Assembly: GCA_028824295.1 (NCBI GenBank)
Contig: JAPPED010000021.1
Location: 1 to 64,000, forward strand
Direction of reading: 5' to 3'
DNA from: Rhodospirillales bacterium
Lineage (GTDB): Bacteria > Pseudomonadota > Alphaproteobacteria > TMED109
DNA: 64,000 bases
Shown: piece by piece, positions 1 to 64,000 of the stretch
Numbering within the stretch: position 1 is the first letter of the stretch
Layout: the number at the start of each line of letters is the position of its first letter
Position numbers and translations under genes: made by a program
The notes under the pieces: model-generated
The model's input: the letters and a program-made list of their open reading frames with translations, nothing else
The model's database searches: none
Told to the model about the DNA's origin: nothing

Positions 1-2775
1 GCCCTCGCCGGTGTTGGACTTGCCGCCGATGCGGTTCATGGCGATGGCCAGCGTCGTGTGCGCCTCCCGGGAAATCGACCCGAACGACATGGCGCCCGTC
101 GCGAATCGCTTGACGATGTCGGCGGCCGGCTCCACCTCGTCGAGCGGAATCGCGCCGGCGGGCCGGAACGTGAACAGGCCGCGGAGCGTTCTGGCGCGCT
201 CCGCCTGGCTGTTAGCCGCCGCCGAGAACGCGTCGTAGCGATCCTGGGCATCGGTGCGCACGGCATGCTGGAGGTCCGCCACGGTATCCGGGGTCCACAT
301 GTGCTCTTCGCCCCGCAGGCGGAACGCATATTCGCCCCCGGCCTCCAGCGCGTCGCGGAGCACCGCCGCATTGCCGAATGCGGCCCGGTGGCGGGCCACC
401 GTCTCGGCCGCGATCACCGGCAGGTCCACACCCTCGACAGCGGTAGCCGTGCCCGGGAAGTACTCGTCGACAAATCCGCTCGCGAGCCCCACTGCATCGA
501 AGATCTGGGCCCCGCAGTAGGACTGGTACGTGGAGATGCCCATCTTCGACATCACCTTGAGAATGCCCTTGCCAACGGCGGTGATGTACGCCGCGCTGGC
601 CTCCTCCGCGGAGACGTCCCCTGGCAGCAGGTCGCACACGCCCGCCAATGTCTCGAAGGCCAGGTAGGGGTTGACAGCTTCGGCGCCGTAGCCGGCCAGC
701 ACGCAGAAGTGATGGACCTCGCGGGCCTCGCCGGTCTCGACGAGGAGACCCGTCGACGTCCGCAGGCCGCGCCGGATCAGGTGACTGTGCACAGCGCTCG
801 TCGCAAGCAGCGCGGGTACCGGGATCCGATCGGGCCCCACTGCCCGGTCGGAGAGCACCAGCACGGTGATCCCGGCGCGCACCTGCTGCTCGGCATTGCC
901 TCGCAGCTCCGCAAGCGCATCGGCAAGACCCGCTTCACCCGCCGCCGCATCAAACGTCATGTCGAGGACTGCGACCCGGAGGCCGGTCTCGTTGTCGGCA
1001 CCGAGCGCCGTGATCCGAGCGAGCTCCGCGTCGGTGAGTATCGGCTGCTCCAGGCGAATCCGCCGCGTCGCGTCCGGTTCGCCCAGGCCGAGCAGGTTGG
1101 GCCGCGGACCGACAAACGTGATCAGCGACATCACCATCTGCTCGCGGATGGGGTCAATCGCGGGGTTGGTGACTTGTGCGAAGTTCTGCTTGAAGTACTG
1201 GTAGAGGAGCTTCGCACGACCCGACAATGCTGCGAGCGGGGTGTCGGTCCCCATCGATCCTACGGCTTCGGCTCCCGTGGCGGCCATCGGCATCATCAGG
1301 AAGCTGAGGTCCTCCTGCGTGTAGCCGAAGGTTTGCTGCCGGTCGAGGCGCGCCACGTTGGTGGGGGCCGGCGGGATGCCGGTCGGCAATTCGGACAGCC
1401 GGAGCGTGCTCGCCGCCACCTCGGCCGCCCAGTTGGCCATCCCCGCCAGGGCGTCCTTCACCTCGTCGTTGCCGACAATCCGCCCCTCTTCGAGGTCGAG
1501 CAGCAAAATGCGGCCCGGCTCCAGACGCCGGCTCGCGATGACGTCGCGCTCAGGAATCGCGAGCACGCCGGCCTCGGACGCGAGGATCACGCGGTCGTCA
1601 CGGGTTACCACATAGCGCGACGGCCGGAGGCCGTTACGATCAAGCAGGCCGCCGATCTGTCGGCCATCGGTAAACGCCAGTGCAGCGGGACCGTCCCACG
1701 GTTCCATCAGAACCGCGTGGCGCTCGTAGAACGCACGGCGGCCAGGGGACATCCCGGGGTGCCCCTGCCAGGCTTCGGGTACCAGCAGCGCCAGCGCGTG
1801 GCTCAGCGAGTAGCCGCCCGCCAGCAGGAACTCCAGTGCATTGTCGAGGCAGGCCGAATCGGACTGCCCTTCGGAGATGAGCGGCCAGATCGTTTCCAGA
1901 TCCTTGCCGAGAAGGTGCGAGCGCAGCGCGTGCCGGCGCGCTGCCATCCAGTTGCAGTTCCCGCGCACCGTGTTGATCTCGCCGTTGTGGCAAAGCATTC
2001 GGAACGGCTGCGCCAGCTGCCATGAGGGAAACGTATTCGTCGAAAAACGCTGGTGAACCAGCGCCAGGGCGCTGGCGGTGCGAGGATCCTGAAGGTCGAG
2101 ATAGTACGGACCCAGCGCGTCCGGCAGCATCATGCCCTTGTAACAGATGGTCCGAGAGGACATCGACACGACATAGAAGCTGTCGCAGTCCGGTCCGAAG
2201 GTTCGCACCGCGTTACTGAGCTGCTTGCGCGCGATGAACAGGCGGCGTTCGAGCGTGTCCTGGTCGCCCTCCTCGGTAAGGCCGACAAACACCTGACGGG
2301 CCAGCGGCTCGCCGGCCCGGATGACGTCCGACAGCACCGAACGGTCGACCGGCACGTCGCGCCACCCGAACACCGTCAGGCCGTTGCGCCGAAGCGCGGC
2401 CTCGGTCTCCTCTTCGCAGCGCGTCCGGGCCGCACCCTGGCGCGGAAGGAAAATCTGCCCAACGCCGTAGGGACCGTCCGGAAGTGTGAACCCCGCCTCT
2501 GCGGTGGCAGCGCGGAACAGGGCATCGGGTACCTGCATCAACAGCCCGACCCCATCTCCGACCGTTGGATCGGCGCCGACGGCACCCCGGTGTGTCAGGT
2601 TGACCACCAGTTCGAGACCCTGCGCGATGATCGCCGCACTCGGCCGGCCCTTGAGATCGGCGACAAAGCCGATCCCGCACGAATCGTGCTCGTTCGCCGG
2701 GTCGTACAGCCCTTGCCGAACGGGTGCCTTGGCGAGGAATCGTCGATGCATCAGCAGTCCTCGGACGTCAACCAT
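1..2775 (-). CDS. gltB: Glutamate synthase large subunit, 5' part (gene runs off the left edge)
   Basis: This is the alpha subunit of NADPH-glutamate synthase, which makes two glutamates from glutamine and 2-oxoglutarate. About 925 codons are present of a usual 1,500. Just after the start, a class II glutamine amidotransferase begins at DSCGIGF, where the Cys becomes the N-terminal nucleophile after propeptide removal. The motif HQRFSTNTFPSW and the central-domain motif MSKMGISTYQSYCGAQIFDA follow. The visible part ends in the FMN-domain motif GGKSNTGEG. The chosen start gives MVDVRGLLM; a second ATG eight codons further in (position 2751) is equally possible. Transcription is leftward, so the FMN/Fe-S end and any gltD lie outside the window. 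The family assignment is secure. Confidence 0.95.
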   Translation of the reverse strand, partial: MVDVRGLLMHRRFLAKAPVRQGLYDPANEHDSCGIGFVADLKGRPSAAIIAQGLELVVNLTHRGAVGADPTVGDGVGLLMQVPDALFRAATAEAGFTLPDGPYGVGQIFLPRQGAARTRCEEETEAALRRNGLTVFGWRDVPVDRSVLSDVIRAGEPLARQVFVGLTEEGDQDTLERRLFIARKQLSNAVRTFGPDCDSFYVVSMSSRTICYKGMMLPDALGPYYLDLQDPRTASALALVHQRFSTNTFPSWQLAQPFRMLCHNGEINTVRGNCNWMAARRHALRSHLLGKDLETIWPLISEGQSDSACLDNALEFLLAGGYSLSHALALLVPEAWQGHPGMSPGRRAFYERHAVLMEPWDGPAALAFTDGRQIGGLLDRNGLRPSRYVVTRDDRVILASEAGVLAIPERDVIASRRLEPGRILLLDLEEGRIVGNDEVKDALAGMANWAAEVAASTLRLSELPTGIPPAPTNVARLDRQQTFGYTQEDLSFLMMPMAATGAEAVGSMGTDTPLAALSGRAKLLYQYFKQNFAQVTNPAIDPIREQMVMSLITFVGPRPNLLGLGEPDATRRIRLEQPILTDAELARITALGADNETGLRVAVLDMTFDAAAGEAGLADALAELRGNAEQQVRAGITVLVLSDRAVGPDRIPVPALLATSAVHSHLIRRGLRTSTGLLVETGEAREVHHFCVLAGYGAEAVNPYLAFETLAGVCDLLPGDVSAEEASAAYITAVGKGILKVMSKMGISTYQSYCGAQIFDAVGLASGFVDEYFPGTATAVEGVDLPVIAAETVARHRAAFGNAAVLRDALEAGGEYAFRLRGEEHMWTPDTVADLQHAVRTDAQDRYDAFSAAANSQAERARTLRGLFTFRPAGAIPLDEVEPAADIVKRFATGAMSFGSISREAHTTLAIAMNRIGGKSNTGEG

Positions 2776-3069
2776 GTGGTGCCGGCACGGCGCGGCCCGA
2801 CGTTCCGGGCGCGAGCCGTAGCGCAGCGCTGGCCCGGCATCGGCACCGCCGCGGCGCCAACCGCAGGACCGGGTCAGAAACTGCGGAAAGTCACCCGGAG
2901 CGGCAGACTGCGCGGGCGAACAGGGGCGGGCAGTGCGCGCGCCGGCGGTGTCGCGCGAAACCCGCAAGCTTCGCCTGGTCGGTTCCGGGCGAGCACCATC
3001 AGTTTCGCGGTCACAATAGCAAAGTCGTGCCGCTGCGCGACCTTGGCGGCCGCGATGGCGGGTGCAGCC

Positions 3070-4431
3070 TCAGTAGGCTTCCTCGGCCAAGAGGTGCGCC
3101 AATCCATTGCGCCCGCGTGATCGCCACATGTCCAGGAGCTCCTCGGCGGGCGTGGCTCCTCGTTCGATAATGGTCGCCAGGACGTCGAGAAAACCGCTCT
3201 CGTCATCGCCTGCCGCGTTGCGCCGTGCCCGTCGCTTCAGTCCGCCACGCGCTATTTCGAGGAGGTCGGCCGCCACCGCAAGCAGCGGCCGGCCACCGAT
3301 TTCCGAGCTCAGCCCCCATCGCGGCGCCTCCAGAAACAGGCTCTCGCGGTCCTCCGGGCCCCACTCTCGGACCAGGTCCTCGGCCTCGGCAAGGGCCGTC
3401 GCGTCGTACAGGACGCCTGTCCAAAGCGCCGGCAACGCGCACAGCCGTTTCCACGGTCCCGCATCCGCGCTGCGCATCTCGAGGAACCGCTTGAGGCGAG
3501 TTTCGGTGAAGATCGTCGTGAGATGATCTTCCCAGTCGCGGAGCGTGGGACGTTCACCGGGCAGGTGGTCGAGCCGTCCCTCGAGAAATCGGCGGAACGG
3601 AATCCCGGCGACGTCGATGTAGCGCCCATCCCGGTACACGAAGTACATGGGTACATCGAGCGCGTACTCGGTCCAGCGCTCGAACCCCATGCCGGGCTCG
3701 AAGACGAACTCCGGAATCCCGCAGCGGTCCGGGTCCGTGTCCGACCAGGCGTGACTGCGCCAACTGAGGAAACCGGAGCGCTGGCCCTCGCGAAACGGCG
3801 AGTTGGCGAGCATGGCCGCAAGGATGGGCTGCAGCGCCAGGGCGGTGCGGAATTTCCGGACCATGTCGCGCTCGTCCGAAAAGTCGAGGTTCACCTGGAC
3901 CGTGGCCGTGTTCATCATCATGTCGAGGCCGAGCCCACCGCGTGTCGGCATGTATCTCCGCATGATCCCGTAGCGCCCCTTCGGCATGAGGGGGGCCTCG
4001 TCCACCGGGGTCAGCGGGTCCGACCCGATCCCCACGAACAGCAACCCCAGTGCATCGCCGATGGTCCGGAGCTCATAGAGGTGATCGTTGATCTCTTCGC
4101 ACGTCTCGTGCAGGGTCGAGAGTGGCGCACCGGAGAGTTCCACCTGCCCGCCAGGCTCCAGCGTGACGGACTGTCGCCCCTGGCGCAGTCCCACGACCTG
4201 GCCGGCCTCCTCGACGCGTTCCCATCCGCCTGCCGTCAAACGCTCCAGCACCGCCCGGATGCCGGCGGGTCCGTGGTAGGGAGCGCGATGGAGGTGCTTG
4301 GCGGCGAACACGAACTTCTCGTGCTCGGTCCCGATCCGCCAGTCCGCCGGCGCCTTGCAGCCAGCCTCGAGCCACTCCACGAGTTCCCGTACATGGCCGA
4401 CCGCCGGAGCGGGCGAAGGCGTTTCGACCAT
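3070..4431 (-). CDS. gshA: Glutamate-cysteine ligase (plant/alphaproteobacterial type)
   Basis: This enzyme catalyses the ATP-dependent first step of glutathione synthesis, joining glutamate to cysteine. The 453-residue protein has the family features RIGTEHEKF (about residues 32-40), LEPGGQVELSGAP, MMMNTATVQVNLDF and RSHAWSDTDPDRCG. The open frame extends further upstream, but the ATG giving MVETPSPAP has an AGGAA ribosome site and matches the normal N-terminus. It lies downstream of the rsmE-like gene on the same strand, an arrangement I recall from many alphaproteobacteria. The 294 bp between its stop and the gltB start must hold the gltB promoter. Function is assigned with high confidence. 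Confidence 0.93.
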   Translation of the reverse strand: MVETPSPAPAVGHVRELVEWLEAGCKAPADWRIGTEHEKFVFAAKHLHRAPYHGPAGIRAVLERLTAGGWERVEEAGQVVGLRQGRQSVTLEPGGQVELSGAPLSTLHETCEEINDHLYELRTIGDALGLLFVGIGSDPLTPVDEAPLMPKGRYGIMRRYMPTRGGLGLDMMMNTATVQVNLDFSDERDMVRKFRTALALQPILAAMLANSPFREGQRSGFLSWRSHAWSDTDPDRCGIPEFVFEPGMGFERWTEYALDVPMYFVYRDGRYIDVAGIPFRRFLEGRLDHLPGERPTLRDWEDHLTTIFTETRLKRFLEMRSADAGPWKRLCALPALWTGVLYDATALAEAEDLVREWGPEDRESLFLEAPRWGLSSEIGGRPLLAVAADLLEIARGGLKRRARRNAAGDDESGFLDVLATIIERGATPAEELLDMWRSRGRNGLAHLLAEEAY

Positions 4432-4587
4432 AGGTTCCTGCGGATTGGGGAGTTCAGGCGGGTCCGGCGATACCGGAACGGGGCAAATGCGTTGCGCCAG
4501 CTCATCGCAGTATTGCGCATTTGGCCCCATGGGCAAGAAGGGACGGAATCTACGCGCGCCTCGGGTGCAGCGCAGTTGACGATCCGA

Positions 4588-5250
4588 TCACGTCTCCGAA
4601 AGGTGCTGCACGAGCGCCACCGCCGCGCAGGCCGCCGCTTCAGGCGAAAACAGCCGCGGACCCACCGTGACGTGACGCGGCGCGAGGCCAGACGCGCCAA
4701 GCACCTGCCGGTCCGACACCGGAAACCCGGATCTCGGTCCGACCAGAAGGGCAGTCCTTCCGGCGGGTAGATCACGGCAGGCTTCCACCAGGAACGGTGT
4801 CTCCCGCGACTCGTCCAGGACGATCAGGATCCGGTCCGCCCGCCGCACCTGCCCGAGTGCCACCGCAAGCGGGGTCCAGGGCACGATGTCGGGCACCGAC
4901 GAGCGGGCGCTTCGCTGCACGGCGTCCAGGACGGCTTCGCCGGCTGCCCTAAGGTCCAGATCTGGGACGTCGCCGGTGCCCGGAGCGATACAGACGATCC
5001 GCTCCACGCCCCACTCGCTGACATAACGGAGCGCCGGGATTGATTCGGCCGTGGGCGTGCACAGCAGCCAGCACCCGCCCGTCTCCTGCCCCTTCGCCAT
5101 CACCTTCCCTCCGGTTACCCGACCCGGTGCAGGCGCGTGCTCCGAGGAAGCGCGCTGCAGGTCGGCATGCGGTTCCGCCTCCAGCACAAAGGATGGCCTC
5201 CCGGCCAACGGCTTGCACAGTGCCCGCCGGCACCCTACGCATGCAGCCAT
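4588..5250 (-). CDS. Divergent RsmE-like SPOUT RNA methyltransferase
   Basis: The C-terminal two thirds resemble RsmE, which methylates N3 of U1498 in 16S rRNA. There is a WGVERIVCIAPG segment like the family's ELGV-RI-P strand, LLVGPRSGF in place of the usual GPEGGF, and VGPRLFSPEAAACAAVAL in place of the usual LGPRILRTETA. The N-terminal PUA-like RNA-binding domain is not recognisable: only about 65 unrelated residues precede the catalytic part, or 15 if the inner ATG at 5100 is used. The 5250 start shares a CCATGG site with the divergent ubiA start. Position next to ubiA and gshA supports descent from rsmE. Whether it still methylates rRNA is doubtful, given the altered SAM-knot residues. 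Confidence 0.65.
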   Translation of the reverse strand: MAACVGCRRALCKPLAGRPSFVLEAEPHADLQRASSEHAPAPGRVTGGKVMAKGQETGGCWLLCTPTAESIPALRYVSEWGVERIVCIAPGTGDVPDLDLRAAGEAVLDAVQRSARSSVPDIVPWTPLAVALGQVRRADRILIVLDESRETPFLVEACRDLPAGRTALLVGPRSGFPVSDRQVLGASGLAPRHVTVGPRLFSPEAAACAAVALVQHLSET

Positions 5251-6151
5251 GGCTCCTGCAAACAGTCGCCCCGTCTCACTTCTCGCCGATCTCGTGGCAC
5301 TCGGGCGATACGACCGCCCCATCGGGATCTGGCTCCTGGCATGGCCGTGCGCATGGGGAGTTGCCCTGGCACGGCCGGCGCCGACCGACCTCGCCGTTCT
5401 CTGCGTCATCCTACTCGCGGGCTCCGCGCTCGCCCGGGCCGGCGGCTGTGCCTGGAACGATCTCGTCGATCGGGATCTGGACTCTTCGGTCGAGCGCACC
5501 CGCAACCGGCCGCTGGCTGCAGGCCGGATCGGGCCCCGCGCAGCGCTCGCCTTCATCGCAGCCCACCTGGCATTGGCGGCATCCCTGCTGGTGTTGCTTC
5601 CGGCGACGGCGGTGTGGCTCGTGCCTGCCTCACTGCCGCTGGTGCTGTTGTATCCGCTGGCGAAGCGGTTCATCTGGTGGCCGCAGGTCTGGCTGGGATT
5701 CACGTTCAACTGGGGCGCTCTGGTCGGCTGGTCCGCTGCCACAGGCGGCTGGCCGGGGGCTGCGGCGCTGCTGCTGTACGCCGGCTGCATCGTCTGGACC
5801 GTCGGTTATGACACGCTGTACGCCTATCAAGACCGCGCCGGCGACGCGGCGGCGGGCATCCGTTCGGCCGCCGTTCGGCTCGGCCGCCGCGGGCGCGGGT
5901 TCGTGGCAATCGCCTACGCCGTCACGGTGGCCGTGTTCGCGGTTACCCTCGCGGCGACCGGAGCCGGCGCGCCAGCCTGGCTGGGACTCGCAGGCTTTGG
6001 CATCGTGTCGATCTGGTACTCCGCCACCGTGGATCTGGAGGACCCGGTTTCCTGTGGGAGCGCGTTCCGGGGAGCGCACCGCGCCGCGCTGGTGTGGTTC
6101 GTGGGTCTTGCGGCAGACCTGGCGCTCACTGGCAGCGAGATCGTCAGATAA
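5249..6151 (+). CDS. ubiA: 4-hydroxybenzoate polyprenyltransferase
   Basis: This integral membrane prenyltransferase attaches the polyprenyl tail to 4-hydroxybenzoate in ubiquinone synthesis. The 300-residue protein carries both aspartate-rich motifs that bind the Mg-diphosphate: NDLVDRDLD in the first half and YDTLYAYQD in the second. About eight hydrophobic helices can be seen. Translation could begin upstream in the same frame, but the ATG giving MAPANSRPV leads straight into the family's LVALGRYDRPIGIWLL start. It is divergent from the rsmE-like gene, with starts overlapping at a CCATGG. At its 3' end it overlaps the convergent radical SAM gene by 8 bp. Confidence 0.94.
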   Translation: MAPANSRPVSLLADLVALGRYDRPIGIWLLAWPCAWGVALARPAPTDLAVLCVILLAGSALARAGGCAWNDLVDRDLDSSVERTRNRPLAAGRIGPRAALAFIAAHLALAASLLVLLPATAVWLVPASLPLVLLYPLAKRFIWWPQVWLGFTFNWGALVGWSAATGGWPGAAALLLYAGCIVWTVGYDTLYAYQDRAGDAAAGIRSAAVRLGRRGRGFVAIAYAVTVAVFAVTLAATGAGAPAWLGLAGFGIVSIWYSATVDLEDPVSCGSAFRGAHRAALVWFVGLAADLALTGSEIVR

Positions 6152-7253
6152 AGGCGAATTCTCCCTGTGCCGGCACACGGCGGAACTGCGTCGTGTCAAG
6201 GTCCGGCATCCGATCGTCCAGACCGTGACGCCGCAGCGCCGCGCCAAACCGAGCCCGAATCAACTCCGCGTAGGGGCCGGTACCGCGCTGTCGGATCCCG
6301 AATTCCGACTGATACAAGGCTCCTCCGCGGGTCTCGCGCACCAAAGCGAGTACCCTTTTCGCCGCGCCGGGGACGTGCGCGTGCAGCCACTCCTCGAACA
6401 GTTCTGCAACCTCGCGCGGCAGCCGGAGCAGCACATAGCGAGCCGAATCGGCGCCGGCGTCAGCCGCCGCGGCGACCAAGCGCTCGATCTCCATGTCGGT
6501 GAGGCCGGGAATGACCGGTGCGTTCATGACCACCACGGGAATGCCAGCATCATGCAACTGCGCTACGGCTTCGAGTCGACGCGCCGGCGTGCTGGCCCTC
6601 GGCTCCATGCGGTTGGCCAGCCGATGGTCAAGCGTCGTGATTGAGACCAACACGCGCACAAGTTTCATGGCGGCGAGTTCCTGCAGCAGTTCCAGATCAC
6701 GGAGTACGCGCGCCGACTTGGTGACGATGCTGACCGGGTGCCGATGGTCTCGCAGGCATTCGAGAATGCGGCGCGTGAGCCGAAGCTTCTGCTCCGCGGG
6801 CTGGTACGGATCGGTATTGGCTCCAAGCGAGATCATGGCCGGCGTGTAGCCACGCTTCGCGAACGTCTCGCGCAACCGCTCCGGCGTTGCTTCCTTGGCG
6901 AAGATGCGAGTCTCAAAGTCAATACCGGGGGACAAACCGAGGAACGCGTGCGTCGGGCGCGCGTAGCAGTAGATGCAGCCGTGCTCGCAACCCTGGTACG
7001 GATTCACCGAGCGGTCAAAGCCGATATCCGGCGACCGGTTCCAGGTCAATCCTTCTCGGGTTTCGCTGGGTGAGATGGTCGTCGCGACCGTCGCTGGTGG
7101 CGGGCACTCCGCGAGGGCTATCTCGTCGACCTCGCGGACGTGAGCCTCGAACCGCCCGGTGCGGTTGCTGACTGCCCCGCGACCGCGCCGCCTCCCGGGG
7201 AGATCGCTCGGGGGCGCGAACCGTATACCGGCGCCGGGTCCGTGCTTGGCCAT
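6144..7253 (-). CDS. PA0069-family radical SAM protein
   Basis: A radical SAM enzyme of the PA0069/Rv2578c type, related to spore photoproduct lyase-like proteins; its substrate is unknown. The 369-residue protein has the cluster motif CEHGCIYC (Cys89, Cys93, Cys96) followed by YARPTHAFLGLSPGIDFE, a signature of this group. Further features are ISLGANTDPYQPAE and SIVTKSARVLRD in the barrel. It is convergent with ubiA (8 bp overlap). I found nothing nearby that suggests a partner. This is not the arsenosugar radical SAM enzyme, although arsenosugar-type glycosyltransferases lie downstream. Confidence 0.85.
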   Translation of the reverse strand: MAKHGPGAGIRFAPPSDLPGRRRGRGAVSNRTGRFEAHVREVDEIALAECPPPATVATTISPSETREGLTWNRSPDIGFDRSVNPYQGCEHGCIYCYARPTHAFLGLSPGIDFETRIFAKEATPERLRETFAKRGYTPAMISLGANTDPYQPAEQKLRLTRRILECLRDHRHPVSIVTKSARVLRDLELLQELAAMKLVRVLVSITTLDHRLANRMEPRASTPARRLEAVAQLHDAGIPVVVMNAPVIPGLTDMEIERLVAAAADAGADSARYVLLRLPREVAELFEEWLHAHVPGAAKRVLALVRETRGGALYQSEFGIRQRGTGPYAELIRARFGAALRRHGLDDRMPDLDTTQFRRVPAQGEFAFI

Positions 7254-7566
7254 TACTGCATAGTAGCAGAAGTTGGACCCAAGGAAAGATCATAAATGGA
7301 ACATATCTGGTTCATGCGGACCTGATCGTGCTCTCCGGAGCTCCCCTGTCCGACCCAGGGCGCGCGATTGCAGATCGCCCGGGTCCGGCGCTATACGAGG
7401 ACCAGCGGCGCGTTCCCGCAGGGCTCGGAGGCGAAGCGGCCTTGCGTCATGGGCGGTTCCGCCGGGCCGTCGATCCAGGCCTGCGGGGCGTCTCCCGGGG
7501 GGACCGTGCCGGCGTTGGCGGCCCATCACTGCGCGAGGGGCCGAATTCCACTGATAGGAGTGCGCC
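7254..7566. other. Intergenic region between divergent genes
   Basis: This stretch separates the start of the minus-strand radical SAM gene from the plus-strand glycosyltransferase. Short open frames in it show no family features and I reject them. It should hold both promoters. A TAGGAG ribosome site lies just before the downstream GTG start. I see no strong repeat. Confidence 0.5.
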
Positions 7567-8313
7567 GTGCCGGTCATTCGCCACCCGCTCGGAGAGCCGA
7601 TCGCCGATCTTTCCGTTGTGATTCCCACGCTCGAATCTTCGGAGAGTCTGGCACCACTGCTTCATTGCCTGGCCGGAGTAGCATCGGACATCTGCGTGGT
7701 GGACGGACACTCGCATGATCGGGCCGCCACGGCTGCATGCGCACACACCCACGGAGCACGGTTCGCCACCGCGTCCCGGGGTCGGGGTACCCAGATCCGC
7801 GCGGGCTGCAGCCTGACGTCGCGAGCGTGGATCCTCATCCTGCATGCGGATTCATCGCTTCCCCCGGAATGGGCCGACGAGGCCCGAGCATTCATCACCG
7901 CCCCGCGACGCGGCCGCCACGCCGCCTGCTTTCGGCTGGCGTTCGACGAGGATTCGCGGCCGGCCCGGAGAACCGCGGCTCTGGCCAACATCCGTACCAG
8001 GCTGTTCGCACTCCCGTACGGCGACCAAGGTCTCCTGATCCCGCGCCTGCTGCTTGAGGAAATCGGCGGTTATCGCGAGCTGCCGATCATGGAGGATGTG
8101 GACATCGTGCGTCGGATCGGCCGGCGCCGGCTCCATCTCTTGCGTACGGCGATCCGCACGTCCGGCGCACGGTACCGGCGCGACGGATGGCTCCGGCGGA
8201 GCCTGCGGAACCTCTTCTGCCTGGCGCTCTGGTTCGGCGGCATGTCGCCCGAACGTATTCGCAGATTCTATGAAACTGCCGATCGTGAAGCTGCGGCGCG
8301 TCAATCGCAGTGA
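7567..8313 (+). CDS. Family 2 glycosyltransferase, TIGR04283 (arsenosugar-type)
   Basis: A soluble GT-A fold glycosyltransferase of 248 residues. The nucleotide-sugar-binding start is LSVVIPTLESSESL, followed by VVDGHSHDRAA, and the metal site is in LHADSSLPP (the DXD-like position). GDQGLLIPR and PIMEDVDIVRR are typical of the TIGR04283 group. The start is a GTG seven bases after TAGGAG. In other bacteria this family is often found with a TIGR04282 protein, and one of those lies about 2.4 kb downstream. An arsenosugar role is only a family label here, as no arsS or arsM is seen. Confidence 0.82.
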   Translation: MPVIRHPLGEPIADLSVVIPTLESSESLAPLLHCLAGVASDICVVDGHSHDRAATAACAHTHGARFATASRGRGTQIRAGCSLTSRAWILILHADSSLPPEWADEARAFITAPRRGRHAACFRLAFDEDSRPARRTAALANIRTRLFALPYGDQGLLIPRLLLEEIGGYRELPIMEDVDIVRRIGRRRLHLLRTAIRTSGARYRRDGWLRRSLRNLFCLALWFGGMSPERIRRFYETADREAAARQSQ

Positions 8314-8376
8314 TGTCCTTCGTTGCTATCGTTGCACGACCTCGTGGCGGTCGGATCACACGAAGGGAGACCTTCC

Positions 8377-8811
8377 ATGCTTAAGCGAATCAGCGGAATC
8401 TTTCTTCTCGCGTTGGCGGTCGTGCTGGCCGTCCACACTGTTGTCGAACCGCTCTATCACACTTCCAGCGAGGCGCAGCCCTACAGCCCGTTCTGGAATA
8501 TCCTGAACCCCCTCATGGTGCTGGGACTCGCGCTGGGTCTCTTCTACTCCTACGGCCGAAAACGGCAGGTGGACCTGGAATCCGACAGCGGGCCGGTGAC
8601 ACGCGAGTTCCTGGTGGCCAACATTCAGTTCTTCGGGTTCGGGTTCGTCAGCATCCTGATGCTCTGGAACTGGTTCGACCTCCTCTCGCCGGCATTTACT
8701 GCAATCGGAGCGGACACCACTTCTCTGGTCTGGATCGTGATCGACGCGACATTGCCGCTGCTGTCGGGATCGATGGCGGTGTTTCTCTTGCGGAGCGAAG
8801 CGACCGGGTAG
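8377..8811 (+). CDS. Small four-helix membrane protein, function unknown
   Basis: A 144-residue integral membrane protein I do not recognise. Four hydrophobic segments are visible: ISGIFLLALAVVLAVHTVV, FWNILNPLMVLGLALGLFYSY, FLVANIQFFGFGFVSILMLW and LVWIVIDATLPLLSGSMAVFLL. A charged linker (GRKRQVDLESDSG) sits between helices two and three. The chosen ATG (MLKRISG) follows an AGGGAGA ribosome site; an upstream in-frame start would add 18 unrelated residues. It follows the glycosyltransferase by 63 bp and may be co-transcribed with it. Confidence 0.7.
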   Translation: MLKRISGIFLLALAVVLAVHTVVEPLYHTSSEAQPYSPFWNILNPLMVLGLALGLFYSYGRKRQVDLESDSGPVTREFLVANIQFFGFGFVSILMLWNWFDLLSPAFTAIGADTTSLVWIVIDATLPLLSGSMAVFLLRSEATG

Positions 8812-8830
8812 CTTCGCGGTCGTCGTAAAG

Positions 8831-8846
8831 GGGGGGCTTCGGCCCC
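8831..8846 (+). terminator. GC hairpin with TTCG loop after the membrane-protein gene
   Basis: The sequence GGGGC-TTCG-GCCCC forms a perfect 5-bp stem with a stable UUCG tetraloop, about 20 bases after the stop codon. No T-tract follows, so termination strength is uncertain. Confidence 0.5.
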
Positions 8847-9255
8847 GAATCCGCGACTGCCGGGCGCCAGCAGCTTGATCTGATCAGCGCGCTGGGGCGC
8901 GCGGTCGTGCAGCGCAACTGCGCGTAGCAGAAGCCGCCCGGGTGCCAGGATTGCAAGAAAGAGCCTCCTGTTCCCGGGTGACGTTGATGGTTGCCAAACG
9001 CATGGGCTGTAGCGGCGCCTTGCCGCTCAGCCTCTACGTTGAACGGCCGGTTCCAGTTATCAACAACCTTGGGGACAGCCGGGGGGCTGGGCGTGGGCTG
9101 CGACCATGGTCCCGACCGCGAGCAAGTTTGGACGCAACGGCCTCCCGAGCTCTTGGATGCTCTCTTGCGGCTTCCTGACCCTGCTCTTGGGGCCTCAGCC
9201 GTTCCGCCCCGGACCCAGTGTGCATCGAGACCTGGGCATTGCGCGCTTCTGCGGC
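8847..9255. other. Intergenic region with no recognised feature
   Basis: About 400 bp between the plus-strand membrane-protein gene and the stop of the minus-strand lipoprotein gene. Short frames on both strands lack family features and ribosome sites. I see no RNA gene or clear repeat beyond the hairpin just upstream. Confidence 0.4.
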
Positions 9256-10389
9256 TTACGAGGACGAGGCACAGATTTCCGGCGCCACATAATCAAGGCC
9301 CATGAGCCGGAAATAGTTCTCCCCGAGCGCAATGTTCCGGAAGGCGGCATCGTCGAGATGGGCAAGAATACGGCTGGTGACGTCCAATTCCGCCCGGTAG
9401 ATGTCGAAGTTCTTGTTGGCGGACGCGACGAAATCGGTGCCGGGCAGGATGCGATCCGAATGGGCGTTGAGAAACGGGATGTATCGGTCGCGGAGCCCCG
9501 GGTCCGAGAACACGTTGTCGTCGATCACGCGCCAGGAGATGTCCACCATCAGATTGGGATAGCGGTCCAACAGCGATTCGAGAATCCCGATGTGCATGTC
9601 AGGATCAATCGCGACGAGCTCGCGCGACAGTCCGAGGTGCATCCAGACGATCTTGTTGTGGGGGTACAGCCGCAGCACCTCCTCAATCCAAGGCAGGTAC
9701 TGGGTCGGATCGGCGTCATTGCCAAGATCCGAGTGAATCGCGAGGGGCATGCCGCGGAACCGCAGTACCGCCATGAACGGAGCCCAGCGCGGAATGGTCG
9801 TCAACGGGACCACCGCGTGAAAGTTCCCGAACAGCGCCTGCTTCACCAGGTTCACCTCGCCCATCCAGCTGAAGACGCCCGGAAACTCCTGATCCAGCAG
9901 ACGCATCCCGACCAGCACCGAATCGGGTTTCTCCAGATCGGGAAACGTCATGGACATGGTGAGGTGCACTGCATCCGACCCGCTCAAGACGAAGTTCATG
10001 GCATTCATGAAGTCGTTCTTCATCGTCGGACTTACCAGCGTGCCGACGCAGTCCAAGTAGTACGTACAGTCCGAATTCACCGGCAGCATCTGTCCGATTC
10101 CGTACACATTGGCGAACAGAACGCCGGTGTTCTCGAGGTACTGCACCACCTCATCGAACGGGAGGGCCGGACCGCCAAACGGGCGAAAGTGCAAGTGGCT
10201 GTCGACGACCGCCGTGTACGGCTGGCTGGCGCGGTTGTAGCAGGCAGTATCCTCACCCTGAAACGCATCGAGCGTCAACATCGATGCTGCGGGTTGCGAC
10301 TCGCCCAGCATGGGCGGCAGCGCTGCGCAACCCGCGAGACCGGTCAGACTGGCCGCGAGCAGGGCGGCGTGCAGCGTTTTCCTGTGCAT
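9256..10389 (-). CDS. Amidohydrolase-like lipoprotein (predicted metal-dependent TIM barrel)
   Basis: A 377-residue exported protein. Its signal peptide ends in the lipobox LAGC (Cys21), so it should be anchored in a membrane as a lipoprotein. The mature part looks like an amidohydrolase barrel: VDSHLHFRPFGG carries the HxH metal motif at the end of strand one, KIVWMHLGLSRE gives a further His, and LPGTDFVAS the C-terminal Asp. The extra HxH-rich and NLMVDISW segments resemble amidohydrolase_2 proteins. The substrate is unknown. A periplasmic or envelope location is unusual for this fold. It stands alone on the minus strand, between two glycosyltransferase-like genes on the other strand. Confidence 0.75.
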   Translation of the reverse strand: MHRKTLHAALLAASLTGLAGCAALPPMLGESQPAASMLTLDAFQGEDTACYNRASQPYTAVVDSHLHFRPFGGPALPFDEVVQYLENTGVLFANVYGIGQMLPVNSDCTYYLDCVGTLVSPTMKNDFMNAMNFVLSGSDAVHLTMSMTFPDLEKPDSVLVGMRLLDQEFPGVFSWMGEVNLVKQALFGNFHAVVPLTTIPRWAPFMAVLRFRGMPLAIHSDLGNDADPTQYLPWIEEVLRLYPHNKIVWMHLGLSRELVAIDPDMHIGILESLLDRYPNLMVDISWRVIDDNVFSDPGLRDRYIPFLNAHSDRILPGTDFVASANKNFDIYRAELDVTSRILAHLDDAAFRNIALGENYFRLMGLDYVAPEICASSS

Positions 10390-10699
10390 CGATCTTGTTT
10401 CCCTGAAACTGCAGGCGGTGCCTGTCCATGTGACGACGCTCCCACGCCGTCGGCATTGAAGCTAGCGCTTCCGGGCGAAAAGTCAGCCTGAAACTTCAGG
10501 GCATGCACGGAGCCCCGAGCGAAAGCCCGTCGCGCGAAGCCAATGCGCGCCACCGCTTGCCAGAAGCCTGGATCGGGGAAGCTGCGGGGCCCGTGCCCGA
10601 AGCCGCTAGGCGGTTCGCGGATGCCGTTTCGGCGCCGCGCAATGATGGGGCAACCGGCGCGCCGGTAGAGTCCGCCGGACGCGAGCTGCCCGCAGCGCG
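10390..10699. other. Intergenic region upstream of the TIGR04282 gene
   Basis: About 310 bp between divergently transcribed genes. Both promoters should be here. Overlapping short frames on the two strands have no recognisable motif and I do not call them. I see no clear operator. Confidence 0.4.
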
Positions 10700-11455
10700 T
10701 TGCCGCCGCGTCCGGATATGCCGATGACCACCCGGTTGAGACCGATGCATCAACGAGTCAGGCGGCACCTGCGGCCGCCCCGGAGCGGGTTGCCTCGCTC
10801 CGTCCCGAAGGCCCGCTCCACCCTACGGCCGACTGTCCTGGTGTTCGCCCGTCAGCCGGTGATCGGCACCGTAAAGACGCGGCTTGCCGCCGATATCGGC
10901 AGGGTGGAAGCCCTGCGCTTCTACCGCGCGACGCTCGCCGGGCTGCTTCGTCGCCTTGCGTCCGATCGCACCTGGCGCACGATCCTGGCGGTCACGCCGG
11001 ATCGTGCGTGCCGCGCCATGGCGCGAACCTTTCGCGTCCCGGTCGTGCCGCAGGGTGCAGGCGATCTGGGCATGCGGATGCGCCGGGTGGCCGGCAGTCA
11101 GCCGGGACCAGCGCTGATCGTCGGCAGCGACGTTCCTGACCTGAAGGCCAGTCACCTCCGAGCGGCACTGGCAGCGCTGCGCCGACACGACTTCGTCTTC
11201 GGCCCGGCTGCCGACGGCGGGTACTGGCTGGCGGGCTTCGGCAACCGCCGGCCCGCCGGCCCCGCCATGCTCAACGTCCGCTGGTCGACGTCCGCCGCCC
11301 TCGCAGACACTGTCCGTTCCGCCGGGCCACGCGCGCGGGTTCATGTGCTTGCGGACGTCCTAGACGACGTCGACGACGGCGGCGGATACGCACGTCACCA
11401 GGCGCTCCGTTCGTGCTGCCGCCAGCGCGGACACCGCGCGAGCTCCGCAGCCTGA
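10700..11455 (+). CDS. TIGR04282 family glycosyltransferase-like protein (DUF2064)
   Basis: A nucleotidyltransferase-fold protein of the TIGR04282 group. The N-terminal LVFARQPVIGTVKTRLA is the family signature, followed by RLASDRTWRTILAVTPD, VPQGAGDLGMRMRR, LIVGSDVPDL with the DxP metal site, and FGPAADGGYWLAGF. The conserved protein begins around 10820. The given start is the furthest upstream ATG and adds a basic, low-complexity leader, so the true start may be the ATG at 10745 or the TTG at 10791. The biochemical role is not established. The TIGR04283 protein upstream is the usual partner. Confidence 0.78.
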   Translation: MPPRPDMPMTTRLRPMHQRVRRHLRPPRSGLPRSVPKARSTLRPTVLVFARQPVIGTVKTRLAADIGRVEALRFYRATLAGLLRRLASDRTWRTILAVTPDRACRAMARTFRVPVVPQGAGDLGMRMRRVAGSQPGPALIVGSDVPDLKASHLRAALAALRRHDFVFGPAADGGYWLAGFGNRRPAGPAMLNVRWSTSAALADTVRSAGPRARVHVLADVLDDVDDGGGYARHQALRSCCRQRGHRASSAA

Positions 11456-11548
11456 CTCCGTTCCGATCCCGGTTGCCGATCCCCGCGAACACTGGCCGCC
11501 GTCCAGCCCATATACTGTGTGCGGATCACTTCCCCGCGGAGTCCGACC

Positions 11549-12352
11549 ATGGTTGCAACTGCGGAACCGGTGCGCCCCGCTCCGATGCTCTTGAGGCGTG
11601 ACGACGACGGCGTGTGTGTGCTCACGCTGAATCGTCCCGAAGCCCGGAACGCCCTGTCCGACGATCTGATGCTTCACCTGCAGGCGGAGCTCGATGCCAC
11701 CGCGCAGGACGAAAGCGTCAAGGTCCTCGTCATCGAAGGAGTCGGACCCGCGTTCTGTGCCGGTCACGACCTGCGCGAGATTCGGGCCAACCCGGGCCGG
11801 GATGCCTACGAGAAGCTGTTCGCGACATGCGCCCGGCTCATGCTGTCCGTCACGCGCCATCCGCGCCCGGTCATCGCCAAGGTCGCGGGCATTGCCACTG
11901 CCGCGGGGTGTCAACTGGTGGCGTCCTGCGACCTCGTGGTCGCGTCGCGGGAAGCCCGCTTTGCGACCCCCGGGGTGAACATCGGCCTCTTCTGCTCGAC
12001 GCCCATGGTGGCCCTGTCCCGTTCGGTCGGCCGGAAGCAGGCCATGGAGATGCTGCTCACCGGAGAGATGATCGGTGCCGAAACGGCGCGCACATTCGGT
12101 CTGGTCAATCGCGTGGTTGAGCCGGACAACCTTGACGCGACGACGATGGATCTCGCCCGCAAGATCGCCGCGAAGTCGCCGCTGACCCTGAGAATTGGCA
12201 AGGAGGCGTTCTACCGGCAGGCCGAACTACCCATCGACGACGCCTACGCCTACGCCAGTGAAGTCATGACGCAAAACATGCTGGCCCGGGACGCCGAAGA
12301 GGGAATCGATGCGTTCCTGTCCAAGCGCACCCCGGTCTGGACGGGGAGCTGA
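11549..12352 (+). CDS. Enoyl-CoA hydratase/isomerase family protein
   Basis: A crotonase-fold protein of 267 residues, hydrating or isomerising an acyl-CoA. It shows LNRPEARNALSD, the oxyanion-hole segments AFCAGHDLRE and AGIATAAGCQLVASCDLVVA, and the hexamer region LLTGEMIGAETARTFGLVNRVV. The catalytic Glu of true hydratases at the second site is replaced: the segment reads PGVNIGLFCSTP, with Gly/Leu where hydratases often have a Glu. The reaction is therefore open. The ATG follows a GGAG site. It is the first gene of a compact operon with a CoA-binding protein (7 bp gap) and metY, a combination I recall in other alphaproteobacteria. Confidence 0.85.
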   Translation: MVATAEPVRPAPMLLRRDDDGVCVLTLNRPEARNALSDDLMLHLQAELDATAQDESVKVLVIEGVGPAFCAGHDLREIRANPGRDAYEKLFATCARLMLSVTRHPRPVIAKVAGIATAAGCQLVASCDLVVASREARFATPGVNIGLFCSTPMVALSRSVGRKQAMEMLLTGEMIGAETARTFGLVNRVVEPDNLDATTMDLARKIAAKSPLTLRIGKEAFYRQAELPIDDAYAYASEVMTQNMLARDAEEGIDAFLSKRTPVWTGS

Positions 12353-12359
12353 AGGCACT

Positions 12360-12860
12360 TTGGAACCGATTCCCTACCCCGACTCCTACCTGCGCTCGAT
12401 CCTCGAGCGGACGCGCGTGATCGCGATGGTCGGCGCCAGCACGAACATTCGCCGACCGAGCTACTTCGCCTTCAAGTACCTCCGCGAGCGCGGTTATCGC
12501 GTCATTCCGGTCAATCCGCCGGCCGCAGGGACGGACCTCCTTGGTGAAACGGTGATGGCAGATCTGGAATCCATCGACGTACCCGTCGACATGGTTGACG
12601 TCTTCCGCCGCTCCGAAGAGGCATTGGCGATCACCGAGTCGGCAATCCGCATTGGTGCGAAGACGGTCTGGATGCAGCTCGGGATCCGGAACGACGAGGC
12701 GGCGGCGCGCGCCAAGGCCGCCGGGCTGGATGTGGTCATGAACCGCTGCCCCAAGATCGAATACGGCCGGCTGAACGGGGAGCTGGGCTGGGGCGGCATC
12801 AACTCGGGGCTGTTTTCCAACCGGCGGCGGCCACTGCGAGCCCGGACGAAACTGACATGA
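12360..12860 (+). CDS. CoA-binding (YccU-type) Rossmann protein
   Basis: A 166-residue single-domain CoA_binding_2 protein. The glycine-rich start is VIAMVGASTNIRRPSY, followed by GYRVIPVNPPAAGTDLLGE, DMVDVFRRSEEA and TVWMQLGIRNDEAAARAKAAG. The last conserved element VVMNRCPKIEYGRL is typical. I chose a TTG start because GAAGG lies six bases upstream and an upstream ATG frame adds unconserved residues overlapping the hydratase gene. Its stop overlaps the metY start in ATGA, implying translational coupling. The precise role is unknown. Confidence 0.85.
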   Translation: MEPIPYPDSYLRSILERTRVIAMVGASTNIRRPSYFAFKYLRERGYRVIPVNPPAAGTDLLGETVMADLESIDVPVDMVDVFRRSEEALAITESAIRIGAKTVWMQLGIRNDEAAARAKAAGLDVVMNRCPKIEYGRLNGELGWGGINSGLFSNRRRPLRARTKLT

Positions 12861-14152
12861 GCGACTCGGACACGCCGCGGGAGTTCGGCTTCGAGACCCG
12901 CGCGGTGCATGCAGGCGCCGCACCGGATCCCCACACCGGGGCCAGAACCACGCCGATATTCCAGTCGGTCGGCTTCGTGTTCGACGACGTGGACCACGCC
13001 CAGTCGCTCTTCAACCTTCAGGACTTCGGGTTCATCTACGGGCGCCTCACCAACCCGACGGTCTCCGTGCTCGAGGAACGTGTGGCCAACCTGGAGGGTG
13101 GTCGCGGGGCGGTCGCGTGCGCTTCCGGGCACGCCGCCCAGCAACTCGCGCTCTACCCGCTGATGGAGTCCGGCGACGAGATCATCGCCAGCCGGTACCT
13201 CTATGGCGGCTCGATAACCCAGTTCACCCACACCTTCCGACGGTTCGGCTGGCAGGTGACGTTCGTCGACCCCGCCGACGAGGAAGCGGTCAAGGCGGCC
13301 ATCACGGATCGGACCAAGTGCCTGTTCGTCGAGAGCCTAGCCAATCCCGGCGGGATCATCGTCGACGTGGAGCGGATGGCCGACATTGCTCACGAGCACG
13401 GGATCCCGTTGATGGTCGACAACACGCTCGCAACCCCCTGGCTGCACCGTCCGTTCGACCACGGTGCGGACATCGTGGTGCACTCGCTGACCAAGTTCAT
13501 GGGAGGACACGGCAACTCGCTGGGCGGCGTCATCGTTGAGTCGGGAAAATTTGACTGGTTTGCAAGCGGCCGGTTCCCGGCAATGACCGAACCGACACCG
13601 TCGTACCATGGGCTTCGCTTCGCGGAGACCTTCGGTGACTTCGGCTACACCATGAAAGTCCGGGCCGACGCGCTTCGTGACCTGGGTCCCGCGTTGTCGC
13701 CGCAGAACGCCTTCTACATCCTCACGGGCATCGAGACGCTGCCGATCAGGATGGAGCGGCACGTGGCGAACGCGCAAACCGTCGCCGAATACCTCGAGCA
13801 ACACCCGGCCGTCGCCTGGGTGAGTTATGCCGGGCTGCCTTCAAGTCCGTATGCCGAGCTGGCCGCTAAGTACTTCCCCAAGGGACCGGGCGCGGTCTTC
13901 ACGTTCGGGGTGCGCGGTGGCTACGACGCCGGCGTTCGGCTCGTCGAGAACGTCCAGATCTTCTCGCATCTCGCCAACATTGGCGACACCCGGAGCCTGG
14001 TCATCCATCCTGCTTCCACGACGCACAACCAGCTGACGGATGAGCAGAAAACCGCCGCCGGCGCGGGACCGGACGTGGTCCGGCTCTCCGTCGGCCTGGA
14101 AACCGCGAGCGACCTCATCCACGATCTCGACCAGGCGCTGGGCAACGCCTGA
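12857..14152 (+). CDS. metY: O-acetylhomoserine sulfhydrylase
   Basis: A PLP enzyme that makes homocysteine from O-acetylhomoserine and sulfide. The 431-residue protein matches the MetY length and has IYGRLTNPTVSVLEERVANLEGG, YLYGGSITQF, the PLP-contact LMVDNTLATP and the Schiff-base Lys213 in VVHSLTKFMGGHG. The C-terminal LANIGDTRSLVIHPASTTH is characteristic of MetY rather than cystathionine enzymes. It is translationally coupled to the CoA-binding gene. The following hemA gene is convergent, 53 bp away. Confidence 0.93.
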   Translation: MSDSDTPREFGFETRAVHAGAAPDPHTGARTTPIFQSVGFVFDDVDHAQSLFNLQDFGFIYGRLTNPTVSVLEERVANLEGGRGAVACASGHAAQQLALYPLMESGDEIIASRYLYGGSITQFTHTFRRFGWQVTFVDPADEEAVKAAITDRTKCLFVESLANPGGIIVDVERMADIAHEHGIPLMVDNTLATPWLHRPFDHGADIVVHSLTKFMGGHGNSLGGVIVESGKFDWFASGRFPAMTEPTPSYHGLRFAETFGDFGYTMKVRADALRDLGPALSPQNAFYILTGIETLPIRMERHVANAQTVAEYLEQHPAVAWVSYAGLPSSPYAELAAKYFPKGPGAVFTFGVRGGYDAGVRLVENVQIFSHLANIGDTRSLVIHPASTTHNQLTDEQKTAAGAGPDVVRLSVGLETASDLIHDLDQALGNA

Positions 14153-14205
14153 GGCTTGCTTCGGGCCGCCGGCGGTAGGCCTCCGCAGGCGGGCAGCAAG
14201 GCAGA

Positions 14206-15417
14206 TCAGTTGGCGACGCTGATCGACAATTCCTTCCAGACGGCCTGGAGCGCGGACACCAGGTCCGCGATATCGGCATCGGTGTGGAGGGGCGTCGGCG
14301 TGAGGCGCAACCGCTCGCTGCCCCGCGCGACGGTCGGGTAGTTGATCGGCTGGACATAGATCTGGTAACGGTCGAGCAGCAGGTCCGTCGCCCGCTTGCA
14401 GATCACCGGATCGCCGACCAGCACCGGGACAATGTGCGAAGCGGAGGGCATGACGGGAAGGCCTGACTCCGCCAACGCCTGCTTCAGGGCGGCGACACGT
14501 TCCCGATGCAGGCGGCGCTCGACGTCGCTCGACTTCAGGTGCCGGACGCTGGCCAGCGCACCGGCGGCGACCGCCGGCGGCAGGGCTGTCGTGAAAATGA
14601 ATCCCGGCGCATACGAACGGATGAAATCGACCACAGCGGCGGAGCCTGCGATGTAACCCCCGACCACGCCAAACGCCTTGGCCAGCGTGCCCTGGATGAC
14701 CGTGATGCGATCCATCACGCCGTCGCGGGCCGCCACCCCGGCGCCGCGCGCCCCGTACATCCCAACAGCATGTACCTCATCGAGGTAGCTCATCGCGCCG
14801 TACCTGGCGGCGAGGTCGCAGAATGCCCCGATGGGTGCGATGTCGCCGTCCATTGAATACACCGACTCAAAGACGATGACCTTGGGACGCTCGGGGTCCG
14901 CCGCACGCAGCTTTTCCTCGAGGTCTGCCGGGTCGTTGTGACGAAAGATCCGCTTCTCGGTCATGGCGTGCCGGACACCGGCAATCATCGAGGCATGATT
15001 CGCCTCGTCGGAAAACAGGATGCAGCCCGGCAGGTGGCGCCCGATGGTGGACAGCGTGGCCTCGTTCGCCACGTAGCCGGACGTGAATAGAAGCGCCGCC
15101 TCCCGATCATGCAGGTCGGCAAGTTCCTGCTCCAGGAGCACGTGGCTGTGGGTCGTGCCGGAGATGTTGCGGGTCCCGCCTGCCCCGGCGCCGACCTCGT
15201 CGATCGCCTTCCGCATGGCGGACCGGACAACGTCGTGTTGTCCCATCCCCAGGTAGTCGTTGGAGCACCACACCGTGACAGGGGCGGCGCCACGTTCCGA
15301 ATGCCGGACCGCGCGCGGAAAACGCCCGGCCTGCCGCTCCAGGTCGGCGAACACCCGGTACCGGCCTTCCGCCTTCAGATCGGCGATCCGATCGGAAAAA
15401 AACTGCTGGTAATCCAT
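14206..15417 (-). CDS. hemA: 5-aminolevulinate synthase (C4 pathway)
   Basis: Condenses glycine with succinyl-CoA to 5-aminolevulinate, the first step of haem synthesis in alphaproteobacteria. The 403-residue protein starts [10 protein letters not shown], the usual bacterial N-terminus. It has [38 protein letters not shown] and [12 protein letters not shown], with the PLP Lys247 in [12 protein letters not shown]. In-frame starts at 15459 (ATG) and 15510 (GTG) would add a leader containing RCPMLEG, but the 15417 ATG fits the family. It lies near, but opposite in strand to, the hemCDBE operon, so the haem pathway is grouped here. Confidence 0.95.
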
Positions 15418-15752
15418 GTCGCAGTTTCCCGTCGCGAAGGCGGCCAGCCCTTCCAGCATGGGGCACCGCGCGCCACCCCTGACAGCAAGCACGAGCAGGC
15501 CTCGGTCCACGCCGGTAGACGCCCGGCCGCAAGATGGCCTATCGGCCCATCAGAACAGCAATGACGGTGAGGTGCCGCTAGGCCACCAACGTCTGCACAC
15601 GAGCAAACGATGCCACATTCATACGCTAATGCAAGGAGCGTATCCCCTTCGGATCAGGCCGGCACGCCGACCGTCAGCCGCCCTCGGTCCTGCTCGGATA
15701 CCCTTCTCCCGGCACGCCGCCGACAGTCTGTCGGAGGCTTCGTTGCCGCCAG
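15418..15752. other. Upstream region of hemA
   Basis: This 335-bp stretch between the hemA start and the stop of the nuclease gene should contain the hemA promoter. Apart from a 7-bp inverted repeat, listed separately, I see no gene-like feature. Confidence 0.4.
15621..15643. promoter_or_regulatory. Perfect inverted repeat upstream of hemA
   Basis: ATACGCT and AGCGTAT form perfect 7-bp arms around a 9-base spacer, about 200 bp upstream of the hemA start. This could be an operator for hemA control or a weak hairpin after the nuclease gene. I recognise no known regulator motif. Confidence 0.35.
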
Positions 15753-16418
15753 CTACCTTGCCCGGCGCCAGCCGGCCGCAACCGCCTCTCGCTCCGAGCA
15801 AAACCACCTCTCTCCCTGTGTCGGATCAATGCGCGTGCGTTCATAGAAACGGCCGCCAGGAACATGGTAAATCCGTTCACCGCTCCGGCTGATGTTGCCC
15901 TTGATCCGGCAGTGCGGCCGCTGTGGGTCGGTCCGCTCGCCGGCATCCGCGAGCCGCCGGCCACGCCGCCACTCCCAGGGCGCCACGAACTTCCCTCGCC
16001 AGATTCCGCGACGGGCGGCCTCTGCCGCAGCCTCTTGGCCCGTGTAGTCCATCGCGTAGCGCCGATACGCCAACGCCCATCCCTCGGCAACCATCCAGGC
16101 GTTCAGGTCGGTTGCGCCGATCCTGCAGACGGCCACGATCCGGCCATAACGATCAGTGTCCGTTTCCTCGCACTCGACGCGATGATCGGCAATGCGGGCG
16201 GCGAGGGCTAGCGAAGCCTCAGCTCCACAAGGCCACGTTTCCCCGTCCACCACGCACCGCTGGCGCCTTTCCGGGGCATCGACCCCGTGCAAACGGATGC
16301 GCTCGCCAGCGATTTCCAACGTGTCACCGTCCAAAACCGTGGGGTGCCCGCCAACGTCTGCGTGCGCCGGCCACGCGGCCAGCAACACCACCAAGAGTCC
16401 TCGAATCGTGAACAACAT
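15753..16418 (-). CDS. Secreted thermonuclease-family (SNase-like) protein
   Basis: A 221-residue protein with a signal peptide (MLFTIRGLLVVLLAAWPAHA) and a staphylococcal nuclease-like OB fold. LDGDTLEI gives the calcium/catalytic Asp, RIRLHGVDAPE the catalytic Arg region, and DTDRYGRIVAVC the second Arg. After the nuclease domain comes a short C-terminal module, CRIKGNISRSGERIYHVPGG through GERWFCSEREAVAAGWRRA, common in alphaproteobacterial members. The open frame runs 50 codons further upstream, but the ATG before the signal peptide is clearly the start. Likely periplasmic or extracellular. It is divergent from hemC. Confidence 0.85.
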   Translation of the reverse strand: MLFTIRGLLVVLLAAWPAHADVGGHPTVLDGDTLEIAGERIRLHGVDAPERRQRCVVDGETWPCGAEASLALAARIADHRVECEETDTDRYGRIVAVCRIGATDLNAWMVAEGWALAYRRYAMDYTGQEAAAEAARRGIWRGKFVAPWEWRRGRRLADAGERTDPQRPHCRIKGNISRSGERIYHVPGGRFYERTRIDPTQGERWFCSEREAVAAGWRRAR

Positions 16419-16710
16419 CCTGCTGTCCTCACTGGCCTGCAGCAGTACCCTCCGCTCGCGCGATCCGCGGCCAGCCGTGAACCTCCTACCAGAATGGTCG
16501 TGGCTTCTGGCGGCAGCGAATCCCGATAGTCCGGGAGCAGGCGGTACAGGAGACGCCAGCGGCGGCACGGTACGGACAACCCGCCGCCAGACGACTACGG
16601 TTCAGGTATCTGGCTGTCGGTTACATTATCCGTTCCTTCCGGGAATGCCTCTCAGGTTACGACCTGCGACCCCGCGGAAACCATGACTTCGGCCCCAGAG
16701 GGAAGAGCGA

Positions 16711-17649
16711 ATGAGGCTTCGCATCGGCACCCGCAACTCCGACCTGGCGCGCGCACAGGCCGCCGGCATCGCGGCTCAACTTGCTGCGGCCGGACACGCC
16801 GCCGAACTGGTGCCGATCACAACTGCGGGCGATCAGTCCAGGGAACCGGTCTTCGCCGCCATCGGACCCCAAGGCGTTTTTGTGCGGGAGATCAGTCAGG
16901 CCCTGGTGGACGGCGCGATCGATCTCGCGGTGCATTCCTACAAGGACGTCCCCACCGGCAATCCCGACGAGCTGGTCATCGCGGCCGTGCCCGCGCGCCT
17001 CGATGCGGCAGATTGTCTGCTCATTCGCACCGGGCTTGCAGACCACGACGCCGGGTTCCTCCCGCTACCTGCCGGAGCCCGCGTGGGAACGTCCTCGGTG
17101 CGCCGACAGTCGTGGCTGAAACATCTTCGCGCAGACCTCAGGCCCGTGCCGCTGCGGGGCAACGTGCCCACCCGAGTCCGGCGCCTGCAGGAAGGCTCAT
17201 ATGATGCGATCGTGCTGGCCACGGCCGGCCTCGACCGCCTCCGGGCCCGCCATTCGCCCAGTCCGACGGCCCTGGACCTCACCGGCGTCGCCACCGTTCG
17301 CCTGGACCCGGAGCGGTTCGTACCGGCGCCAGCGCAGGGCGCGTTGGCACTGCAGTGCCGGCAAGACCGGGATGGCGTGCGGGCGGCACTGGCACCGCTC
17401 GACCATCCTGCCACCCGCGAAGCCATCGATGCCGAGCGGCTGCTGCTTGGTCGGCTGGAAGGCGGCTGCGAGCTGGCGTTCGGCGCCTATTGCCGCGCCG
17501 AGGGCACAGACTGCGTCATGCATGCGATGCTGGAGCGGGAAGGGCGGGTGTCGGTGGAGACGGGCCGGGGGCCCGAGCCGAGCCACGTGGCGGGTGAACT
17601 CTGGCGACTCCTGTGTTCGACCGGCGCCGGCGATCCGGCCACGGCCTGA
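16711..17649 (+). CDS. hemC: Hydroxymethylbilane synthase (porphobilinogen deaminase)
   Basis: Polymerises four porphobilinogens to hydroxymethylbilane in the cytosol. The 312-residue protein has IGTRNSDLARAQA at the start, SYKDVPT, VGTSSVRRQ and LRGNVPTR in the active-site cleft. Cys253 in LEGGCELAFGAY is the attachment site of the dipyrromethane cofactor. The ATG follows GGGAAG. It is the first gene of the plus-strand haem operon: hemC, hemD, hemB, hemE, chdC-like, ferrochelatase, FAD oxidase. Confidence 0.95.
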   Translation: MRLRIGTRNSDLARAQAAGIAAQLAAAGHAAELVPITTAGDQSREPVFAAIGPQGVFVREISQALVDGAIDLAVHSYKDVPTGNPDELVIAAVPARLDAADCLLIRTGLADHDAGFLPLPAGARVGTSSVRRQSWLKHLRADLRPVPLRGNVPTRVRRLQEGSYDAIVLATAGLDRLRARHSPSPTALDLTGVATVRLDPERFVPAPAQGALALQCRQDRDGVRAALAPLDHPATREAIDAERLLLGRLEGGCELAFGAYCRAEGTDCVMHAMLEREGRVSVETGRGPEPSHVAGELWRLLCSTGAGDPATA

Positions 17650-17724
17650 CCAGTTCCGAACGGGAATGCGTCGCCGCGACACCGCCATGATCGGACTTCA
17701 GCCAAAGCCCGGTGAGACGAAACC

Positions 17725-18465
17725 ATGAAGCCGACACCGCGTCATCGGATTCTCCTCACGCGAACTCGGGAAGACTGTTCCGATTGGGCCGCTGAGATCG
17801 AGCGGCGCGGCGCGGTCCCGGTCGTCTTTCCGTGTATCCGGTGCCACGACATCGCGACCGCAGAACTCCGCGAGCAGCTGGCCCGGGAAGTGGCGCGAGC
17901 CCAGTGGATCGCGTTCACGTCCGGGCGCGGCGTGGACGCCTTCGCACGGCTTTACCCGGGACCCACGCCGCTTGCGCCGTCCATAAGGGTGGCGACCGTT
18001 GGCCCTGCCACGGGGCGGGAAGCGCGAGCCCGGCTCGGACGCGCGGCGGACCTGGTTGGAACCGGAGGAACGGCTGCCGCGATGGCCATGGAGCTGGTGC
18101 CGCGCCTGGAACCCGACGATCGGGTGCTGATCGCGGTCGCGCAGAACGCTGGACGCTCCCTGGAGGACGCGCTGGAGGACGCCGAACGCATCTACGTGCG
18201 GATCGAGCTCTACCGGACATCCCCGCTCGCTCCCCGCAGCGATCGAGTGGCGGTCTCGGAGCTCGGTGCGCGCAGCGTGTTCCTGGCCAGCCCGTCCGCC
18301 GTTACCGGCTTCTGCAATCAGGTACGTTTGGACGTGGCCCTAGATATCTTCACGATCGGCCCGGCCACGACACGGGCGGCACGGGCTGCCGGTCTCGACG
18401 TCACCGGAGAAGCAACCCGGCCCGGCCTGCCGGGCTTGATGGAGGCACTGCATTGCGCGAACTGA
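17725..18465 (+). CDS. hemD: Uroporphyrinogen-III synthase
   Basis: Closes hydroxymethylbilane to uroporphyrinogen III with inversion of ring D. HemD is poorly conserved, but the 246-residue protein shows the expected pattern: ILLTRTREDCSDWAAEIERRGAVPVVFPCI at the N-terminus, WIAFTSGRGVDAF, IRVATVGPATGREAR, and a C-terminal repeat of the fold ending in FTIGPATTRAARAAGLDV. Its position directly between hemC and hemB confirms it. Its last 13 bases overlap the hemB start. Confidence 0.88.
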   Translation: MKPTPRHRILLTRTREDCSDWAAEIERRGAVPVVFPCIRCHDIATAELREQLAREVARAQWIAFTSGRGVDAFARLYPGPTPLAPSIRVATVGPATGREARARLGRAADLVGTGGTAAAMAMELVPRLEPDDRVLIAVAQNAGRSLEDALEDAERIYVRIELYRTSPLAPRSDRVAVSELGARSVFLASPSAVTGFCNQVRLDVALDIFTIGPATTRAARAAGLDVTGEATRPGLPGLMEALHCAN

Positions 18466-19454
18466 ACATCACGCTTCCGGGCCGAGACCGGCCACGACGC
18501 CTGCGCCGGACCCGGGCTGTCCGGGACCTGGTCGCTGAAACGCACCTCTCACCCAACCAGTTCGTACTCCCGCACTTCGTCCTGCCGACGGATGGGGCCG
18601 AAGAGCCCGTGTCCGCCATGCCGGGCATCTCCTGCATGGGTGTGGAGCGGCTTCTGCCACAGGTGGAATCGGATCTCGCTCTCGGTATTCGCGCGGTACT
18701 GCTGTTCGGCCAACCTTCGCCGGGAACCAAGGCTCCCGACGGGCGGGCAGCAGCTGACGACGCTGGCGCTGTCCAGCGGGCGATCAAGCGACTGAAAGAT
18801 GTGTTCGGAGACGAACTCGTGGTCATGACGGACGTCTGCCTCTGCGCATACACCGACCACGGCCATTGCGGACTGATCGAAGGGGGCGACGTCGATAATG
18901 ACCTTTCGCTCCGTCCCCTGGTCGACACCGCGCTCAGTCATGCCAGCGCCGGAGCCGACATCGTGGCCCCTTCGGACATGATGGACGGACGGGTGGGCGC
19001 CATCCGGGATGCGCTGGATGCCGACGGGCACCAGGGAGTCGCGATCCTGGCCTATACGGCCAAGTACGCTTCCGCGTACTACGGGCCCTTTCGCGAGGCA
19101 GCCGATTCCGCACCGTCCGAAGGCGACCGGCAGGGCTACCAGATGGATTGCCGCAACGTCCTGGAGGCGATCCGCGAGGCGGAACTCGACGAGCAGGAAG
19201 GCGCGGACATGCTGATGGTGAAGCCAGCGCTTCCCTATCTCGACGTGATCTCGGCCATGCGCTCGGCCACGGCCAAGCCGCTCGCTGCGTACAACGTCTC
19301 CGGGGAGTATTCCGCCGTCAAGGCCGCCGCCGAACGCGGCTGGCTGGAGGAAGCCCGGGTCGTGCGCGAGAACTTCATGGCGATCGCCAGGGCAGGTGCG
19401 GACCTGATCATTACCTACCATTGCCGGGACGCGCTTCGGGAGAAGTGGTTGTGA
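18453..19454 (+). CDS. hemB: Porphobilinogen synthase (5-aminolevulinate dehydratase), zinc type
   Basis: Condenses two aminolevulinates to porphobilinogen. The 333-residue reading begins at TTG, chosen because GGAGG sits seven bases upstream and the family's start region RPRRLRRTRAVRDLV follows. Active-site lysines lie in YTAKYASAYYGPFR and LMVKPALPYLD. The metal loop DVCLCAYTDHGHCG carries three cysteines (129, 131, 139), the pattern of zinc-dependent enzymes; many alphaproteobacteria have an Asp-rich magnesium-type loop instead. It overlaps the hemD end by 13 bp, implying coupled translation. Confidence 0.95.
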   Translation: MRELNITLPGRDRPRRLRRTRAVRDLVAETHLSPNQFVLPHFVLPTDGAEEPVSAMPGISCMGVERLLPQVESDLALGIRAVLLFGQPSPGTKAPDGRAAADDAGAVQRAIKRLKDVFGDELVVMTDVCLCAYTDHGHCGLIEGGDVDNDLSLRPLVDTALSHASAGADIVAPSDMMDGRVGAIRDALDADGHQGVAILAYTAKYASAYYGPFREAADSAPSEGDRQGYQMDCRNVLEAIREAELDEQEGADMLMVKPALPYLDVISAMRSATAKPLAAYNVSGEYSAVKAAAERGWLEEARVVRENFMAIARAGADLIITYHCRDALREKWL

Positions 19455-19518
19455 GCGCCGGGTTTGCGGCACCGTGCGCGACGAGCGAGGGGGCGCGGCC
19501 TCGGCGGGAGGACCCGCG

Positions 19519-20571
19519 GTGACCGGTATTGCGGCTGCGCGCATAAACCCGGAAACGCGGACCCTGTTCGACCGCGCTCTTGACCGCGAGCCGACGCCGC
19601 GGCGACCGCTTTGGATCAACCGTCAGGCCGGTCGTTACCTGCCCGAGTACCGCAAGCTGCGGGAGCGGTACGGTTTCAAGGAACTTGCCGGCAGCGCGGA
19701 ACTCGCAGCCGAGGTCACGCTGCAGCCAATCCGTCGATTCCCGCTGGATGCGGCCATCATCTTCGCCGACATCATGAGTCCTCTCCCCGCTCTCGGCATC
19801 GAGTTCGATTTCGCACCGGGACCGGTCGTGGCCGAGCCCATCCGGAGCGCAGCCGCCGTGGATGCCCTCCCGGAAGTCGATTCGAAGTCAGTCGCGCCCG
19901 AAGTCATCGACGCAATCGGGCTGGTCCGGCGGGAATTGCCTGCCGACACCGCGCTCCTCGGCTTTTGCGGCGCCCCCTGGACCTTGGCCGCGTATCTCGT
20001 TGAGGGCCGGGGGGTCAAGGATTTCCCGCTCCTCCGCGCGTTTGCGGCGGAGCAACCCCGAGCACTGGAGCGGCTTCTAGAACGTCTCTCCCGCCTGATG
20101 GCCGACTACCTGATTCGCCAGGGGCAGGCTGGTGTCAGCGCCATACAGGTCTTCGATTCCTGGGCTGGCCTGCTGCCGCGCGCGAGCTGGGAGCGGCTGG
20201 TCAGGCCGTATCTTGAATCCATGCTGCACGCTGTGGGCGAAGCGGGAATCCCGCGAATCCTGTTCGTCAACAATGCCCCTCATCTGGTGGAGGCCTATGC
20301 CGAGCTGCCGGCGGAGGGACTCGCCGTGGATTGGCGGATCGACCTCCGCGCGCTCCAGGAACGCCACGGCGACCGGCGCGCGGTGCAGGGCAACATCGAT
20401 CCAGCCATCCTGACCGCAGGTCCCGAACCTACGCGGGCGGCGGCGGAGTCGCTTCTGGACGAAGTGCGCGCGCGCGGCCATATCGTCAATCTTGGCCACG
20501 GGGTGCTCCCGAACACGCCGGTTGAAAGCGTGGAAGCGCTTGTCCAGGCCGTTCGCCGGGAAGCGCAGTGA
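19519..20571 (+). CDS. hemE: Uroporphyrinogen decarboxylase
   Basis: Removes four carboxyls from uroporphyrinogen III to give coproporphyrinogen III, the branch point between the classical and coproporphyrin-dependent haem routes. The 350-residue protein has NRQAGRYLPEYRKLR (normally MRQAGRY, so Met is replaced by Asn), FADIMSPLPALGIEFDFAPGP with the catalytic Asp, GFCGAPWTLAAYLVEG, and NLGHGVLPNTPVE. The GTG start follows GGGAGG; an upstream ATG frame lacks family residues. It is 64 bp downstream of hemB and 129 bp upstream of the chlorite-dismutase-family gene. Confidence 0.95.
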   Translation: MTGIAAARINPETRTLFDRALDREPTPRRPLWINRQAGRYLPEYRKLRERYGFKELAGSAELAAEVTLQPIRRFPLDAAIIFADIMSPLPALGIEFDFAPGPVVAEPIRSAAAVDALPEVDSKSVAPEVIDAIGLVRRELPADTALLGFCGAPWTLAAYLVEGRGVKDFPLLRAFAAEQPRALERLLERLSRLMADYLIRQGQAGVSAIQVFDSWAGLLPRASWERLVRPYLESMLHAVGEAGIPRILFVNNAPHLVEAYAELPAEGLAVDWRIDLRALQERHGDRRAVQGNIDPAILTAGPEPTRAAAESLLDEVRARGHIVNLGHGVLPNTPVESVEALVQAVRREAQ

Positions 20572-20700
20572 TCGAAGAGCGACGCCGATGATTTCCACGG
20601 GCCGGAGTCCTCGTGCCGCAGGGGAACCGGGCAGGCGTCCGTCGCGACGGTCTGATCGACTGACCGCACCGGCCCAAGCGTGTTTGGAGCAGGCCAGCCG

Positions 20701-21468
20701 ATGACCGAACCACAAGGACGCCAGCCGGGTGCTTCGTACGGACCTGAGCCCGTCGACATCAGCGAAAAGGGGAGGCGCGGGGCCACGCCCGTTTCCCTGG
20801 ACCGACGGCTGTTCATGCGCTTCACGGCCTACGGCGGCTGCACCGATCCCGCTCCCGTGATCGATGCGCTCACGGACAGTGGCGTGACGGGAGCGCTGTA
20901 CCTGGAGGTCGGAGACCCGACCGGCATCGGGCTCGCCGTCGTGAACGAAGACCCCGATTACTTCGTGACCGACTTTCGTTCCCTGCTGAACAACCCGCCA
21001 TTTACGAAACTCACCCGGAAGGACGAGTTCGAAATGTTCGGCCGCACCTACTCCATCGGCTACGAGTCCGACTTGGAGCATGTGCTCTTCACCCGGCCGA
21101 TTTCCCGCATCACGGACCCGAATTTGCACTGGGCGGTCTGGTACCCACTGCGGCGAGCCAAGGCATTCGCCGCGCTTGAAGCCGGTCATCAGCGGCAAAT
21201 CCTCGCCGAACATGGTTCGCTCGGCCACCGCTTTGGATCGGCCGGCCTGGCCCACGACATCCGACTCGCCTGCCACGGCCTCGACAAGTACGACAACGAT
21301 TTCGTCGTTGGATTGGTCGGGGCGGAGCTGCATCCGCTGTCTGCCGTCGTGCAGGCCATGCGCGGGACGGAGCAGACGTCGCAGTACCTGGACAGCCTGG
21401 GCCCGTTCTTTGTGGGGCGCGTCGCCTGGCAGGGACGCGGCACGAGTCCCGACGGTAGCCCAGGGTGA
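20701..21468 (+). CDS. Chlorite dismutase-family protein, candidate coproheme decarboxylase (ChdC/HemQ-like)
   Basis: A 255-residue haem-binding ferredoxin-like-fold protein. In the coproporphyrin-dependent pathway such proteins oxidatively decarboxylate Fe-coproporphyrin III to haem b. RRLFMRFTAYGG, GALYLEVGDPTGIGLAVVNEDPDYF, WYPLRRAKAFAALEAG, LAEHGSLGHRF and the end SLGPFFVGRVAW match the family. His171 is the likely proximal ligand. Tyr148 lies 23 residues before it, the spacing I recall for the catalytic Tyr of actinobacterial ChdC. The distal region LAHDIRLACHGLD lacks an obvious match to the Gln of firmicute enzymes. Its end overlaps the ferrochelatase start (GTGA). Placement between hemE and ferrochelatase is the main argument for ChdC function. 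Confidence 0.78.
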   Translation: MTEPQGRQPGASYGPEPVDISEKGRRGATPVSLDRRLFMRFTAYGGCTDPAPVIDALTDSGVTGALYLEVGDPTGIGLAVVNEDPDYFVTDFRSLLNNPPFTKLTRKDEFEMFGRTYSIGYESDLEHVLFTRPISRITDPNLHWAVWYPLRRAKAFAALEAGHQRQILAEHGSLGHRFGSAGLAHDIRLACHGLDKYDNDFVVGLVGAELHPLSAVVQAMRGTEQTSQYLDSLGPFFVGRVAWQGRGTSPDGSPG

Positions 21469-22568
21469 ACAAATCGCCGTTCGCCGATCAAACGGCGAGG
21501 CAGTACGACGCGCTACTGATCGTTTCGTTCGGCGGGCCCGAGGGCATGGAGGACGTGGAACCGTTCCTCGACAACGTGCTCCAAGGCCTGAAGCTCTCCA
21601 ATTCGGCGCGACGCCGGATTGATGACCGGTACCGGCGCTTCGGCGGCGTGAGCCCGATTGGCCAGCACACCCGGGATCTGGTGCGCGCAGTGCAGGACGA
21701 ACTCGAGCGTTGCGGGCTGGCGTTGCCCGTATACCTAGGGAACCGCAACTGGCATCCGTTGCTGCCCGACACCCTTCGGACGATGGAGGCCGATGGAATT
21801 CGGCGCGCGGCCGTGTTTGTCACCAGCATCTTCGGTTCATACAGTGGCTGCAGACGCTACCGTGAGGACCTGCATCTTGCCGCGGACGGCCTGCAACAGG
21901 CTCCCACCATCGATCGACTTCGATATGGCTACAACCATCCCGGCTTCGTCGCGGCATTCGCGGACCAGGTGCGCTCCGCGCTCGCAGAAATTCCGGACGA
22001 GCGGAGGACAAGGACACCGATCCTGTTCACTGCGCACAGCCTGCCGGAAGCAGCAGCTCGAAACGCCCCGTACGTCGCCCAACTCCGGGAAGCCTGCAGG
22101 CTGGTCGCCCTGGCTCTCGGGGACCGTAACCCGCGCCGATGGCGGCTCGTCTACCAGAGCAACAATGCACGGTACGGCGATGAACGATGGCTAGGACCCG
22201 ACATCTGTGATGCGGTCGCCGAAGAATGTGAACGTGGCGAGCGGGACGTCGTAGTCGCTCCGATCGGCTTCGTTTGCGATCACCTAGAAGTGACGCTGGA
22301 CCTGGACGTGGAGGCCAGGGCCGCGGCCGACGCGGTCGGCCTCAACCTGATCCGTGCCGCCACCGTGGGCACTCATCCGGCATTCGTTGGCATGATTCCG
22401 GATCTCATTCGGGAGCGGTCCGAAACAGACTCCGAGCGCATTGCACTCGGCCGCCATGGACCGAGCCACGACGTCTGCCCCGCCAACTGCTGCCCATCCG
22501 GCAGGCCTGGCCAGCCGCGGCCCGCGTCGTGCGGTAGTCCGATGCCAGGATCTCGATGGTTCCGTTGA
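21465..22568 (+). CDS. hemH: Ferrochelatase, actinobacterial CpfC-like with putative [2Fe-2S] cysteines
   Basis: Inserts Fe(II) into a porphyrin. The 367-residue sequence is of the actinobacterial type, whose characterised members act on coproporphyrin III: LLIVSFGGPEGMEDVEPFLDNV, RRFGGVSPIGQ, LPVYLGNRNWHPLLPD, GIRRAAVFVTSIFGSYSGCRRY, FTAHSLPEAA and VVVAPIGFVCDHLEV. Cys129 plus a C-terminal CPANCC (Cys338, 342, 343) could ligate a [2Fe-2S] cluster like that known in mycobacterial ferrochelatase. The GTG start overlaps the preceding stop, and the end overlaps the FAD oxidase start by 13 bp. The product should be Fe-coproporphyrin or protohaem depending on substrate. Confidence 0.92.
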   Translation: MNKSPFADQTARQYDALLIVSFGGPEGMEDVEPFLDNVLQGLKLSNSARRRIDDRYRRFGGVSPIGQHTRDLVRAVQDELERCGLALPVYLGNRNWHPLLPDTLRTMEADGIRRAAVFVTSIFGSYSGCRRYREDLHLAADGLQQAPTIDRLRYGYNHPGFVAAFADQVRSALAEIPDERRTRTPILFTAHSLPEAAARNAPYVAQLREACRLVALALGDRNPRRWRLVYQSNNARYGDERWLGPDICDAVAEECERGERDVVVAPIGFVCDHLEVTLDLDVEARAAADAVGLNLIRAATVGTHPAFVGMIPDLIRERSETDSERIALGRHGPSHDVCPANCCPSGRPGQPRPASCGSPMPGSRWFR

Positions 22569-23929
22569 GCCGACGCACCAGCACAGACGTCGTCGTGATC
22601 GGCGCCGGTCTCGCCGGCCTCAACGCGGCGCTGCACTTGCAGGAAGGCGGGGCGCGGGTGCAAGTCCTCGAGGCTCGTGACCAAGTCGGCGGCAGGGTGC
22701 ACTCAATGCGCCAGCTGGGTCATTCGCAGGAAGCTGGCGGCACGTACATCGGCGCGGGCTACGACCGGATCACCTCGGTCTGCGCACGGGTTGGGATCGA
22801 TCTGGTCGACGTCAGCCCGATGCTGGCGTTCTTCCGAGAGCAAGACCTGGTGTTGGGCGGCGAATTGATACGGCAATCAGAATGGCCCGAGCATCCGCGC
22901 AACGTCCTCCCCGACCCATTCAAGGATCAGATGCCCTGGACCCTGCATCGCACGCTGGCTGTCCAAGACAACCCCCTGCCCGGTCCCGAGCGGTGGCTCG
23001 ATCCAGAGTTCGCGGTGCACGATGTGTCAGTACGAACGTGGCTGACGGGGTTGGGACTGGATGAATCCGCGGTGCGGCTTGCGTACGACCTGAATCCGAG
23101 TTTCGGAGATCATGCGGGCGACATTTCGGCCTTGCTCCTGTTCTTCCGGGCCGCCTTCTCCATCGCCCAGCGGCAGTCCGCTCCCGACGGCGTCCTCGGA
23201 TACACGGTCAAGAATGGCGTGCAGCGAATTCCGGAAGCGATGGCGGACCTTCTGGAACACGACGTTCACTTCGGCAGGGTCGTCACCGCAATCACCACCA
23301 ACGGGCAAGGTGCCGAAGTTCACTGTGCGGGAGGCGCCGTGTACGCGGCGCCCCACGTCGTCTGTGCATTGCCGATCGGCGTGCTCCGTGACCTATCGAT
23401 CGACCCTGAACCGCAAGCATCACAAGTTGAGGCTATTCGCTCTGTCGAATCGCAGCCGGTGACGCAGATGTATTTCGGGCACGCTGCTCCCTTCTGGAAT
23501 GATGACGGCCACGCGGCAAGCCTCTTCACTGACGGGCCGGCCGGAATGCTTGCCGCCGCCCGCCACGGAGACCATCCGGAGGAAGTCACGAGCTTCACCG
23601 CCTGGGTCATGGGGCCGAACGCGAAACGGCTGGACCGCCTGCCGGAGCGCGAGGCGGCCAGCATTGTATTGGAGGCCATCGCACTGGCTCGACCTGCTTC
23701 TGCGGGCAATCTCGAGTACCTCGGGCGTAAGGCGTGGAGCCAAGACCCGTTTGCCCGTGGAGCCTGGGCCTATTACAAGCCCGGGCAAATTTCCCGCTTC
23801 GCCGCGAAGATGGGACAGCCGCACGGTCGAATCCAATTCTGCGGTGAACACCTGTCCCGTAACGCCAGGGGCATGGAGGGCGCCATGGAGTCCGGGGAAG
23901 GATCTGCGCAGGCCATCCTGAGAAAATAG
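22556..23929 (+). CDS. FAD-dependent amine-oxidase-like protein, candidate porphyrinogen oxidase
   Basis: A 457-residue flavoprotein of the monoamine oxidase superfamily. The N-terminal dinucleotide fold is VVVIGAGLAGLNAALHLQ, followed by EARDQVGGRVHSM; the C-terminal FAD-contact is IQFCGEHLSRNARGMEGAMESG. It is not an obvious HemY/CgoX sequence. Its ATG sits inside the ferrochelatase gene (13-bp overlap), the last gene of the haem run. No other coproporphyrinogen or protoporphyrinogen oxidase (hemF, hemN, hemG, hemJ) is in the operon. By context it may oxidise coproporphyrinogen III to coproporphyrin III. Without the context it would be called a flavin monoamine oxidase of unknown substrate. 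Confidence 0.7.
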   Translation: MVPLSRRTSTDVVVIGAGLAGLNAALHLQEGGARVQVLEARDQVGGRVHSMRQLGHSQEAGGTYIGAGYDRITSVCARVGIDLVDVSPMLAFFREQDLVLGGELIRQSEWPEHPRNVLPDPFKDQMPWTLHRTLAVQDNPLPGPERWLDPEFAVHDVSVRTWLTGLGLDESAVRLAYDLNPSFGDHAGDISALLLFFRAAFSIAQRQSAPDGVLGYTVKNGVQRIPEAMADLLEHDVHFGRVVTAITTNGQGAEVHCAGGAVYAAPHVVCALPIGVLRDLSIDPEPQASQVEAIRSVESQPVTQMYFGHAAPFWNDDGHAASLFTDGPAGMLAAARHGDHPEEVTSFTAWVMGPNAKRLDRLPEREAASIVLEAIALARPASAGNLEYLGRKAWSQDPFARGAWAYYKPGQISRFAAKMGQPHGRIQFCGEHLSRNARGMEGAMESGEGSAQAILRK

Positions 23930-24281
23930 ATCGCCCAATCGGGGCGCATCGAGCACCGGTCTTCAACGGGCGGCTTGCCAAGGGCCGCTTCCCGGATGGA
24001 CAGCCGCACTGGGCCAGACTGACAAATGACGCTGCCACACGAGCGCTACGGCGCCTCAATGTTTGTCCAATGGCCCGACCGACAGCCTGCAAATTTGGAA
24101 TTCGGTTACGGTTGTTTCGAGCAATCCCTCCAAGTTCGTGATACGTGCCGAAATTGACTTAACTTGTCGGCATAGTATCGAGCATGCACAGCGCCCTGCG
24201 CATAATTGATTTTCCGATGCTTACGTGGCTAAAATCGACTGATTTTGGCGGCCGTTGCGAACAATCAGGAGGAGGTTGATC
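23930..24281. other. Intergenic region upstream of the first TonB receptor
   Basis: About 350 bp, more AT-rich than its surroundings in the second half. It should carry the receptor promoter. A perfect inverted repeat near its 3' end and an AGGAGG ribosome site are the visible elements. A TTGACT lies at about 24153, but no well-spaced -10 box follows it. Confidence 0.45.
24231..24246. promoter_or_regulatory. Inverted repeat upstream of TonB receptor (possible operator)
   Basis: AAAATC-GACT-GATTTT is a perfect 6-bp dyad ending 35 bases before the receptor start codon. Its position suits an operator overlapping the promoter or leader of an iron- or haem-responsive gene. I cannot match it with confidence to Fur, RirA or Irr consensus sites. 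Confidence 0.4.
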
Positions 24282-26846
24282 ATGTCAGCGATTCGGTTCC
24301 TGCGTGGCGCATTGTTGCTCGCTGCCTGCTCTGTTCCGCTCTCAGGATTTTCGCAGGACGGGGTAGAAACCGACGCCGACAGTGCCGCCCTGACGTTGGG
24401 TGACATCGTCGTGGTTGGTACCCGGGTCCGCGGCGTCGCGGTTGAGGATCTCGCCGTTCCGGTGGACGTCTACGACATTCAAGAAATCACGACGACAGGC
24501 TCCGAAGACCTTACGGTCGCGCTCCAGAAGACGTCACCATCATTCAATTCCAAGCGAAACGCTGTCGGTGACGGGGGGCTCTTCCACACGGCAGCATTGC
24601 GCGGAATGAGTGCCGACCACACGTTGGTGCTGGTCAACGGCAAGCGGCGTCACAGCATTTCCTTCCCGCGTCCGCTGTTAGCGTCCGGACAGGGGACGAC
24701 CGGCGCGGATCTCCGTGCCATTCCGCTTGCGGCAATTGAGCGCATCGAGGTTCTGCGCGACGGCGCCGCAACCCAGTACGGTTCTGATGCCATCGGCGGA
24801 GTGATCAACGTGGTGTTGAAGGAAAATGCATTCGAATCCACCGCGAGCGCGCGGGCCGGTATTACCGCTGAAGGCGACGGGCGGCATTTCGGCGCGTCCT
24901 CCAACGTCGGTATTGCGCTTGGCGAGAACGGGGTGCTCAACCTGACCGCCGAGATATACGATCAAGAGCGGATCGACCGCGCCTTCGACACCAGTCACAT
25001 TGACGCAGCTGGCCCGCACGATCCGCCTATTGGGCGAAAAATCGTTCTGGGCGAGCCTGAGCATGACATTCGGGCCCTGTTCCTCAACGCCGTTGCGCCG
25101 ACTGGCAACGGCAGCGAACTGTATGCGTTCGGCGGCTGGTCTTCGCGAAACGGCCGCTCGAGCGGCGCTTGGCGGGACCCCGTTTGGGCAGCGGAACGAC
25201 TTGTTGGCCCGGTCTATCCGGACGGTTTTCTACCCTTTGAGGACTCCACTTCCGAGGACCAGGCAATCGTGCTCGGCTATCGATCGTCCTTTGGCAGGTG
25301 GGACGCGGACGTGAACTGGAGCTTCGGTGCCAACACTTTCGATTTCGGTGCCACCGACAGCATCAATTCGTCATGGGCAGCCGACTGGCTGCAGCGCGAA
25401 CTGGACGGTGGGCGCAGCCTTGCTGACATCACGTTCGACGAGGTCCGCGCGAATGCGGGCCCGGCGACGGGTGACAGCGGCGGCACGAAACTCGAAAACT
25501 GGTCGCTTGATCTGGACGTAGCCGGACAAATTGATCTCGGCGGAAGTGCGGTGGAAGCAGCCTTCGGCGCTGAGTACCGGCAGGAGAGCTTCGGAATCCG
25601 GGCCGGCGATTTTGCGTCCTGGGGCTGCGGTCTTCCTGACAATGCGGACATCAGGCCCACGCCTCCACCCGAGCGGGCCGTGATCATCGCCGAAGACGGA
25701 ACAATCGGCCAAATCGACGGGCTCGCGACCTGCGGTCACCAAGGCTACCCGGGCTATTCCCCAGTCAATGCGCAATTCGGGACGCGTGACCGCGACAGCC
25801 AAGCACTGTGGGCGGACTTCCGACACGAGCTTTCGGCCGACTGGAATATTGAAGCTGCTGCACGATTCGAGCGCTACGAAGGCGCCGGGAGCAGCATTAC
25901 CGGGATGATTGGCAGCCGTATCAAGATATTACCGGAGGTTTCCTTGCGGGCCACCGCATCGACCGGCTTCCGAGCGCCGAGCCTTCCCCAGCTAGGGTTC
26001 AATACGATTATTTTTTCTGGGCAGCCGGATGGGACCTTGTCAGTCACCGCCATTCTGGAAGATGGCGCGGCGTTCGAGTTCTTCGGCGAAGGCTCTTCCG
26101 ACCTCCAGCACGAAACCTCGAACAACCTCAGTTTCGGCGCCATATGGACCCCGTCCCCGGATCTCTCGTTCTCGGCGGACATTTACCATATCAATATCCG
26201 CGACCGGATCACGTTCGTAACGCATGTTCCCGACTGTGCTGGCAGCAGTGCCGCTGGCTGCGGCCGTCTTGCCGCAGAACGCGGAATCCAGCACATCACG
26301 GACATTCAGTATTTTGCCAACGCGGTGGATACCACGACTTCTGGCCTTGACATTGTTGCCAGCCGGGACTGGCCGTTCATGGAGGGTCAGTTCACGCTAG
26401 CCGGTGCCCTGCACTTCAACGAAACCGATATCGACAAAGAAATCGAAACCATTTCCTCGCCAACAAGATCCTACATTGAGGAAGGTGTTCCACAGCAACG
26501 GCATCGCATTTCCGGCAGTTGGACCGACGACGACATGCTGGAGCTGAATCTCGGAGTCAACTATTTCGGCAAAGCTTCGCCACAGTGGTTGCTCGGTGAT
26601 CCAAATTGTCCGGGTGAAATCAGTGCTGCCTGGATCGCAGACGCCTCCGTGCGCTGGCGGCTAGCAGACGGGATGCGGTTAACGGTGGGTGTTGACAACT
26701 TGCTGGATCGATACCCGGACCAAGTTAACCAGGACTGCTCGGATCTCCTGAACGGCGTACTGGGCTGGGGAATTCTGTACAACCCTGACGCAACCTACGG
26801 ACTGTCGGGACGGATTTGGTACACGCGCCTCGACGCAACTTTCTGA
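24282..26846 (+). CDS. TonB-dependent outer-membrane receptor
   Basis: An 854-residue outer-membrane active transporter for a siderophore, haem or other bulky ligand. The signal peptide is MSAIRFLRGALLLAACSVPLSGFS. A TonB-box-like LGDIVVVGTR follows, then the plug domain (about residues 45-170) with LRGMSADHTLVLVNGKRRH and IERIEVLRDGAATQYGSDAIGGVINVVLK. The rest is a 22-strand barrel ending in an aromatic residue (DATF), as needed for BAM insertion. The ATG follows AGGAGG. Four Cys in FASWGCGLPDN and GLATCGHQGY may form extracellular loop disulfides. It lies just downstream of the haem operon, but the ligand cannot be read from the sequence. Confidence 0.92.
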   Translation: MSAIRFLRGALLLAACSVPLSGFSQDGVETDADSAALTLGDIVVVGTRVRGVAVEDLAVPVDVYDIQEITTTGSEDLTVALQKTSPSFNSKRNAVGDGGLFHTAALRGMSADHTLVLVNGKRRHSISFPRPLLASGQGTTGADLRAIPLAAIERIEVLRDGAATQYGSDAIGGVINVVLKENAFESTASARAGITAEGDGRHFGASSNVGIALGENGVLNLTAEIYDQERIDRAFDTSHIDAAGPHDPPIGRKIVLGEPEHDIRALFLNAVAPTGNGSELYAFGGWSSRNGRSSGAWRDPVWAAERLVGPVYPDGFLPFEDSTSEDQAIVLGYRSSFGRWDADVNWSFGANTFDFGATDSINSSWAADWLQRELDGGRSLADITFDEVRANAGPATGDSGGTKLENWSLDLDVAGQIDLGGSAVEAAFGAEYRQESFGIRAGDFASWGCGLPDNADIRPTPPPERAVIIAEDGTIGQIDGLATCGHQGYPGYSPVNAQFGTRDRDSQALWADFRHELSADWNIEAAARFERYEGAGSSITGMIGSRIKILPEVSLRATASTGFRAPSLPQLGFNTIIFSGQPDGTLSVTAILEDGAAFEFFGEGSSDLQHETSNNLSFGAIWTPSPDLSFSADIYHINIRDRITFVTHVPDCAGSSAAGCGRLAAERGIQHITDIQYFANAVDTTTSGLDIVASRDWPFMEGQFTLAGALHFNETDIDKEIETISSPTRSYIEEGVPQQRHRISGSWTDDDMLELNLGVNYFGKASPQWLLGDPNCPGEISAAWIADASVRWRLADGMRLTVGVDNLLDRYPDQVNQDCSDLLNGVLGWGILYNPDATYGLSGRIWYTRLDATF

Positions 26847-26932
26847 CCCTCCGCATTCGGGTGGCGCTGTAGCAGAAGTGCGCGCCCTTGAGCGAGGGCA
26901 GGTCAACGTCCCGTGAGCGGTCTCCCTGTCCG

Positions 26933-27076
26933 GATCGACATCCGAACCGAATCAGCAACCCTTCTTGCTTGGACTTGCTGAATGGTGTGTTGGGTTGGGG
27001 GATTCTCTACAATCCCGACAGCTCTTCCGGCCTGTCGGGCCGAACCTGGTACACGCGCATAAGGATGACTATCTGA
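26933..27076 (+). pseudogene. Remnant C-terminus of a second, related TonB receptor
   Basis: The frame reads SCLDLLNGVLGWGILYNP, then GLSGRTWYTR, and a stop. It closely matches the last 45 residues of the receptor just upstream (CSDLLNGVLGWGILYNP, GLSGRIWYTR). Upstream homology weakens around DRHPNRIS, which corresponds to DRYPDQVN in the intact gene; before that there is none. Many codons differ at silent positions, so the fragment is not a fresh duplication. It is probably what remains of a neighbouring paralogue after a large deletion, perhaps by recombination between two tandem receptor genes. Confidence 0.8.
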
Positions 27077-27208
27077 TGCTCCCTCCTTGCGTTGGACAGG
27101 GGCTAGGCCCTCCCCAACGTGAATGGCGCTTAGTGCAATAGGTGCGAAGAGGCGCGGGCACACGCCTATCATGACAATCGCAGAATTGTCCCATGGTCTC
27201 CCCAGCGC

Positions 27209-29728
27209 TTACATCGCGTAACTGAGCTTGGCGTAAACCAGCGCACCGTTGTATCCCCCCGGCGCGTAGCGCGGGTACTTGCGGCCATTACCATAATTGA
27301 TAGTCAAATCAGGATATTCGTCCAGCACGTTTTCGGCCCCCACGGTGAGGGCGAGGCCGCTCAAGAAGTTGTACGTCGCCTGAGCGTCCAGCAGTCCGTA
27401 GCCGTCGAAATCGGCCGCGCTATGGTCGTCGTACCAGTCACCGTAGTAGCTGTACCTTCCGAGAAAGTCCCACTGATCCATGCTGTGGGTCAACGTCAGG
27501 TTCACGCGCATCTCTGGCACGCCGCGTTCCAGGTTATCGATGTCATCTTCATCAGCAATCGTCGACCCTTCCCGGTAGCCGAGCACTTCCGTCTCGGTGT
27601 GATTGAACGAAAGTTGCAGATCGGTGCTGCCTAGATCGGTCTCCCACCCGTACGTGAGCACGACATCTACCCCTTGCGTCCGGGTGTCGAAGTCGTTGGT
27701 GAAGTAGCGAACCGAGGTGAAGTTCCTGGCTTCCGGTATGCCTGCGGCCACCAACTCCGCCTTTGTCTCTTCCGAAACATCGAAAGTACGTGACAGGGCG
27801 ATCCGGTCATCGACGTCGATGCGGAAATAGTCAACCGTCAAGCTTAGGCCGTTACCCAACGCGAGCACCGCCCCGAGTGATAAGTTCTCGCTCTCCTCCG
27901 GTTTAAGTTCCCGGCCACCCAGTGCCATGGCCACGGGGTGGGTAGAACCAATGGTGCCACGCTCCTCAAACTCGTTGGTTTGCGCATTAACCACGGTCGC
28001 TACATTGCGGGCATTTGACTGGCCCGGCGTTGGTGCCCGGAACCCGGTGCCGACGGACCCGCGCAATGCGAAGGCGTCGGTTAGCCACACACCTGTAGCC
28101 AGCTTGACGTTGGTGGTGCTGCCGAAACTGTCGAACTCTTCCCAACGCACCGCACCACCGATTAGCCAGTTCTCCGTCGGCTCCACTTCCAAGTCAAGAT
28201 AAGTGGCGATGTTGGATCGATCCCAAGTACCTGAGGCCGTTGGATTGAATCCACCGAAACCGTTTGAGCCGGTACCGAACCCGTATTGCTGGTAGGGCCC
28301 GATCTCCCACGATGCCTGCTCGCCGGTCGTGATTTCGAACTCTTCCTCACGCCATTCAATGCCGCCCGCGACATTGAGGTCGGATGCGAGACCGACGTCA
28401 ACCGGATAGGCGAGGTCGACATTGAAGTTAGTTTCTGACTGCGTGTATTCACCGACTTCGAAATCCCGTAACTGGGCGTCGGGTCCGAAGGACGGATTCA
28501 TCGTGTTGTTCAGGAAGCCATCCATGTTGTTTTGACCGACACTGCCTGACACGTCGTAGAGCAATCCGTTCGCCAGGACGCCCTTTATGCCGGCAACCGC
28601 CGAGTAGTCGGTCATCACGGCGCCGAAGATTGGAGTGAACCCTTCCGGATAGGGTTCAACGAACGAGAAACATGCGTCGTCGGCACGTATGGCTTCTCGG
28701 AAAGCCAGCAGGTTCTCGGCGGTCGACGGGACGTCGTACTTCGCCTGGCAGCCTTCGCCGCCAACCAAGTAGATGTTCGCAGATGTCTTGTAGACCCCGT
28801 TGCGGTTCATCGGGCTGCGATAAAAGAACGGGGTCTCCACCCTTCGCCGCGCGAAGTTGCCGAACGCGTAGAGCGAACGACTCTCGTCAAGATCGATGCC
28901 AAAGTTCCCCACGGCCTTGACACCGCTGACGTCGGGCGAGCCCCAAGGCTTGGCTGGAACCGCGACATTCGGGATGCCTAACCCTATCAACGCAGTCGCG
29001 TCTCCATGCTGCACGCTACGGTCTGTCGGCGCCGATTGCGAGTACTCGAAGCTCAAATTGGCGAAACCTGTGCCGGAAAGCGGCAGGCCAATGTTCGTAG
29101 CTACCGTCGTCAGGTCCTCGGCGGAATCTGCCGTGTAGAACCCATGCTTAGCCTCAACTGCGACACCTTCCGAGGCGTCCTTCAGTACGAAGTTCAACAC
29201 CCCAGCGATAGCGTCGGAGCCGTACTGTGCTGCCGCCCCGTCGCGTAGTACCTCCATTCGCTTAATGGCGATTGCAGGAATAGCTGAGATATCCGGTCCC
29301 TGAGACCCGTTCGAAGCGCCATTTGAAATCCACTGGATCACTGAACCGCGGTGCCGGCGCTTATTGTTCATTAGCACGAGCGTGTGGTCGGGAGCCAAAC
29401 CGCGTAACTGGACCGGTCGCAACAACGCCGCCAAATCCCGCGAGGGGTTATCGCTGACATGGAAGGAAGGCACCAACGTCCGAATCAGGTTGGACATGTC
29501 ACTGCCGCCTTGCCTCTCGAAATCCTCGCTGGCAATCGTATCCACTGGAACCGGGGAATCCTCGACCGACCGGGGCAGCGCCCGGGTCCCGACCACCACG
29601 ACCTCCTCGATCTCCACCTCAGGGTCATCTGCCTGCGCCTGCGCAGCGTCGGCGGTCGAGAGCATGAGCAGCATGGGCAGTAAGGCCGCGGCCATGCGGC
29701 TAATCAAGGGCGCGCGCTTCCAAGCCAT
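27209..29728 (-). CDS. TonB-dependent outer-membrane receptor (convergent with the first)
   Basis: An 839-residue TonB-dependent receptor. The start MAWKRAPLISRM leads into a signal peptide ending near STADAAQAQA. The TonB-box-like IEEVVVVGTRA follows, then a plug with LRGLAPDHTLVLMNNKRRH and IKRMEVLRDGAAAQYGSDAIAGVLNFVLK. The barrel ends in LVYAKLSYAM. The conserved barrel motif GSVGTGFRAPTPGQ and a C-terminal VGAENVLDEYPD are seen. Plug similarity shows it belongs to the same subfamily as the plus-strand receptor, and the two converge around a decayed third copy. The open frame extends 28 codons upstream, but the chosen ATG precedes the signal peptide. Confidence 0.92.
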   Translation of the reverse strand: MAWKRAPLISRMAAALLPMLLMLSTADAAQAQADDPEVEIEEVVVVGTRALPRSVEDSPVPVDTIASEDFERQGGSDMSNLIRTLVPSFHVSDNPSRDLAALLRPVQLRGLAPDHTLVLMNNKRRHRGSVIQWISNGASNGSQGPDISAIPAIAIKRMEVLRDGAAAQYGSDAIAGVLNFVLKDASEGVAVEAKHGFYTADSAEDLTTVATNIGLPLSGTGFANLSFEYSQSAPTDRSVQHGDATALIGLGIPNVAVPAKPWGSPDVSGVKAVGNFGIDLDESRSLYAFGNFARRRVETPFFYRSPMNRNGVYKTSANIYLVGGEGCQAKYDVPSTAENLLAFREAIRADDACFSFVEPYPEGFTPIFGAVMTDYSAVAGIKGVLANGLLYDVSGSVGQNNMDGFLNNTMNPSFGPDAQLRDFEVGEYTQSETNFNVDLAYPVDVGLASDLNVAGGIEWREEEFEITTGEQASWEIGPYQQYGFGTGSNGFGGFNPTASGTWDRSNIATYLDLEVEPTENWLIGGAVRWEEFDSFGSTTNVKLATGVWLTDAFALRGSVGTGFRAPTPGQSNARNVATVVNAQTNEFEERGTIGSTHPVAMALGGRELKPEESENLSLGAVLALGNGLSLTVDYFRIDVDDRIALSRTFDVSEETKAELVAAGIPEARNFTSVRYFTNDFDTRTQGVDVVLTYGWETDLGSTDLQLSFNHTETEVLGYREGSTIADEDDIDNLERGVPEMRVNLTLTHSMDQWDFLGRYSYYGDWYDDHSAADFDGYGLLDAQATYNFLSGLALTVGAENVLDEYPDLTINYGNGRKYPRYAPGGYNGALVYAKLSYAM

Positions 29729-30246
29729 GTATCTGTACCTCAACAAGGTTTCTTTCCCAGTACGGGATCTGGAAATCGAGCCGAAGCCCGATCGTGCGCG
29801 AACCCCGGCCAAAGAATGTACTGAATGACAATAGCATCACTTGAACGAGATCACCTATCCACATATTTGACAGCCCGCCGAAGATACTTCCCGCCCCCCG
29901 AGCCCCTTCAACGTGTTGATATTGCGCTGCCAACGTTAGTCCTTGTGGCAGTCTTGGACATCATTCCTTGTGGGTTGGAACTGGAGCTATTGGGAATTCC
30001 TTGACCTGCTTCGCATGATCGCTCGTGACCAGCGACCAAGCAACGTACCGGAATCATGTCCTGTATTGCTCGCTCGAACGCAACGCACGTACCTTGGGGA
30101 CCCAGTGCCGATTGGACTAAGCACGGGGCTGTCGTCCAGACCGAGTCTCAGTGGGTTCGCCGCTATCAAATCCCTCGCAGACACCCAGCTGCAGGAGGCA
30201 ATGGTGCATAATTCTATGAGACGTCTGGGAGTGAGGATCCGGTTCG
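29729..30246. other. Long intergenic region between divergent receptor and iorA genes
   Basis: About 520 bp with promoters for both neighbours. The GC content is lower than in the genes around it. Possible frames across it lack ribosome sites and recognisable motifs. It could hold decayed coding sequence, but I find no match that I can name. Confidence 0.4.
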
Positions 30247-32397
30247 ATGGCCGAGCGCTCGTTCGCGAAGGAAGTACAGGATCTCCGGATCGGCGCCGGA
30301 CAGGAATTCCGTGGTGAGGGAATTCTGGCGATCACCAAGGCCCTGCTGGAATGCGGGGTCGGCTACGTCGGCGGCTACCAGGGGGCGCCAGTCTCGCACC
30401 TCATCGACGTGCTTTCGGACGCGGAAGACATTCTCGACGAGCTCGGAGTCCATTTCGAAGCCAACGCCTCGGAATCTGCCGCCGCCGCCATGCTGGCGGC
30501 TTCGGTCAATTACCCGATTCGCGGTGCCGTCACGTTCAAAGGGCCGGTTGGGGCCAACGTAGCGGCAGACGCGTTGGCGAACCTGTCATCGGGCGGCGTC
30601 ATGGGTGGCGCGATGGTCATCCTCGGCGAGGATTACGGCGAGGGCTCTTCGATCATGCAGGAGCGCACCCACGCCTTCGCCACGAAGTCCCAGCTGTGGC
30701 TTCTCGATCCGCGGCCCAATCTGCCGTCCATCGTACGAACCGTGCAAAGAGGTTTCGAGCTGTCTGAGGCGTCCAATACGCCGGTGATCCTGCAGGTCCG
30801 GATCCGCGCTTGCCACGTCTACGGAGCGTTCCAGGCAGGCGACAACCAACGTCCTCCCCTCACCGTGCGCGAGGCGCTGGAGGATCCGCAGCGCCGCACC
30901 GAACGCATCACGCTCCCACCATTCACGTACCAGCACGAAATCGAGAAGGTGGCCGAGCGCATGCCAGCGGCAGCTCGCTTCATTGAGGAGCAGCGACTGA
31001 ACGAGTGTTTTGGCGGTGAAGGGGAAGTCGGGATCATCCTGCAGGGAGGCATGTACAACGGCGTCATCCGGGCGCTGCAGCGGCTGGACCTCGCCGACGC
31101 GTACGGCAAGAGCGAAATCCCACTCTACGTGCTCAACGTGACCTATCCGCTGGTAGACACGGAAGTTCTTGAATTTTGCTCCGGCAAACGGGCAGTCCTG
31201 GTCGTGGAGGAGGGACAGCCCGCCTATATCGAGGAGGCCATCGGTGCCCTCCTCTACCGGCATCAGGGTTCCAGCACGTTGGTGGGAAAAGGCACCCTTC
31301 CCATGGCCGGCGAGTACACCGGGACCGTGCTGATGGACGGAGTGACCCGGTTTCTCCGGGAATACGGGAATGGCCTTCTTCCCGAAGCTCATCGCCCGAC
31401 CAACGGCCATGCGGAAGATTCGGATGACGAGGGTCTCTCGTCTGCTGTCCCCATCCGTCCGCCCGGGTTCTGCACTGGATGCCCGGAACGTCCCATTTTC
31501 GCCGCGACCAAGCTCGTCGAAGAAAGCCTCGGCCCGCACCACATCGCCGGCGACATCGGCTGCCACCTGTTCTCAATTCTGCCTCCCTTTGAAATTGGCT
31601 CGACCACGATGGGCTACGGCCTCGGACCTGCCTCCGCCGCCGCGCTGAGCGCAAAGGGGGCGCGGCGGTCTATCAGCTTCATCGGCGACGGCGGACTTTG
31701 GCACAACGGCCTGACATCCTCCATCGGGAACGCGGTCTACAACGAGAGCGACAACGTGATCGTCGTGGTGGACAACTTCTATTCCGCCGCGACCGGCGGC
31801 CAGGATGTCCTCTCTTCCCGGGCGGACAGGGCTTCGAAGTCAACCCATCATTCGATTGCGGACGCAATCCGCGGACTGGGCGTGCGGTGGGTCAAGGAAG
31901 TCGACCGGACGTACGACGTGAAGCGGTTGAAGGACCTGCTGACCGATGCGCTAACGACGGAGGAAAAGGGCCCGAAAGTCATCATTGCCTCCTCAGAGTG
32001 CATGCTGAACAAACAGCGGAGGGAACGGCCGCAAAGGAACACCGCCATCAAGGAAGGGAAACGGGTGGTCGTTCCGCGGTTTGGGGTGGACGAGGACGTC
32101 TGCACGGGCGACCACGCCTGCATGCGCTTGTCGGGCTGCCCGTCGCTTTCCGTGAAGAGTTTGGACGACCCTCTGCGCGATGACCCTGTGGCCTACATCG
32201 ACGAAAGCTGCGTCGGCTGCGGCAATTGTGGCGAAGTCGCGGACGCGGCGGTGCTGTGCCCTTCGTTCCACCGGGTCGACGTCGTCCACAACCCCAGACC
32301 GAGGGACCGTTTCCTGTCCCGGGTCTCCGATGTCTTCATCGGTGCCCTTCAGCAATGGCGTGACCGGCGCCGGCTTGTCTTCAAGGAGCGAGGATGA
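30247..32397 (+). CDS. iorA: Indolepyruvate ferredoxin oxidoreductase, alpha (TPP/ferredoxin) subunit
   Basis: Oxidatively decarboxylates aryl-pyruvates to acyl-CoAs using TPP and Fe-S clusters. The 716-residue protein has the pyruvate-binding N-domain (YVGGYQGAPVSHLIDVL, FKGPVGANVAADALANL), a PPGFCTGCPERP cluster region, and the TPP site ISFIGDGGLWHNGLTSSIGNA. A C-terminal ferredoxin domain carries CTGDHACMRLSGCP and CVGCGNCGEVADAAVLCP. In the first of these the second cluster Cys is Asp (CxxDxxC), which suggests a [3Fe-4S] or Asp-ligated cluster. It overlaps iorB by four bases (ATGA), so the two subunits are coupled. Confidence 0.9.
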   Translation: MAERSFAKEVQDLRIGAGQEFRGEGILAITKALLECGVGYVGGYQGAPVSHLIDVLSDAEDILDELGVHFEANASESAAAAMLAASVNYPIRGAVTFKGPVGANVAADALANLSSGGVMGGAMVILGEDYGEGSSIMQERTHAFATKSQLWLLDPRPNLPSIVRTVQRGFELSEASNTPVILQVRIRACHVYGAFQAGDNQRPPLTVREALEDPQRRTERITLPPFTYQHEIEKVAERMPAAARFIEEQRLNECFGGEGEVGIILQGGMYNGVIRALQRLDLADAYGKSEIPLYVLNVTYPLVDTEVLEFCSGKRAVLVVEEGQPAYIEEAIGALLYRHQGSSTLVGKGTLPMAGEYTGTVLMDGVTRFLREYGNGLLPEAHRPTNGHAEDSDDEGLSSAVPIRPPGFCTGCPERPIFAATKLVEESLGPHHIAGDIGCHLFSILPPFEIGSTTMGYGLGPASAAALSAKGARRSISFIGDGGLWHNGLTSSIGNAVYNESDNVIVVVDNFYSAATGGQDVLSSRADRASKSTHHSIADAIRGLGVRWVKEVDRTYDVKRLKDLLTDALTTEEKGPKVIIASSECMLNKQRRERPQRNTAIKEGKRVVVPRFGVDEDVCTGDHACMRLSGCPSLSVKSLDDPLRDDPVAYIDESCVGCGNCGEVADAAVLCPSFHRVDVVHNPRPRDRFLSRVSDVFIGALQQWRDRRRLVFKERG

Positions 32398-33890
32398 GCA
32401 ATTCCGACATCGTCAAGATCGCGATCCTCGCTGTTGGCGGACAGGGCGGAGGCGTGCTCACGGGCTGGATCGTTGCGCTGGCTGAGGCCAACGGATGGCG
32501 GGTGCAGTCGACCGCCGTTGCGGGGGTGGCCCAACGCACCGGCGCCACGATCTACTACCTCGAAATGTGTCCGTCGGGGGAGCAGGCCCCGGTATTCGCG
32601 CTCGCCCCGGCAGCCGGCGATGTCGATGTCTTGATTGCCGCCGAGCTGATGGAAGCCGGGCGCGCAGTGCTCCGGGGGTTCGTGACGCCCGACCGCACGA
32701 CGTTGATCGCGTCCACGCACCGGATTCATGCCGTTTCGGAAAAGGTAGTGCCGGGCGACGGGCAGGCACCTGAGGACCGGGTCTTCGCTGCAATGGAAAG
32801 GTCGGCCAAGCGCGTCATCGCCGCCGATTTCCAGCGCATGGCGGTAGAGGCCGGCTCCGTCATTTCCGCCAGTCTCTTCGGGGCGCTGGCGCGAGCCGAC
32901 GTGCTGCCATTTCCGCAGCAGAGCTTTGTTGGCGTGGTTCAGGACTCCGGCCGCGGCGTCGAAGCGAGCGTCCGGGCATTCGAAGCGGCCCTAGCGGACA
33001 ACGAGCCAACCGATCAGGCAACGGAAATGGGGCGAATGCCGCCGCGGGGCCCGAATCACCTGGTGGCGGGATGGAACGCGCTTGAGGCCCGCGTGTCGGC
33101 GCTGCCCGGACCCGTACGGCAGATGGCGGATACCGGTCTCCGGCACGTGGTCGATTTCCAGGACCTGTCGTACGGCAAGGAGTATCTGGACCATCTCGAC
33201 CGGTTCGTGTCGCGTGACGACGGGGCCTTCGTCCTGTCAGTCACCGCCGCCAAGTACCTCGCCAATGCGATGGTCTACGACGATGTCATCCGGGTGGCAG
33301 ACCTGAAGACCCGCCGGGCACGTTTCACCCGCGTGCGGGAGGACATGCAACTGGGAGCCAGTGACGTTGCCCATATCACCGAGTTCATGCATCCGCGGGT
33401 CGAGGAGGCATGTGGAACCCTGCCGGCACCGCTGGGTGCCTGGATCGAAGCCCGGCCCCCGCTAGCCCGGTGGCTCGATCGGCGGATCAACAAGGGACGA
33501 AAGGTTCGGACAAGCGGCCTGTTCTGGTTTGCCCTGCTCTACGTTGTTGCAGGCCTGAAGCGCTGGCGGCGCGGCACCTACCGCCACCGGATCGAGACGG
33601 AGCATCTCGACGCCTGGATAGACCTGGCATTGACCACGGCATCCGATGACCGGGCGCTCGCTGCCGAGGTCCTCGCCTGCCGGAGACTGATCAAGGGGTA
33701 TTCCGATACCCGGGTGCGCGGCGAGTCCAAGTTCGACGCCGTGCTGCGGGCATTGCCCCTGCTGAAGGACCGCGGCGACGCGGCTGATGTGCTGCGCCGG
33801 TTGCGCGAAGCAGCCTTGCAGGACGAACACGGACACGCGTTCGATGCCGAGCTTGAAGCGTTCGCATCCGTCGCACCGGCCTCGCCCTAG
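32394..33890 (+). CDS. iorB: Indolepyruvate oxidoreductase, beta subunit with DUF6537-type C-terminal region
   Basis: Partner of the preceding alpha subunit. Residues 5-200 form the gamma-type domain of 2-oxoacid:ferredoxin oxidoreductases: KIAILAVGGQGGGVLTGWIV, AVAGVAQRTGATIYYLEM and DVLIAAELMEAGRAV. The remaining 300 residues form a mostly helical extension (LSYGKEYLDHLDRF, SVTAAKYLANAMVYDDVIRVADLKTR, KVRTSGLFWFALLYVVAGLKRWRRGTYRH) like that seen in long proteobacterial versions. Total length is 498 residues, against about 200 for the archaeal IorB. The pair may feed aryl-acetyl-CoA metabolism and could link to the aromatic cluster 12 kb away. Confidence 0.88.
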   Translation: MSNSDIVKIAILAVGGQGGGVLTGWIVALAEANGWRVQSTAVAGVAQRTGATIYYLEMCPSGEQAPVFALAPAAGDVDVLIAAELMEAGRAVLRGFVTPDRTTLIASTHRIHAVSEKVVPGDGQAPEDRVFAAMERSAKRVIAADFQRMAVEAGSVISASLFGALARADVLPFPQQSFVGVVQDSGRGVEASVRAFEAALADNEPTDQATEMGRMPPRGPNHLVAGWNALEARVSALPGPVRQMADTGLRHVVDFQDLSYGKEYLDHLDRFVSRDDGAFVLSVTAAKYLANAMVYDDVIRVADLKTRRARFTRVREDMQLGASDVAHITEFMHPRVEEACGTLPAPLGAWIEARPPLARWLDRRINKGRKVRTSGLFWFALLYVVAGLKRWRRGTYRHRIETEHLDAWIDLALTTASDDRALAAEVLACRRLIKGYSDTRVRGESKFDAVLRALPLLKDRGDAADVLRRLREAALQDEHGHAFDAELEAFASVAPASP

Positions 33891-33918
33891 CGGACCCTGC
33901 GGAGGCCAGACCGACCGG

Positions 33919-35235
33919 CTACCGCGTCACCTGTCCAGGCAGCCACGTGCCCACGCCTGGCTGCCACAGGAGCAGCGCGAGCACCAGCAGCTTGATGACC
34001 ACGAACGGGCCCACCGCGGCGTACACCTGCCGCATGTCGAACCCCTCGGGAGCCACGCCGCGCATCACGAAGAGGAGTAACCCGAAGGGCGGCGTCAGCA
34101 ACGCGATCTCCATCGTCAGCAGGTAGACGACGCCCAGGATCAGCGGATCGATTCCGGCCTCAGCCGACAACGGCACGAAGATGGGCACGGTCACCATCAG
34201 CATCGAGACCTGATCGATGAAGCAGCCGAGGAACAGAAGAAGCACGACGATGCCAAGCAGCACCTCGATCTCCGAAAGGTGGTAACGCTCGATCGTCTGG
34301 ATCAAACCGGAAGTGGCTCCGGAGAAGCTCAACACCTGGCTGAAGGTCTGGCTTGCGGCAATGATGAACAGGATCATCGCCGACAGCTTGACCGTTTCCA
34401 TCAGCGCATGGCCCAGCCGCTCCCGCGTAAGCGATCCGTAGGCCGCGCTCGCGACCAGCGCCGCCACGCAACCGAGCGCTGCGCTTTCGGTCGGCGTTGC
34501 CCACCCCGCCAGCAGGCTCCCGATCACGGCGACAAACACCAGCGACAGCGGGGCGACGTAGACGAGGAACGGTCGCCAACGGCTGCCGGCAGTCATGGTA
34601 TCGCCGTCATCCGGCGGCGCGAGCGTAGGCGATACGGTGCAGCGAACCACAATGTAGGTGACGAAGAGCGCCGCCAGCAGCAGCGCTGGCACCACGCCAG
34701 CAAGCATGAGGCCAGCGATCGAGATTCCGGCCAGACTGCCCACCAAGACCGCCAGGGCCGAGGGCGGAATCAGCATGGCGATCGCACCCGAAGCCATGAT
34801 CGGTCCCATCGCCATTGAGGAGTGGTATCCCTTGGACAACATCCTGGGGAGCAGCGTCGAACCCAGCATGGCGGTGTTCGCAATGGTGGATCCTGAAAGG
34901 GCGGCGAAGATCGTCCCGCCGAAGACGGTGACCACGGACAAGCGCCCGGGAACTCGTGCAACCACGCGCTCGATCGCATCGATCGCCCTGCGAGCGACAC
35001 CGGTCTGGAACAGCAGTTCCCCCATCAGGATGAACAGCGGGATCGGCGCGAGCTGGAAGTTGGCAATACTCTGGGCGGCGCTTCGGGCAAGCTGCACCAG
35101 CCCCTGCTCTCCCCCCAGAATCTCCCACGCGCCTGCCACCGTCACCGCAAGGAAGGCGAACGCCACGGGCACGCCCAGCATCAGCAGGGCGCCGAGGCCA
35201 CCCAACATCAGCGTGAGCGGGAGTACCCAGTCCAC
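33919..35235 (-). CDS. dctM: TRAP transporter large permease (DctM type)
   Basis: The 438-residue 12-helix subunit that moves the solute with sodium. Family features include GVPVAFAFLAVTVAGAWEILGG, IPLFILMGELLFQTGVARRAIDAIERVV, GGTIFAALSGSTIANTAMLGSTLLPRM, MASGAIAMLIPPSALAVLVGSLAGISI and LGCFIDQVSMLMVTVPIFVPL. Its start overlaps the dctQ stop in ATGA. It is the last gene of a six-gene minus-strand cluster that includes a sugar-acid-type dehydratase and a dehydrogenase, so the substrate may be a sugar acid or related hydroxyacid. Confidence 0.92.
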   Translation of the reverse strand: MDWVLPLTLMLGGLGALLMLGVPVAFAFLAVTVAGAWEILGGEQGLVQLARSAAQSIANFQLAPIPLFILMGELLFQTGVARRAIDAIERVVARVPGRLSVVTVFGGTIFAALSGSTIANTAMLGSTLLPRMLSKGYHSSMAMGPIMASGAIAMLIPPSALAVLVGSLAGISIAGLMLAGVVPALLLAALFVTYIVVRCTVSPTLAPPDDGDTMTAGSRWRPFLVYVAPLSLVFVAVIGSLLAGWATPTESAALGCVAALVASAAYGSLTRERLGHALMETVKLSAMILFIIAASQTFSQVLSFSGATSGLIQTIERYHLSEIEVLLGIVVLLLFLGCFIDQVSMLMVTVPIFVPLSAEAGIDPLILGVVYLLTMEIALLTPPFGLLLFVMRGVAPEGFDMRQVYAAVGPFVVIKLLVLALLLWQPGVGTWLPGQVTR

Positions 35236-35735
35236 TACAGCCCGGTCCTGACGTTGGCACCGCCACCGCGCAGAAGCCGGCGGGCGAATTCAATGAGAAT
35301 GAGCCCCATTGACACTGGCGCCAGCGCAAGGACCCACCACTCGGGAATGACGAACGCCGTCCGGATCATCGTCCCGCGTTCGATCGACTGCGCCGCGGCG
35401 ACAACGGCGAACCAAAGGAAGACCGCGGCCGTGCCTGCACCCACCAGGTTGGCGAGCGTGTCGGCGAGCTGGCGAGGCCTACCTGCAAGGGCAGCCACCA
35501 ACAGATCCACGGAGACGTGGGCATTGATCGATAGCACCCAGGGCGCTGCCAGGAAGGTCGCTGCCAGCAGTCCGTACTCGATCGCATCGAGCAGCCCGTA
35601 AATCGACGCATCGAACGCGTTGCGCAGGACCAGGTCGATGGGGATCAACACCGCCACACAAGCGAATACCGCGGCCGCCAGCCGGGCCAGCGTTCGCAGC
35701 ACCGCGTCGAACACCCGTTCAAGCACGCCCTTCAC
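35235..35735 (-). CDS. dctQ: TRAP transporter small permease (DctQ type)
   Basis: A 166-residue four-helix membrane subunit that pairs with DctM. Helices are visible at LARLAAAVFACVAVLIPIDLVLR, IEYGLLAATFLAAPWVL, LVGAGTAAVFLWFAVVAAAQS and WWVLALAPVSMGLILIEFARR. The motif INAHVSVDLL corresponds to the conserved HV-vD segment of DctQ. It is directly coupled to dctM (ATGA overlap) and 40 bp downstream of dctP. Confidence 0.9.
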   Translation of the reverse strand: MKGVLERVFDAVLRTLARLAAAVFACVAVLIPIDLVLRNAFDASIYGLLDAIEYGLLAATFLAAPWVLSINAHVSVDLLVAALAGRPRQLADTLANLVGAGTAAVFLWFAVVAAAQSIERGTMIRTAFVIPEWWVLALAPVSMGLILIEFARRLLRGGGANVRTGL

Positions 35736-35775
35736 TCGCCCCAGACCGACGGTCCCGGAGGTTCCGGCAGGCCGT

Positions 35776-36726
35776 TCAGTTCAGTAGACAGGCCTTGAGC
35801 GCCGCAGCGATTCCCGGGTCGACTTCCGCCACGGCCGCCCAGCCTTCCGCCTGCGCCACCTCGAGCCAGTGCTTCGTGTCGCTGTCGTCAAACATGATGG
35901 TCTCAATGCCCGCTTCTGCCTGCTTCCGGACCTCCGCCGCGTTGAGCAGGATGTTGTCGGCATTCGCCGCCTCTATCCATGCGGCACCTCGCTCCAAGAC
36001 GGTCCGCTGCACTTCGTCGAGGGCGTCCCAGGTGTCCAAATTGACCAGGAAGTTCACGTCCACCTGATAGAAGCCCGGATCGACGCGGTACGTCGTTTGC
36101 TCTTCCCAGCCGAGGTCGAGCACGCCTTGGACAGGCCATCCGTAGCCATCGATCGCGTCGCGCTCGAGGGCGGTATAGACCTCTCCCGGCGCCGTGCGGA
36201 CCAGCGTCGCTCCGAGCGCTTCGAACATGGCCCGGTACACGGGAGTGGTGCGGATCGTCAGACCGCGCAGGTCCGGTTTGTCGATGGGTTTCGTGAGGTA
36301 CAGATGGAATGCGATGTGATCGCCGGTGCGCGCCAGGTACTTGACGTTCATCTGCTCTCGATGGATGGCGTCGATCTGCTCGAAGCATCCGTTGGCGCGC
36401 TGATCCTGAATCGTGTTCGTGGCGAGATGCAGCGCGTCACCCGCAGGCACCAGTCCCGTGTAGAAGGCGCTCGTGTTGTTGGCGATGTCCACCACGCCGG
36501 TAGAGACCGCATTGCCGACCTCGAACGGAGACATGGTCTCAGGCCCACCCCGCAGATCGATCTGGATCGTGCCTTCGCCGTTCGCGTTCACCCAATCGAC
36601 AAATGCTTCGAAGGGCCGCGAGAACGTCGTGCCGAGCGCGAACGCGCTCACCCCACGGAGCGTCACCTCCTCGGCCACAGACGGCACGGCGGTAAACGCC
36701 GCAACGGCGACAACCATCCATCTCAT
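35776..36726 (-). CDS. dctP: TRAP transporter solute-binding protein (DctP type)
   Basis: A 316-residue periplasmic binding protein. The signal peptide is MRWMVVAVAAFTAVPSVA. It has FSRPFEAFVDWVNANGEGTIQIDLRGG, the ligand-Arg region LRGLTIRTTPVYRAMFEALGATLVRTAPGEVYTALERDAIDGYGWP, and DPGFYQVDVNFLVNLDTWDAL. The canonical Arg of DctP that pairs with the ligand carboxylate is likely the one in TIRTTPVY, so a carboxylate ligand is expected. It is the first gene of the dctPQM set and lies 130 bp downstream of a small secreted protein. Confidence 0.9.
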   Translation of the reverse strand: MRWMVVAVAAFTAVPSVAEEVTLRGVSAFALGTTFSRPFEAFVDWVNANGEGTIQIDLRGGPETMSPFEVGNAVSTGVVDIANNTSAFYTGLVPAGDALHLATNTIQDQRANGCFEQIDAIHREQMNVKYLARTGDHIAFHLYLTKPIDKPDLRGLTIRTTPVYRAMFEALGATLVRTAPGEVYTALERDAIDGYGWPVQGVLDLGWEEQTTYRVDPGFYQVDVNFLVNLDTWDALDEVQRTVLERGAAWIEAANADNILLNAAEVRKQAEAGIETIMFDDSDTKHWLEVAQAEGWAAVAEVDPGIAAALKACLLN

Positions 36727-36856
36727 GACTGCACTCCAGTTCTAGGCCCTGCGTCAGATACCGGCACCGGTCTGGCCGGCTCCGCGGAACATAACGGCGT
36801 CGGGACCGCAACTAACCCGCGGCGAGCCTTCCGCCGACCACCGACAGGGCAATCGC

Positions 36857-37309
36857 TCAGAATTCCTCGTCGCTCGGGTCGACCGGTCCGCGTGGACCGT
36901 TGTCCATCAGCTTTTGCATCAGGTCCGGCGCGAGTTCCGTCCAGAAGACGAAGCACCCGTCCAGCCCTGCCAGCACATACCAGGTGTCGAACTTGAGCAT
37001 CGGAAAGACCACGACCGTATCGGCCAGCAGCTCCTCTCCGCCCGTCCGAACCCGGTTGTAGCCCGCGATAAACGACCGGCCGATTTGATCCTCCAGGACA
37101 TAGTGGGGAGACTCCGGCCATTGCTCGGCCGCGCGGGCGATCGTGTCTTCCAGCGACGGGCAGGGCTCACCGGCTGGGTCGGACTTCTGTTCCGCCGCTA
37201 CCCCTCCAACGAGCGATTCCGCCGCCAGCCACGCAGCCGCGCAGGCGCAGGCGAGCGTAGGCCCTCCACGCGCTCGATCCTCCGACGGGGCGCGGTGGCG
37301 CCTACCCAT
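36857..37309 (-). CDS. Small secreted protein, function unknown
   Basis: About 150 residues with a basic start, then a hydrophobic stretch (LACACAAAWLAAESLVGGVAA) that looks like a signal peptide. The mature part has PCPSLEDTIARAAEQWPESPHYVLEDQIGRSFIAGYN, and FPMLKFDTWYVLAGLDGCFVFWTELAPDLMQKLM. Two Cys in the mature part could form a disulfide. I do not recognise the family. The start overlaps the dehydrogenase 3' end by 8 bp; a start at 37333 is also open. Its place in the dehydratase-dehydrogenase-TRAP run suggests co-expression. Confidence 0.6.
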   Translation of the reverse strand: MGRRHRAPSEDRARGGPTLACACAAAWLAAESLVGGVAAEQKSDPAGEPCPSLEDTIARAAEQWPESPHYVLEDQIGRSFIAGYNRVRTGGEELLADTVVVFPMLKFDTWYVLAGLDGCFVFWTELAPDLMQKLMDNGPRGPVDPSDEEF

Positions 37310-38318
37310 CCGCCACATACTGCCCATTGACACAGTTGCTCAGCCTGCCGTCTTCCAAATAGTCGAGGCATGTCCGCAGCGCCTTGCGCCGAAGAAAATC
37401 GAAGCCTGCCGCGCTGTAGAAAGCGGCGTGCGGGGTAATCACCAGCCGGTCTCGGATCCACTCCTCGCGTGCCCGCCAAGCCCGCATCAACGGGTGATCG
37501 GCCGGCGGCGGTTCTTCCGGAAACACGTCGAGGCCAGCCGCCCCAAGATGTCCCGTTTCGAGTCCCCATTGGACCGCATCCAGGTCGACGATCGCGCCGC
37601 GGGCCGTGTTCACGAGAATTGCGCCCGGTTTCATCGCCGCGACAGCCGCGCGATCGATCAGATTGGCGGTCTCTGCATTCGCAAGACAGTGAACGGTGAG
37701 AAAGTCACAGGTCCCGAGCATCGCTTGCAGGTCGTGGAACCGCTCCACACCCAATGCCAACTCCTGGCCATCCGGGATGTACGGATCGTACGCAGCCACG
37801 TGCAGCCCGAAACCCTTGGCCCGCATCGCCGCCGCGGTTCCGATCCGGCCCAGGCCAATTACGCCCAGACGCTTGCCGGTGAGCCGGGTGACCGTGGGCG
37901 ACGCCGAGTAGTCCCAGATCGGATCCTCCGTCCGGAGGAACCGCTCATGGAACTGCACGATGCCGCGCGCAAAGGTCAGGATCAGCGCCATGGCATGGTC
38001 TGCAACCTCGGTGGTCCCGTAGTCCGGAACGTTGCACACCATGATTCCGCGGCGACCGGCGGCGCGCGTGTCGATCAAGTCATAGCCGACACCGAGCCGG
38101 GTGATGATGCGGCACTGCCCCAGCCCATCGATGATCTCTTCGTCGATAGGCATGTGGAGGCCGGTTACCAGGGCATCGGCCCGAGCCCAGTCCGCTTCAG
38201 GAACATCGCTACGGAATCGTCCCGGGAAGACCACTACCTCCGCGAGGTCGGCCGCTTCGTCCCGCTCGATCGCCAACCCGTCCTGGGCCACCGAATCGGG
38301 ATACAGGATGACGTGCAC
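37302..38318 (-). CDS. D-isomer-specific 2-hydroxyacid dehydrogenase, CtBP-like
   Basis: An NAD(P)-dependent 2-hydroxyacid dehydrogenase of 338 residues. The cofactor fold is LGVIGLGRIGTAAAMRAKGFG. The catalytic set is present: Arg in NTARGAIVD, Glu in LDVFPEEPP and His in ITPHAAFYS. RLGVGYDLIDTRAAGRRGIMVCNVPDYGTTEVADHAMAL is the motif typical of C-terminal binding protein-like enzymes. It sits 9 bp downstream of the sugar-acid-type dehydratase and likely reduces or oxidises a 2-keto acid in the same pathway. Confidence 0.9.
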   Translation of the reverse strand: MHVILYPDSVAQDGLAIERDEAADLAEVVVFPGRFRSDVPEADWARADALVTGLHMPIDEEIIDGLGQCRIITRLGVGYDLIDTRAAGRRGIMVCNVPDYGTTEVADHAMALILTFARGIVQFHERFLRTEDPIWDYSASPTVTRLTGKRLGVIGLGRIGTAAAMRAKGFGLHVAAYDPYIPDGQELALGVERFHDLQAMLGTCDFLTVHCLANAETANLIDRAAVAAMKPGAILVNTARGAIVDLDAVQWGLETGHLGAAGLDVFPEEPPPADHPLMRAWRAREEWIRDRLVITPHAAFYSAAGFDFLRRKALRTCLDYLEDGRLSNCVNGQYVADG

Positions 38319-38327
38319 AGACTCGAT

Positions 38328-40058
38328 TCAGTGTGAAGGCCGCGGAACGCCCGACCCGCTGCTGCCACGCAGGAAGTCGAGATCAGCGCCTTCGTTCGCC
38401 TGCAGGACCCGTTCGGTATAGAGGTTTACCCAGCCCCGCTCGGAAGCGGGCGGCGGTGCCTGCCATGCTTCTCGGCGCCGGCGAAGTTCGCCGTCGTCCA
38501 CGTCGAGGTGCAAGCGTCGGCGAGCAACATCAAGCTCAATCATGTCGCCGTCTCGGACCAGCGCGAGCGGCCCTCCGACGGCAGCTTCGGGCGCGACGTG
38601 CAGCACGACGGTGCCGAAGCACGTCCCGGACATGCGGGCATCAGAGATCCGCACCATGTCGCGGATGCCCCGCTCGAGGACCTTCTTGGGAAGCGGCAGG
38701 TTGCCGACCTCCGGCATACCGGGATAGCCCTTCGGGCCGGCGCCCTTCAGGACCATGACGCAGGTCTCGTCGATGTCCAGGTCCGGCTGATCCAGACGCG
38801 CATGCAGGTCTTCTACCGATTCGAAGACAACCGCCCTGCCTCGGTGCTGCATGAGGCCGGCATCCGCTGCGGAAATTTTGATCACCGCACCGTCCGGAGC
38901 CAGATTCCCCCGCAAGATCGCCGTGCCCGCCCCTACATTGATGGGCTTCGCCGACGGACGAATGACGTCCTCATTCCAGTTCTTGGCGCTGCCCACGTTC
39001 TCGGCCACGGTGCGCCCGGTGACGGTGATGGCGTCGCCGTGCAGGTGCGGAAGAATTTCCTTCATGACGACGGGCAACCCGCCCGCGTAGAAGAAGTCTT
39101 CCATCAGGTATTCACCGGACGGCTGCAGATTCACGATGAAGGGCACTTCGCGGATGAGGTCGTCGAAGTCCTGCAGGCGAAGCTGCACCCCGATCCGGCC
39201 GGCGATCGCCAGCAAATGCACGATCGCGTTGGTCGACCCGCCGATCGCGGCGTTCACCTTGATGGCGTTCTCGAAGGCCTTTCGGTCAAGCACATCCGAC
39301 AGCTTGAGGCCTGCCTCGACGTTCTGAACGATCTGCATTCCGGCGCGCTCGGACAGCGCGTATCGGCGCGAATCGACGGCGGGAATGGCCGCCGAACCGG
39401 GCAGCTGCAGTCCCAGCGCCTCGGACACGCTCGCCATCGTGGAGGCAGTCCCCATCGTCATGCAGTGGCCTGCGCTGCGGGACATGCAGGCCTCGGCTTC
39501 CTGATAGTCCTCCAGCGTGATCACCCCTGCCCGGAGGTCGTCGGTCAGGCGCCAGACGTCGGTTCCCGAGCCGATGTCGCGACCGCGATACTTGCCGTTC
39601 AGCATGGGCCCACCTGTCACCACCAGCGTGGGGATGTCGACCGACGACGCCCCCATGATGGTGGCGGGCGTGGTCTTGTCACAGCCGCACAAGAGGACCA
39701 CCCCGTCGAATGGATTGGCGCGGATGGATTCCTCGACGTCGATGCTGGTGAGGTTGCGGTACAGCATGGTCGTCGGCCGCATAACCGGCTCACCCAGGCT
39801 CATCACCGGGAATTCCAGCGGGAAGCCGCCGGCCTTCCAGACCCCGCGTTTCACCGCCTCGGCCACGCGGTCAAGGTGCGCGTTGCAGGGTGTCACCTCG
39901 CTGGCCGTGTTGCAGATACCGATCACGGGCCGGCCGTCGAAATTCTCGGCCGCAAATCCCTGGTTCTTCATCCACGACCGGTGCGCGAAGTTCATCATCT
40001 CGTCGCCACCGAACCAGACGTGGCTCCGGTACCCCGATTCCCCGTTGCCTTTGGCCAT
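38328..40058 (-). CDS. IlvD/Edd-family sugar-acid dehydratase (L-arabinonate dehydratase-like)
   Basis: A 576-residue Fe-S dehydratase that turns an aldonic acid into a 2-keto-3-deoxy acid. Cysteines 58, 126 and 199 are in TPCNAHLD, CGCDKTTPA and SAGHCMTMGTASTM. Their spacing (68 and 73) equals that of the [2Fe-2S] ligands I recall in Rhizobium L-arabinonate dehydratase (59, 127, 200). FNFAHRSW-like MMNFAHRSWMKNQGF and ISDARMSGTCFGTVVLH, with the catalytic Ser, are also conserved. The subgroup is sugar-acid dehydratase, not branched-chain IlvD. It is the first gene of the minus-strand cluster with the dehydrogenase and TRAP transporter. The exact sugar acid is not determined. Confidence 0.9.
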   Translation of the reverse strand: MAKGNGESGYRSHVWFGGDEMMNFAHRSWMKNQGFAAENFDGRPVIGICNTASEVTPCNAHLDRVAEAVKRGVWKAGGFPLEFPVMSLGEPVMRPTTMLYRNLTSIDVEESIRANPFDGVVLLCGCDKTTPATIMGASSVDIPTLVVTGGPMLNGKYRGRDIGSGTDVWRLTDDLRAGVITLEDYQEAEACMSRSAGHCMTMGTASTMASVSEALGLQLPGSAAIPAVDSRRYALSERAGMQIVQNVEAGLKLSDVLDRKAFENAIKVNAAIGGSTNAIVHLLAIAGRIGVQLRLQDFDDLIREVPFIVNLQPSGEYLMEDFFYAGGLPVVMKEILPHLHGDAITVTGRTVAENVGSAKNWNEDVIRPSAKPINVGAGTAILRGNLAPDGAVIKISAADAGLMQHRGRAVVFESVEDLHARLDQPDLDIDETCVMVLKGAGPKGYPGMPEVGNLPLPKKVLERGIRDMVRISDARMSGTCFGTVVLHVAPEAAVGGPLALVRDGDMIELDVARRRLHLDVDDGELRRRREAWQAPPPASERGWVNLYTERVLQANEGADLDFLRGSSGSGVPRPSH

Positions 40059-40466
40059 CCCTCAAACCCCCCAAGGATCATCCGCCGCAACCCGTCGGTG
40101 CGACCAGTGCGGAGATACTAGGGGACGCCCGCGAAGGGCGCGAACCGGGCCGGGTCAACCGCAGGCGATCGGAACGGGAGACAAACCCTGCCGGCGCAGG
40201 TGCTCGGCAGCATCGGGCTGCCCGGTCTTCGCCCGGGTTCCGGCATGCCCGTGGATGGCCCAGGTGTCGGCAAGCCAGGCTACGAGCAGGAGGTTCCCCG
40301 TGGACGCGTTGTTGTGCCGTGGTGCGGGCAGGAGTCGCAGCACGAGCCTGTCGCGAGACGGCACCGCAGCACCAGAGCCTGTAGTCTTTCGCGGTTCCAG
40401 GTGTGCCCCAGTGCGCCCGGTCGATCAGGACGGCACCGCCAATTGAGGCGAACAGGAGATAATCGG
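40059..40466. other. Intergenic region between divergent dehydratase and outer-membrane gene
   Basis: About 400 bp that should carry two divergent promoters. Short frames in both directions have no family features. An AGGAGA ribosome site ends the region. I see no strong dyad. Confidence 0.4.
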
Positions 40467-41360
40467 ATGCGACGATTCCGGGCGGGTGTAACAAGGGCAG
40501 TTGCCGTGCTGGGTCTCGGCGTCTGCTCGGTCGCAGTGGCTGGCCAGGATGCCGCTGCCGACGAGGGTGACATCAGCGGGCCGGGCGGGGCCGGCTGGTA
40601 CGTATCGCTTGCTGCCGGTGCAAGCGCATCCTCCGACCTGAAGCAGGCCGGCCGGAACCGGGACGACACCTGCTATCCGGATGACGACTGCGGACATCTC
40701 ACGGGTGGCAGGCCTACGGGCTACCGATGGTTCTACGACCTTCACGCCGCTTCTGGTACGGCGGTTGAGCTGGCTGTCGGCCGCTTCTTCGGTGACACGC
40801 GTATCGAGGTCGGACTGATGCAGCGTCGAAGCGCCGTTGCACAGGCCTTCACCGGTATCACTTACCTGGATGGCTCTCCGCTCGTTCCGGCGACGGATAG
40901 CGCCTATGAATCCATGTCGAACGCCTCAACCGATGATCTGACAGTCCGGTCCCTGTCCGTCAACGTCTACCGAGATTTCCCGCTGGCCTACGGCATCACA
41001 CCGTATCTCGGCGCCGGGGTGGGCATGTCGTGGGCGGAACTCTCGGGGATCCATTACGAGGGCCGGTACCGCTGCAGTCCCGGGGTGCCATGCGACAACC
41101 CTGGTCAGTACGACGGCCTGCAGCACATTGATCTATCGGAAACCGTGCCGTCCGGGCACGTTCATGCCGGTTTGGATGTCGACCTCGGACGCGGGATCCT
41201 CATTGGCCTGAAGTTGAGCTACAACCGGGTCGGCGATATCGACGGCTCGCACGGGTACTCCGAGCACAAGGTCCCCGGTCTGACCAGTTACACGCGAATC
41301 AGCGACATCGAGCGGTGGTCACTGCTTGTGGGGGCCAAGTACCTGCTTGACGGTGGCTGA
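40467..41360 (+). CDS. Outer-membrane beta-barrel protein (OmpA/OmpW-like porin fold)
   Basis: A 297-residue exported protein. The signal peptide is MRRFRAGVTRAVAVLGLGVCSVAVAG. The mature part has alternating strands typical of an 8-stranded barrel: GWYVSLAAGASAS, GTAVELAVGRFFGDTRIEVGLM, LSVNVYRDFPLAYGITPYLGAGVGMSWAEL, HVHAGLDVDLGRGILIGLKLSYNRVG and WSLLVGAKYLL. Two Cys pairs occur in predicted loops (TCYPDDDCGH and RCSPGVPCDN), suggesting disulfide-bonded outer loops. The chosen ATG follows AGGAGA; the upstream extension lacks a signal peptide. The function is unknown. Confidence 0.82.
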   Translation: MRRFRAGVTRAVAVLGLGVCSVAVAGQDAAADEGDISGPGGAGWYVSLAAGASASSDLKQAGRNRDDTCYPDDDCGHLTGGRPTGYRWFYDLHAASGTAVELAVGRFFGDTRIEVGLMQRRSAVAQAFTGITYLDGSPLVPATDSAYESMSNASTDDLTVRSLSVNVYRDFPLAYGITPYLGAGVGMSWAELSGIHYEGRYRCSPGVPCDNPGQYDGLQHIDLSETVPSGHVHAGLDVDLGRGILIGLKLSYNRVGDIDGSHGYSEHKVPGLTSYTRISDIERWSLLVGAKYLLDGG

Positions 41361-41445
41361 AGTCCTCCGTCCGCCACTGGTCCGCCGCAACGCAGCCAGT
41401 GCGATTGTGACCTCGACCGTGAACGGAACTAGGGGCGGGGGCAAC

Positions 41446-41979
41446 GTGTGGGTCTTCGGGTACGGGTCGCTGATCTGGCGGCCTGGCATTCCGTACCAGG
41501 AGCGCCGCGTGGCGCGTGTCCGGGGCTGGACCCGGCGCTTCTGGCAAGGCTCGCACGATCACCGCGGGCTCCCCCATGCGCCGGGACGCGTCGTGACGCT
41601 GGTCCCGGAAGCCGGCGCCAGCTGCGAAGGTGTCGCCTACCGGGTGGGGGAAGCAGTGGCCAAGGCCACGTTTGAAGGGCTCGATCATCGCGAGAAAAAC
41701 GGCTACCGGAGGCACAGCGTGCAGCTCGAGTTTCGCTTGGGCGGGAGCAGTGCCGGGATCGTCTACATCGCTCCCGTCGACAACCATGCGTTCCTCGGTC
41801 CTGCGCCCGTTGACGAGATGATCGACCAGATCTCCCGTGCGGCCGGCCCCAGCGGTACCAATCTCGACTATCTTCGGCAGCTGGAATCCGCGCTCCGCCG
41901 CCTGGACATCGACGACCCCCATGTCTTCGAACTTGCTCACCGACTCCGCGAGAGCCGGCCGCAAGCTGCCGTCGGGTGA
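41446..41979 (+). CDS. Gamma-glutamylcyclotransferase, ChaC-like
   Basis: Probably cleaves glutathione to 5-oxoproline and Cys-Gly. The 177-residue protein starts with the family signature VWVFGYGSLIWRPG, has RVRGWTRRFWQGSHDHRG and PGRVVTLVPE, and the catalytic Glu83 in LDHREKNGYRR. The GTG start immediately precedes the signature; a GTG at 41407 would add 13 residues. It lies just after the outer-membrane gene, 85 bp apart. With gshA and a YbdK-type ligase elsewhere in the window, this is one of three gamma-glutamyl-metabolism genes. Confidence 0.88.
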   Translation: MWVFGYGSLIWRPGIPYQERRVARVRGWTRRFWQGSHDHRGLPHAPGRVVTLVPEAGASCEGVAYRVGEAVAKATFEGLDHREKNGYRRHSVQLEFRLGGSSAGIVYIAPVDNHAFLGPAPVDEMIDQISRAAGPSGTNLDYLRQLESALRRLDIDDPHVFELAHRLRESRPQAAVG

Positions 41980-42236
41980 CTCTCCCGGCCGGCGTTGTTC
42001 CGGCGCTTCCCGCTCGACCCTGCCGGGCCCGCTTGCCGTGAGACGGAAGTCGGTGACCGTCGCTTCGCGACAGCTTCGGAGTCCGGGCGGAGGCAATGGG
42101 GTGGCTGACCGATCGGTTGGCGATATAAGTTGCGCCGGATTCGGGTATCCACCGGCGTGCGATCAGTCGCCACTGCCCAAACCAGAGTATTGCTTCGGCG
42201 CGCGTTCCATCTCGCGCTTCTACACAAGGATCCACC

Positions 42237-43232
42237 ATGACCCAGACCTACCGCGCCTTCGTAGTGCGCAAAGAGGACGACGCTACCCAACTGGGATACG
42301 AAGAGCGCCAAGTCCCCGAACCACAAGACGGCGAGGTGGTCGTGCGGATCGCGTGGAGTTGCGTGAACTACAAGGACGGGCTGGCAACCCTTCCGAAGGG
42401 GGGCGTGGTCCGTGCCTGGCCTCGCGTGCCCGGAGTGGACATGTCCGGCGTAGTCGCGGCATCGCGAGACGATCGGTTCCGCGAAGGAGACCAGGTGGTC
42501 TGTACCGGCTTCGACTTCGGCGTCAACCACGACGGTGGTTTCGCCGAACTGTGCTGCGTGCCCGGCGACTGGCTGTTCCACCGCCCGGATGGCCTTAGTC
42601 TTCGCGATTGCATGACGTTCGGTACTGCGGGATTCACCGCTGCGCTGGCCGTGCAGCAGATGGAGCGAAACGGACTTGCCCCTGACAACGGCGAGGTTCT
42701 GGTAACCGGCGCCTCGGGCGGCGTGGGGAGCATGGCGGTCGCCATGCTGGCAAACCTCGGGTACCGCGTTGCCGCCGCCACCGGCAAGACCAACGCCGCA
42801 ACATTCCTGACCGGGCTTGGGGCGGAAACCATTTTGAGCCGGGAAGAAGTCAGCGAAGAACCGCGTCCTATCGGCAGGGCCCGGTGGGCAGGAGCGATCG
42901 ACCAAGTCGGCGGACGGATCCTGGCGTGGACCCTTTCCACCATGGCGTACCGCGGGGTATGCGCGTCCACCGGCCTGACGGGCGGGCCGGGGCTTCAGTC
43001 GACCGTCTTTCCGTTCATCCTCCGAGGCGTCTCACTTCTCGGAATCGACTCGGTGATGTGCCCGATGGCCGAACGCGGCCCCCTGTGGACCCGGATGGCA
43101 GGAGAACTTCGGCCGTCGGACCTGAGTTCGATCACCACCGAAATCGGGTTCGACGACCTTCAGGCGTCGCTTACGACCATCCTGAAGGGCGGTGTCACCG
43201 GTCGCACGGTCGTCCGGGTGACCGGCGACTGA
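42237..43232 (+). CDS. AcuI/YhdH-family NADPH reductase (acrylyl-CoA reductase-like)
   Basis: A zinc-free medium-chain reductase of 331 residues. Typical YhdH/AcuI features are SCVNYKDGLAT, PGVDMSGVV, GFDFGVNHDGGFAE, VTGASGGVGSMAVAMLANLGY for NADPH binding, and FILRGVSLLGIDSVMCP. Characterised relatives reduce acryloyl-CoA to propionyl-CoA, for example in DMSP and 3-hydroxypropionate metabolism. Nothing around it confirms such a pathway. It is convergent with the amidase gene, 10 bp apart. About 260 bp without a gene precede it. Confidence 0.88.
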   Translation: MTQTYRAFVVRKEDDATQLGYEERQVPEPQDGEVVVRIAWSCVNYKDGLATLPKGGVVRAWPRVPGVDMSGVVAASRDDRFREGDQVVCTGFDFGVNHDGGFAELCCVPGDWLFHRPDGLSLRDCMTFGTAGFTAALAVQQMERNGLAPDNGEVLVTGASGGVGSMAVAMLANLGYRVAAATGKTNAATFLTGLGAETILSREEVSEEPRPIGRARWAGAIDQVGGRILAWTLSTMAYRGVCASTGLTGGPGLQSTVFPFILRGVSLLGIDSVMCPMAERGPLWTRMAGELRPSDLSSITTEIGFDDLQASLTTILKGGVTGRTVVRVTGD

Positions 43233-43242
43233 TCAGGCTGCC

Positions 43243-44700
43243 TCAGAGCGGGGGGCGGCGGCCGACCAGCCCGAGTTCCCGTTCCAGCGCCCCCGCCGCC
43301 TGAAACACGACCTGGTCACGGTACCAAGGGCCAACCAGCTGCACGCCGACCGGCAGTCCCTCGAAGAAGGCCGCGTTCACGGATGCCGCGGGGTGGCGGG
43401 TCAAATTGAAGATGGGCGTAAAGGGCACCCACGCGAGCGGGTTCCGCTCCCATCCGTCCGGGAAATTTTGCTCGGCCTTGAACGGCAGCACCGGCATGGT
43501 CGGACCGAGCAGCACGTCAAACGGTCCGGCGCGGAATTGCTCGGTCAGCCAGGTCCAGAGGACCTCCCGCCCCTCCTGCGCCTCGTAGTACTCGCCAAGA
43601 CCGCATTTCCGGCCGGCTTCGCAGAACGACTGCAGGTTGGGATCGAGGAGCTCGTAGTCGCTGGCGCTCAGGTCGTCGGCCAGGCGCGCCGCCCCCATGA
43701 TCCAGACTAGCCGGAATATGCGTGATGGATCGCGGGGCCATTCAAGCGAGACCTCCTGCACGTCCGCACCCGCTTCGCGCAGCGCGGCGGCGGCATCGCG
43801 CGTCGCCCTCACGACGGCCGGATCGAGTTCCTGCCCGTCGATCGCGTGCAGCATCCCGAAATCGGGAGTGTAGGCGACCCGAAGGCCCTTGACTCCGGCC
43901 AACGCAGCCGCGCGGTAATCCGTATCGTCGGGAGGCAGCGCGTGAAAATCGCGATGATCCGGTCGGTTGATCACTTCGAACAGGAGCGCGCCGTCCGTCA
44001 CGGTGCGCGCCATGGGACCCACGTTCGCCACCGTGCCGAATAGCGACAGCGGCCACGCCGGAACCCGGCCGAAGGACGGCTTGTGGCCAAAGAGACCCGT
44101 GAAGCTGGAGGGAATGCGCACCGACCCCCCGCCGTCCGTGCCGAGGGCCAGCGGGCCCATCCCGCCGGCAACGGCGGCGCCGGCTCCTCCGGACGATCCA
44201 CCGGGCGTGAGGTCGGGGTCCCAAGGATTCCGCGTCACGCCGCAGAGAATGCTCGACGTGGTGCCCTTGTGTCCGTATTCCGGTGTCGACGTCTTGCCAA
44301 GGAGCACCGCGCCGTTCTCCCGCAGGCGCGCCACGGCTGGCGCATCGTCGTCCCAGGACCCGTCGGCCGGCACCGTGAGGGACCCCTTGCGCGTGGGCCA
44401 GCCCTCGGTCAACAGCAGATCCTTGACCGATACCGGCACGCCATCCAGCGACCCGAGCGGGGCGTCCCGCTGCCAGCGTGATTCCGAGGCACGGGCGTCT
44501 CGCAGGGTTCGCTCGGCATCGACGACGACGAAGCAATTCAGTTGTGGGTTCAGGGCATCAACGCGGGCCAGAACCGCTTCGGCCACCTCGACGGGGGACA
44601 GAGTCTTGCGCCTGTACCGGACAAGGAGCTCGGCGGCTGTGAGGTAATGCAGTTCCCCGGCGGGCGACAGCCCGTGATCTGCACTGGGTTCAGTCGTCAC
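43243..44700 (-). CDS. Amidase signature-family hydrolase
   Basis: A 485-residue amidase. The Ser-cisSer-Lys triad is visible: Lys93 in PVSVKDLLLTEG, the cis-Ser in TPGGSSGGAGAAVAGG (169-170) and the nucleophile Ser193 in GTDGGGSVRIPSS. The C-terminal HPAASVNAAFFEGLPVGVQLVGPWYRD is usual for the family. The substrate amide is unknown. It is not part of a GatCAB set. The gene lies alone on the minus strand, facing the AcuI-like gene. Confidence 0.92.
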   Translation of the reverse strand: MTTEPSADHGLSPAGELHYLTAAELLVRYRRKTLSPVEVAEAVLARVDALNPQLNCFVVVDAERTLRDARASESRWQRDAPLGSLDGVPVSVKDLLLTEGWPTRKGSLTVPADGSWDDDAPAVARLRENGAVLLGKTSTPEYGHKGTTSSILCGVTRNPWDPDLTPGGSSGGAGAAVAGGMGPLALGTDGGGSVRIPSSFTGLFGHKPSFGRVPAWPLSLFGTVANVGPMARTVTDGALLFEVINRPDHRDFHALPPDDTDYRAAALAGVKGLRVAYTPDFGMLHAIDGQELDPAVVRATRDAAAALREAGADVQEVSLEWPRDPSRIFRLVWIMGAARLADDLSASDYELLDPNLQSFCEAGRKCGLGEYYEAQEGREVLWTWLTEQFRAGPFDVLLGPTMPVLPFKAEQNFPDGWERNPLAWVPFTPIFNLTRHPAASVNAAFFEGLPVGVQLVGPWYRDQVVFQAAGALERELGLVGRRPPL

Positions 44701-45078
44701 CGAGACACTCCCTCCGACAATCCGTCAATCAGCGGAACGCCAGTAGTTTCCCGGAGTCTATCGGCCAGCTTCTGATCCCACCAGCCGATACCGCGCCGAT
44801 CTCGGCGCCCGGCATCAACACGACTTCGCTGATTCACCCGCATCGTGCATGCGTGGACGGGAACGCGATCACGACGTTCTCGAGTTTGCCCGCGGACTGT
44901 GCGTGGCAGACGCGGATCCCATCGTTTTCTCTTGGATTGCACAACGACCAACAAGTTTTCGTGAGTTGATCGCCAAGCTCTATGGATCTCGCACTTTGCG
45001 ACGCGCAAGATCGCCGCGAACGGGTGACGCCGGAGACCCTGCGCCAGGGTTTCCTTACGGCGGCGCGCCGTTCACGGC
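44701..45078. other. Intergenic region between amidase and VOC genes
   Basis: About 380 bp. The amidase promoter should lie at its left end. Frames across it show no family features. The one visible structure is a hairpin near the VOC stop codon. Confidence 0.4.
45036..45050. terminator. Hairpin downstream of the VOC gene
   Basis: ACCCTG-CGC-CAGGGT forms a perfect 6-bp stem about 30 bases past the VOC stop codon. No T-tract follows on the minus strand, so it would be a weak terminator. Confidence 0.35.
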
Positions 45079-45519
45079 CTAGCCGTCCGCCTCCGCGAGG
45101 TACCCTTCTGCGTCGAGCGGCCAGAAGGGGTTGTACGCAACCTCCCAGACGTGTCCATCCGGATCGGCAAAATAGCCGGAATAGCCACCCCAGTAGGCAT
45201 TCTCCGGCTCCTTCAGGACGACGGCCCCCGCCGCCACGGCGGCAGCAAACGCTCCGTCCACCTCGTCAGGTGATGGGTAATTCTGCGCGAGCGTCATGGC
45301 TCCGGTGCCGAGTCGGATTCCGGGTCGTCCCTGATCCGCTGCCAGCGCGTCCATTCCGATCAGGCCAAGCATCAAGCCCTTTAACCGATAAAATCTCACC
45401 TCCGGCAACGTCTCCGCTGCCTGCCAACCAAGTGCTTCGTAGAAGGCGCTGGATCGTTCGATGTCGTCCACGCCGAGCGAAATCAGGGTCACCCGTTGGG
45501 CGGTCAATCTGAGGGCCAT
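45079..45519 (-). CDS. VOC (glyoxalase/bleomycin resistance) family protein
   Basis: A 146-residue single VOC domain made of paired beta-alpha-beta-beta-beta units. It begins RVTLISLGVDDIERSSAFYEALGW and ends GYSGYFADPDGHVWEVAYNPFWPL, the typical metal-Glu strand. Metal-ligand positions are not fully canonical, so it may be an enzyme or a binding protein. Two close ATGs exist; the inner one (MALRL) is six bases from GGGAGA and is preferred. It is divergent from hpaB across a palindromic site and may share regulation with that cluster. Confidence 0.82.
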   Translation of the reverse strand: MALRLTAQRVTLISLGVDDIERSSAFYEALGWQAAETLPEVRFYRLKGLMLGLIGMDALAADQGRPGIRLGTGAMTLAQNYPSPDEVDGAFAAAVAAGAVVLKEPENAYWGGYSGYFADPDGHVWEVAYNPFWPLDAEGYLAEADG

Positions 45520-45569
45520 CGTCATTCTCCCGACCGGCCGGTCGTCAGGCGAAAACACGGTTTCCCGAA

Positions 45570-45598
45570 TTGACACTAATAGCCCGGCGACTTAGGGT
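45570..45598 (+). promoter_or_regulatory. Candidate sigma-70 promoter of the hpa-like operon
   Basis: TTGACA is followed after 17 bases by TAGGGT. The -35 box is a full match and the -10 box is weak. Transcription would begin at about 45605, at the edge of the palindrome listed next. Confidence 0.45.
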
Positions 45599-45605
45599 CA
45601 CATGA

Positions 45606-45617
45606 TTTGATATCAAA
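45606..45617. promoter_or_regulatory. Palindrome TTTGATATCAAA, candidate MarR operator
   Basis: A perfect 12-bp palindrome 12 bases upstream of the hpaB start codon and just downstream of the candidate promoter. AT-rich perfect palindromes with a TGATATCA core are typical of MarR-family repressors of aromatic catabolism. A MarR gene ends this cluster. A repressor here would block transcription start of hpaB. Confidence 0.55.
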
Positions 45618-45629
45618 CTAGATTGCAGG

Positions 45630-47084
45630 ATGACGACAAGAACCGGTGCCGAATATGTCAGTGGCCTGCGCGCCGACGGCCGCGAGGTCTGGCTGGGCGG
45701 AGAACGGGTGCAGGACGTGACCGAGCACCCGGCGTTCGTGGGCTCGGTTCGAGGCGTATCCGGATTCTTCGATTGGCAGCACCTGCACGCGGGGGATTGC
45801 ATCTTTGCCGATCCGGTGTCGAAACAGCCCACCGGCATCAGCCATCTCATTCCGCGAAGCGCCGACGATCTGCTCCGTCGCCACACTGGCCTGGAACAAC
45901 TGGCGCGTTACAGCATGGGGATGCTGGGACGCACACCGGACTACGTGAACCTTACGTTTGCGGGCTTCGCTGGTCAGCCAAGTGTCTGGTCTGCAAACGG
46001 CAATGCACAGGGTGCGGAGAACCTGGTCGCGTTTCAGCGCCACGTCGCCGAGAAGGACCTAGCACTGACCCACACGATCATTCACCCCACCGTGGACGGG
46101 CGACTCCCTCCGTACGACGGCGTCAACGGAGAAGTGGCCCTCAGGAAGGTGTCTGAAACCAGCGAGGGAATCGTCGTCCGGGGAGCCCGGATCCTGGCCA
46201 CGCTCGGACCGTTCGCTGACGAGCTGGCGGTCTATCCGGGCCAGCCTATCCCGAAGGATCGTGACGACGTGGCACTGGTGTTCTCGATTCCATTGTCCAG
46301 CCCAGGTCTCAAGATCATTTGCCGCGATCATTATGGGCTCGATGCCGACCCCTTCGACAAACCCTTCTCGTCCCGTTTCGACGAGCAGGACGCTTTCGTC
46401 GTGTTCGACGACGTCGAAGTACCGCGAGACCGCATCTTCCTGGACGGCGATCCCGCGACCTACAACGCCGTGATGGCCCGGGGGTGGGTGGGCAACATCA
46501 TGCAGCAGACCTGCATACGGGCGATGGTAAAGCTGGAATTTGCCTATGAGCTCTGCTGTCGCATGGCGGACGCGATCGGCCAAAGCCGCCGGCCGGACGT
46601 AATGCAGATGCTGGGGGAGATCTGGAGCTACGCCGAACTCACCCGGTCCGCAGTACGAGCGGCAGAAGCCGACGCACATGAATTCGCGGACGGCACGTGG
46701 TTCTGCAGCGAAGCGCCCTTCCGGGCGCTTCGCCCGACCCTGCCGGCGTGGATGCCCCGGGTGAACGAGGTCATCAAGCGCATCGCGTCACACAATCTGC
46801 TGGCGACGCCTTCAAGAGCGGGACTCGACCATCCCGACCTCCGCCCCTGGCTCGACCGCTACCTGCCGGGTGCCGGCGACATTGACCCGGAAGCACGAAG
46901 CCGCCTGTTCCGGACAGCCTGGGATTTTGCCGGTTCCGCGCTCGGGGGGCGCATGGAACTGTACGAGCGCTACTACCTCGCTTCCGCCGCGCGCGCCTAT
47001 GCGCTGGCCCACCTGGGCGCCCAGAACGAACGCGAGTGGGCCCAAGTCCCGGCATTCTGGTCGCACCTGGACGCCGCCCCCTAG
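45630..47084 (+). CDS. hpaB: 4-hydroxyphenylacetate 3-hydroxylase-family FADH2-dependent monooxygenase
   Basis: The oxygenase component that hydroxylates a phenol ortho to the OH, using FADH2 from a separate reductase. The 484-residue protein has the family start TGAEYVSGLR...VQDVTEHPAF, NLTFAGFAG, ALTHTIIHPTVDGR, VVRGARILATLGPFADELAVYPG, DEQDAFVVFDDVEVPRDRIFL and GWVGNIMQQTCIRAMVKLEF. No HpaC-type flavin reductase gene is found in the window, so reduced flavin must come from elsewhere. It is the first gene of hpaB-hpaE-hpaD-(FAH)-ligase. The substrate is likely 4-hydroxyphenylacetate, given hpaE and hpaD next to it. Confidence 0.9.
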   Translation: MTTRTGAEYVSGLRADGREVWLGGERVQDVTEHPAFVGSVRGVSGFFDWQHLHAGDCIFADPVSKQPTGISHLIPRSADDLLRRHTGLEQLARYSMGMLGRTPDYVNLTFAGFAGQPSVWSANGNAQGAENLVAFQRHVAEKDLALTHTIIHPTVDGRLPPYDGVNGEVALRKVSETSEGIVVRGARILATLGPFADELAVYPGQPIPKDRDDVALVFSIPLSSPGLKIICRDHYGLDADPFDKPFSSRFDEQDAFVVFDDVEVPRDRIFLDGDPATYNAVMARGWVGNIMQQTCIRAMVKLEFAYELCCRMADAIGQSRRPDVMQMLGEIWSYAELTRSAVRAAEADAHEFADGTWFCSEAPFRALRPTLPAWMPRVNEVIKRIASHNLLATPSRAGLDHPDLRPWLDRYLPGAGDIDPEARSRLFRTAWDFAGSALGGRMELYERYYLASAARAYALAHLGAQNEREWAQVPAFWSHLDAAP

Positions 47085-47088
47085 ACAG

Positions 47089-48552
47089 ATGTCGAGGCAC
47101 CTTCGTATCGCCTCCGTCGATGTCGACACACGGCACTGGATTGGCGGGCAGCGAATTGCTTCGTCCGACACGTTCGAACTGCTCTCGCCCATTGACCAGC
47201 AGCCGCTTGGCGAGATCTGCGCAGCCTCTGCAGGCGAAGTGGACGCGGCGGTCCGGGCGGCGCGAAACGCGTTCCCGGAATGGGCAGCCCTAGGACCGAC
47301 AGGCCGCAGACCGATCCTGGAACGCCTGGCGACGCGGATTCGCCATCACACGCAAGACCTTGCCATTGTCGAAACCCACGACAATGGATCCCTGCTCATC
47401 GGAAACGAGAAGAACATCGTGGCGAGGTCCGCGCACAACATTGCGTTTTTCGCCGAACTTGCGTCGCAGATCGACGGCGAGGTCATCACCGGCGACACCG
47501 TCGACAACCACGTTCGCTACGAACCCGCCGGGGTGGCGGCGCTGATCACGCCCTGGAACGCGCCGTTAATGCTGAGCACATGGAAGGTGGGTCCGGCCCT
47601 GGCGGCCGGCAACACCGTGGTACTCAAACCGCCGGAATGGGCTCCGCTCACCTGCTCACTGCTGGCCGATCTGGCAAGTGAGGCCGGTCTGCCTCCCGGC
47701 GTGCTGAACGTTGTGCAGGGCACTGGCGGCGAAGCCGGCGCTTCCCTGGCGGCGCACCCGGACATCGACCGCATCAGCTTTACGGGCTCACCCGAAACGG
47801 CTCGCCGGATCGGCCAGGCCGCGGCCGCGTCGTTGACGCCGGTCAGCTTCGAGCTTGGCGGCAAGTCGCCGTTCATCGTGTTTGCGGATGCCGACGCCGA
47901 TGCAGCCGCGCGAACCATCGCCCACCAGTACATCAATGCCGGACAGGTATGCCTCGCCGGAACCCGCGTGCTCGTGGAACGGAGCATCGCCGAGCCACTG
48001 CTCCGCAAGGTGCAGGTTGCGACGGCGAAGCTGCCCGTCGGTGACCCTCGGTCGCGGGCAACCCGCGTCGGCCCGCTGATCCATTCGCAGCAGCTTGCGC
48101 GAGTGCACGGTTACGTGGAGCGCGCCTCGGCAAACGGCGCTCGGCCGGTGTTCGGGGGGCGTCCGCATGCTTTCGCCGAGCTCTACTACGAGCCGACCCT
48201 CCTGGTCGACGTTGCACCCGACGACGAGATCTTCCAGGAAGAGGTGTTCGGTCCCGTGCTTACCTGGAACGTGTTCGATGACGAGGAAGAGGCGCTTTTG
48301 CTCGCCAATGCCACACGTTACGGGCTCGCCGCCATGGTCTACACGTCGGACCAGGCCAAGGCCAAGCGGATGGCCGCCGCCATTGTCGCGGGCACCGTGT
48401 GGGTCAACTGCTTTTTCGTTCGCGACCTAGCCGCCCCGTTCGGTGGCGCGAGGATCTCGGGGATCGGTCGCGAGGGCGGACGTTGGAGTTTCGATTTCTT
48501 TTGCGACGTCAAGAATGTAGTCATGCAAAAGGAAAGCTTCGGGAGCCCGTAG
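47089..48552 (+). CDS. hpaE: Aldehyde dehydrogenase, HpaE-like (carboxymethyl-hydroxymuconic semialdehyde dehydrogenase)
   Basis: Oxidises the ring-cleavage semialdehyde of homoprotocatechuate to the diacid. The 487-residue protein has all aldehyde dehydrogenase elements: ALITPWNAPLMLSTWKVGPALAAGNTVVLKPPEWAP, FTGSPETARRIGQ, Glu255 in FELGGKSP and the nucleophile Cys288 in NAGQVCLAGTR. The end FGGARISGIGREGGRWSFDFFCDVKNVVMQ is HpaE-like. The ATG lies 4 bases after the hpaB stop; the frame is open far upstream inside hpaB, which I ignore. Only a one-base gap separates it from hpaD. Confidence 0.9.
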   Translation: MSRHLRIASVDVDTRHWIGGQRIASSDTFELLSPIDQQPLGEICAASAGEVDAAVRAARNAFPEWAALGPTGRRPILERLATRIRHHTQDLAIVETHDNGSLLIGNEKNIVARSAHNIAFFAELASQIDGEVITGDTVDNHVRYEPAGVAALITPWNAPLMLSTWKVGPALAAGNTVVLKPPEWAPLTCSLLADLASEAGLPPGVLNVVQGTGGEAGASLAAHPDIDRISFTGSPETARRIGQAAAASLTPVSFELGGKSPFIVFADADADAAARTIAHQYINAGQVCLAGTRVLVERSIAEPLLRKVQVATAKLPVGDPRSRATRVGPLIHSQQLARVHGYVERASANGARPVFGGRPHAFAELYYEPTLLVDVAPDDEIFQEEVFGPVLTWNVFDDEEEALLLANATRYGLAAMVYTSDQAKAKRMAAAIVAGTVWVNCFFVRDLAAPFGGARISGIGREGGRWSFDFFCDVKNVVMQKESFGSP

Positions 48553-48553
48553 C

Positions 48554-49429
48554 GTGGGTGAGATCGTAAGCGCAGCGGTGGTCGGTCACGTCCCCACCGT
48601 CATGCTGGAGGAGGACGTCCGGCGGAGACTCGGAGGCAGGGGACGGGACACGACCTTGGTCGAGGGGTACCGGCGCCTGAAAACGCACTTCGAGGCCAAG
48701 GCGGTCGATTGCTGGGTGGTCTTCGATACCCACTGGTTCACCACAACCGAACACGTCATTGCAGGTGCCCGGCATCACCAGGGCGTCTACACCTCGGAAG
48801 AAGTGCCCAGGGTCATTCACGAACTTCCTTTCGACTACGCCGGCGCCCCGGAACTTGCCGAGGCTATCCGGTGCGTGGCAAAGGAACGGCGCATCAGGAT
48901 GACCAACGTCACCACGCCGACGCTGCCTCATCACTATCCCACGATCAATCTCGTCCATCACATGCGCCGTGACGAGAGAATCCTGTCCACCGGCGTCTGT
49001 CAGACCGCAGAGCTCGACGACTATCTCGCTTTCGGCGAAGTCATTGCCGCCGCGGTGGCGCGCACGCCGGCCCGGGTCGCCCTGCTCGGGAGTGGTGGCC
49101 TGTCGCATAGATTCTGGCCGTTGCAAGCCCTTTTCGATCATCAGGACTACGATCCAAGCAACGTCATCACGCCTGAAGCGCAGGCCGCGGACCGCCATGT
49201 GCTGGAATGCTGGGAACGCGGCGACCACGCTGCGGTTTGCGATTTCTACCCGGAGTACCGTCGCCATGGGCCGGAAGGACGTTTCGCCCACTACCTGATG
49301 CTGCTGGGCGCCATCGGCGGACGCGCCTGTAAGGCCCGCGGCAAGCGGTACTCGGCCTACGAGAATTCGATTGGCACCGGCCAGGTCCATGTGGTTTTCG
49401 ATGTAGGGAACCAGCAGGCCGTCGGTTGA
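48554..49429 (+). CDS. hpaD: Homoprotocatechuate (3,4-dihydroxyphenylacetate) 2,3-dioxygenase, type III extradiol
   Basis: A LigB-superfamily Fe(II) dioxygenase that opens the catechol ring. The 291-residue protein has SAAVVGHVPTVML with the first metal His, VVFDTHWFTTTEHV, TTPTLPHHYPTINLVHHM and LLGSGGLSHRFWP with catalytic His. The C-terminal RYSAYENSIGTGQVHVVFDV is typical of HpaD. The start is GTG one base after the hpaE stop. It is followed by 190 bp without a clear gene before the FAH-family gene. Confidence 0.92.
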   Translation: MGEIVSAAVVGHVPTVMLEEDVRRRLGGRGRDTTLVEGYRRLKTHFEAKAVDCWVVFDTHWFTTTEHVIAGARHHQGVYTSEEVPRVIHELPFDYAGAPELAEAIRCVAKERRIRMTNVTTPTLPHHYPTINLVHHMRRDERILSTGVCQTAELDDYLAFGEVIAAAVARTPARVALLGSGGLSHRFWPLQALFDHQDYDPSNVITPEAQAADRHVLECWERGDHAAVCDFYPEYRRHGPEGRFAHYLMLLGAIGGRACKARGKRYSAYENSIGTGQVHVVFDVGNQQAVG

Positions 49430-49620
49430 CGGGAGACGCGCGAATGACACCGGAGGGACCTTGCCGCAATGTCTGATCAGCACTCCGTCTTCCGAGCACG
49501 GCACGAGAGGTCCAGCTCCCTCGTCCGGGAAGGGAACGAGCCTCCAAAAGACCGCCTGCCCGCTGCATCGATCCCCTGCCCGGAAGCGGACGGCCACGGG
49601 CGGCCCGCAGGGAGCGAGAC

Positions 49621-50559
49621 GTGAACGTCCTCGATGGTCCGCGTCGGGAGCGACGCCGCGTGCTGCTCGAGGGTCGAGCACAGTGGTCCGAACCGGAGGG
49701 AGACAGGCTCGCGCTGTCCGACGGTCGCCGGATACCGGAACACGAGGCAGTCTATTTGCCTCCTTGTGAGCCCAGCAAGATCATTTGCGTGCACCTGAAC
49801 TACCGGTCGCGCGCCATCGAATTCGGGCGCGATCTCGAGGGCGAAACCCCGACCTACTTCTCGAAACCGGTGAGCGCGCTCAACGTTCATCGCGGTGACC
49901 TCGTGCGGCCGGTTGGTTGCCACTGGCTCAACTACGAGGGAGAGATCGCTGCGATCGTCGGGAGGCCGATGAAGAACGTGTCCGGCGAGGAAGTCTGGGA
50001 GCACATCGCGGGCTTCACCCCTGCCAACGACATCGGCGCGCATGATTTCCGCGGCACTGACGCCGGCTCCATGCTGCGGGTCAAGGGCATGGACGGCTTT
50101 TGCCCGATCGGCCCGGGAATCGTGAGCGGTGTCGACCTGCGGAACTCAGGACTTCGCACCTATCTCAACGGCCGAATCGTCCAGGAAGGTCCTGTTAGCG
50201 AGATGATCTGGGGAATCGACTATCTCCTCGCGGATCTGAGCCGCCACATCACGCTGCTGCCGGGCGACATCGTACTGACAGGCACGCCGTGGCACTCGCG
50301 GCCGATGGCGGTCGGCGACGTCGTCGAGGTCGAGATCGACGAACTCGGCCGCCTTTCCAACACCGTGGTGGAAGGTCCGGCCCCAAGGCAGGCCGTGGGC
50401 CATCAGCCCGACAACAGCAAGGGGGTCAGGGCGGTAGCGCTGGGCAAGGACTACCACCGCATGAAGGACGAAGGCTACGGCGTCGAGCCCGCGGACTACT
50501 TCAGCGTCCGCGACGAATTTCTGCGTCGCAACCGGGAGGAAGGGCCAGAGCGTGCCTGA
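49621..50559 (+). CDS. hpaG: Fumarylacetoacetate hydrolase-family protein, HpaG-like isomerase/decarboxylase
   Basis: Acts on the ring-cleavage acid: decarboxylation of 5-oxopent-3-ene-1,2,5-tricarboxylate and/or isomerisation of the resulting dienoate. The 312-residue single FAH domain has KIICVHLNYRSRAIEFG, PTYFSKPVSALN, the metal Glu pair in LNYEGEIAAIVGR, GFTPANDIGAHDFRG, KGMDGFCPIGP and GDIVLTGTPWHSRPMAVGDVVEVEI. E. coli HpaG is a two-domain fusion; this is a single domain. The GTG start follows GGGAG. Eight bases overlap the next gene. Confidence 0.83.
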   Translation: MNVLDGPRRERRRVLLEGRAQWSEPEGDRLALSDGRRIPEHEAVYLPPCEPSKIICVHLNYRSRAIEFGRDLEGETPTYFSKPVSALNVHRGDLVRPVGCHWLNYEGEIAAIVGRPMKNVSGEEVWEHIAGFTPANDIGAHDFRGTDAGSMLRVKGMDGFCPIGPGIVSGVDLRNSGLRTYLNGRIVQEGPVSEMIWGIDYLLADLSRHITLLPGDIVLTGTPWHSRPMAVGDVVEVEIDELGRLSNTVVEGPAPRQAVGHQPDNSKGVRAVALGKDYHRMKDEGYGVEPADYFSVRDEFLRRNREEGPERA

Positions 50560-51799
50560 CCCCTGTGCGCCCGGCATCGGGGAGTTGGGCCACCATGAAC
50601 CGGCACTCAGGGACGCGATCGACCGTGCACGATGCGAGATTCCCCTGTATGCCGAACTCCACCGCAATACGAGATCTCTCGATCTGCGCGCGCTGCCCAG
50701 CTGCAGCAAGTCCGACCTGACCGACCTGGGTCCGCTGCCGCTGTCCGCCCGCCCGCTGTCGCAGATGTATCGGGTATCAGCAACATCCGGCACCACCGGT
50801 TCGCGCCTGTTGATCGGCTTCACGGAAGGCGACTGGCAGGCGATCCGGAAACAGTACCGCTGGGTGGCGAAATGCATCGGCATCGGGAACACCGATGTCC
50901 TGCTGAACACGCACGGCGGGGGGCTCTGGATCGGCGCTCCGTCACTCGATGAACTGGCGCATTCCTGCGGTGCCGCCACCGTGCCTTGCGGGCCGACGGG
51001 GGCAGCTCAGGCCATCGAATGGCTTCGGGAGTTGCCGGTGACACTGATCTCGGCCACCCCCTCCTATATGCGTGTACTCGCCGAAACGGCTGCCCGTGCC
51101 GGAGATGACCTAGAGCGGCTCGACCTCAGGATGGGCCTGCTCGGCGGAGAGGGATCGAGCGTCTCCCTGAAGCGGAGCACCTCGCGCGCATTTGGGCGTG
51201 GCTTTCACTGGCAGGAGTTGTATGGGGCGACCGAAACCGGCGGACCGATCCTGGCGTTCGCACCGCCGGCGAAGCCGTTTGGCGGTCGACTGAACATCAA
51301 CACCGAGTACTTTGTGGTGGAACTGCTTCATCCCGACGTGGATGAACCCGTTGCGGCCGGTGAGGTCGGTGAAGTCACGCTGAGCACGCCCTACCGCGAA
51401 GGCACGGTACTGCTTCGATACCGAACGAGGGATCTCGCGGTATCGGTGCCCGCAGAACGTGATTCGTCGGGCTGGCCCCAGATTTCGGCCCTTGTCGGGC
51501 GCGTGGACGACGCCATCAAGGTGCGCGGCGCCCTCGTCTATCCGAGCGTGATCGAAGACGTGCTGGTCGGACAGTTGCGCCAAGGCGCGGAGTGGCGCAT
51601 CGAGGTAGACAGGAAGCAGGCCGCACACGACACGATCGCTGTGCGGTACGAGCACCCGGACGATTCTCTCCAATCCGGGCTCTTTGACGACTTGTACCGG
51701 CGCCTCGGGGTCAGACTGTGTCTCGAGGCCGTCCCGCCCGACACGTTCCCGCGGTTCAGCGGCAAGGCCGCCCGGGTCGTGGACAGGCGCGCGGACTGA
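50552..51799 (+). CDS. AMP-forming acyl-CoA ligase, PaaK (phenylacetate-CoA ligase)-like
   Basis: An adenylate-forming enzyme of 415 residues. It has the P-loop YRVSATSGTTGSRLLIGFT, the ATP-binding ELYGATETGGPILAF, RYRTRDLAVSV, and the hinge and C-terminal subdomain VGRVDDAIKVRGALVYPSVIEDVL. This is the layout of phenylacetate-CoA ligases, which activate aryl acids. The product would be an aryl-acetyl-CoA or a CoA ester of a pathway intermediate. Its position after an hpaG-like gene is unusual, since the homoprotocatechuate route uses free acids. Confidence 0.85.
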   Translation: MPDPCAPGIGELGHHEPALRDAIDRARCEIPLYAELHRNTRSLDLRALPSCSKSDLTDLGPLPLSARPLSQMYRVSATSGTTGSRLLIGFTEGDWQAIRKQYRWVAKCIGIGNTDVLLNTHGGGLWIGAPSLDELAHSCGAATVPCGPTGAAQAIEWLRELPVTLISATPSYMRVLAETAARAGDDLERLDLRMGLLGGEGSSVSLKRSTSRAFGRGFHWQELYGATETGGPILAFAPPAKPFGGRLNINTEYFVVELLHPDVDEPVAAGEVGEVTLSTPYREGTVLLRYRTRDLAVSVPAERDSSGWPQISALVGRVDDAIKVRGALVYPSVIEDVLVGQLRQGAEWRIEVDRKQAAHDTIAVRYEHPDDSLQSGLFDDLYRRLGVRLCLEAVPPDTFPRFSGKAARVVDRRAD

Positions 51800-51972
51800 C
51801 GGCCCCCGAGGATTCGAGACCAGGCCCGAAGCGGATGCCGTCGGCCAACAGGCGCGCACGGATGTGGTGATCTGACGCTACGGCGGTAGTGCAGCCCGGA
51901 GAAATTTTCGGCTCCGGACGACGTTCGAGCCCTGCGCCGGCCGGACTGCTCGACAAGGAAGGCAGATGGTTG

Positions 51973-52554
51973 ATGGCTGAACCGATCCAGACAGGCCCCG
52001 CTGCGACTGATTCACCTGATCAGCTCTCGCGAGCCGCGACATTCGAAAGGCACGCCCTCGCACGCCTAGCCGAGGAAGTGGAGACCCAGGTCGACCCGGC
52101 GGTGTTCGCCGCTGCGTTCGATCTCTTCCGGGCCGCCAACCGCTTGATGTACGACTTCGAAGCGAACGTTCACCGACCGCTCGGAATGTCGTGGGCGGGC
52201 TTCAGGGTGCTCTTTTGCACGTGGATCGAAAACGAAGTCGAGCCGCGCGAGCTGGCGAGGCTGTGCGCGGTATCCAGGGGCACGGTATCCAGTGTCCTGA
52301 ACACGCTCGAGCGCGACGCACTCGTCAGCCGCCGGAAGCAATCGGCGGACAGGCGGGTGGTGACGGTGATGATCACCGACAGGGGTCGCCGACGCGTAAA
52401 GGAAGCGTTTGAGCTCCAGCATGCCCGGGAGCGCCAATGGCTGGGGGCCCTCGATCGGGAGACCATCGCCGGTCTCGTGGCACTGCTCCGACACCTGCTC
52501 GAATTGCCGAGACCGGAGATCCGGGCTGCATCGTCCGCCCGGAAGACCCCGTAG
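51973..52554 (+). CDS. MarR-family transcriptional regulator
   Basis: A 193-residue winged-helix dimer-forming regulator. The N-terminal helix is AFDLFRAANRLMYDFEANVHRPLGMSWAGFRVLF, the recognition region ELARLCAVSRGTVSSVLNTLERDALVSRRKQSADRRVVTVMITDRGRRRVKEAF. Families of this kind repress aromatic catabolism genes and release DNA on binding the aromatic acid or CoA ester. The ATG follows AGGAAGG; the frame upstream is longer but lacks conserved residues. The TTTGATATCAAA site before hpaB is the likely target. It is the last gene before the convergent TRAP genes. Confidence 0.88.
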   Translation: MAEPIQTGPAATDSPDQLSRAATFERHALARLAEEVETQVDPAVFAAAFDLFRAANRLMYDFEANVHRPLGMSWAGFRVLFCTWIENEVEPRELARLCAVSRGTVSSVLNTLERDALVSRRKQSADRRVVTVMITDRGRRRVKEAFELQHARERQWLGALDRETIAGLVALLRHLLELPRPEIRAASSARKTP

Positions 52555-52758
52555 TCGCCTGCGCGGCGGCGGGCGGGCCGAGACGGAGTCAACGCCGATC
52601 GTGATGGAAGCTTGATCGTCGGACGGACGATGAGGGCTGATGAGGGATCAGAAGAACCCGTGTCGGCCTAAGTCTTGCCGGAAACCCGGGCGCCGCCGAC
52701 CAGATCGCGAGCGACCGAGAAGGATCGCCGACCTGTCCTGTCGCCAGCCGGGCCCGGT

Positions 52759-54117
52759 TTAGCCAGACAACGCCTGCGGGAGCCAAAGCGCGAGCACGGG
52801 AAAGGCCAGGAGCAACCCCACGCGCAGCAGTTCGGCGCAGAAGAACGGGGCGACGCCACGGAAGATCTCGATCATCGGCGTGTCCCGGGCCAGGGCCGAG
52901 ATGACGAAGGCGTTCATCCCTACCGGTGGTGTAATCAGCCCGAGTTCCACCACGATGAGCGCAAGAATGCCGAACCAGATCTTCAAGTGCTCGGTTGACA
53001 TGCCGAACCCAGCCTCGTCCGCCGTCATGTAGAGCCCACCGTTGAGGTCCACGAGTACCGGCCAGAAGAACGGTATGACGAGCAGGATCATGGACAGGCT
53101 GTCCATCAGGCAGCCGAGGAAGATCAGTGCCAGCAGGAGGAGCACCAGTACCACCATGGGTGCCATGCCCGTCGCAAGGATCCACTCGGCCGTCGCCTGC
53201 GGCAGTCCGATGCGCGACATGTAGATCTTCAACAGCTCCGCACCGAACAGGATCAGGTAGATCATTCCGGTGGTGCCGGCGGTCTCGCGTAGCGCCTCCA
53301 CCATCTCCGCCCGGCGGATCTCGCGAGTCCAGGTGCCATAGAGCCAGACCAGCGCCACGCCGACAGCGGCGGCGGGTGTCGGGTTGTAAAAGCCCGCGTA
53401 GATGCCGCCTAGGACGATTCCGAAAATGGCCAGCACCGGTACGACACCCATCGTTGCGTCGCGGAACTCCGCGGCATCCACTCCTTCGTGACGCGGACCG
53501 GCCTCGGGCCGAATGGCGACGTAGATAGCAATGGTCAGCAGGAACAGCAGAACCGCCAGGACCCCCGGCAGCAATGCCGCGGCGAACATGGTGACGATGT
53601 TCGCCTCGACGATGATCGCGTAGATGATGAGGACGACCGACGGCGGGATCAGGATGCCAAGCACCCCGCCCGCGGCGAGGGAGCCGGTCGCGAGTGCCCC
53701 CGAGTAGCGGTAACGCTTGAGTTCGGGCAACGCGACCCGACCCATGGTCGAGGCGGTGGCAAGGGACGAGCCACAGACTGCGCCAAAGCCCGCGCAGCCG
53801 GCGATCGCGGCCATCGCCGTGCCGCCCCTGAGCCAACCAAGCCAGGCGTTGGCCGCGCGGAACAGGGCCATGGAAAGCCCGGCCTTGCCGGCAAGCGCAC
53901 CCATCAAGACGAACATCGGCACGACTGACAGGTCGTAGATCGAGAATTGCCCGTAAGCGAGGGTCTTGAGCTGATTCAAGACCAGCGCAGGCCCGTCGAC
54001 GAATGCGATGCCGACGCCGCCCACCAGAATCATCGCGTAGGCGATGGGCATGCGGATGGCAATCAACGCGGCGAGAGCAACGAGCGAGCCCACGCCAAGG
54101 AGGATCGGTTCAGCCAT
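52759..54117 (-). CDS. dctM: TRAP transporter large permease (DctM type), hpa-associated
   Basis: A 452-residue multi-helix permease. Features include LIAIRMPIAYAMILVGGVGIAFVDGPALVL, SVVPMFVLMGALAGKAGLSMALFRAANAWLG, GSSLATASTMGRVALPELKRY, ATGSLAAGGVLGILIPPSVVLIIYAIIVEANI, FLGCLMDSLSMILLVIPFFWPVL and LGLITPPVGMNAFVISAL. The ATG giving MAEPILLG overlaps the dctQ end by 8 bp. With dctQ and dctP it forms a complete TRAP system convergent with the aromatic cluster, so aromatic-acid uptake is a reasonable guess. Confidence 0.92.
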   Translation of the reverse strand: MAEPILLGVGSLVALAALIAIRMPIAYAMILVGGVGIAFVDGPALVLNQLKTLAYGQFSIYDLSVVPMFVLMGALAGKAGLSMALFRAANAWLGWLRGGTAMAAIAGCAGFGAVCGSSLATASTMGRVALPELKRYRYSGALATGSLAAGGVLGILIPPSVVLIIYAIIVEANIVTMFAAALLPGVLAVLLFLLTIAIYVAIRPEAGPRHEGVDAAEFRDATMGVVPVLAIFGIVLGGIYAGFYNPTPAAAVGVALVWLYGTWTREIRRAEMVEALRETAGTTGMIYLILFGAELLKIYMSRIGLPQATAEWILATGMAPMVVLVLLLLALIFLGCLMDSLSMILLVIPFFWPVLVDLNGGLYMTADEAGFGMSTEHLKIWFGILALIVVELGLITPPVGMNAFVISALARDTPMIEIFRGVAPFFCAELLRVGLLLAFPVLALWLPQALSG

Positions 54118-54631
54118 CTCGCGTCTGACCGGCAGCTCCGCGCGCATTCTCGACCAGTGTGATCGCGGCCGCGGCGACCAGCAGCACAAGGGAAAGCACG
54201 ATAGGTATGAAGCCTATCCAAACAGGTACTTGCATGATCGCCGTGACGTAGTTGTACTCCTTCTGATCAAGGAGGCCGGCGTACATTCGCCAGAGAAGCA
54301 GCACGCTGAAGAGCAGCGCGACGACTGAAGCCAGCAGCTTGAATAACGAGAGTGTCCGTGGGCCAACGCCGGAGGTGAATATGTCCGCCGTCACATTGGC
54401 TCCGGTGAGTTCGCAGTAGGGCAGGAAGGCGAAAGCCGCGACGGCGATGCCCATCTGGGTGATTTCAAAATCTCCCGGGAAGGGAACCCAGACCATGCCG
54501 CCGACGACCGAGGCGACATGCATCACCACGACGACCAGGACGATCAACCCGCCAAACAGTGCCCATGCATCGATGACGGCGGCAACCGCGCCAGAAAGTC
54601 CCGAGCGGCCCGCGCGGGCGGCAATTGCCAC
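54110..54631 (-). CDS. dctQ: TRAP transporter small permease (DctQ type), hpa-associated
   Basis: A 173-residue membrane subunit. Helices: AVIDAWALFGGLIVLVVVVMHVASVV, ITQMGIAVAAFAFLPYCEL, LFKLLASVVALLFSVLLLWRM and VPVWIGFIPIVLSLVLLVAAAAITLV. LTGANVTADIFT matches the conserved DctQ segment after helix two. The GTG start shares its G with the dctP stop (TAGTG), which argues for tight coupling; the frame is open upstream but reads into dctP. Confidence 0.88.
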   Translation of the reverse strand: MAIAARAGRSGLSGAVAAVIDAWALFGGLIVLVVVVMHVASVVGGMVWVPFPGDFEITQMGIAVAAFAFLPYCELTGANVTADIFTSGVGPRTLSLFKLLASVVALLFSVLLLWRMYAGLLDQKEYNYVTAIMQVPVWIGFIPIVLSLVLLVAAAAITLVENARGAAGQTRDG

Positions 54632-55671
54632 TAGTTCGCCCTGGAGTTGACCGCGATCTGCCCGCGCGCCTTGCGTACCAGTGCCGCGCCGTCGATTCCC
54701 TGCGACGAGACCTCCTCTATCCACCGGTCGACCACCGGAGCGAGCGCGGTACGGAAGGCCCGGGTTTCCTCTTCGCCCAGGGTGACGTGGGTGTTGCCCT
54801 GGTCGGTCGCAAACTTGATCCCGAAATCGTCGGTCGTGCGCCAGATCCGACCCACGTCACCCCACCAGTCGCGACCGGATGCGTCCCGAAAGGCCTGCTG
54901 GATCTCCTCCGGCAGCCCATCCCACCGCCGCTTGTTCATCGAGACCTGGAAGACAACCGTGCCAAAGCGTTCTTTCTCGACACCCTCGATCTGGTAATCG
55001 GTCTGCTCGTGGATCTTCAGCGGCGGAATGATCTCCCAGGGAATAAGCGCCCCGTCGACCACGCCTTTCTGCAGCGACGGTGGCAGATCCGGTACCGGCA
55101 TCGCCACGGGAATCGCGCCGAGCGCCTCGATGATCCAGACACCAGTGCGGGAGGGAATGCGCAGCTTGGTGCCGACCAGCTCGCTTGGTCGGCGAACCGG
55201 CATGTCCCGCATGTGGAGGCCCATGCCCGCGTGAACATGCAGGAACATCACCTCGACGCCCTTGTAATCCTCGGCTAGGTCACTCTCGAACAGGTCGTGC
55301 AGCGCGAGGTTCGTGGCTACCGGATCGTTCTTGAAGACCGTTGGAAGTCCGAAGACTTCGGAACGCGGGAACGAACCGGGTGTATATCCGTTGACCGTCC
55401 AGACCAGATCCACGACGCCATCGCGCACCTGCTGGATGAGTTCGGGCGGGCGACCCCCGAGGGTCATCGCCGGAAAGATCTCGATCTTCACGCGGCCGCC
55501 GGATCGTTCCTCCACTGCCCTTGCCCACGGCTCCAGCATTTCCGTCTGCGCCGGTGCCTTTGCGCCGAGAAAGTGATGCAGCTTGAACGTGAAATCCTGC
55601 GCCTGGACCGCCGTGGAGATGGTCAAGGCAGCGACGGCGACGAGCGCCGTCTTGCGCAGACGTGGGTGCAT
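54631..55671 (-). CDS. dctP: TRAP transporter solute-binding protein (DctP type), hpa-associated
   Basis: A 346-residue periplasmic binding protein. The signal peptide is LRKTALVAVAALTISTAVQA. LEPWARAVEERSGGRVKIEIFPAMTLGGRPPELIQQVRDGVVDLVWTVNGY is the family start. The ligand Arg region is LVGTKLRIPSRTGVWIIEALGA, and SLQKGVVDGALIPWE follows. The 55671 ATG is preferred over nearby ones since GAGG lies seven bases upstream. Gene order dctP-dctQ-dctM, with overlaps, is a single operon. The ligand is likely an organic or aromatic acid. Confidence 0.9.
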   Translation of the reverse strand: MHPRLRKTALVAVAALTISTAVQAQDFTFKLHHFLGAKAPAQTEMLEPWARAVEERSGGRVKIEIFPAMTLGGRPPELIQQVRDGVVDLVWTVNGYTPGSFPRSEVFGLPTVFKNDPVATNLALHDLFESDLAEDYKGVEVMFLHVHAGMGLHMRDMPVRRPSELVGTKLRIPSRTGVWIIEALGAIPVAMPVPDLPPSLQKGVVDGALIPWEIIPPLKIHEQTDYQIEGVEKERFGTVVFQVSMNKRRWDGLPEEIQQAFRDASGRDWWGDVGRIWRTTDDFGIKFATDQGNTHVTLGEEETRAFRTALAPVVDRWIEEVSSQGIDGAALVRKARGQIAVNSRAN

Positions 55672-55989
55672 CATCTTGCCTCGCAACGCGTGTGGACAGT
55701 TCCAACGATCTTATTGGACCCTCTGCAAAGGCGGGAACCAAATCATCCTGGCACTAGGTTCCCGACGCCTGCCGGTCACTGATGCCGCGACCCCAACGAT
55801 CACCGCAGGCAACGGAACATTGCGAGCGCCTGGAGACCGGAAACACGCGCCTCGACCGGACAGCGGCAGCACGTGCGTGGGTCGAAGCCTTCAAAGGGCC
55901 GAATGTCCCTCGTGAACCTCGGGTCTGGGGGCCCGGTAGCCCGAGGAATTCTCACGGCCAGCCGACGGGGCGGACAGGTGGACTTCGTC

Positions 55990-56017
55990 TTGTCGACGAC
56001 CCTCCTCCGTATATCCT
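55990..56017 (+). promoter_or_regulatory. Candidate promoter of the tRNA pair
   Basis: TTGTCG and TATCCT are separated by 16 bases and end 16 bases before the tRNA-Pro gene. Spacing and location suit a stable-RNA promoter, although the boxes are imperfect. The rest of the 55.7-56.0 kb interval has no gene I can support. Confidence 0.4.
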
Positions 56018-56033
56018 GCACGTACAAGCGTGG

Positions 56034-56111
56034 CGGAGCGTGGCGCAGCCTGGTTAGCGCACTTGTCTGGGGGACAAGGGGTCGCCGGTTCAAATCCGGC
56101 CGCTCCGACCA
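56034..56111 (+). tRNA. tRNA-Pro (anticodon GGG)
   Basis: A complete cloverleaf with the 7-bp acceptor stem CGGAGCG/CGCTCCG, D-stem GCGC/GCGC, anticodon stem CTTGT/ACAAG with loop CTGGGGG, and T-arm GCCGG-TTCAAAT-CCGGC. CCA is encoded. The anticodon GGG reads CCC and CCU proline codons. Confidence 0.95.
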
Positions 56112-56130
56112 TGTTTGGCGTCCCGGTTGT

Positions 56131-56204
56131 TGGGCGGTCGTCTAATGGTAGGACGGCGGGTTTTGGTCCCGTAAATGTTGGTTCGAGTCCAGCCCGCCCA
56201 GCCA
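56131..56204 (+). tRNA. tRNA-Gln (anticodon TTG)
   Basis: A complete cloverleaf with acceptor stem TGGGCGG/CCGCCCA, D-arm with AATGGTA, anticodon stem GCGGG/CCCGT and loop TTTTGGT, and T-loop TTCGAGT. CCA is encoded. Position 34-36 is TTG, reading CAA and CAG. It lies 19 bp after tRNA-Pro and is probably co-transcribed. A weak hairpin, TGCCGC/GCGGCA, follows at 56211-56227. Confidence 0.95.
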
Positions 56205-56324
56205 CCAACTTGCCGCTACCGGCGGCACGGGTCGCGCACGAACGGCGGTTTCGCAGGCTGCGCGCTCCAACGTATGCTGCCGATCCGACGTCTCGATCCA
56301 GATTGGTACCTGTGAGCGCGCCGC

Positions 56325-56355
56325 TTGCGGGCGTTATATACGTTGGTATATAGGT
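56325..56355 (+). promoter_or_regulatory. moaA promoter with ModE-box-like dyad
   Basis: TTGCGG and TATATA, 16 bases apart, form a plausible promoter. Overlapping them is the dyad CGTTATATA-N6-TATATAGGT (56332-56355), 24 bases before the moaA ATG. It resembles the CGnTATATA-N6-TATATAnCG shape that I recall for the molybdate regulator ModE. Overlap with the -10 box would suit molybdate-dependent repression. Confidence 0.5.
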
Positions 56356-56379
56356 AAAGGGTCACGCCCGGAGTCATCT

Positions 56380-57405
56380 ATGCCCAATGGTCTCACCATG
56401 CCCGGGGTCGCCCCCGTGGTTGACCCGTACGGTCGCGATATCACCTACCTCCGGGTATCGGTGACGGATCGTTGCGACTTTCGCTGCGTGTACTGCATGG
56501 CGGAAGACATGACGTTCCTCCCGAAGAAGGACGTGCTGTCGCTCGACGAAATCCGGCGACTGTGCGGCGTCTTCGTGTCGCTCGGCGTGCGCAAGCTGCG
56601 CCTGACCGGTGGCGAACCGCTCGTGCGGAAGAACGTGATGCAGCTCTTCAACGAGCTGGGCGCAATGCTGGGCGGTGGCGGTCTCGAAGAGCTTACGCTC
56701 ACCACGAACGGGTCCCAGCTCCGGCGCCATGCCGGGGCCCTCCACGCCGCCGGGGTTCGCCGGGTGAATGTCTCCCTGGACACCCTTGACCCCGACCGGT
56801 TCGGCGAGATTACCCGGTGGGGCCGTCTCGACCGGGTTCTCGACGGAATCGAGGCAGCCACGGAAGCGGGCCTGCACGTCAAGATCAACACCGTGGCGCT
56901 GAAGGGCGTCAACGAGGACGAAATCCCGGCGATGCTGGAGTGGTGCCACCACCGGGGGTTCGACTTTACGCTGATCGAGACGATGCCCATGGGCGATATC
57001 ACCGGCGACCGGACCGACCAGTACCTGCCGCTGTCGATGGTGCGGGCTCGGTTGCGAGACATCTATGGCCTTGAAGAGATCGACTACCGGACCGGGGGAC
57101 CGGCCCGTTATTTCCGGGCCGTGCGGACCGGGGGGCGGGTTGGCTTCATCACCCCGATGACCCACAATTTCTGCGAATCGTGCAACCGCGTTCGCCTGAC
57201 GTGCACCGGGACGCTCTACATGTGCCTCGGTCAGGAAGACAGCGCCGATCTCCGTGAGGTCCTTCGCGCTACCGACGACGACGACGTGCTGCGCGCCGCC
57301 GTCACCGAGGCGATCGGCCGCAAGCCGCGGGGCCACGACTTCGTCATCAGCCGTCGCGAGCGCACCCCCTCCGTATCCCGTCACATGAGCGTAACCGGCG
57401 GCTAG
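56380..57405 (+). CDS. moaA: GTP 3',8-cyclase (molybdenum cofactor synthesis)
   Basis: A radical SAM enzyme that starts molybdopterin synthesis by cyclising GTP. The 341-residue protein has the SAM-cluster motif CDFRCVYC (Cys32, 36, 39), [20 protein letters not shown] and [12 protein letters not shown]. The second cluster is in [21 protein letters not shown]. The C-terminus ends in Gly-Gly, which is needed for activity in the family. The ATG follows GGAG. NAD kinase follows by 36 bp. No other moa gene is in the window. Confidence 0.95.
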
Positions 57406-57441
57406 AGCAAAGCCGGCACCACGCCGCTACCCTTCCCCGCC

Positions 57442-58206
57442 ATGTCCGTTCCCATCGCGTTTGTCGCGGCCTCGACCGACGACGCCCAGTCGGCTTTGCG
57501 CACGCTGAGCCGCCGATACGACCATGTACCTCCGGCCGAAGCGAGTGTAGTCGTTGTCTTGGGCGGCGACGGAATGATGCTGAACGCACTGTCGCAATGG
57601 GGCCCCATGGGCAAACGGATCTACGGCATGAACAGGGGGACGGTCGGCTTCCTGATGAATCGCTACCGCGAGGAGGGTCTGGGCGCCCGCCTGGACGCGG
57701 CCCAGCCCGCCGTCGTCCATCCGCTACGCATGGATGCAGTCACCGCCGCCGGGGTGCGGCACACGGGCCTCGCGATCAACGAAGTCTCCCTGCTCCGACA
57801 GACCCGGATGACGGCCCGCATCCGGATACTGGTGGATGATCGCGAACGCCTTGCGGCCCTTTCCTGCGACGGCGTACTGGTGTCCACGCCAGCAGGCAGC
57901 ACGGCCTACAACCTGTCGGCCCAAGGTCCGATTCTGCCGCTCGGGACGCCGCTCCTCGCGCTCACGCCGATTTGTCCGTTCCGGCCACGACGCTGGCGCG
58001 GAGCGCTGCTTCCCGAGCCGGCCAAGGTCACTTTTGACGTCTTGGAGTCGGAGAAGCGCCCCGTCAGCGCAACGGCGAGCGAGCTGGAGGTGCGGCATGT
58101 CCGCCAGGTCACCGTGACGGCTGACAGGTCGACTGAACTGACTCTTCTGTTTGACCCCGAGCATCACCTCGAGGAGCGGATACTCGCCGAACAGTTTATC
58201 CCCTGA
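57442..58206 (+). CDS. nadK: NAD kinase
   Basis: Makes NADP from NAD and ATP. The 254-residue protein has [15 protein letters not shown] with the catalytic Asp, [24 protein letters not shown] and [26 protein letters not shown]. Length and motifs fit the short proteobacterial type seen in alphaproteobacteria. It is convergent with the YbdK-type gene, 6 bp apart. The preceding moaA is probably in the same transcript. Confidence 0.94.
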
Positions 58207-58212
58207 CGGGCC

Positions 58213-59367
58213 TCAGGATTCGAGTTCGGCCTCCGCACCTCGGCGGGTCTCGGACACGATGAGCTGTGCCACCGAGCGGAGCGCCTCCTCGACCCCTGCC
58301 CCCTCGAGGCGACAGAGCCGAAAGTGGTCGAGCTGGCGATCGGCGCTGCTGCCCTCGCGGATGATGTTTCGCACGTGCGCCACTTCCTTTTGACAATCGA
58401 GCGCCGCCGCATCTGCCGACAACATGTCCAGCAGTTCGTCGACGTAATCCACGAGGTCAACGCGGGTCCCCGACTCGAAGTCGGCAAGGAACGCCACCAC
58501 GCCGTATCGCTGGGCCAGCCATCGGTTCTGCTGGATGATCTCGGGCGGGGGGTCGACCGGCAGCGGCCCCGTACGGACGGCATCCAGGAGGTGCCGGACC
58601 AGACAGGTGTAGAGCGCCACGATCGACATGCCATCGTCGATATCGGGACAGACGTCGGCAATTCGGAGTTCCAGCGTCGGGAATTTGACCGAAGGACGGA
58701 GATCCCACCAGATCTCCGAACCGTCCCTGACGAAATCGAGGCGACGATAGTTGTCGACGATCCGATCGTAATCCGCCCATGACGAGAGCACCGGCGGCAG
58801 GCCCGACCGGGGCAGCGCTGCCATGAGATTCATGCGGGAAGACTTGAATCCCGTGACATGTCCGCCACTGAACGGAGACGATCCGGACAGCGTCAGGAAC
58901 AGCGGGAGATAGCTGCGCATCGCCGTCATCACCTGAACGCGTTCATCGGGCGTCCCGAAGCCCGCGTGCACATGCATCCCGCTTGCCAGCAGCTGCCGGA
59001 TCACCGACTGGTACATGACCGCAAACTCGCGGTAGCGGTCCCGCGGCGTGACTGCCTGCGTTTCCCAGGCGGCAAACGGGTGCGTCGAGGAGGCCATCAG
59101 GCCGATTCCGTATTGGTCCGTGAGATCCAGTACCGAACGCCGGATCGCCACGATGGCCTCCCGGGCCTCCGCAACGGAATGGCATACCAGCGAATTCAGC
59201 TCGATCTGGGAGCGCAGGAGCTCCGGCACCGCCCGACACATGCCGTCGAGCTCGGAGAAAGCCTTGAGCAGGCGGGGATCCGGATCCACCACCAAGTCAA
59301 GCGTCTCGCGGTCAACGAGAAAGAACTCCTCCTCGATACCGAGCGTGATCTCGGAGCCAGTGCTCAC
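58213..59367 (-). CDS. YbdK-type carboxylate-amine ligase (GCS2 family)
   Basis: An ATP-dependent ligase of 384 residues related to glutamate-cysteine ligase. Features are TLGIEEEFFLVD at the start, SQIELNSLVCHS, GMHVHAGFG and LELRIADVCPDIDD. E. coli YbdK has weak glutamate-cysteine ligase activity, and the physiological role is not settled. This is the second GCS-type gene in the window, distinct from gshA. Its start overlaps the mnmA stop by four bases, so it is probably the last gene of the hydrolase-mnmA-ybdK run. Confidence 0.9.
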   Translation of the reverse strand: MSTGSEITLGIEEEFFLVDRETLDLVVDPDPRLLKAFSELDGMCRAVPELLRSQIELNSLVCHSVAEAREAIVAIRRSVLDLTDQYGIGLMASSTHPFAAWETQAVTPRDRYREFAVMYQSVIRQLLASGMHVHAGFGTPDERVQVMTAMRSYLPLFLTLSGSSPFSGGHVTGFKSSRMNLMAALPRSGLPPVLSSWADYDRIVDNYRRLDFVRDGSEIWWDLRPSVKFPTLELRIADVCPDIDDGMSIVALYTCLVRHLLDAVRTGPLPVDPPPEIIQQNRWLAQRYGVVAFLADFESGTRVDLVDYVDELLDMLSADAAALDCQKEVAHVRNIIREGSSADRQLDHFRLCRLEGAGVEEALRSVAQLIVSETRRGAEAELES

Positions 59368-60497
59368 AACGCACGGCCCTCATCCCGATCCCTCGCCGGC
59401 GGCCAGCTCGATCTGGGTTCGATCCAACCTCCCCCCAGGACCCGTGATCCTCGGTAGAACACCGCCGCCTGACCCGGAGCAACGGCCTGTTCGGGAGACT
59501 GAAACGACACCTCTGCCCGGCCCCCGGCCAAGAGCCGTACGCGGCCACTGGTACCGCGATGCGTGGAGCGCACCCGAAGCTGCACATCGTTCAGCTCGGT
59601 TCCGGGCTCCGACGCCTCGTCTGCGAGCCAGTTCACGTCGCGGATCGAAATGCCGGATACCCCGAGCGACTCCTTCGGGCCCACGACCACGCGTCGTTCA
59701 GCGGCGTCGATTCGGACCACGTAGAGGGGCTGGCCCGCGTCGGTGACCCCGAGACCGCGCCGCTGGCCGACCGTGAACCCGGTGATCCCGGCGTGGCTGC
59801 CAAGCACCCGGCCATCCACGTGAACGATGTCTCCCACCGCAGCGGTGTCCGGGCGCAGTGTGCGAACGATGTCGCGATAGTCGCCGTCAGGAACAAAACA
59901 GATGTCCTGGCTCTCCGGCTTCTCGGCCACGCCGACGCCGGCCCGAACCGCGGCCTGACGCGTTTGTTCCTTGGAGAACCCCCCCAATGGAAAGCGAAGC
60001 CGTTCGAGCTGTGTGCGGCTGGTGGCAAACAGGAAGTAGCTTTGGTCCTTTGACGCGTCGGCAGCTCGGTGGAGCTCGGGACCGCGCGGGCCCTCAACCC
60101 GCCGGACGTAGTGGCCGGTCGCCATCCAGTCGGCGTCGAGCTCCATCGCCGTATCCAGCAGGTCACGGAACTTCACCCGCTGATTGCAGAGGACGCACGG
60201 AACCGGGGTCACGCCTTCAGCGTACCGGTCGGCAAAGTCCTGCATCACGTTGTCCTGAAACCGCTTTTCGTAGTCGAGCACATAGTGCGGGATGCCGAGA
60301 TGGTCGGCCACGCGACGCGCGTCGTATACGTCCTGGCCAGCGCAGCACGTCTTCGTGCCGGCATTGCGGCTTCCCCGGCCGTACAGGTGCAGCGTAATGC
60401 CGACGACTTCGTGTCCCGCATCATGCAGCAGCGCCGCCACGACCGAGCTGTCAACGCCGCCGGACATGGCGACGACGACGCGGCAGCGGCGGTTCAT
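59364..60497 (-). CDS. mnmA: tRNA-specific 2-thiouridylase
   Basis: Installs 2-thiouridine at the wobble base of Lys, Glu and Gln tRNAs. The 377-residue protein has the PP-loop MSGGVDSSVVAAL for ATP, Cys104 in VPCVLCNQRVKF and Cys200 in ESQDICFVPDGDY, the pair that carries the persulfide. GHYVRR and FTVGQRRGLGV are also standard. Its ATG overlaps the hydrolase stop by four bases. The tRNA-Gln gene nearby is a substrate, though this placement is probably chance. Confidence 0.95.
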   Translation of the reverse strand: MNRRCRVVVAMSGGVDSSVVAALLHDAGHEVVGITLHLYGRGSRNAGTKTCCAGQDVYDARRVADHLGIPHYVLDYEKRFQDNVMQDFADRYAEGVTPVPCVLCNQRVKFRDLLDTAMELDADWMATGHYVRRVEGPRGPELHRAADASKDQSYFLFATSRTQLERLRFPLGGFSKEQTRQAAVRAGVGVAEKPESQDICFVPDGDYRDIVRTLRPDTAAVGDIVHVDGRVLGSHAGITGFTVGQRRGLGVTDAGQPLYVVRIDAAERRVVVGPKESLGVSGISIRDVNWLADEASEPGTELNDVQLRVRSTHRGTSGRVRLLAGGRAEVSFQSPEQAVAPGQAAVFYRGSRVLGGGWIEPRSSWPPARDRDEGRAL

Positions 60498-61459
60498 GCC
60501 GCGTGTCCGCTGGCCGACTTCTCGGCTGTCCGCCGGCTGTAGAGCGCCTGTGCCTCCGCGACCAGGTCGGACGTGAATTCGTTACCCCATTCCGGAACGA
60601 AATGGCCAGCGTTGCCAATGGCCACCGGCGAGCCAAGTCCGCGAATCCGCCCCGCCAGCGCGCGCATGGCATCAGGCGGGATGATCGGATCGCGCATGCC
60701 GGCGAGCAGCATCGCGAAGCCGTCGAAGGTCTCGCTCCACCACGTTTCCGCTGTCTGCGACAATTCTGCACCTGGATCCTTCCGCGACGTCGGGAAGAGC
60801 CGCGGCAGCGCCATGAGTGCCGACTTGTACGAGGCGTCCGGAAAGGGCGCCTGGTAGGCGTTGCACTGGGCGAGCGTCAGGATCCGGTTGGTCCGGGCCA
60901 TCAACGACCGCACGTTCAGGTCGGGCTCCGCGCGAGCGGTGGCCAGCCAGTTCTGATAGCCGCCGGGAAGCGGCCGGCCCCCGGTGGCCAGCCACGTGTT
61001 GAAGCACACCAGACCGACGAACCGCTCCGGCATCGTGTGCGGGATCGTCATGCCGAGCGTGCCGCCCCATTCGTGCACGACCAGAACGATTTCCCGCAGG
61101 TCGAGACGCTCGATCAGGTCAATCAGACTGGAGCGGAGGCCGGCGAACGTGTAGGCCCAGGGATCCGCGGGCTTGTCGGACCGACCGAACCCCGGCAGGT
61201 CCGGAGCAACCGCACGGTGCCCCTGCCGCACGATTTCAGGAATGATGTGCCGATAGAGATACGCCCACGTCGGATGGCCATGCAGCAGCAGGAACGTGAG
61301 CGCGTCCGGGGATCCAGCCCCTCCCTCGTCCACGTAGTGCATGCGGACCGGCCCGCAACCGTCAAAGCCCGGCACGGCCTCCAGATAGTGCGGGGAAAAC
61401 GGCCAGCCCGGGAGATCCCGAAACCGGTCGGCGGCGGCGCGGAGGACCTCTATGGCCAT
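60494..61459 (-). CDS. Haloalkane dehalogenase-like alpha/beta hydrolase with Glu at the nucleophile position
   Basis: A 321-residue alpha/beta hydrolase closely patterned on the DhlA dehalogenases: HGHPTWAYLYRHIIPEIV, VAPDLPGFGRSDKPAD, YTFAGLRSSLIDLIERLDL, and IGNAGHFVPEWGNEF with the catalytic His286. Asp257 in GMRDPIIP can be the third triad member. The nucleophile motif is VVHEWGG, with Glu130 where dehalogenases have Asp (VVQDWGG); the next residue Trp131 (halide-stabilising) is kept. Activity is therefore uncertain. The ATG giving MAIEVL is chosen over a long low-complexity extension. It overlaps mnmA by four bases. Confidence 0.8.
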   Translation of the reverse strand: MAIEVLRAAADRFRDLPGWPFSPHYLEAVPGFDGCGPVRMHYVDEGGAGSPDALTFLLLHGHPTWAYLYRHIIPEIVRQGHRAVAPDLPGFGRSDKPADPWAYTFAGLRSSLIDLIERLDLREIVLVVHEWGGTLGMTIPHTMPERFVGLVCFNTWLATGGRPLPGGYQNWLATARAEPDLNVRSLMARTNRILTLAQCNAYQAPFPDASYKSALMALPRLFPTSRKDPGAELSQTAETWWSETFDGFAMLLAGMRDPIIPPDAMRALAGRIRGLGSPVAIGNAGHFVPEWGNEFTSDLVAEAQALYSRRTAEKSASGHAA

Positions 61460-61547
61460 CGTTGCGGCGGCCCCGCCCGCGGTTGCCGCTCCGTCGGCAC
61501 CGCGGGTCCGGTCCGGAGCGGCGGGCGGCTCTCGACCCTCGTAAGGC

Positions 61548-62915
61548 TCAGTCGAGAAGGACGCCGGGCAACCACAGAGCGATCTCCGGGAAGCCGATGA
61601 CAAAGCCGAGGCCCACCAGCTGCAGCGCCACGAACGGAATGATACCGCGGTAGACCATCTGGATCTTGACGCTCGGTGGCGCCACACCCTTCAGATAGAA
61701 AAGCGCGAAACCGAACGGTGGCGTCAGGAACGACGTCTGCAGGTTCACGGCGATCAGCACGGCAACCCACGGGATCACCAGTCCGGCGGCAACGTGCGTC
61801 CCGAAGTCCAGCGTCTCCATGATCGGGGCGAACAGCGGCAGCACGATCAGCGTGATCTCGACCCAGTCGAAGAAGAAGCCAAGCAGGAACACCATCCCCA
61901 TCATCAGGAACAGGATGCCCCACGACCCGAGCCCCATGTGCTCGACGAACGCGTGGATCAAGTCGTCTCCGCCCAGCGACCGGAAGACGTACGAAAACGC
62001 GGTCGCCCCGATGAAGATCCCGAAGATCATGGCGCAGGTCAGGCCGGTCCGCCCGACCACATCTTTCAGGACCGCCCTCGACAGCCGACGGTTAAACACC
62101 GCCAAGATGATGGAACCCAGTGCGCCAACCCCGGCGGCCTCCGTCGGTGTCGCGAAACCGGCAAAGATCGAGCCCAACACCAGGAAGATCAGGAAGATCG
62201 GCGGGAAGAATGACCGCAGCACCATCCGCACCAGTTCCGCCTGGCTATCCGGACCTTCCGACGCTGGTAGCGGCGGCGCCAGCGTCGGGTTTAGGCGCGT
62301 GCGGAAAAACAGATAGACGATGTACAGGGAGGCTAGGACCAGGCCCGGGAAAACGGCTGCTATGAACAGTGTTCCCACCGAGATCGACAGCAGGTCCGCC
62401 ATGATCACCAGCATGATCGACGGAGGAATGAGAATCCCCAGCGTCCCCGATGCGCTGATGGTTCCCGTTGCCAGAGACGGGTGGTATTTGCGCTCGAGCA
62501 TCACCGGCAGCGCGAGCAATGTCATCATCACGACCGAAGCGCCGATAATGCCGGTGGTGGCAGCCATGATGGTGCCCATGATCGTCACGGACATCGCCAG
62601 CCCGCCAGGCACGCGGCGGAGCAGGACCTGCAGGCAGTGCAGCAGATCGTTTGCGACCCCGGACCGCTCCAGCATCGTGCCCATGAAAATGAACATCGGC
62701 ACGGCGACGAGGATCAGGTTCTCGCAGACGCCACCCCAGATTCGGGAAATGATGTTGAAGAACTCAATGAATGAAAATACGTCGGCTGCAAGGCCGAGGA
62801 AGCCAGAACCGAGGGCCACGCCGCCCAGCACGAACGCAACCGGAAACCCGCTGAACAGCAGCGATGCCAGCGCCAGGAACATCAGGACTGGCATCAGGGT
62901 GATGAGTGTGTCCAT
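61548..62915 (-). CDS. dctM: TRAP transporter large permease (DctM type), mannitol/chloroaromatic family-like
   Basis: A 455-residue multi-helix permease. Features are LFSGFPVAFVLGGVALGSGFLG, VAVPMFIFMGTMLERSGVANDLLHCLQVL, MGTIMAATTGIIGASVVMMTLLALPVML, GTISASGTLGILIPPSIMLVIMADLLSISV, and LGFFFDWVEITLIVLPLFAPI. The variant FFDWVEI in place of the usual FMD segment is typical of the group named after mannitol and chloroaromatic uptake. Its start overlaps the dctQ stop. The binding protein is not in the window. Confidence 0.9.
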   Translation of the reverse strand: MDTLITLMPVLMFLALASLLFSGFPVAFVLGGVALGSGFLGLAADVFSFIEFFNIISRIWGGVCENLILVAVPMFIFMGTMLERSGVANDLLHCLQVLLRRVPGGLAMSVTIMGTIMAATTGIIGASVVMMTLLALPVMLERKYHPSLATGTISASGTLGILIPPSIMLVIMADLLSISVGTLFIAAVFPGLVLASLYIVYLFFRTRLNPTLAPPLPASEGPDSQAELVRMVLRSFFPPIFLIFLVLGSIFAGFATPTEAAGVGALGSIILAVFNRRLSRAVLKDVVGRTGLTCAMIFGIFIGATAFSYVFRSLGGDDLIHAFVEHMGLGSWGILFLMMGMVFLLGFFFDWVEITLIVLPLFAPIMETLDFGTHVAAGLVIPWVAVLIAVNLQTSFLTPPFGFALFYLKGVAPPSVKIQMVYRGIIPFVALQLVGLGFVIGFPEIALWLPGVLLD

Positions 62916-63580
62916 TACTGCTCTCCCCTGATGGCCTGTGTTTCCTGGGCGGCCGCCGCGCGGAGCTCCTCTTCCGGATTACGGAGCTCGGGAAGCGACT
63001 TGGACAGTTCAAGCGCGGCTGCCGCCTGGCCGGTCTCGAGCAGCACGAGGTACGCCAGGTTCCTGAGCAGGACCGCCACGCCGGCGACAAGCAGCAGCAG
63101 CATTCCAAATGGCACGAACGACTTGATGATCCATCGATGGGACAGACCGGTGAGGGCAGACGACACCTCATTCATGCTGAATGACCGCTGGGCAAAGTCG
63201 AGACCGAACCAGATCACGAGCGCTGCATATGGGATCAGGAACAGCGTGATGCCGGTGACCTCGAGCCGGGCCTTCCAGAGCTGAGAAAACCGTTCACGGA
63301 CGACCTCGATCCGGACATGGGAGTTCCGCAGGTAGCCGAAGCCCAGCGCCAACAGGAACAACGCCGCATGGAGGTGCCATTCCATCTCCTGCAGTTTTGT
63401 CGAGCCAAGCACCAGGAAGCGGCGAGTCACGATGTCAAAGATGATGATGAAGATCAGGGGGATCGACAGCCATGACCCAACCATCCCGGCAAAGGTAAGC
63501 CCGCGGTCGAGCGCGCGACTGAAGCGCACCAGCGGATGTCGCTCCGGCGCCTGGACGCTCCCAGAATTGTCCATGGACAT
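62915..63580 (-). CDS. dctQ: TRAP transporter small permease (DctQ type)
   Basis: A 221-residue small permease, longer than most. Helices: GMVGSWLSIPLIFIIIFDIVTRR, EMEWHLHAALFLLALGFGYL, ARLEVTGITLFLIPYAALVIWFGLDFA and FVPFGMLLLLVAGVAVLLRNLAYL. NSHVRIEVV is the conserved loop. The last 40 residues are a charged, helical tail (LSKSLPELRNPEEELRAAAAQE). The start ATG lies after an AGGAG site. It is coupled to dctM by an ATGA overlap. A DctP would be expected upstream, beyond the right edge. Confidence 0.88.
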   Translation of the reverse strand: MSMDNSGSVQAPERHPLVRFSRALDRGLTFAGMVGSWLSIPLIFIIIFDIVTRRFLVLGSTKLQEMEWHLHAALFLLALGFGYLRNSHVRIEVVRERFSQLWKARLEVTGITLFLIPYAALVIWFGLDFAQRSFSMNEVSSALTGLSHRWIIKSFVPFGMLLLLVAGVAVLLRNLAYLVLLETGQAAAALELSKSLPELRNPEEELRAAAAQETQAIRGEQ

Positions 63581-63708
63581 AGGTATCGGGTCTCCTTCTG
63601 CGTAACCGGCGGGATCAGGGGATTCCGGCGAGGCCCGTAACTTCGGAGCCGCTGGCGATGCCTTATATACCAGCTTGCCAAAGAAGAAGGGCAGTCTGCC
63701 GCTTTGCG

Positions 63709-64000
63709 TCAGTCCCCAACCGTCTCGATCTCGAGCGTCTCCAATCCGGGAATGATACGAAGCCCATCGGCGAATACCGCCGTAGGAACAACCACCTCCA
63801 TGGTCTTGGCAGGATTACCGCGCAGCACGGAGGTCGATGATCCGACGGCCGCCTCTACCCACCTTCGGCCGGGTCCCGGTTCCGGATCGGCAGCCAGGCA
63901 TTCAAGCGCCGGGGACCTAACGTACCCCAAGAAGCGTTCGGAAAGGGCGGCCTCAACGACTGCGGAACAGTTCGGCTGGCATTGAGATCGTCGTGTAACG
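63709..64000 (-). CDS. C-terminal part of an unrecognised gene running off the right edge
   Basis: The minus-strand frame is open from the window edge to the stop, 96 codons. It reads NCSAVVEAALSERFLGYVRS, then WVEAAVGSSTSVLRGN, and ends VVVPTAVFADGLRIIPGLETLEIETVGD. Third-position G/C is high, as in real genes here. I recognise no family. It lies 128 bp upstream of dctQ. It does not look like a DctP C-terminus. Confidence 0.4.
   Translation of the reverse strand, partial: VTRRSQCQPNCSAVVEAALSERFLGYVRSPALECLAADPEPGPGRRWVEAAVGSSTSVLRGNPAKTMEVVVPTAVFADGLRIIPGLETLEIETVGD

Follow-up and report, generated by a model that had tools for sequence, protein, structure and literature searches.

Known operators of MarR proteins in aromatic degradation

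HpaR, which regulates the hpa cluster of E. coli W and Yersinia pseudotuberculosis, is a MarR-family protein with a palindromic site at the core promoter. As described in PMC7180172, one HpaR site in Y. pseudotuberculosis overlaps the −10 of hpaG1, site 2 is centred at −8 and the operator motif is TTAA-N4-TTAA. BadR of Rhodopseudomonas palustris, a MarR protein of benzoate degradation that according to a review table can both activate and repress and responds to a CoA thioester (PMC10458429), has a site quoted as ATTTGAT-N4-ATCAAAT (PMC13118786), so that TTTGAT/ATCAAA half-sites were already on record for an aromatic-degradation MarR. In the table of the same review, CoA thioesters are ligands of several such regulators (PMC10458429), and for B. 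subtilis PchR PMC4992311 places one site over a −10.

The locus described here lies in a 64-kb stretch of DNA from a Rhodospirillales bacterium (the window; positions 1 to 64,000 of contig JAPPED010000021.1), whose assembly, G000, comprises 3,024,113 bases (3.02 Mb) in 35 contigs. It resembles the HpaR systems, as the sources above present them, in combining a MarR-family gene, an hpa-type cluster and a palindrome at the core promoter, but the site reads TTTGATATCAAA rather than TTAA-N4-TTAA, and only one is seen in the window against two in Yersinia. With the quoted BadR site it shares the TTTGAT and ATCAAA half-sites in the same order, whereas the 4-bp spacer of BadR is missing. What the locus does have is the general layout of a MarR-type operator, a palindrome at the promoter of a marR-linked gene, its perfect part measuring 12 bp where MarR operators are usually 16–20 bp according to the review (PMC10458429).

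An hpa-like gene cluster that ends in a marR gene

Six plus-strand genes make up the cluster. The proposed first gene of the operon encodes an HpaB-like flavin monooxygenase (45630..47084; PF11794, PF03241; TIGR02309 at 308.4 bits, cut-off 480.2) and is followed by an HpaE-like aldehyde dehydrogenase (47089..48552; PF00171; TIGR02299 at 506 bits, cut-off 638.35), for which we chose as start the ATG 5 bp past the hpaB stop. Next come a LigB-type extradiol dioxygenase (48554..49429; PF02900; HpaD model TIGR02298 at 168.8 bits, cut-off 315.95), an HpaG-like member of the FAH family (49621..50559; PF01557; HpaG-C model TIGR02303 at 183.6 bits, cut-off 276.4) and a PaaK-like aryl-CoA ligase (50552..51799; PF00501, PF14535; TIGR02155 at 157.4 bits, cut-off 646.3). 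The FAH-family gene, whose start codon is GTG in the window, has ATG in that position in two congeneric genomes (G002, G005). The HpaB, HpaE, HpaD and HpaG-C homologues all score below the NCBIfam equivalog cut-offs, so the cluster is not a canonical hpa operon; since the enzymes nevertheless resemble these four families, ‘hpa-like’, the name given in the first-pass annotation, is the right label.

At the end of the row stands the gene of the proposed repressor (51973..52554, plus strand), assigned to the MarR family by alignment, by PF01047 (35.6 bits against a Pfam cut-off of 24.6) and by fold; its ATG at 51973 is conserved across four congeneric genomes. The best-scoring NCBIfam model for this protein is HpaR (TIGR02337), whose cut-off of 121.2 bits it misses with a score of 41.3, and judged by these scores it is a relative of HpaR, HpaR proper being excluded by the curated cut-off. 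Its AlphaFold monomer model (pLDDT 86.4) has the MarR winged-helix fold: the 50 PDB matches listed (Z 15.7–18.3) are mostly titled MarR-family regulators and include CouR, PcaV, NadR with 4-hydroxyphenylacetate and the HpaR–DNA complex 7el3 (Z 16.4, rmsd 1.7, 135 residues). Likeness of a modelled fold says nothing about the ligand or the DNA site of the protein. The marR gene had been put forward as the only regulator gene in the window, and no other DNA-binding regulator domain came up in the 32 of 50 coding-like ORFs scanned with Pfam or NCBIfam, which is the scope within which that statement holds.

Convergent with marR are the TRAP-transporter genes dctM, dctQ and dctP (52759–55686), whose order is kept in G002, G004 and G005 and which may serve the cluster as its uptake system. 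Elsewhere in the window, two adjacent genes at 30247–33890 encode a TPP enzyme C-terminal domain and a POR domain with DUF6537 respectively; we take the pair to be a look-alike of the fused indolepyruvate-type ferredoxin oxidoreductases.

A perfect palindrome just past the presumed −10

Upstream of the hpaB-like gene, a −35-like TTGACA (45570–45575, plus strand) with a 6/6 match to consensus is followed after a 17-bp spacer by TAGGGT (45593–45598, plus strand), the presumed −10. The perfect 12-bp palindrome TTTGATATCAAA, the proposed MarR operator (45606–45617), begins 7 bp past TAGGGT, and a further 12 bp separate it from the ATG at 45630. On the other side, a VOC/glyoxalase-family ORF (PF00903) starts at 45519 or 45525 on the minus strand and is therefore divergent from the hpaB-like gene. 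The coordinates thus agree with the layout first read from this DNA, a TTGACA-N17-TAGGGT promoter with a palindrome between it and hpaB, and with the placing of the site between divergent genes. The term ‘promoter-overlapping’ needs qualifying, in that the palindrome overlaps neither hexamer and sits instead at the presumed transcription start: given its distance from the −10, it would span about +1 to +12. The operators of SlyA, E. coli MarR, FabT and AdcR are similar in form.

Against the sigma-70 pattern of two hexamers 16–18 bp apart, the −35 matches at 6/6 positions and is invariant, at fixed spacing to the palindrome, in each of the six genomes in which we found this hpaB (see below). 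The −10 matches TATAAT at 3/6 positions only, which is why a consensus scanner called no promoter in 45300–45800, and it varies, reading TAGGGT in the window, CAGGAT in G410 and TCACAT in G408. With so weak a −10, an activator could be needed.

Palindromes as such are not enriched here, the window holding 26 perfect even ones of at least 12 bp where a first-order Markov model predicts 29.6. Among them, TTTGATATCAAA alone has at least 60% A+T, a class expected 0.53 times per 64 kb and about 0.0009 times per 105 bp. A genome scan for further copies, which the first-pass annotation had called for, revealed no other exact one anywhere in the 3,024,113-base assembly. For the 18-mer TGATTTGATATCAAACTA around the palindrome, the next-best place, on contig C18, has three mismatches, one of them in the core, and was not found in the relatives. 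We therefore rejected a wider regulon, the exact copy being unique in G000 and the C18 place lacking a counterpart in relatives. By itself the palindrome is weak evidence; conservation is strong evidence and the main argument against chance.

A position in the 5′ leader, where the palindrome would fall, also suits a site that acts in RNA as a hairpin. A perfect 12-mer permits no loop, however, and the leader folds worse than its shuffles (z +1.09; 177 of 200 shuffles at least as good), and we rejected this explanation as highly improbable.

The site is conserved with hpaB within the genus

Our genus sample comprised seven genomes, four with hpaB (G000, which carries the window, G002, G004 and G005) and three without (G001, G003 and G006). 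In the former, this hpaB is 96–100% and the MarR 91–100% identical, and TGATTTGATATCAAACTA stands exact before hpaB in all four. In the latter three, neither hpaB nor the MarR was found, nor was TGATTTGATATCAAACTA with up to three mismatches. Over the four genomes 45593–45622 is 97% invariant, compared with 57–70% in comparable noncoding stretches (45540–45569, 57%; PaaK–MarR gap, 70%; MarR–DctM, 64%; upstream of DctP, 64%); the LigB–FAH gap, at 28%, gives a figure spoilt by Ns in G004.

Lying between two divergent genes, the site might instead control the VOC/glyoxalase gene. That gene is missing from G004, where the upstream DNA is unrelated as far as GAATTGACA and the block is kept all the same; the element therefore belongs to hpaB. 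G408 and G410, two genomes outside the genus, likewise have other DNA upstream. Contradicted by these three relatives, the VOC gene as sole target was rejected and is the least probable explanation that we considered; in the species of the window the site may act on hpaB and the VOC gene alike.

Conservation beyond the genus at fixed spacing

We scanned named genomes with the MarR alignment and retained 80 of 93 relatives, the best-scoring ones. Among them are three further alphaproteobacterial loci from metagenome-assembled genomes (L097, L098 and L099, in G408, G409 and G410) with a MarR of 78–80% identity. In G410 (hpaB 83%, MarR 78%) the palindrome is exact (12/12), TTGACA is present and the spacing is identical, in the midst of diverged flanks: only 7/17 positions of the spacer, 6/12 of those past the palindrome and 28/100 of those upstream match the window, as do 117/230 fourfold-degenerate sites of hpaB. 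In G408 (hpaB 82%), TTGACA and TTTGATATC occur at unchanged spacing and the palindrome is retained at 9/12 positions, its last three bases, i.e. the outer half of the right arm, being changed; by eye, a new palindrome, ATATCA-TT-TGATAT, can be read at the altered site. Upstream of hpaB, the neighbouring DNA differs from that of the window in both.

The placing of marR also varies. In G410 it follows the FAH gene at a distance, with an opposite-strand molybdopterin oxidoreductase gene in between from which it is divergent (L201:11690-13810), unlike its placement in the hpa row of the window. In G408, hpaB and marR are on separate contigs, and the marR contig (L097) has a molybdopterin oxidoreductase neighbour as well (by eye). 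G409 has the MarR, with no close hpaB (best 33%) and no exact site.

Altogether, of the six genomes in which this hpaB was found, 6/6 have TTGACA and TTTGATATC, 5/6 the full palindrome and 6/6 the MarR, and TTTGATATC was found within 300 bp upstream in 0/28 distant HpaB loci outside the genus among the matches listed. An hpaB above 80% turned up in just two of 114 genomes around G410, namely G408 and G410 itself. We regard the block as very probably a functional cis-site. Conservation of the core promoter only (TTGACA, the −10 and the initiation region), with the palindrome unread by any regulator, would account for the invariant TTGACA in all six genomes and for a palindrome at the start site; it is very improbable nonetheless, because perfect symmetry over 12 bp is kept while the −10 varies and the flanks diverge.

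Which regulator may read the site

In our main reading, to which we give a probability of about 0.7, the cluster's own MarR has the palindrome as its operator. This agrees with the original proposal that it is the MarR operator of the cluster: the site, hpaB and the MarR occur together in 6/6 genomes and are all missing from the three congeners without hpaB, the exact site is unique in the genome and persists before hpaB even with a different upstream neighbour, and MarR homologues are divergent from hpaB in 13/74 actinobacterial loci (see below). Counting against it are G408, with TTTGATATC only, a LysR gene beside hpaB and marR on another contig, and G409, with the MarR but neither a close hpaB nor the exact site.

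The block could instead be the operator of a regulator encoded elsewhere (another MarR, a LysR, TetR or GntR protein), the MarR of the cluster acting on other sites. G000 has four places with a MarR domain above the Pfam cut-off, that of the window included, and in the loci of the actinobacterial MarR homologues the half-sites are arranged differently. A LysR-like box is T-N11-A; all six sites can be read as RTC-N9-GAT, and a LysR-family gene (L200:7748-8800; G408:C172) is divergent from hpaB in G408, the genome that has lost half of the right arm, where the site was possibly taken over by another regulator. Yet RTC-N9-GAT occurs often (41 times on a single strand of the 64-kb window) and leaves the conservation of ATCAAA in five genomes unexplained, the other genomes hold nothing close to the G408 LysR (best match 34%; no match in G000 at E 1e-15), and the MarR is the regulator found in 6/6 genomes. 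We consider a regulator encoded elsewhere unlikely, at roughly one chance in five.

If the MarR of the cluster is the regulator, a dimer would occupy TTTGATATCAAA, roughly positions +1 to +12 relative to the hpaB promoter, and the bound protein would block RNA polymerase or its escape, keeping the cluster off. By analogy with known operators, a position just past the −10 fits repression via such a block, and in the circuit that we infer the MarR binds here, represses rather than activates, acts on co-transcribed genes and responds to a ligand of the pathway. An aromatic acid of the pathway or its CoA thioester would bind the MarR and release it from the DNA, whereupon the hpaB-like, aldehyde dehydrogenase, LigB, FAH and CoA-ligase genes would be expressed; the PaaK-like ligase in the cluster makes a CoA ligand as plausible as the free acid. 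In this genus marR stands last in the same gene row and would come under the same control, as feedback.

The same hexamers in actinobacterial homologues

Judged by names, 74 of the 80 retained MarR-relative loci are actinobacterial. In 13 of these 74, the MarR homologue (38–43%) is divergent from an HpaB homologue (34–37%). The one such cluster that we scored with NCBIfam, L103, is above the HpaB-1 and HpaE cut-offs. Without recourse to the window, this links the MarR subfamily with clusters of the hydroxyphenylacetate type. In L115, an ORF between hpaB and marR is flavin-reductase-like, scoring below the flavin reductase cut-offs.

We counted motifs upstream of marR in 79 loci (the 74 actinobacterial ones and five on plasmids). 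ATCAAANNTTTGAT (ATCAAA-NN-TTTGAT), which has the two hexamers of the window site in the opposite arrangement, occurs there exactly in 17/79 and with up to one mismatch in 26/79, compared with 0/79 in a downstream control stretch, and the arrangement of TTTGATATCAAA was found upstream of marR in 0/79. Of the 13 hpaB-divergent loci, searched to 2.6 kb upstream, 11 have ATCAAANNTTTGAT with up to one mismatch; L120 has it with two mismatches, and in L107 it was not found. These loci (e.g. L103 and L115) are like the window in having a homologous MarR (38–43%), an hpaB neighbour and the same hexamers in a conserved palindrome, and unlike it in that the hexamers are everted with a 2-bp spacer and marR is divergent from the enzyme genes instead of ending their row. 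The candidate site paired with the L115 MarR, for example, is ATCAAAGCTTTGAT, as against TTTGATATCAAA for the MarR of the window. In the other direction, ATCAAANNTTTGAT with up to one mismatch is absent from the contig of the window and has two one-mismatch places on other contigs of G000. By eye, no such hexamer site lies just upstream of marR in L097 or L099. Among the literature matches listed for the exact strings of the palindrome and of the actinobacterial motif, there was no paper on a MarR operator.

Not every member of the subfamily goes with the hexamer. Six Streptomyces loci with the FAH gene just before marR (L118, L126, L128, L142, L164 and L169; MarR 41–49%) lack TTTGAT, and of these L169 alone has a single ATCAAA; in nine others (L136–L140, L155, L159, L160 and L170) ATTGTTA-N6-TAACAAT is conserved before marR.

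That one MarR subfamily reads both the everted ATCAAA-NN-TTTGAT of actinobacteria and the abutted TTTGAT-ATCAAA of these Alphaproteobacteria is, from the motifs, a tentative and rather doubtful suggestion; one of the two dyads may be mis-drawn. It is mainly this opposite arrangement of the hexamers that keeps our confidence in MarR binding from going beyond the value given above.

Implications

An ordinary, well supported arrangement, a local repressor circuit of known type, is most likely. The locus, from a lineage represented here by metagenome-assembled genomes only, provides a directly testable candidate regulator–operator pair of aromatic degradation. ATCAAANNTTTGAT, as it stands upstream of marR (L100–L173), is likewise a ready operator candidate for the actinobacterial hpa clusters. 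If the MarR binds its proposed site, comparison with the actinobacterial homologues could show how MarR operators change arrangement, and if both arrangements are truly read by one subfamily, the topology of the operator would have been inverted without loss of the linkage between regulator, half-site and target gene.
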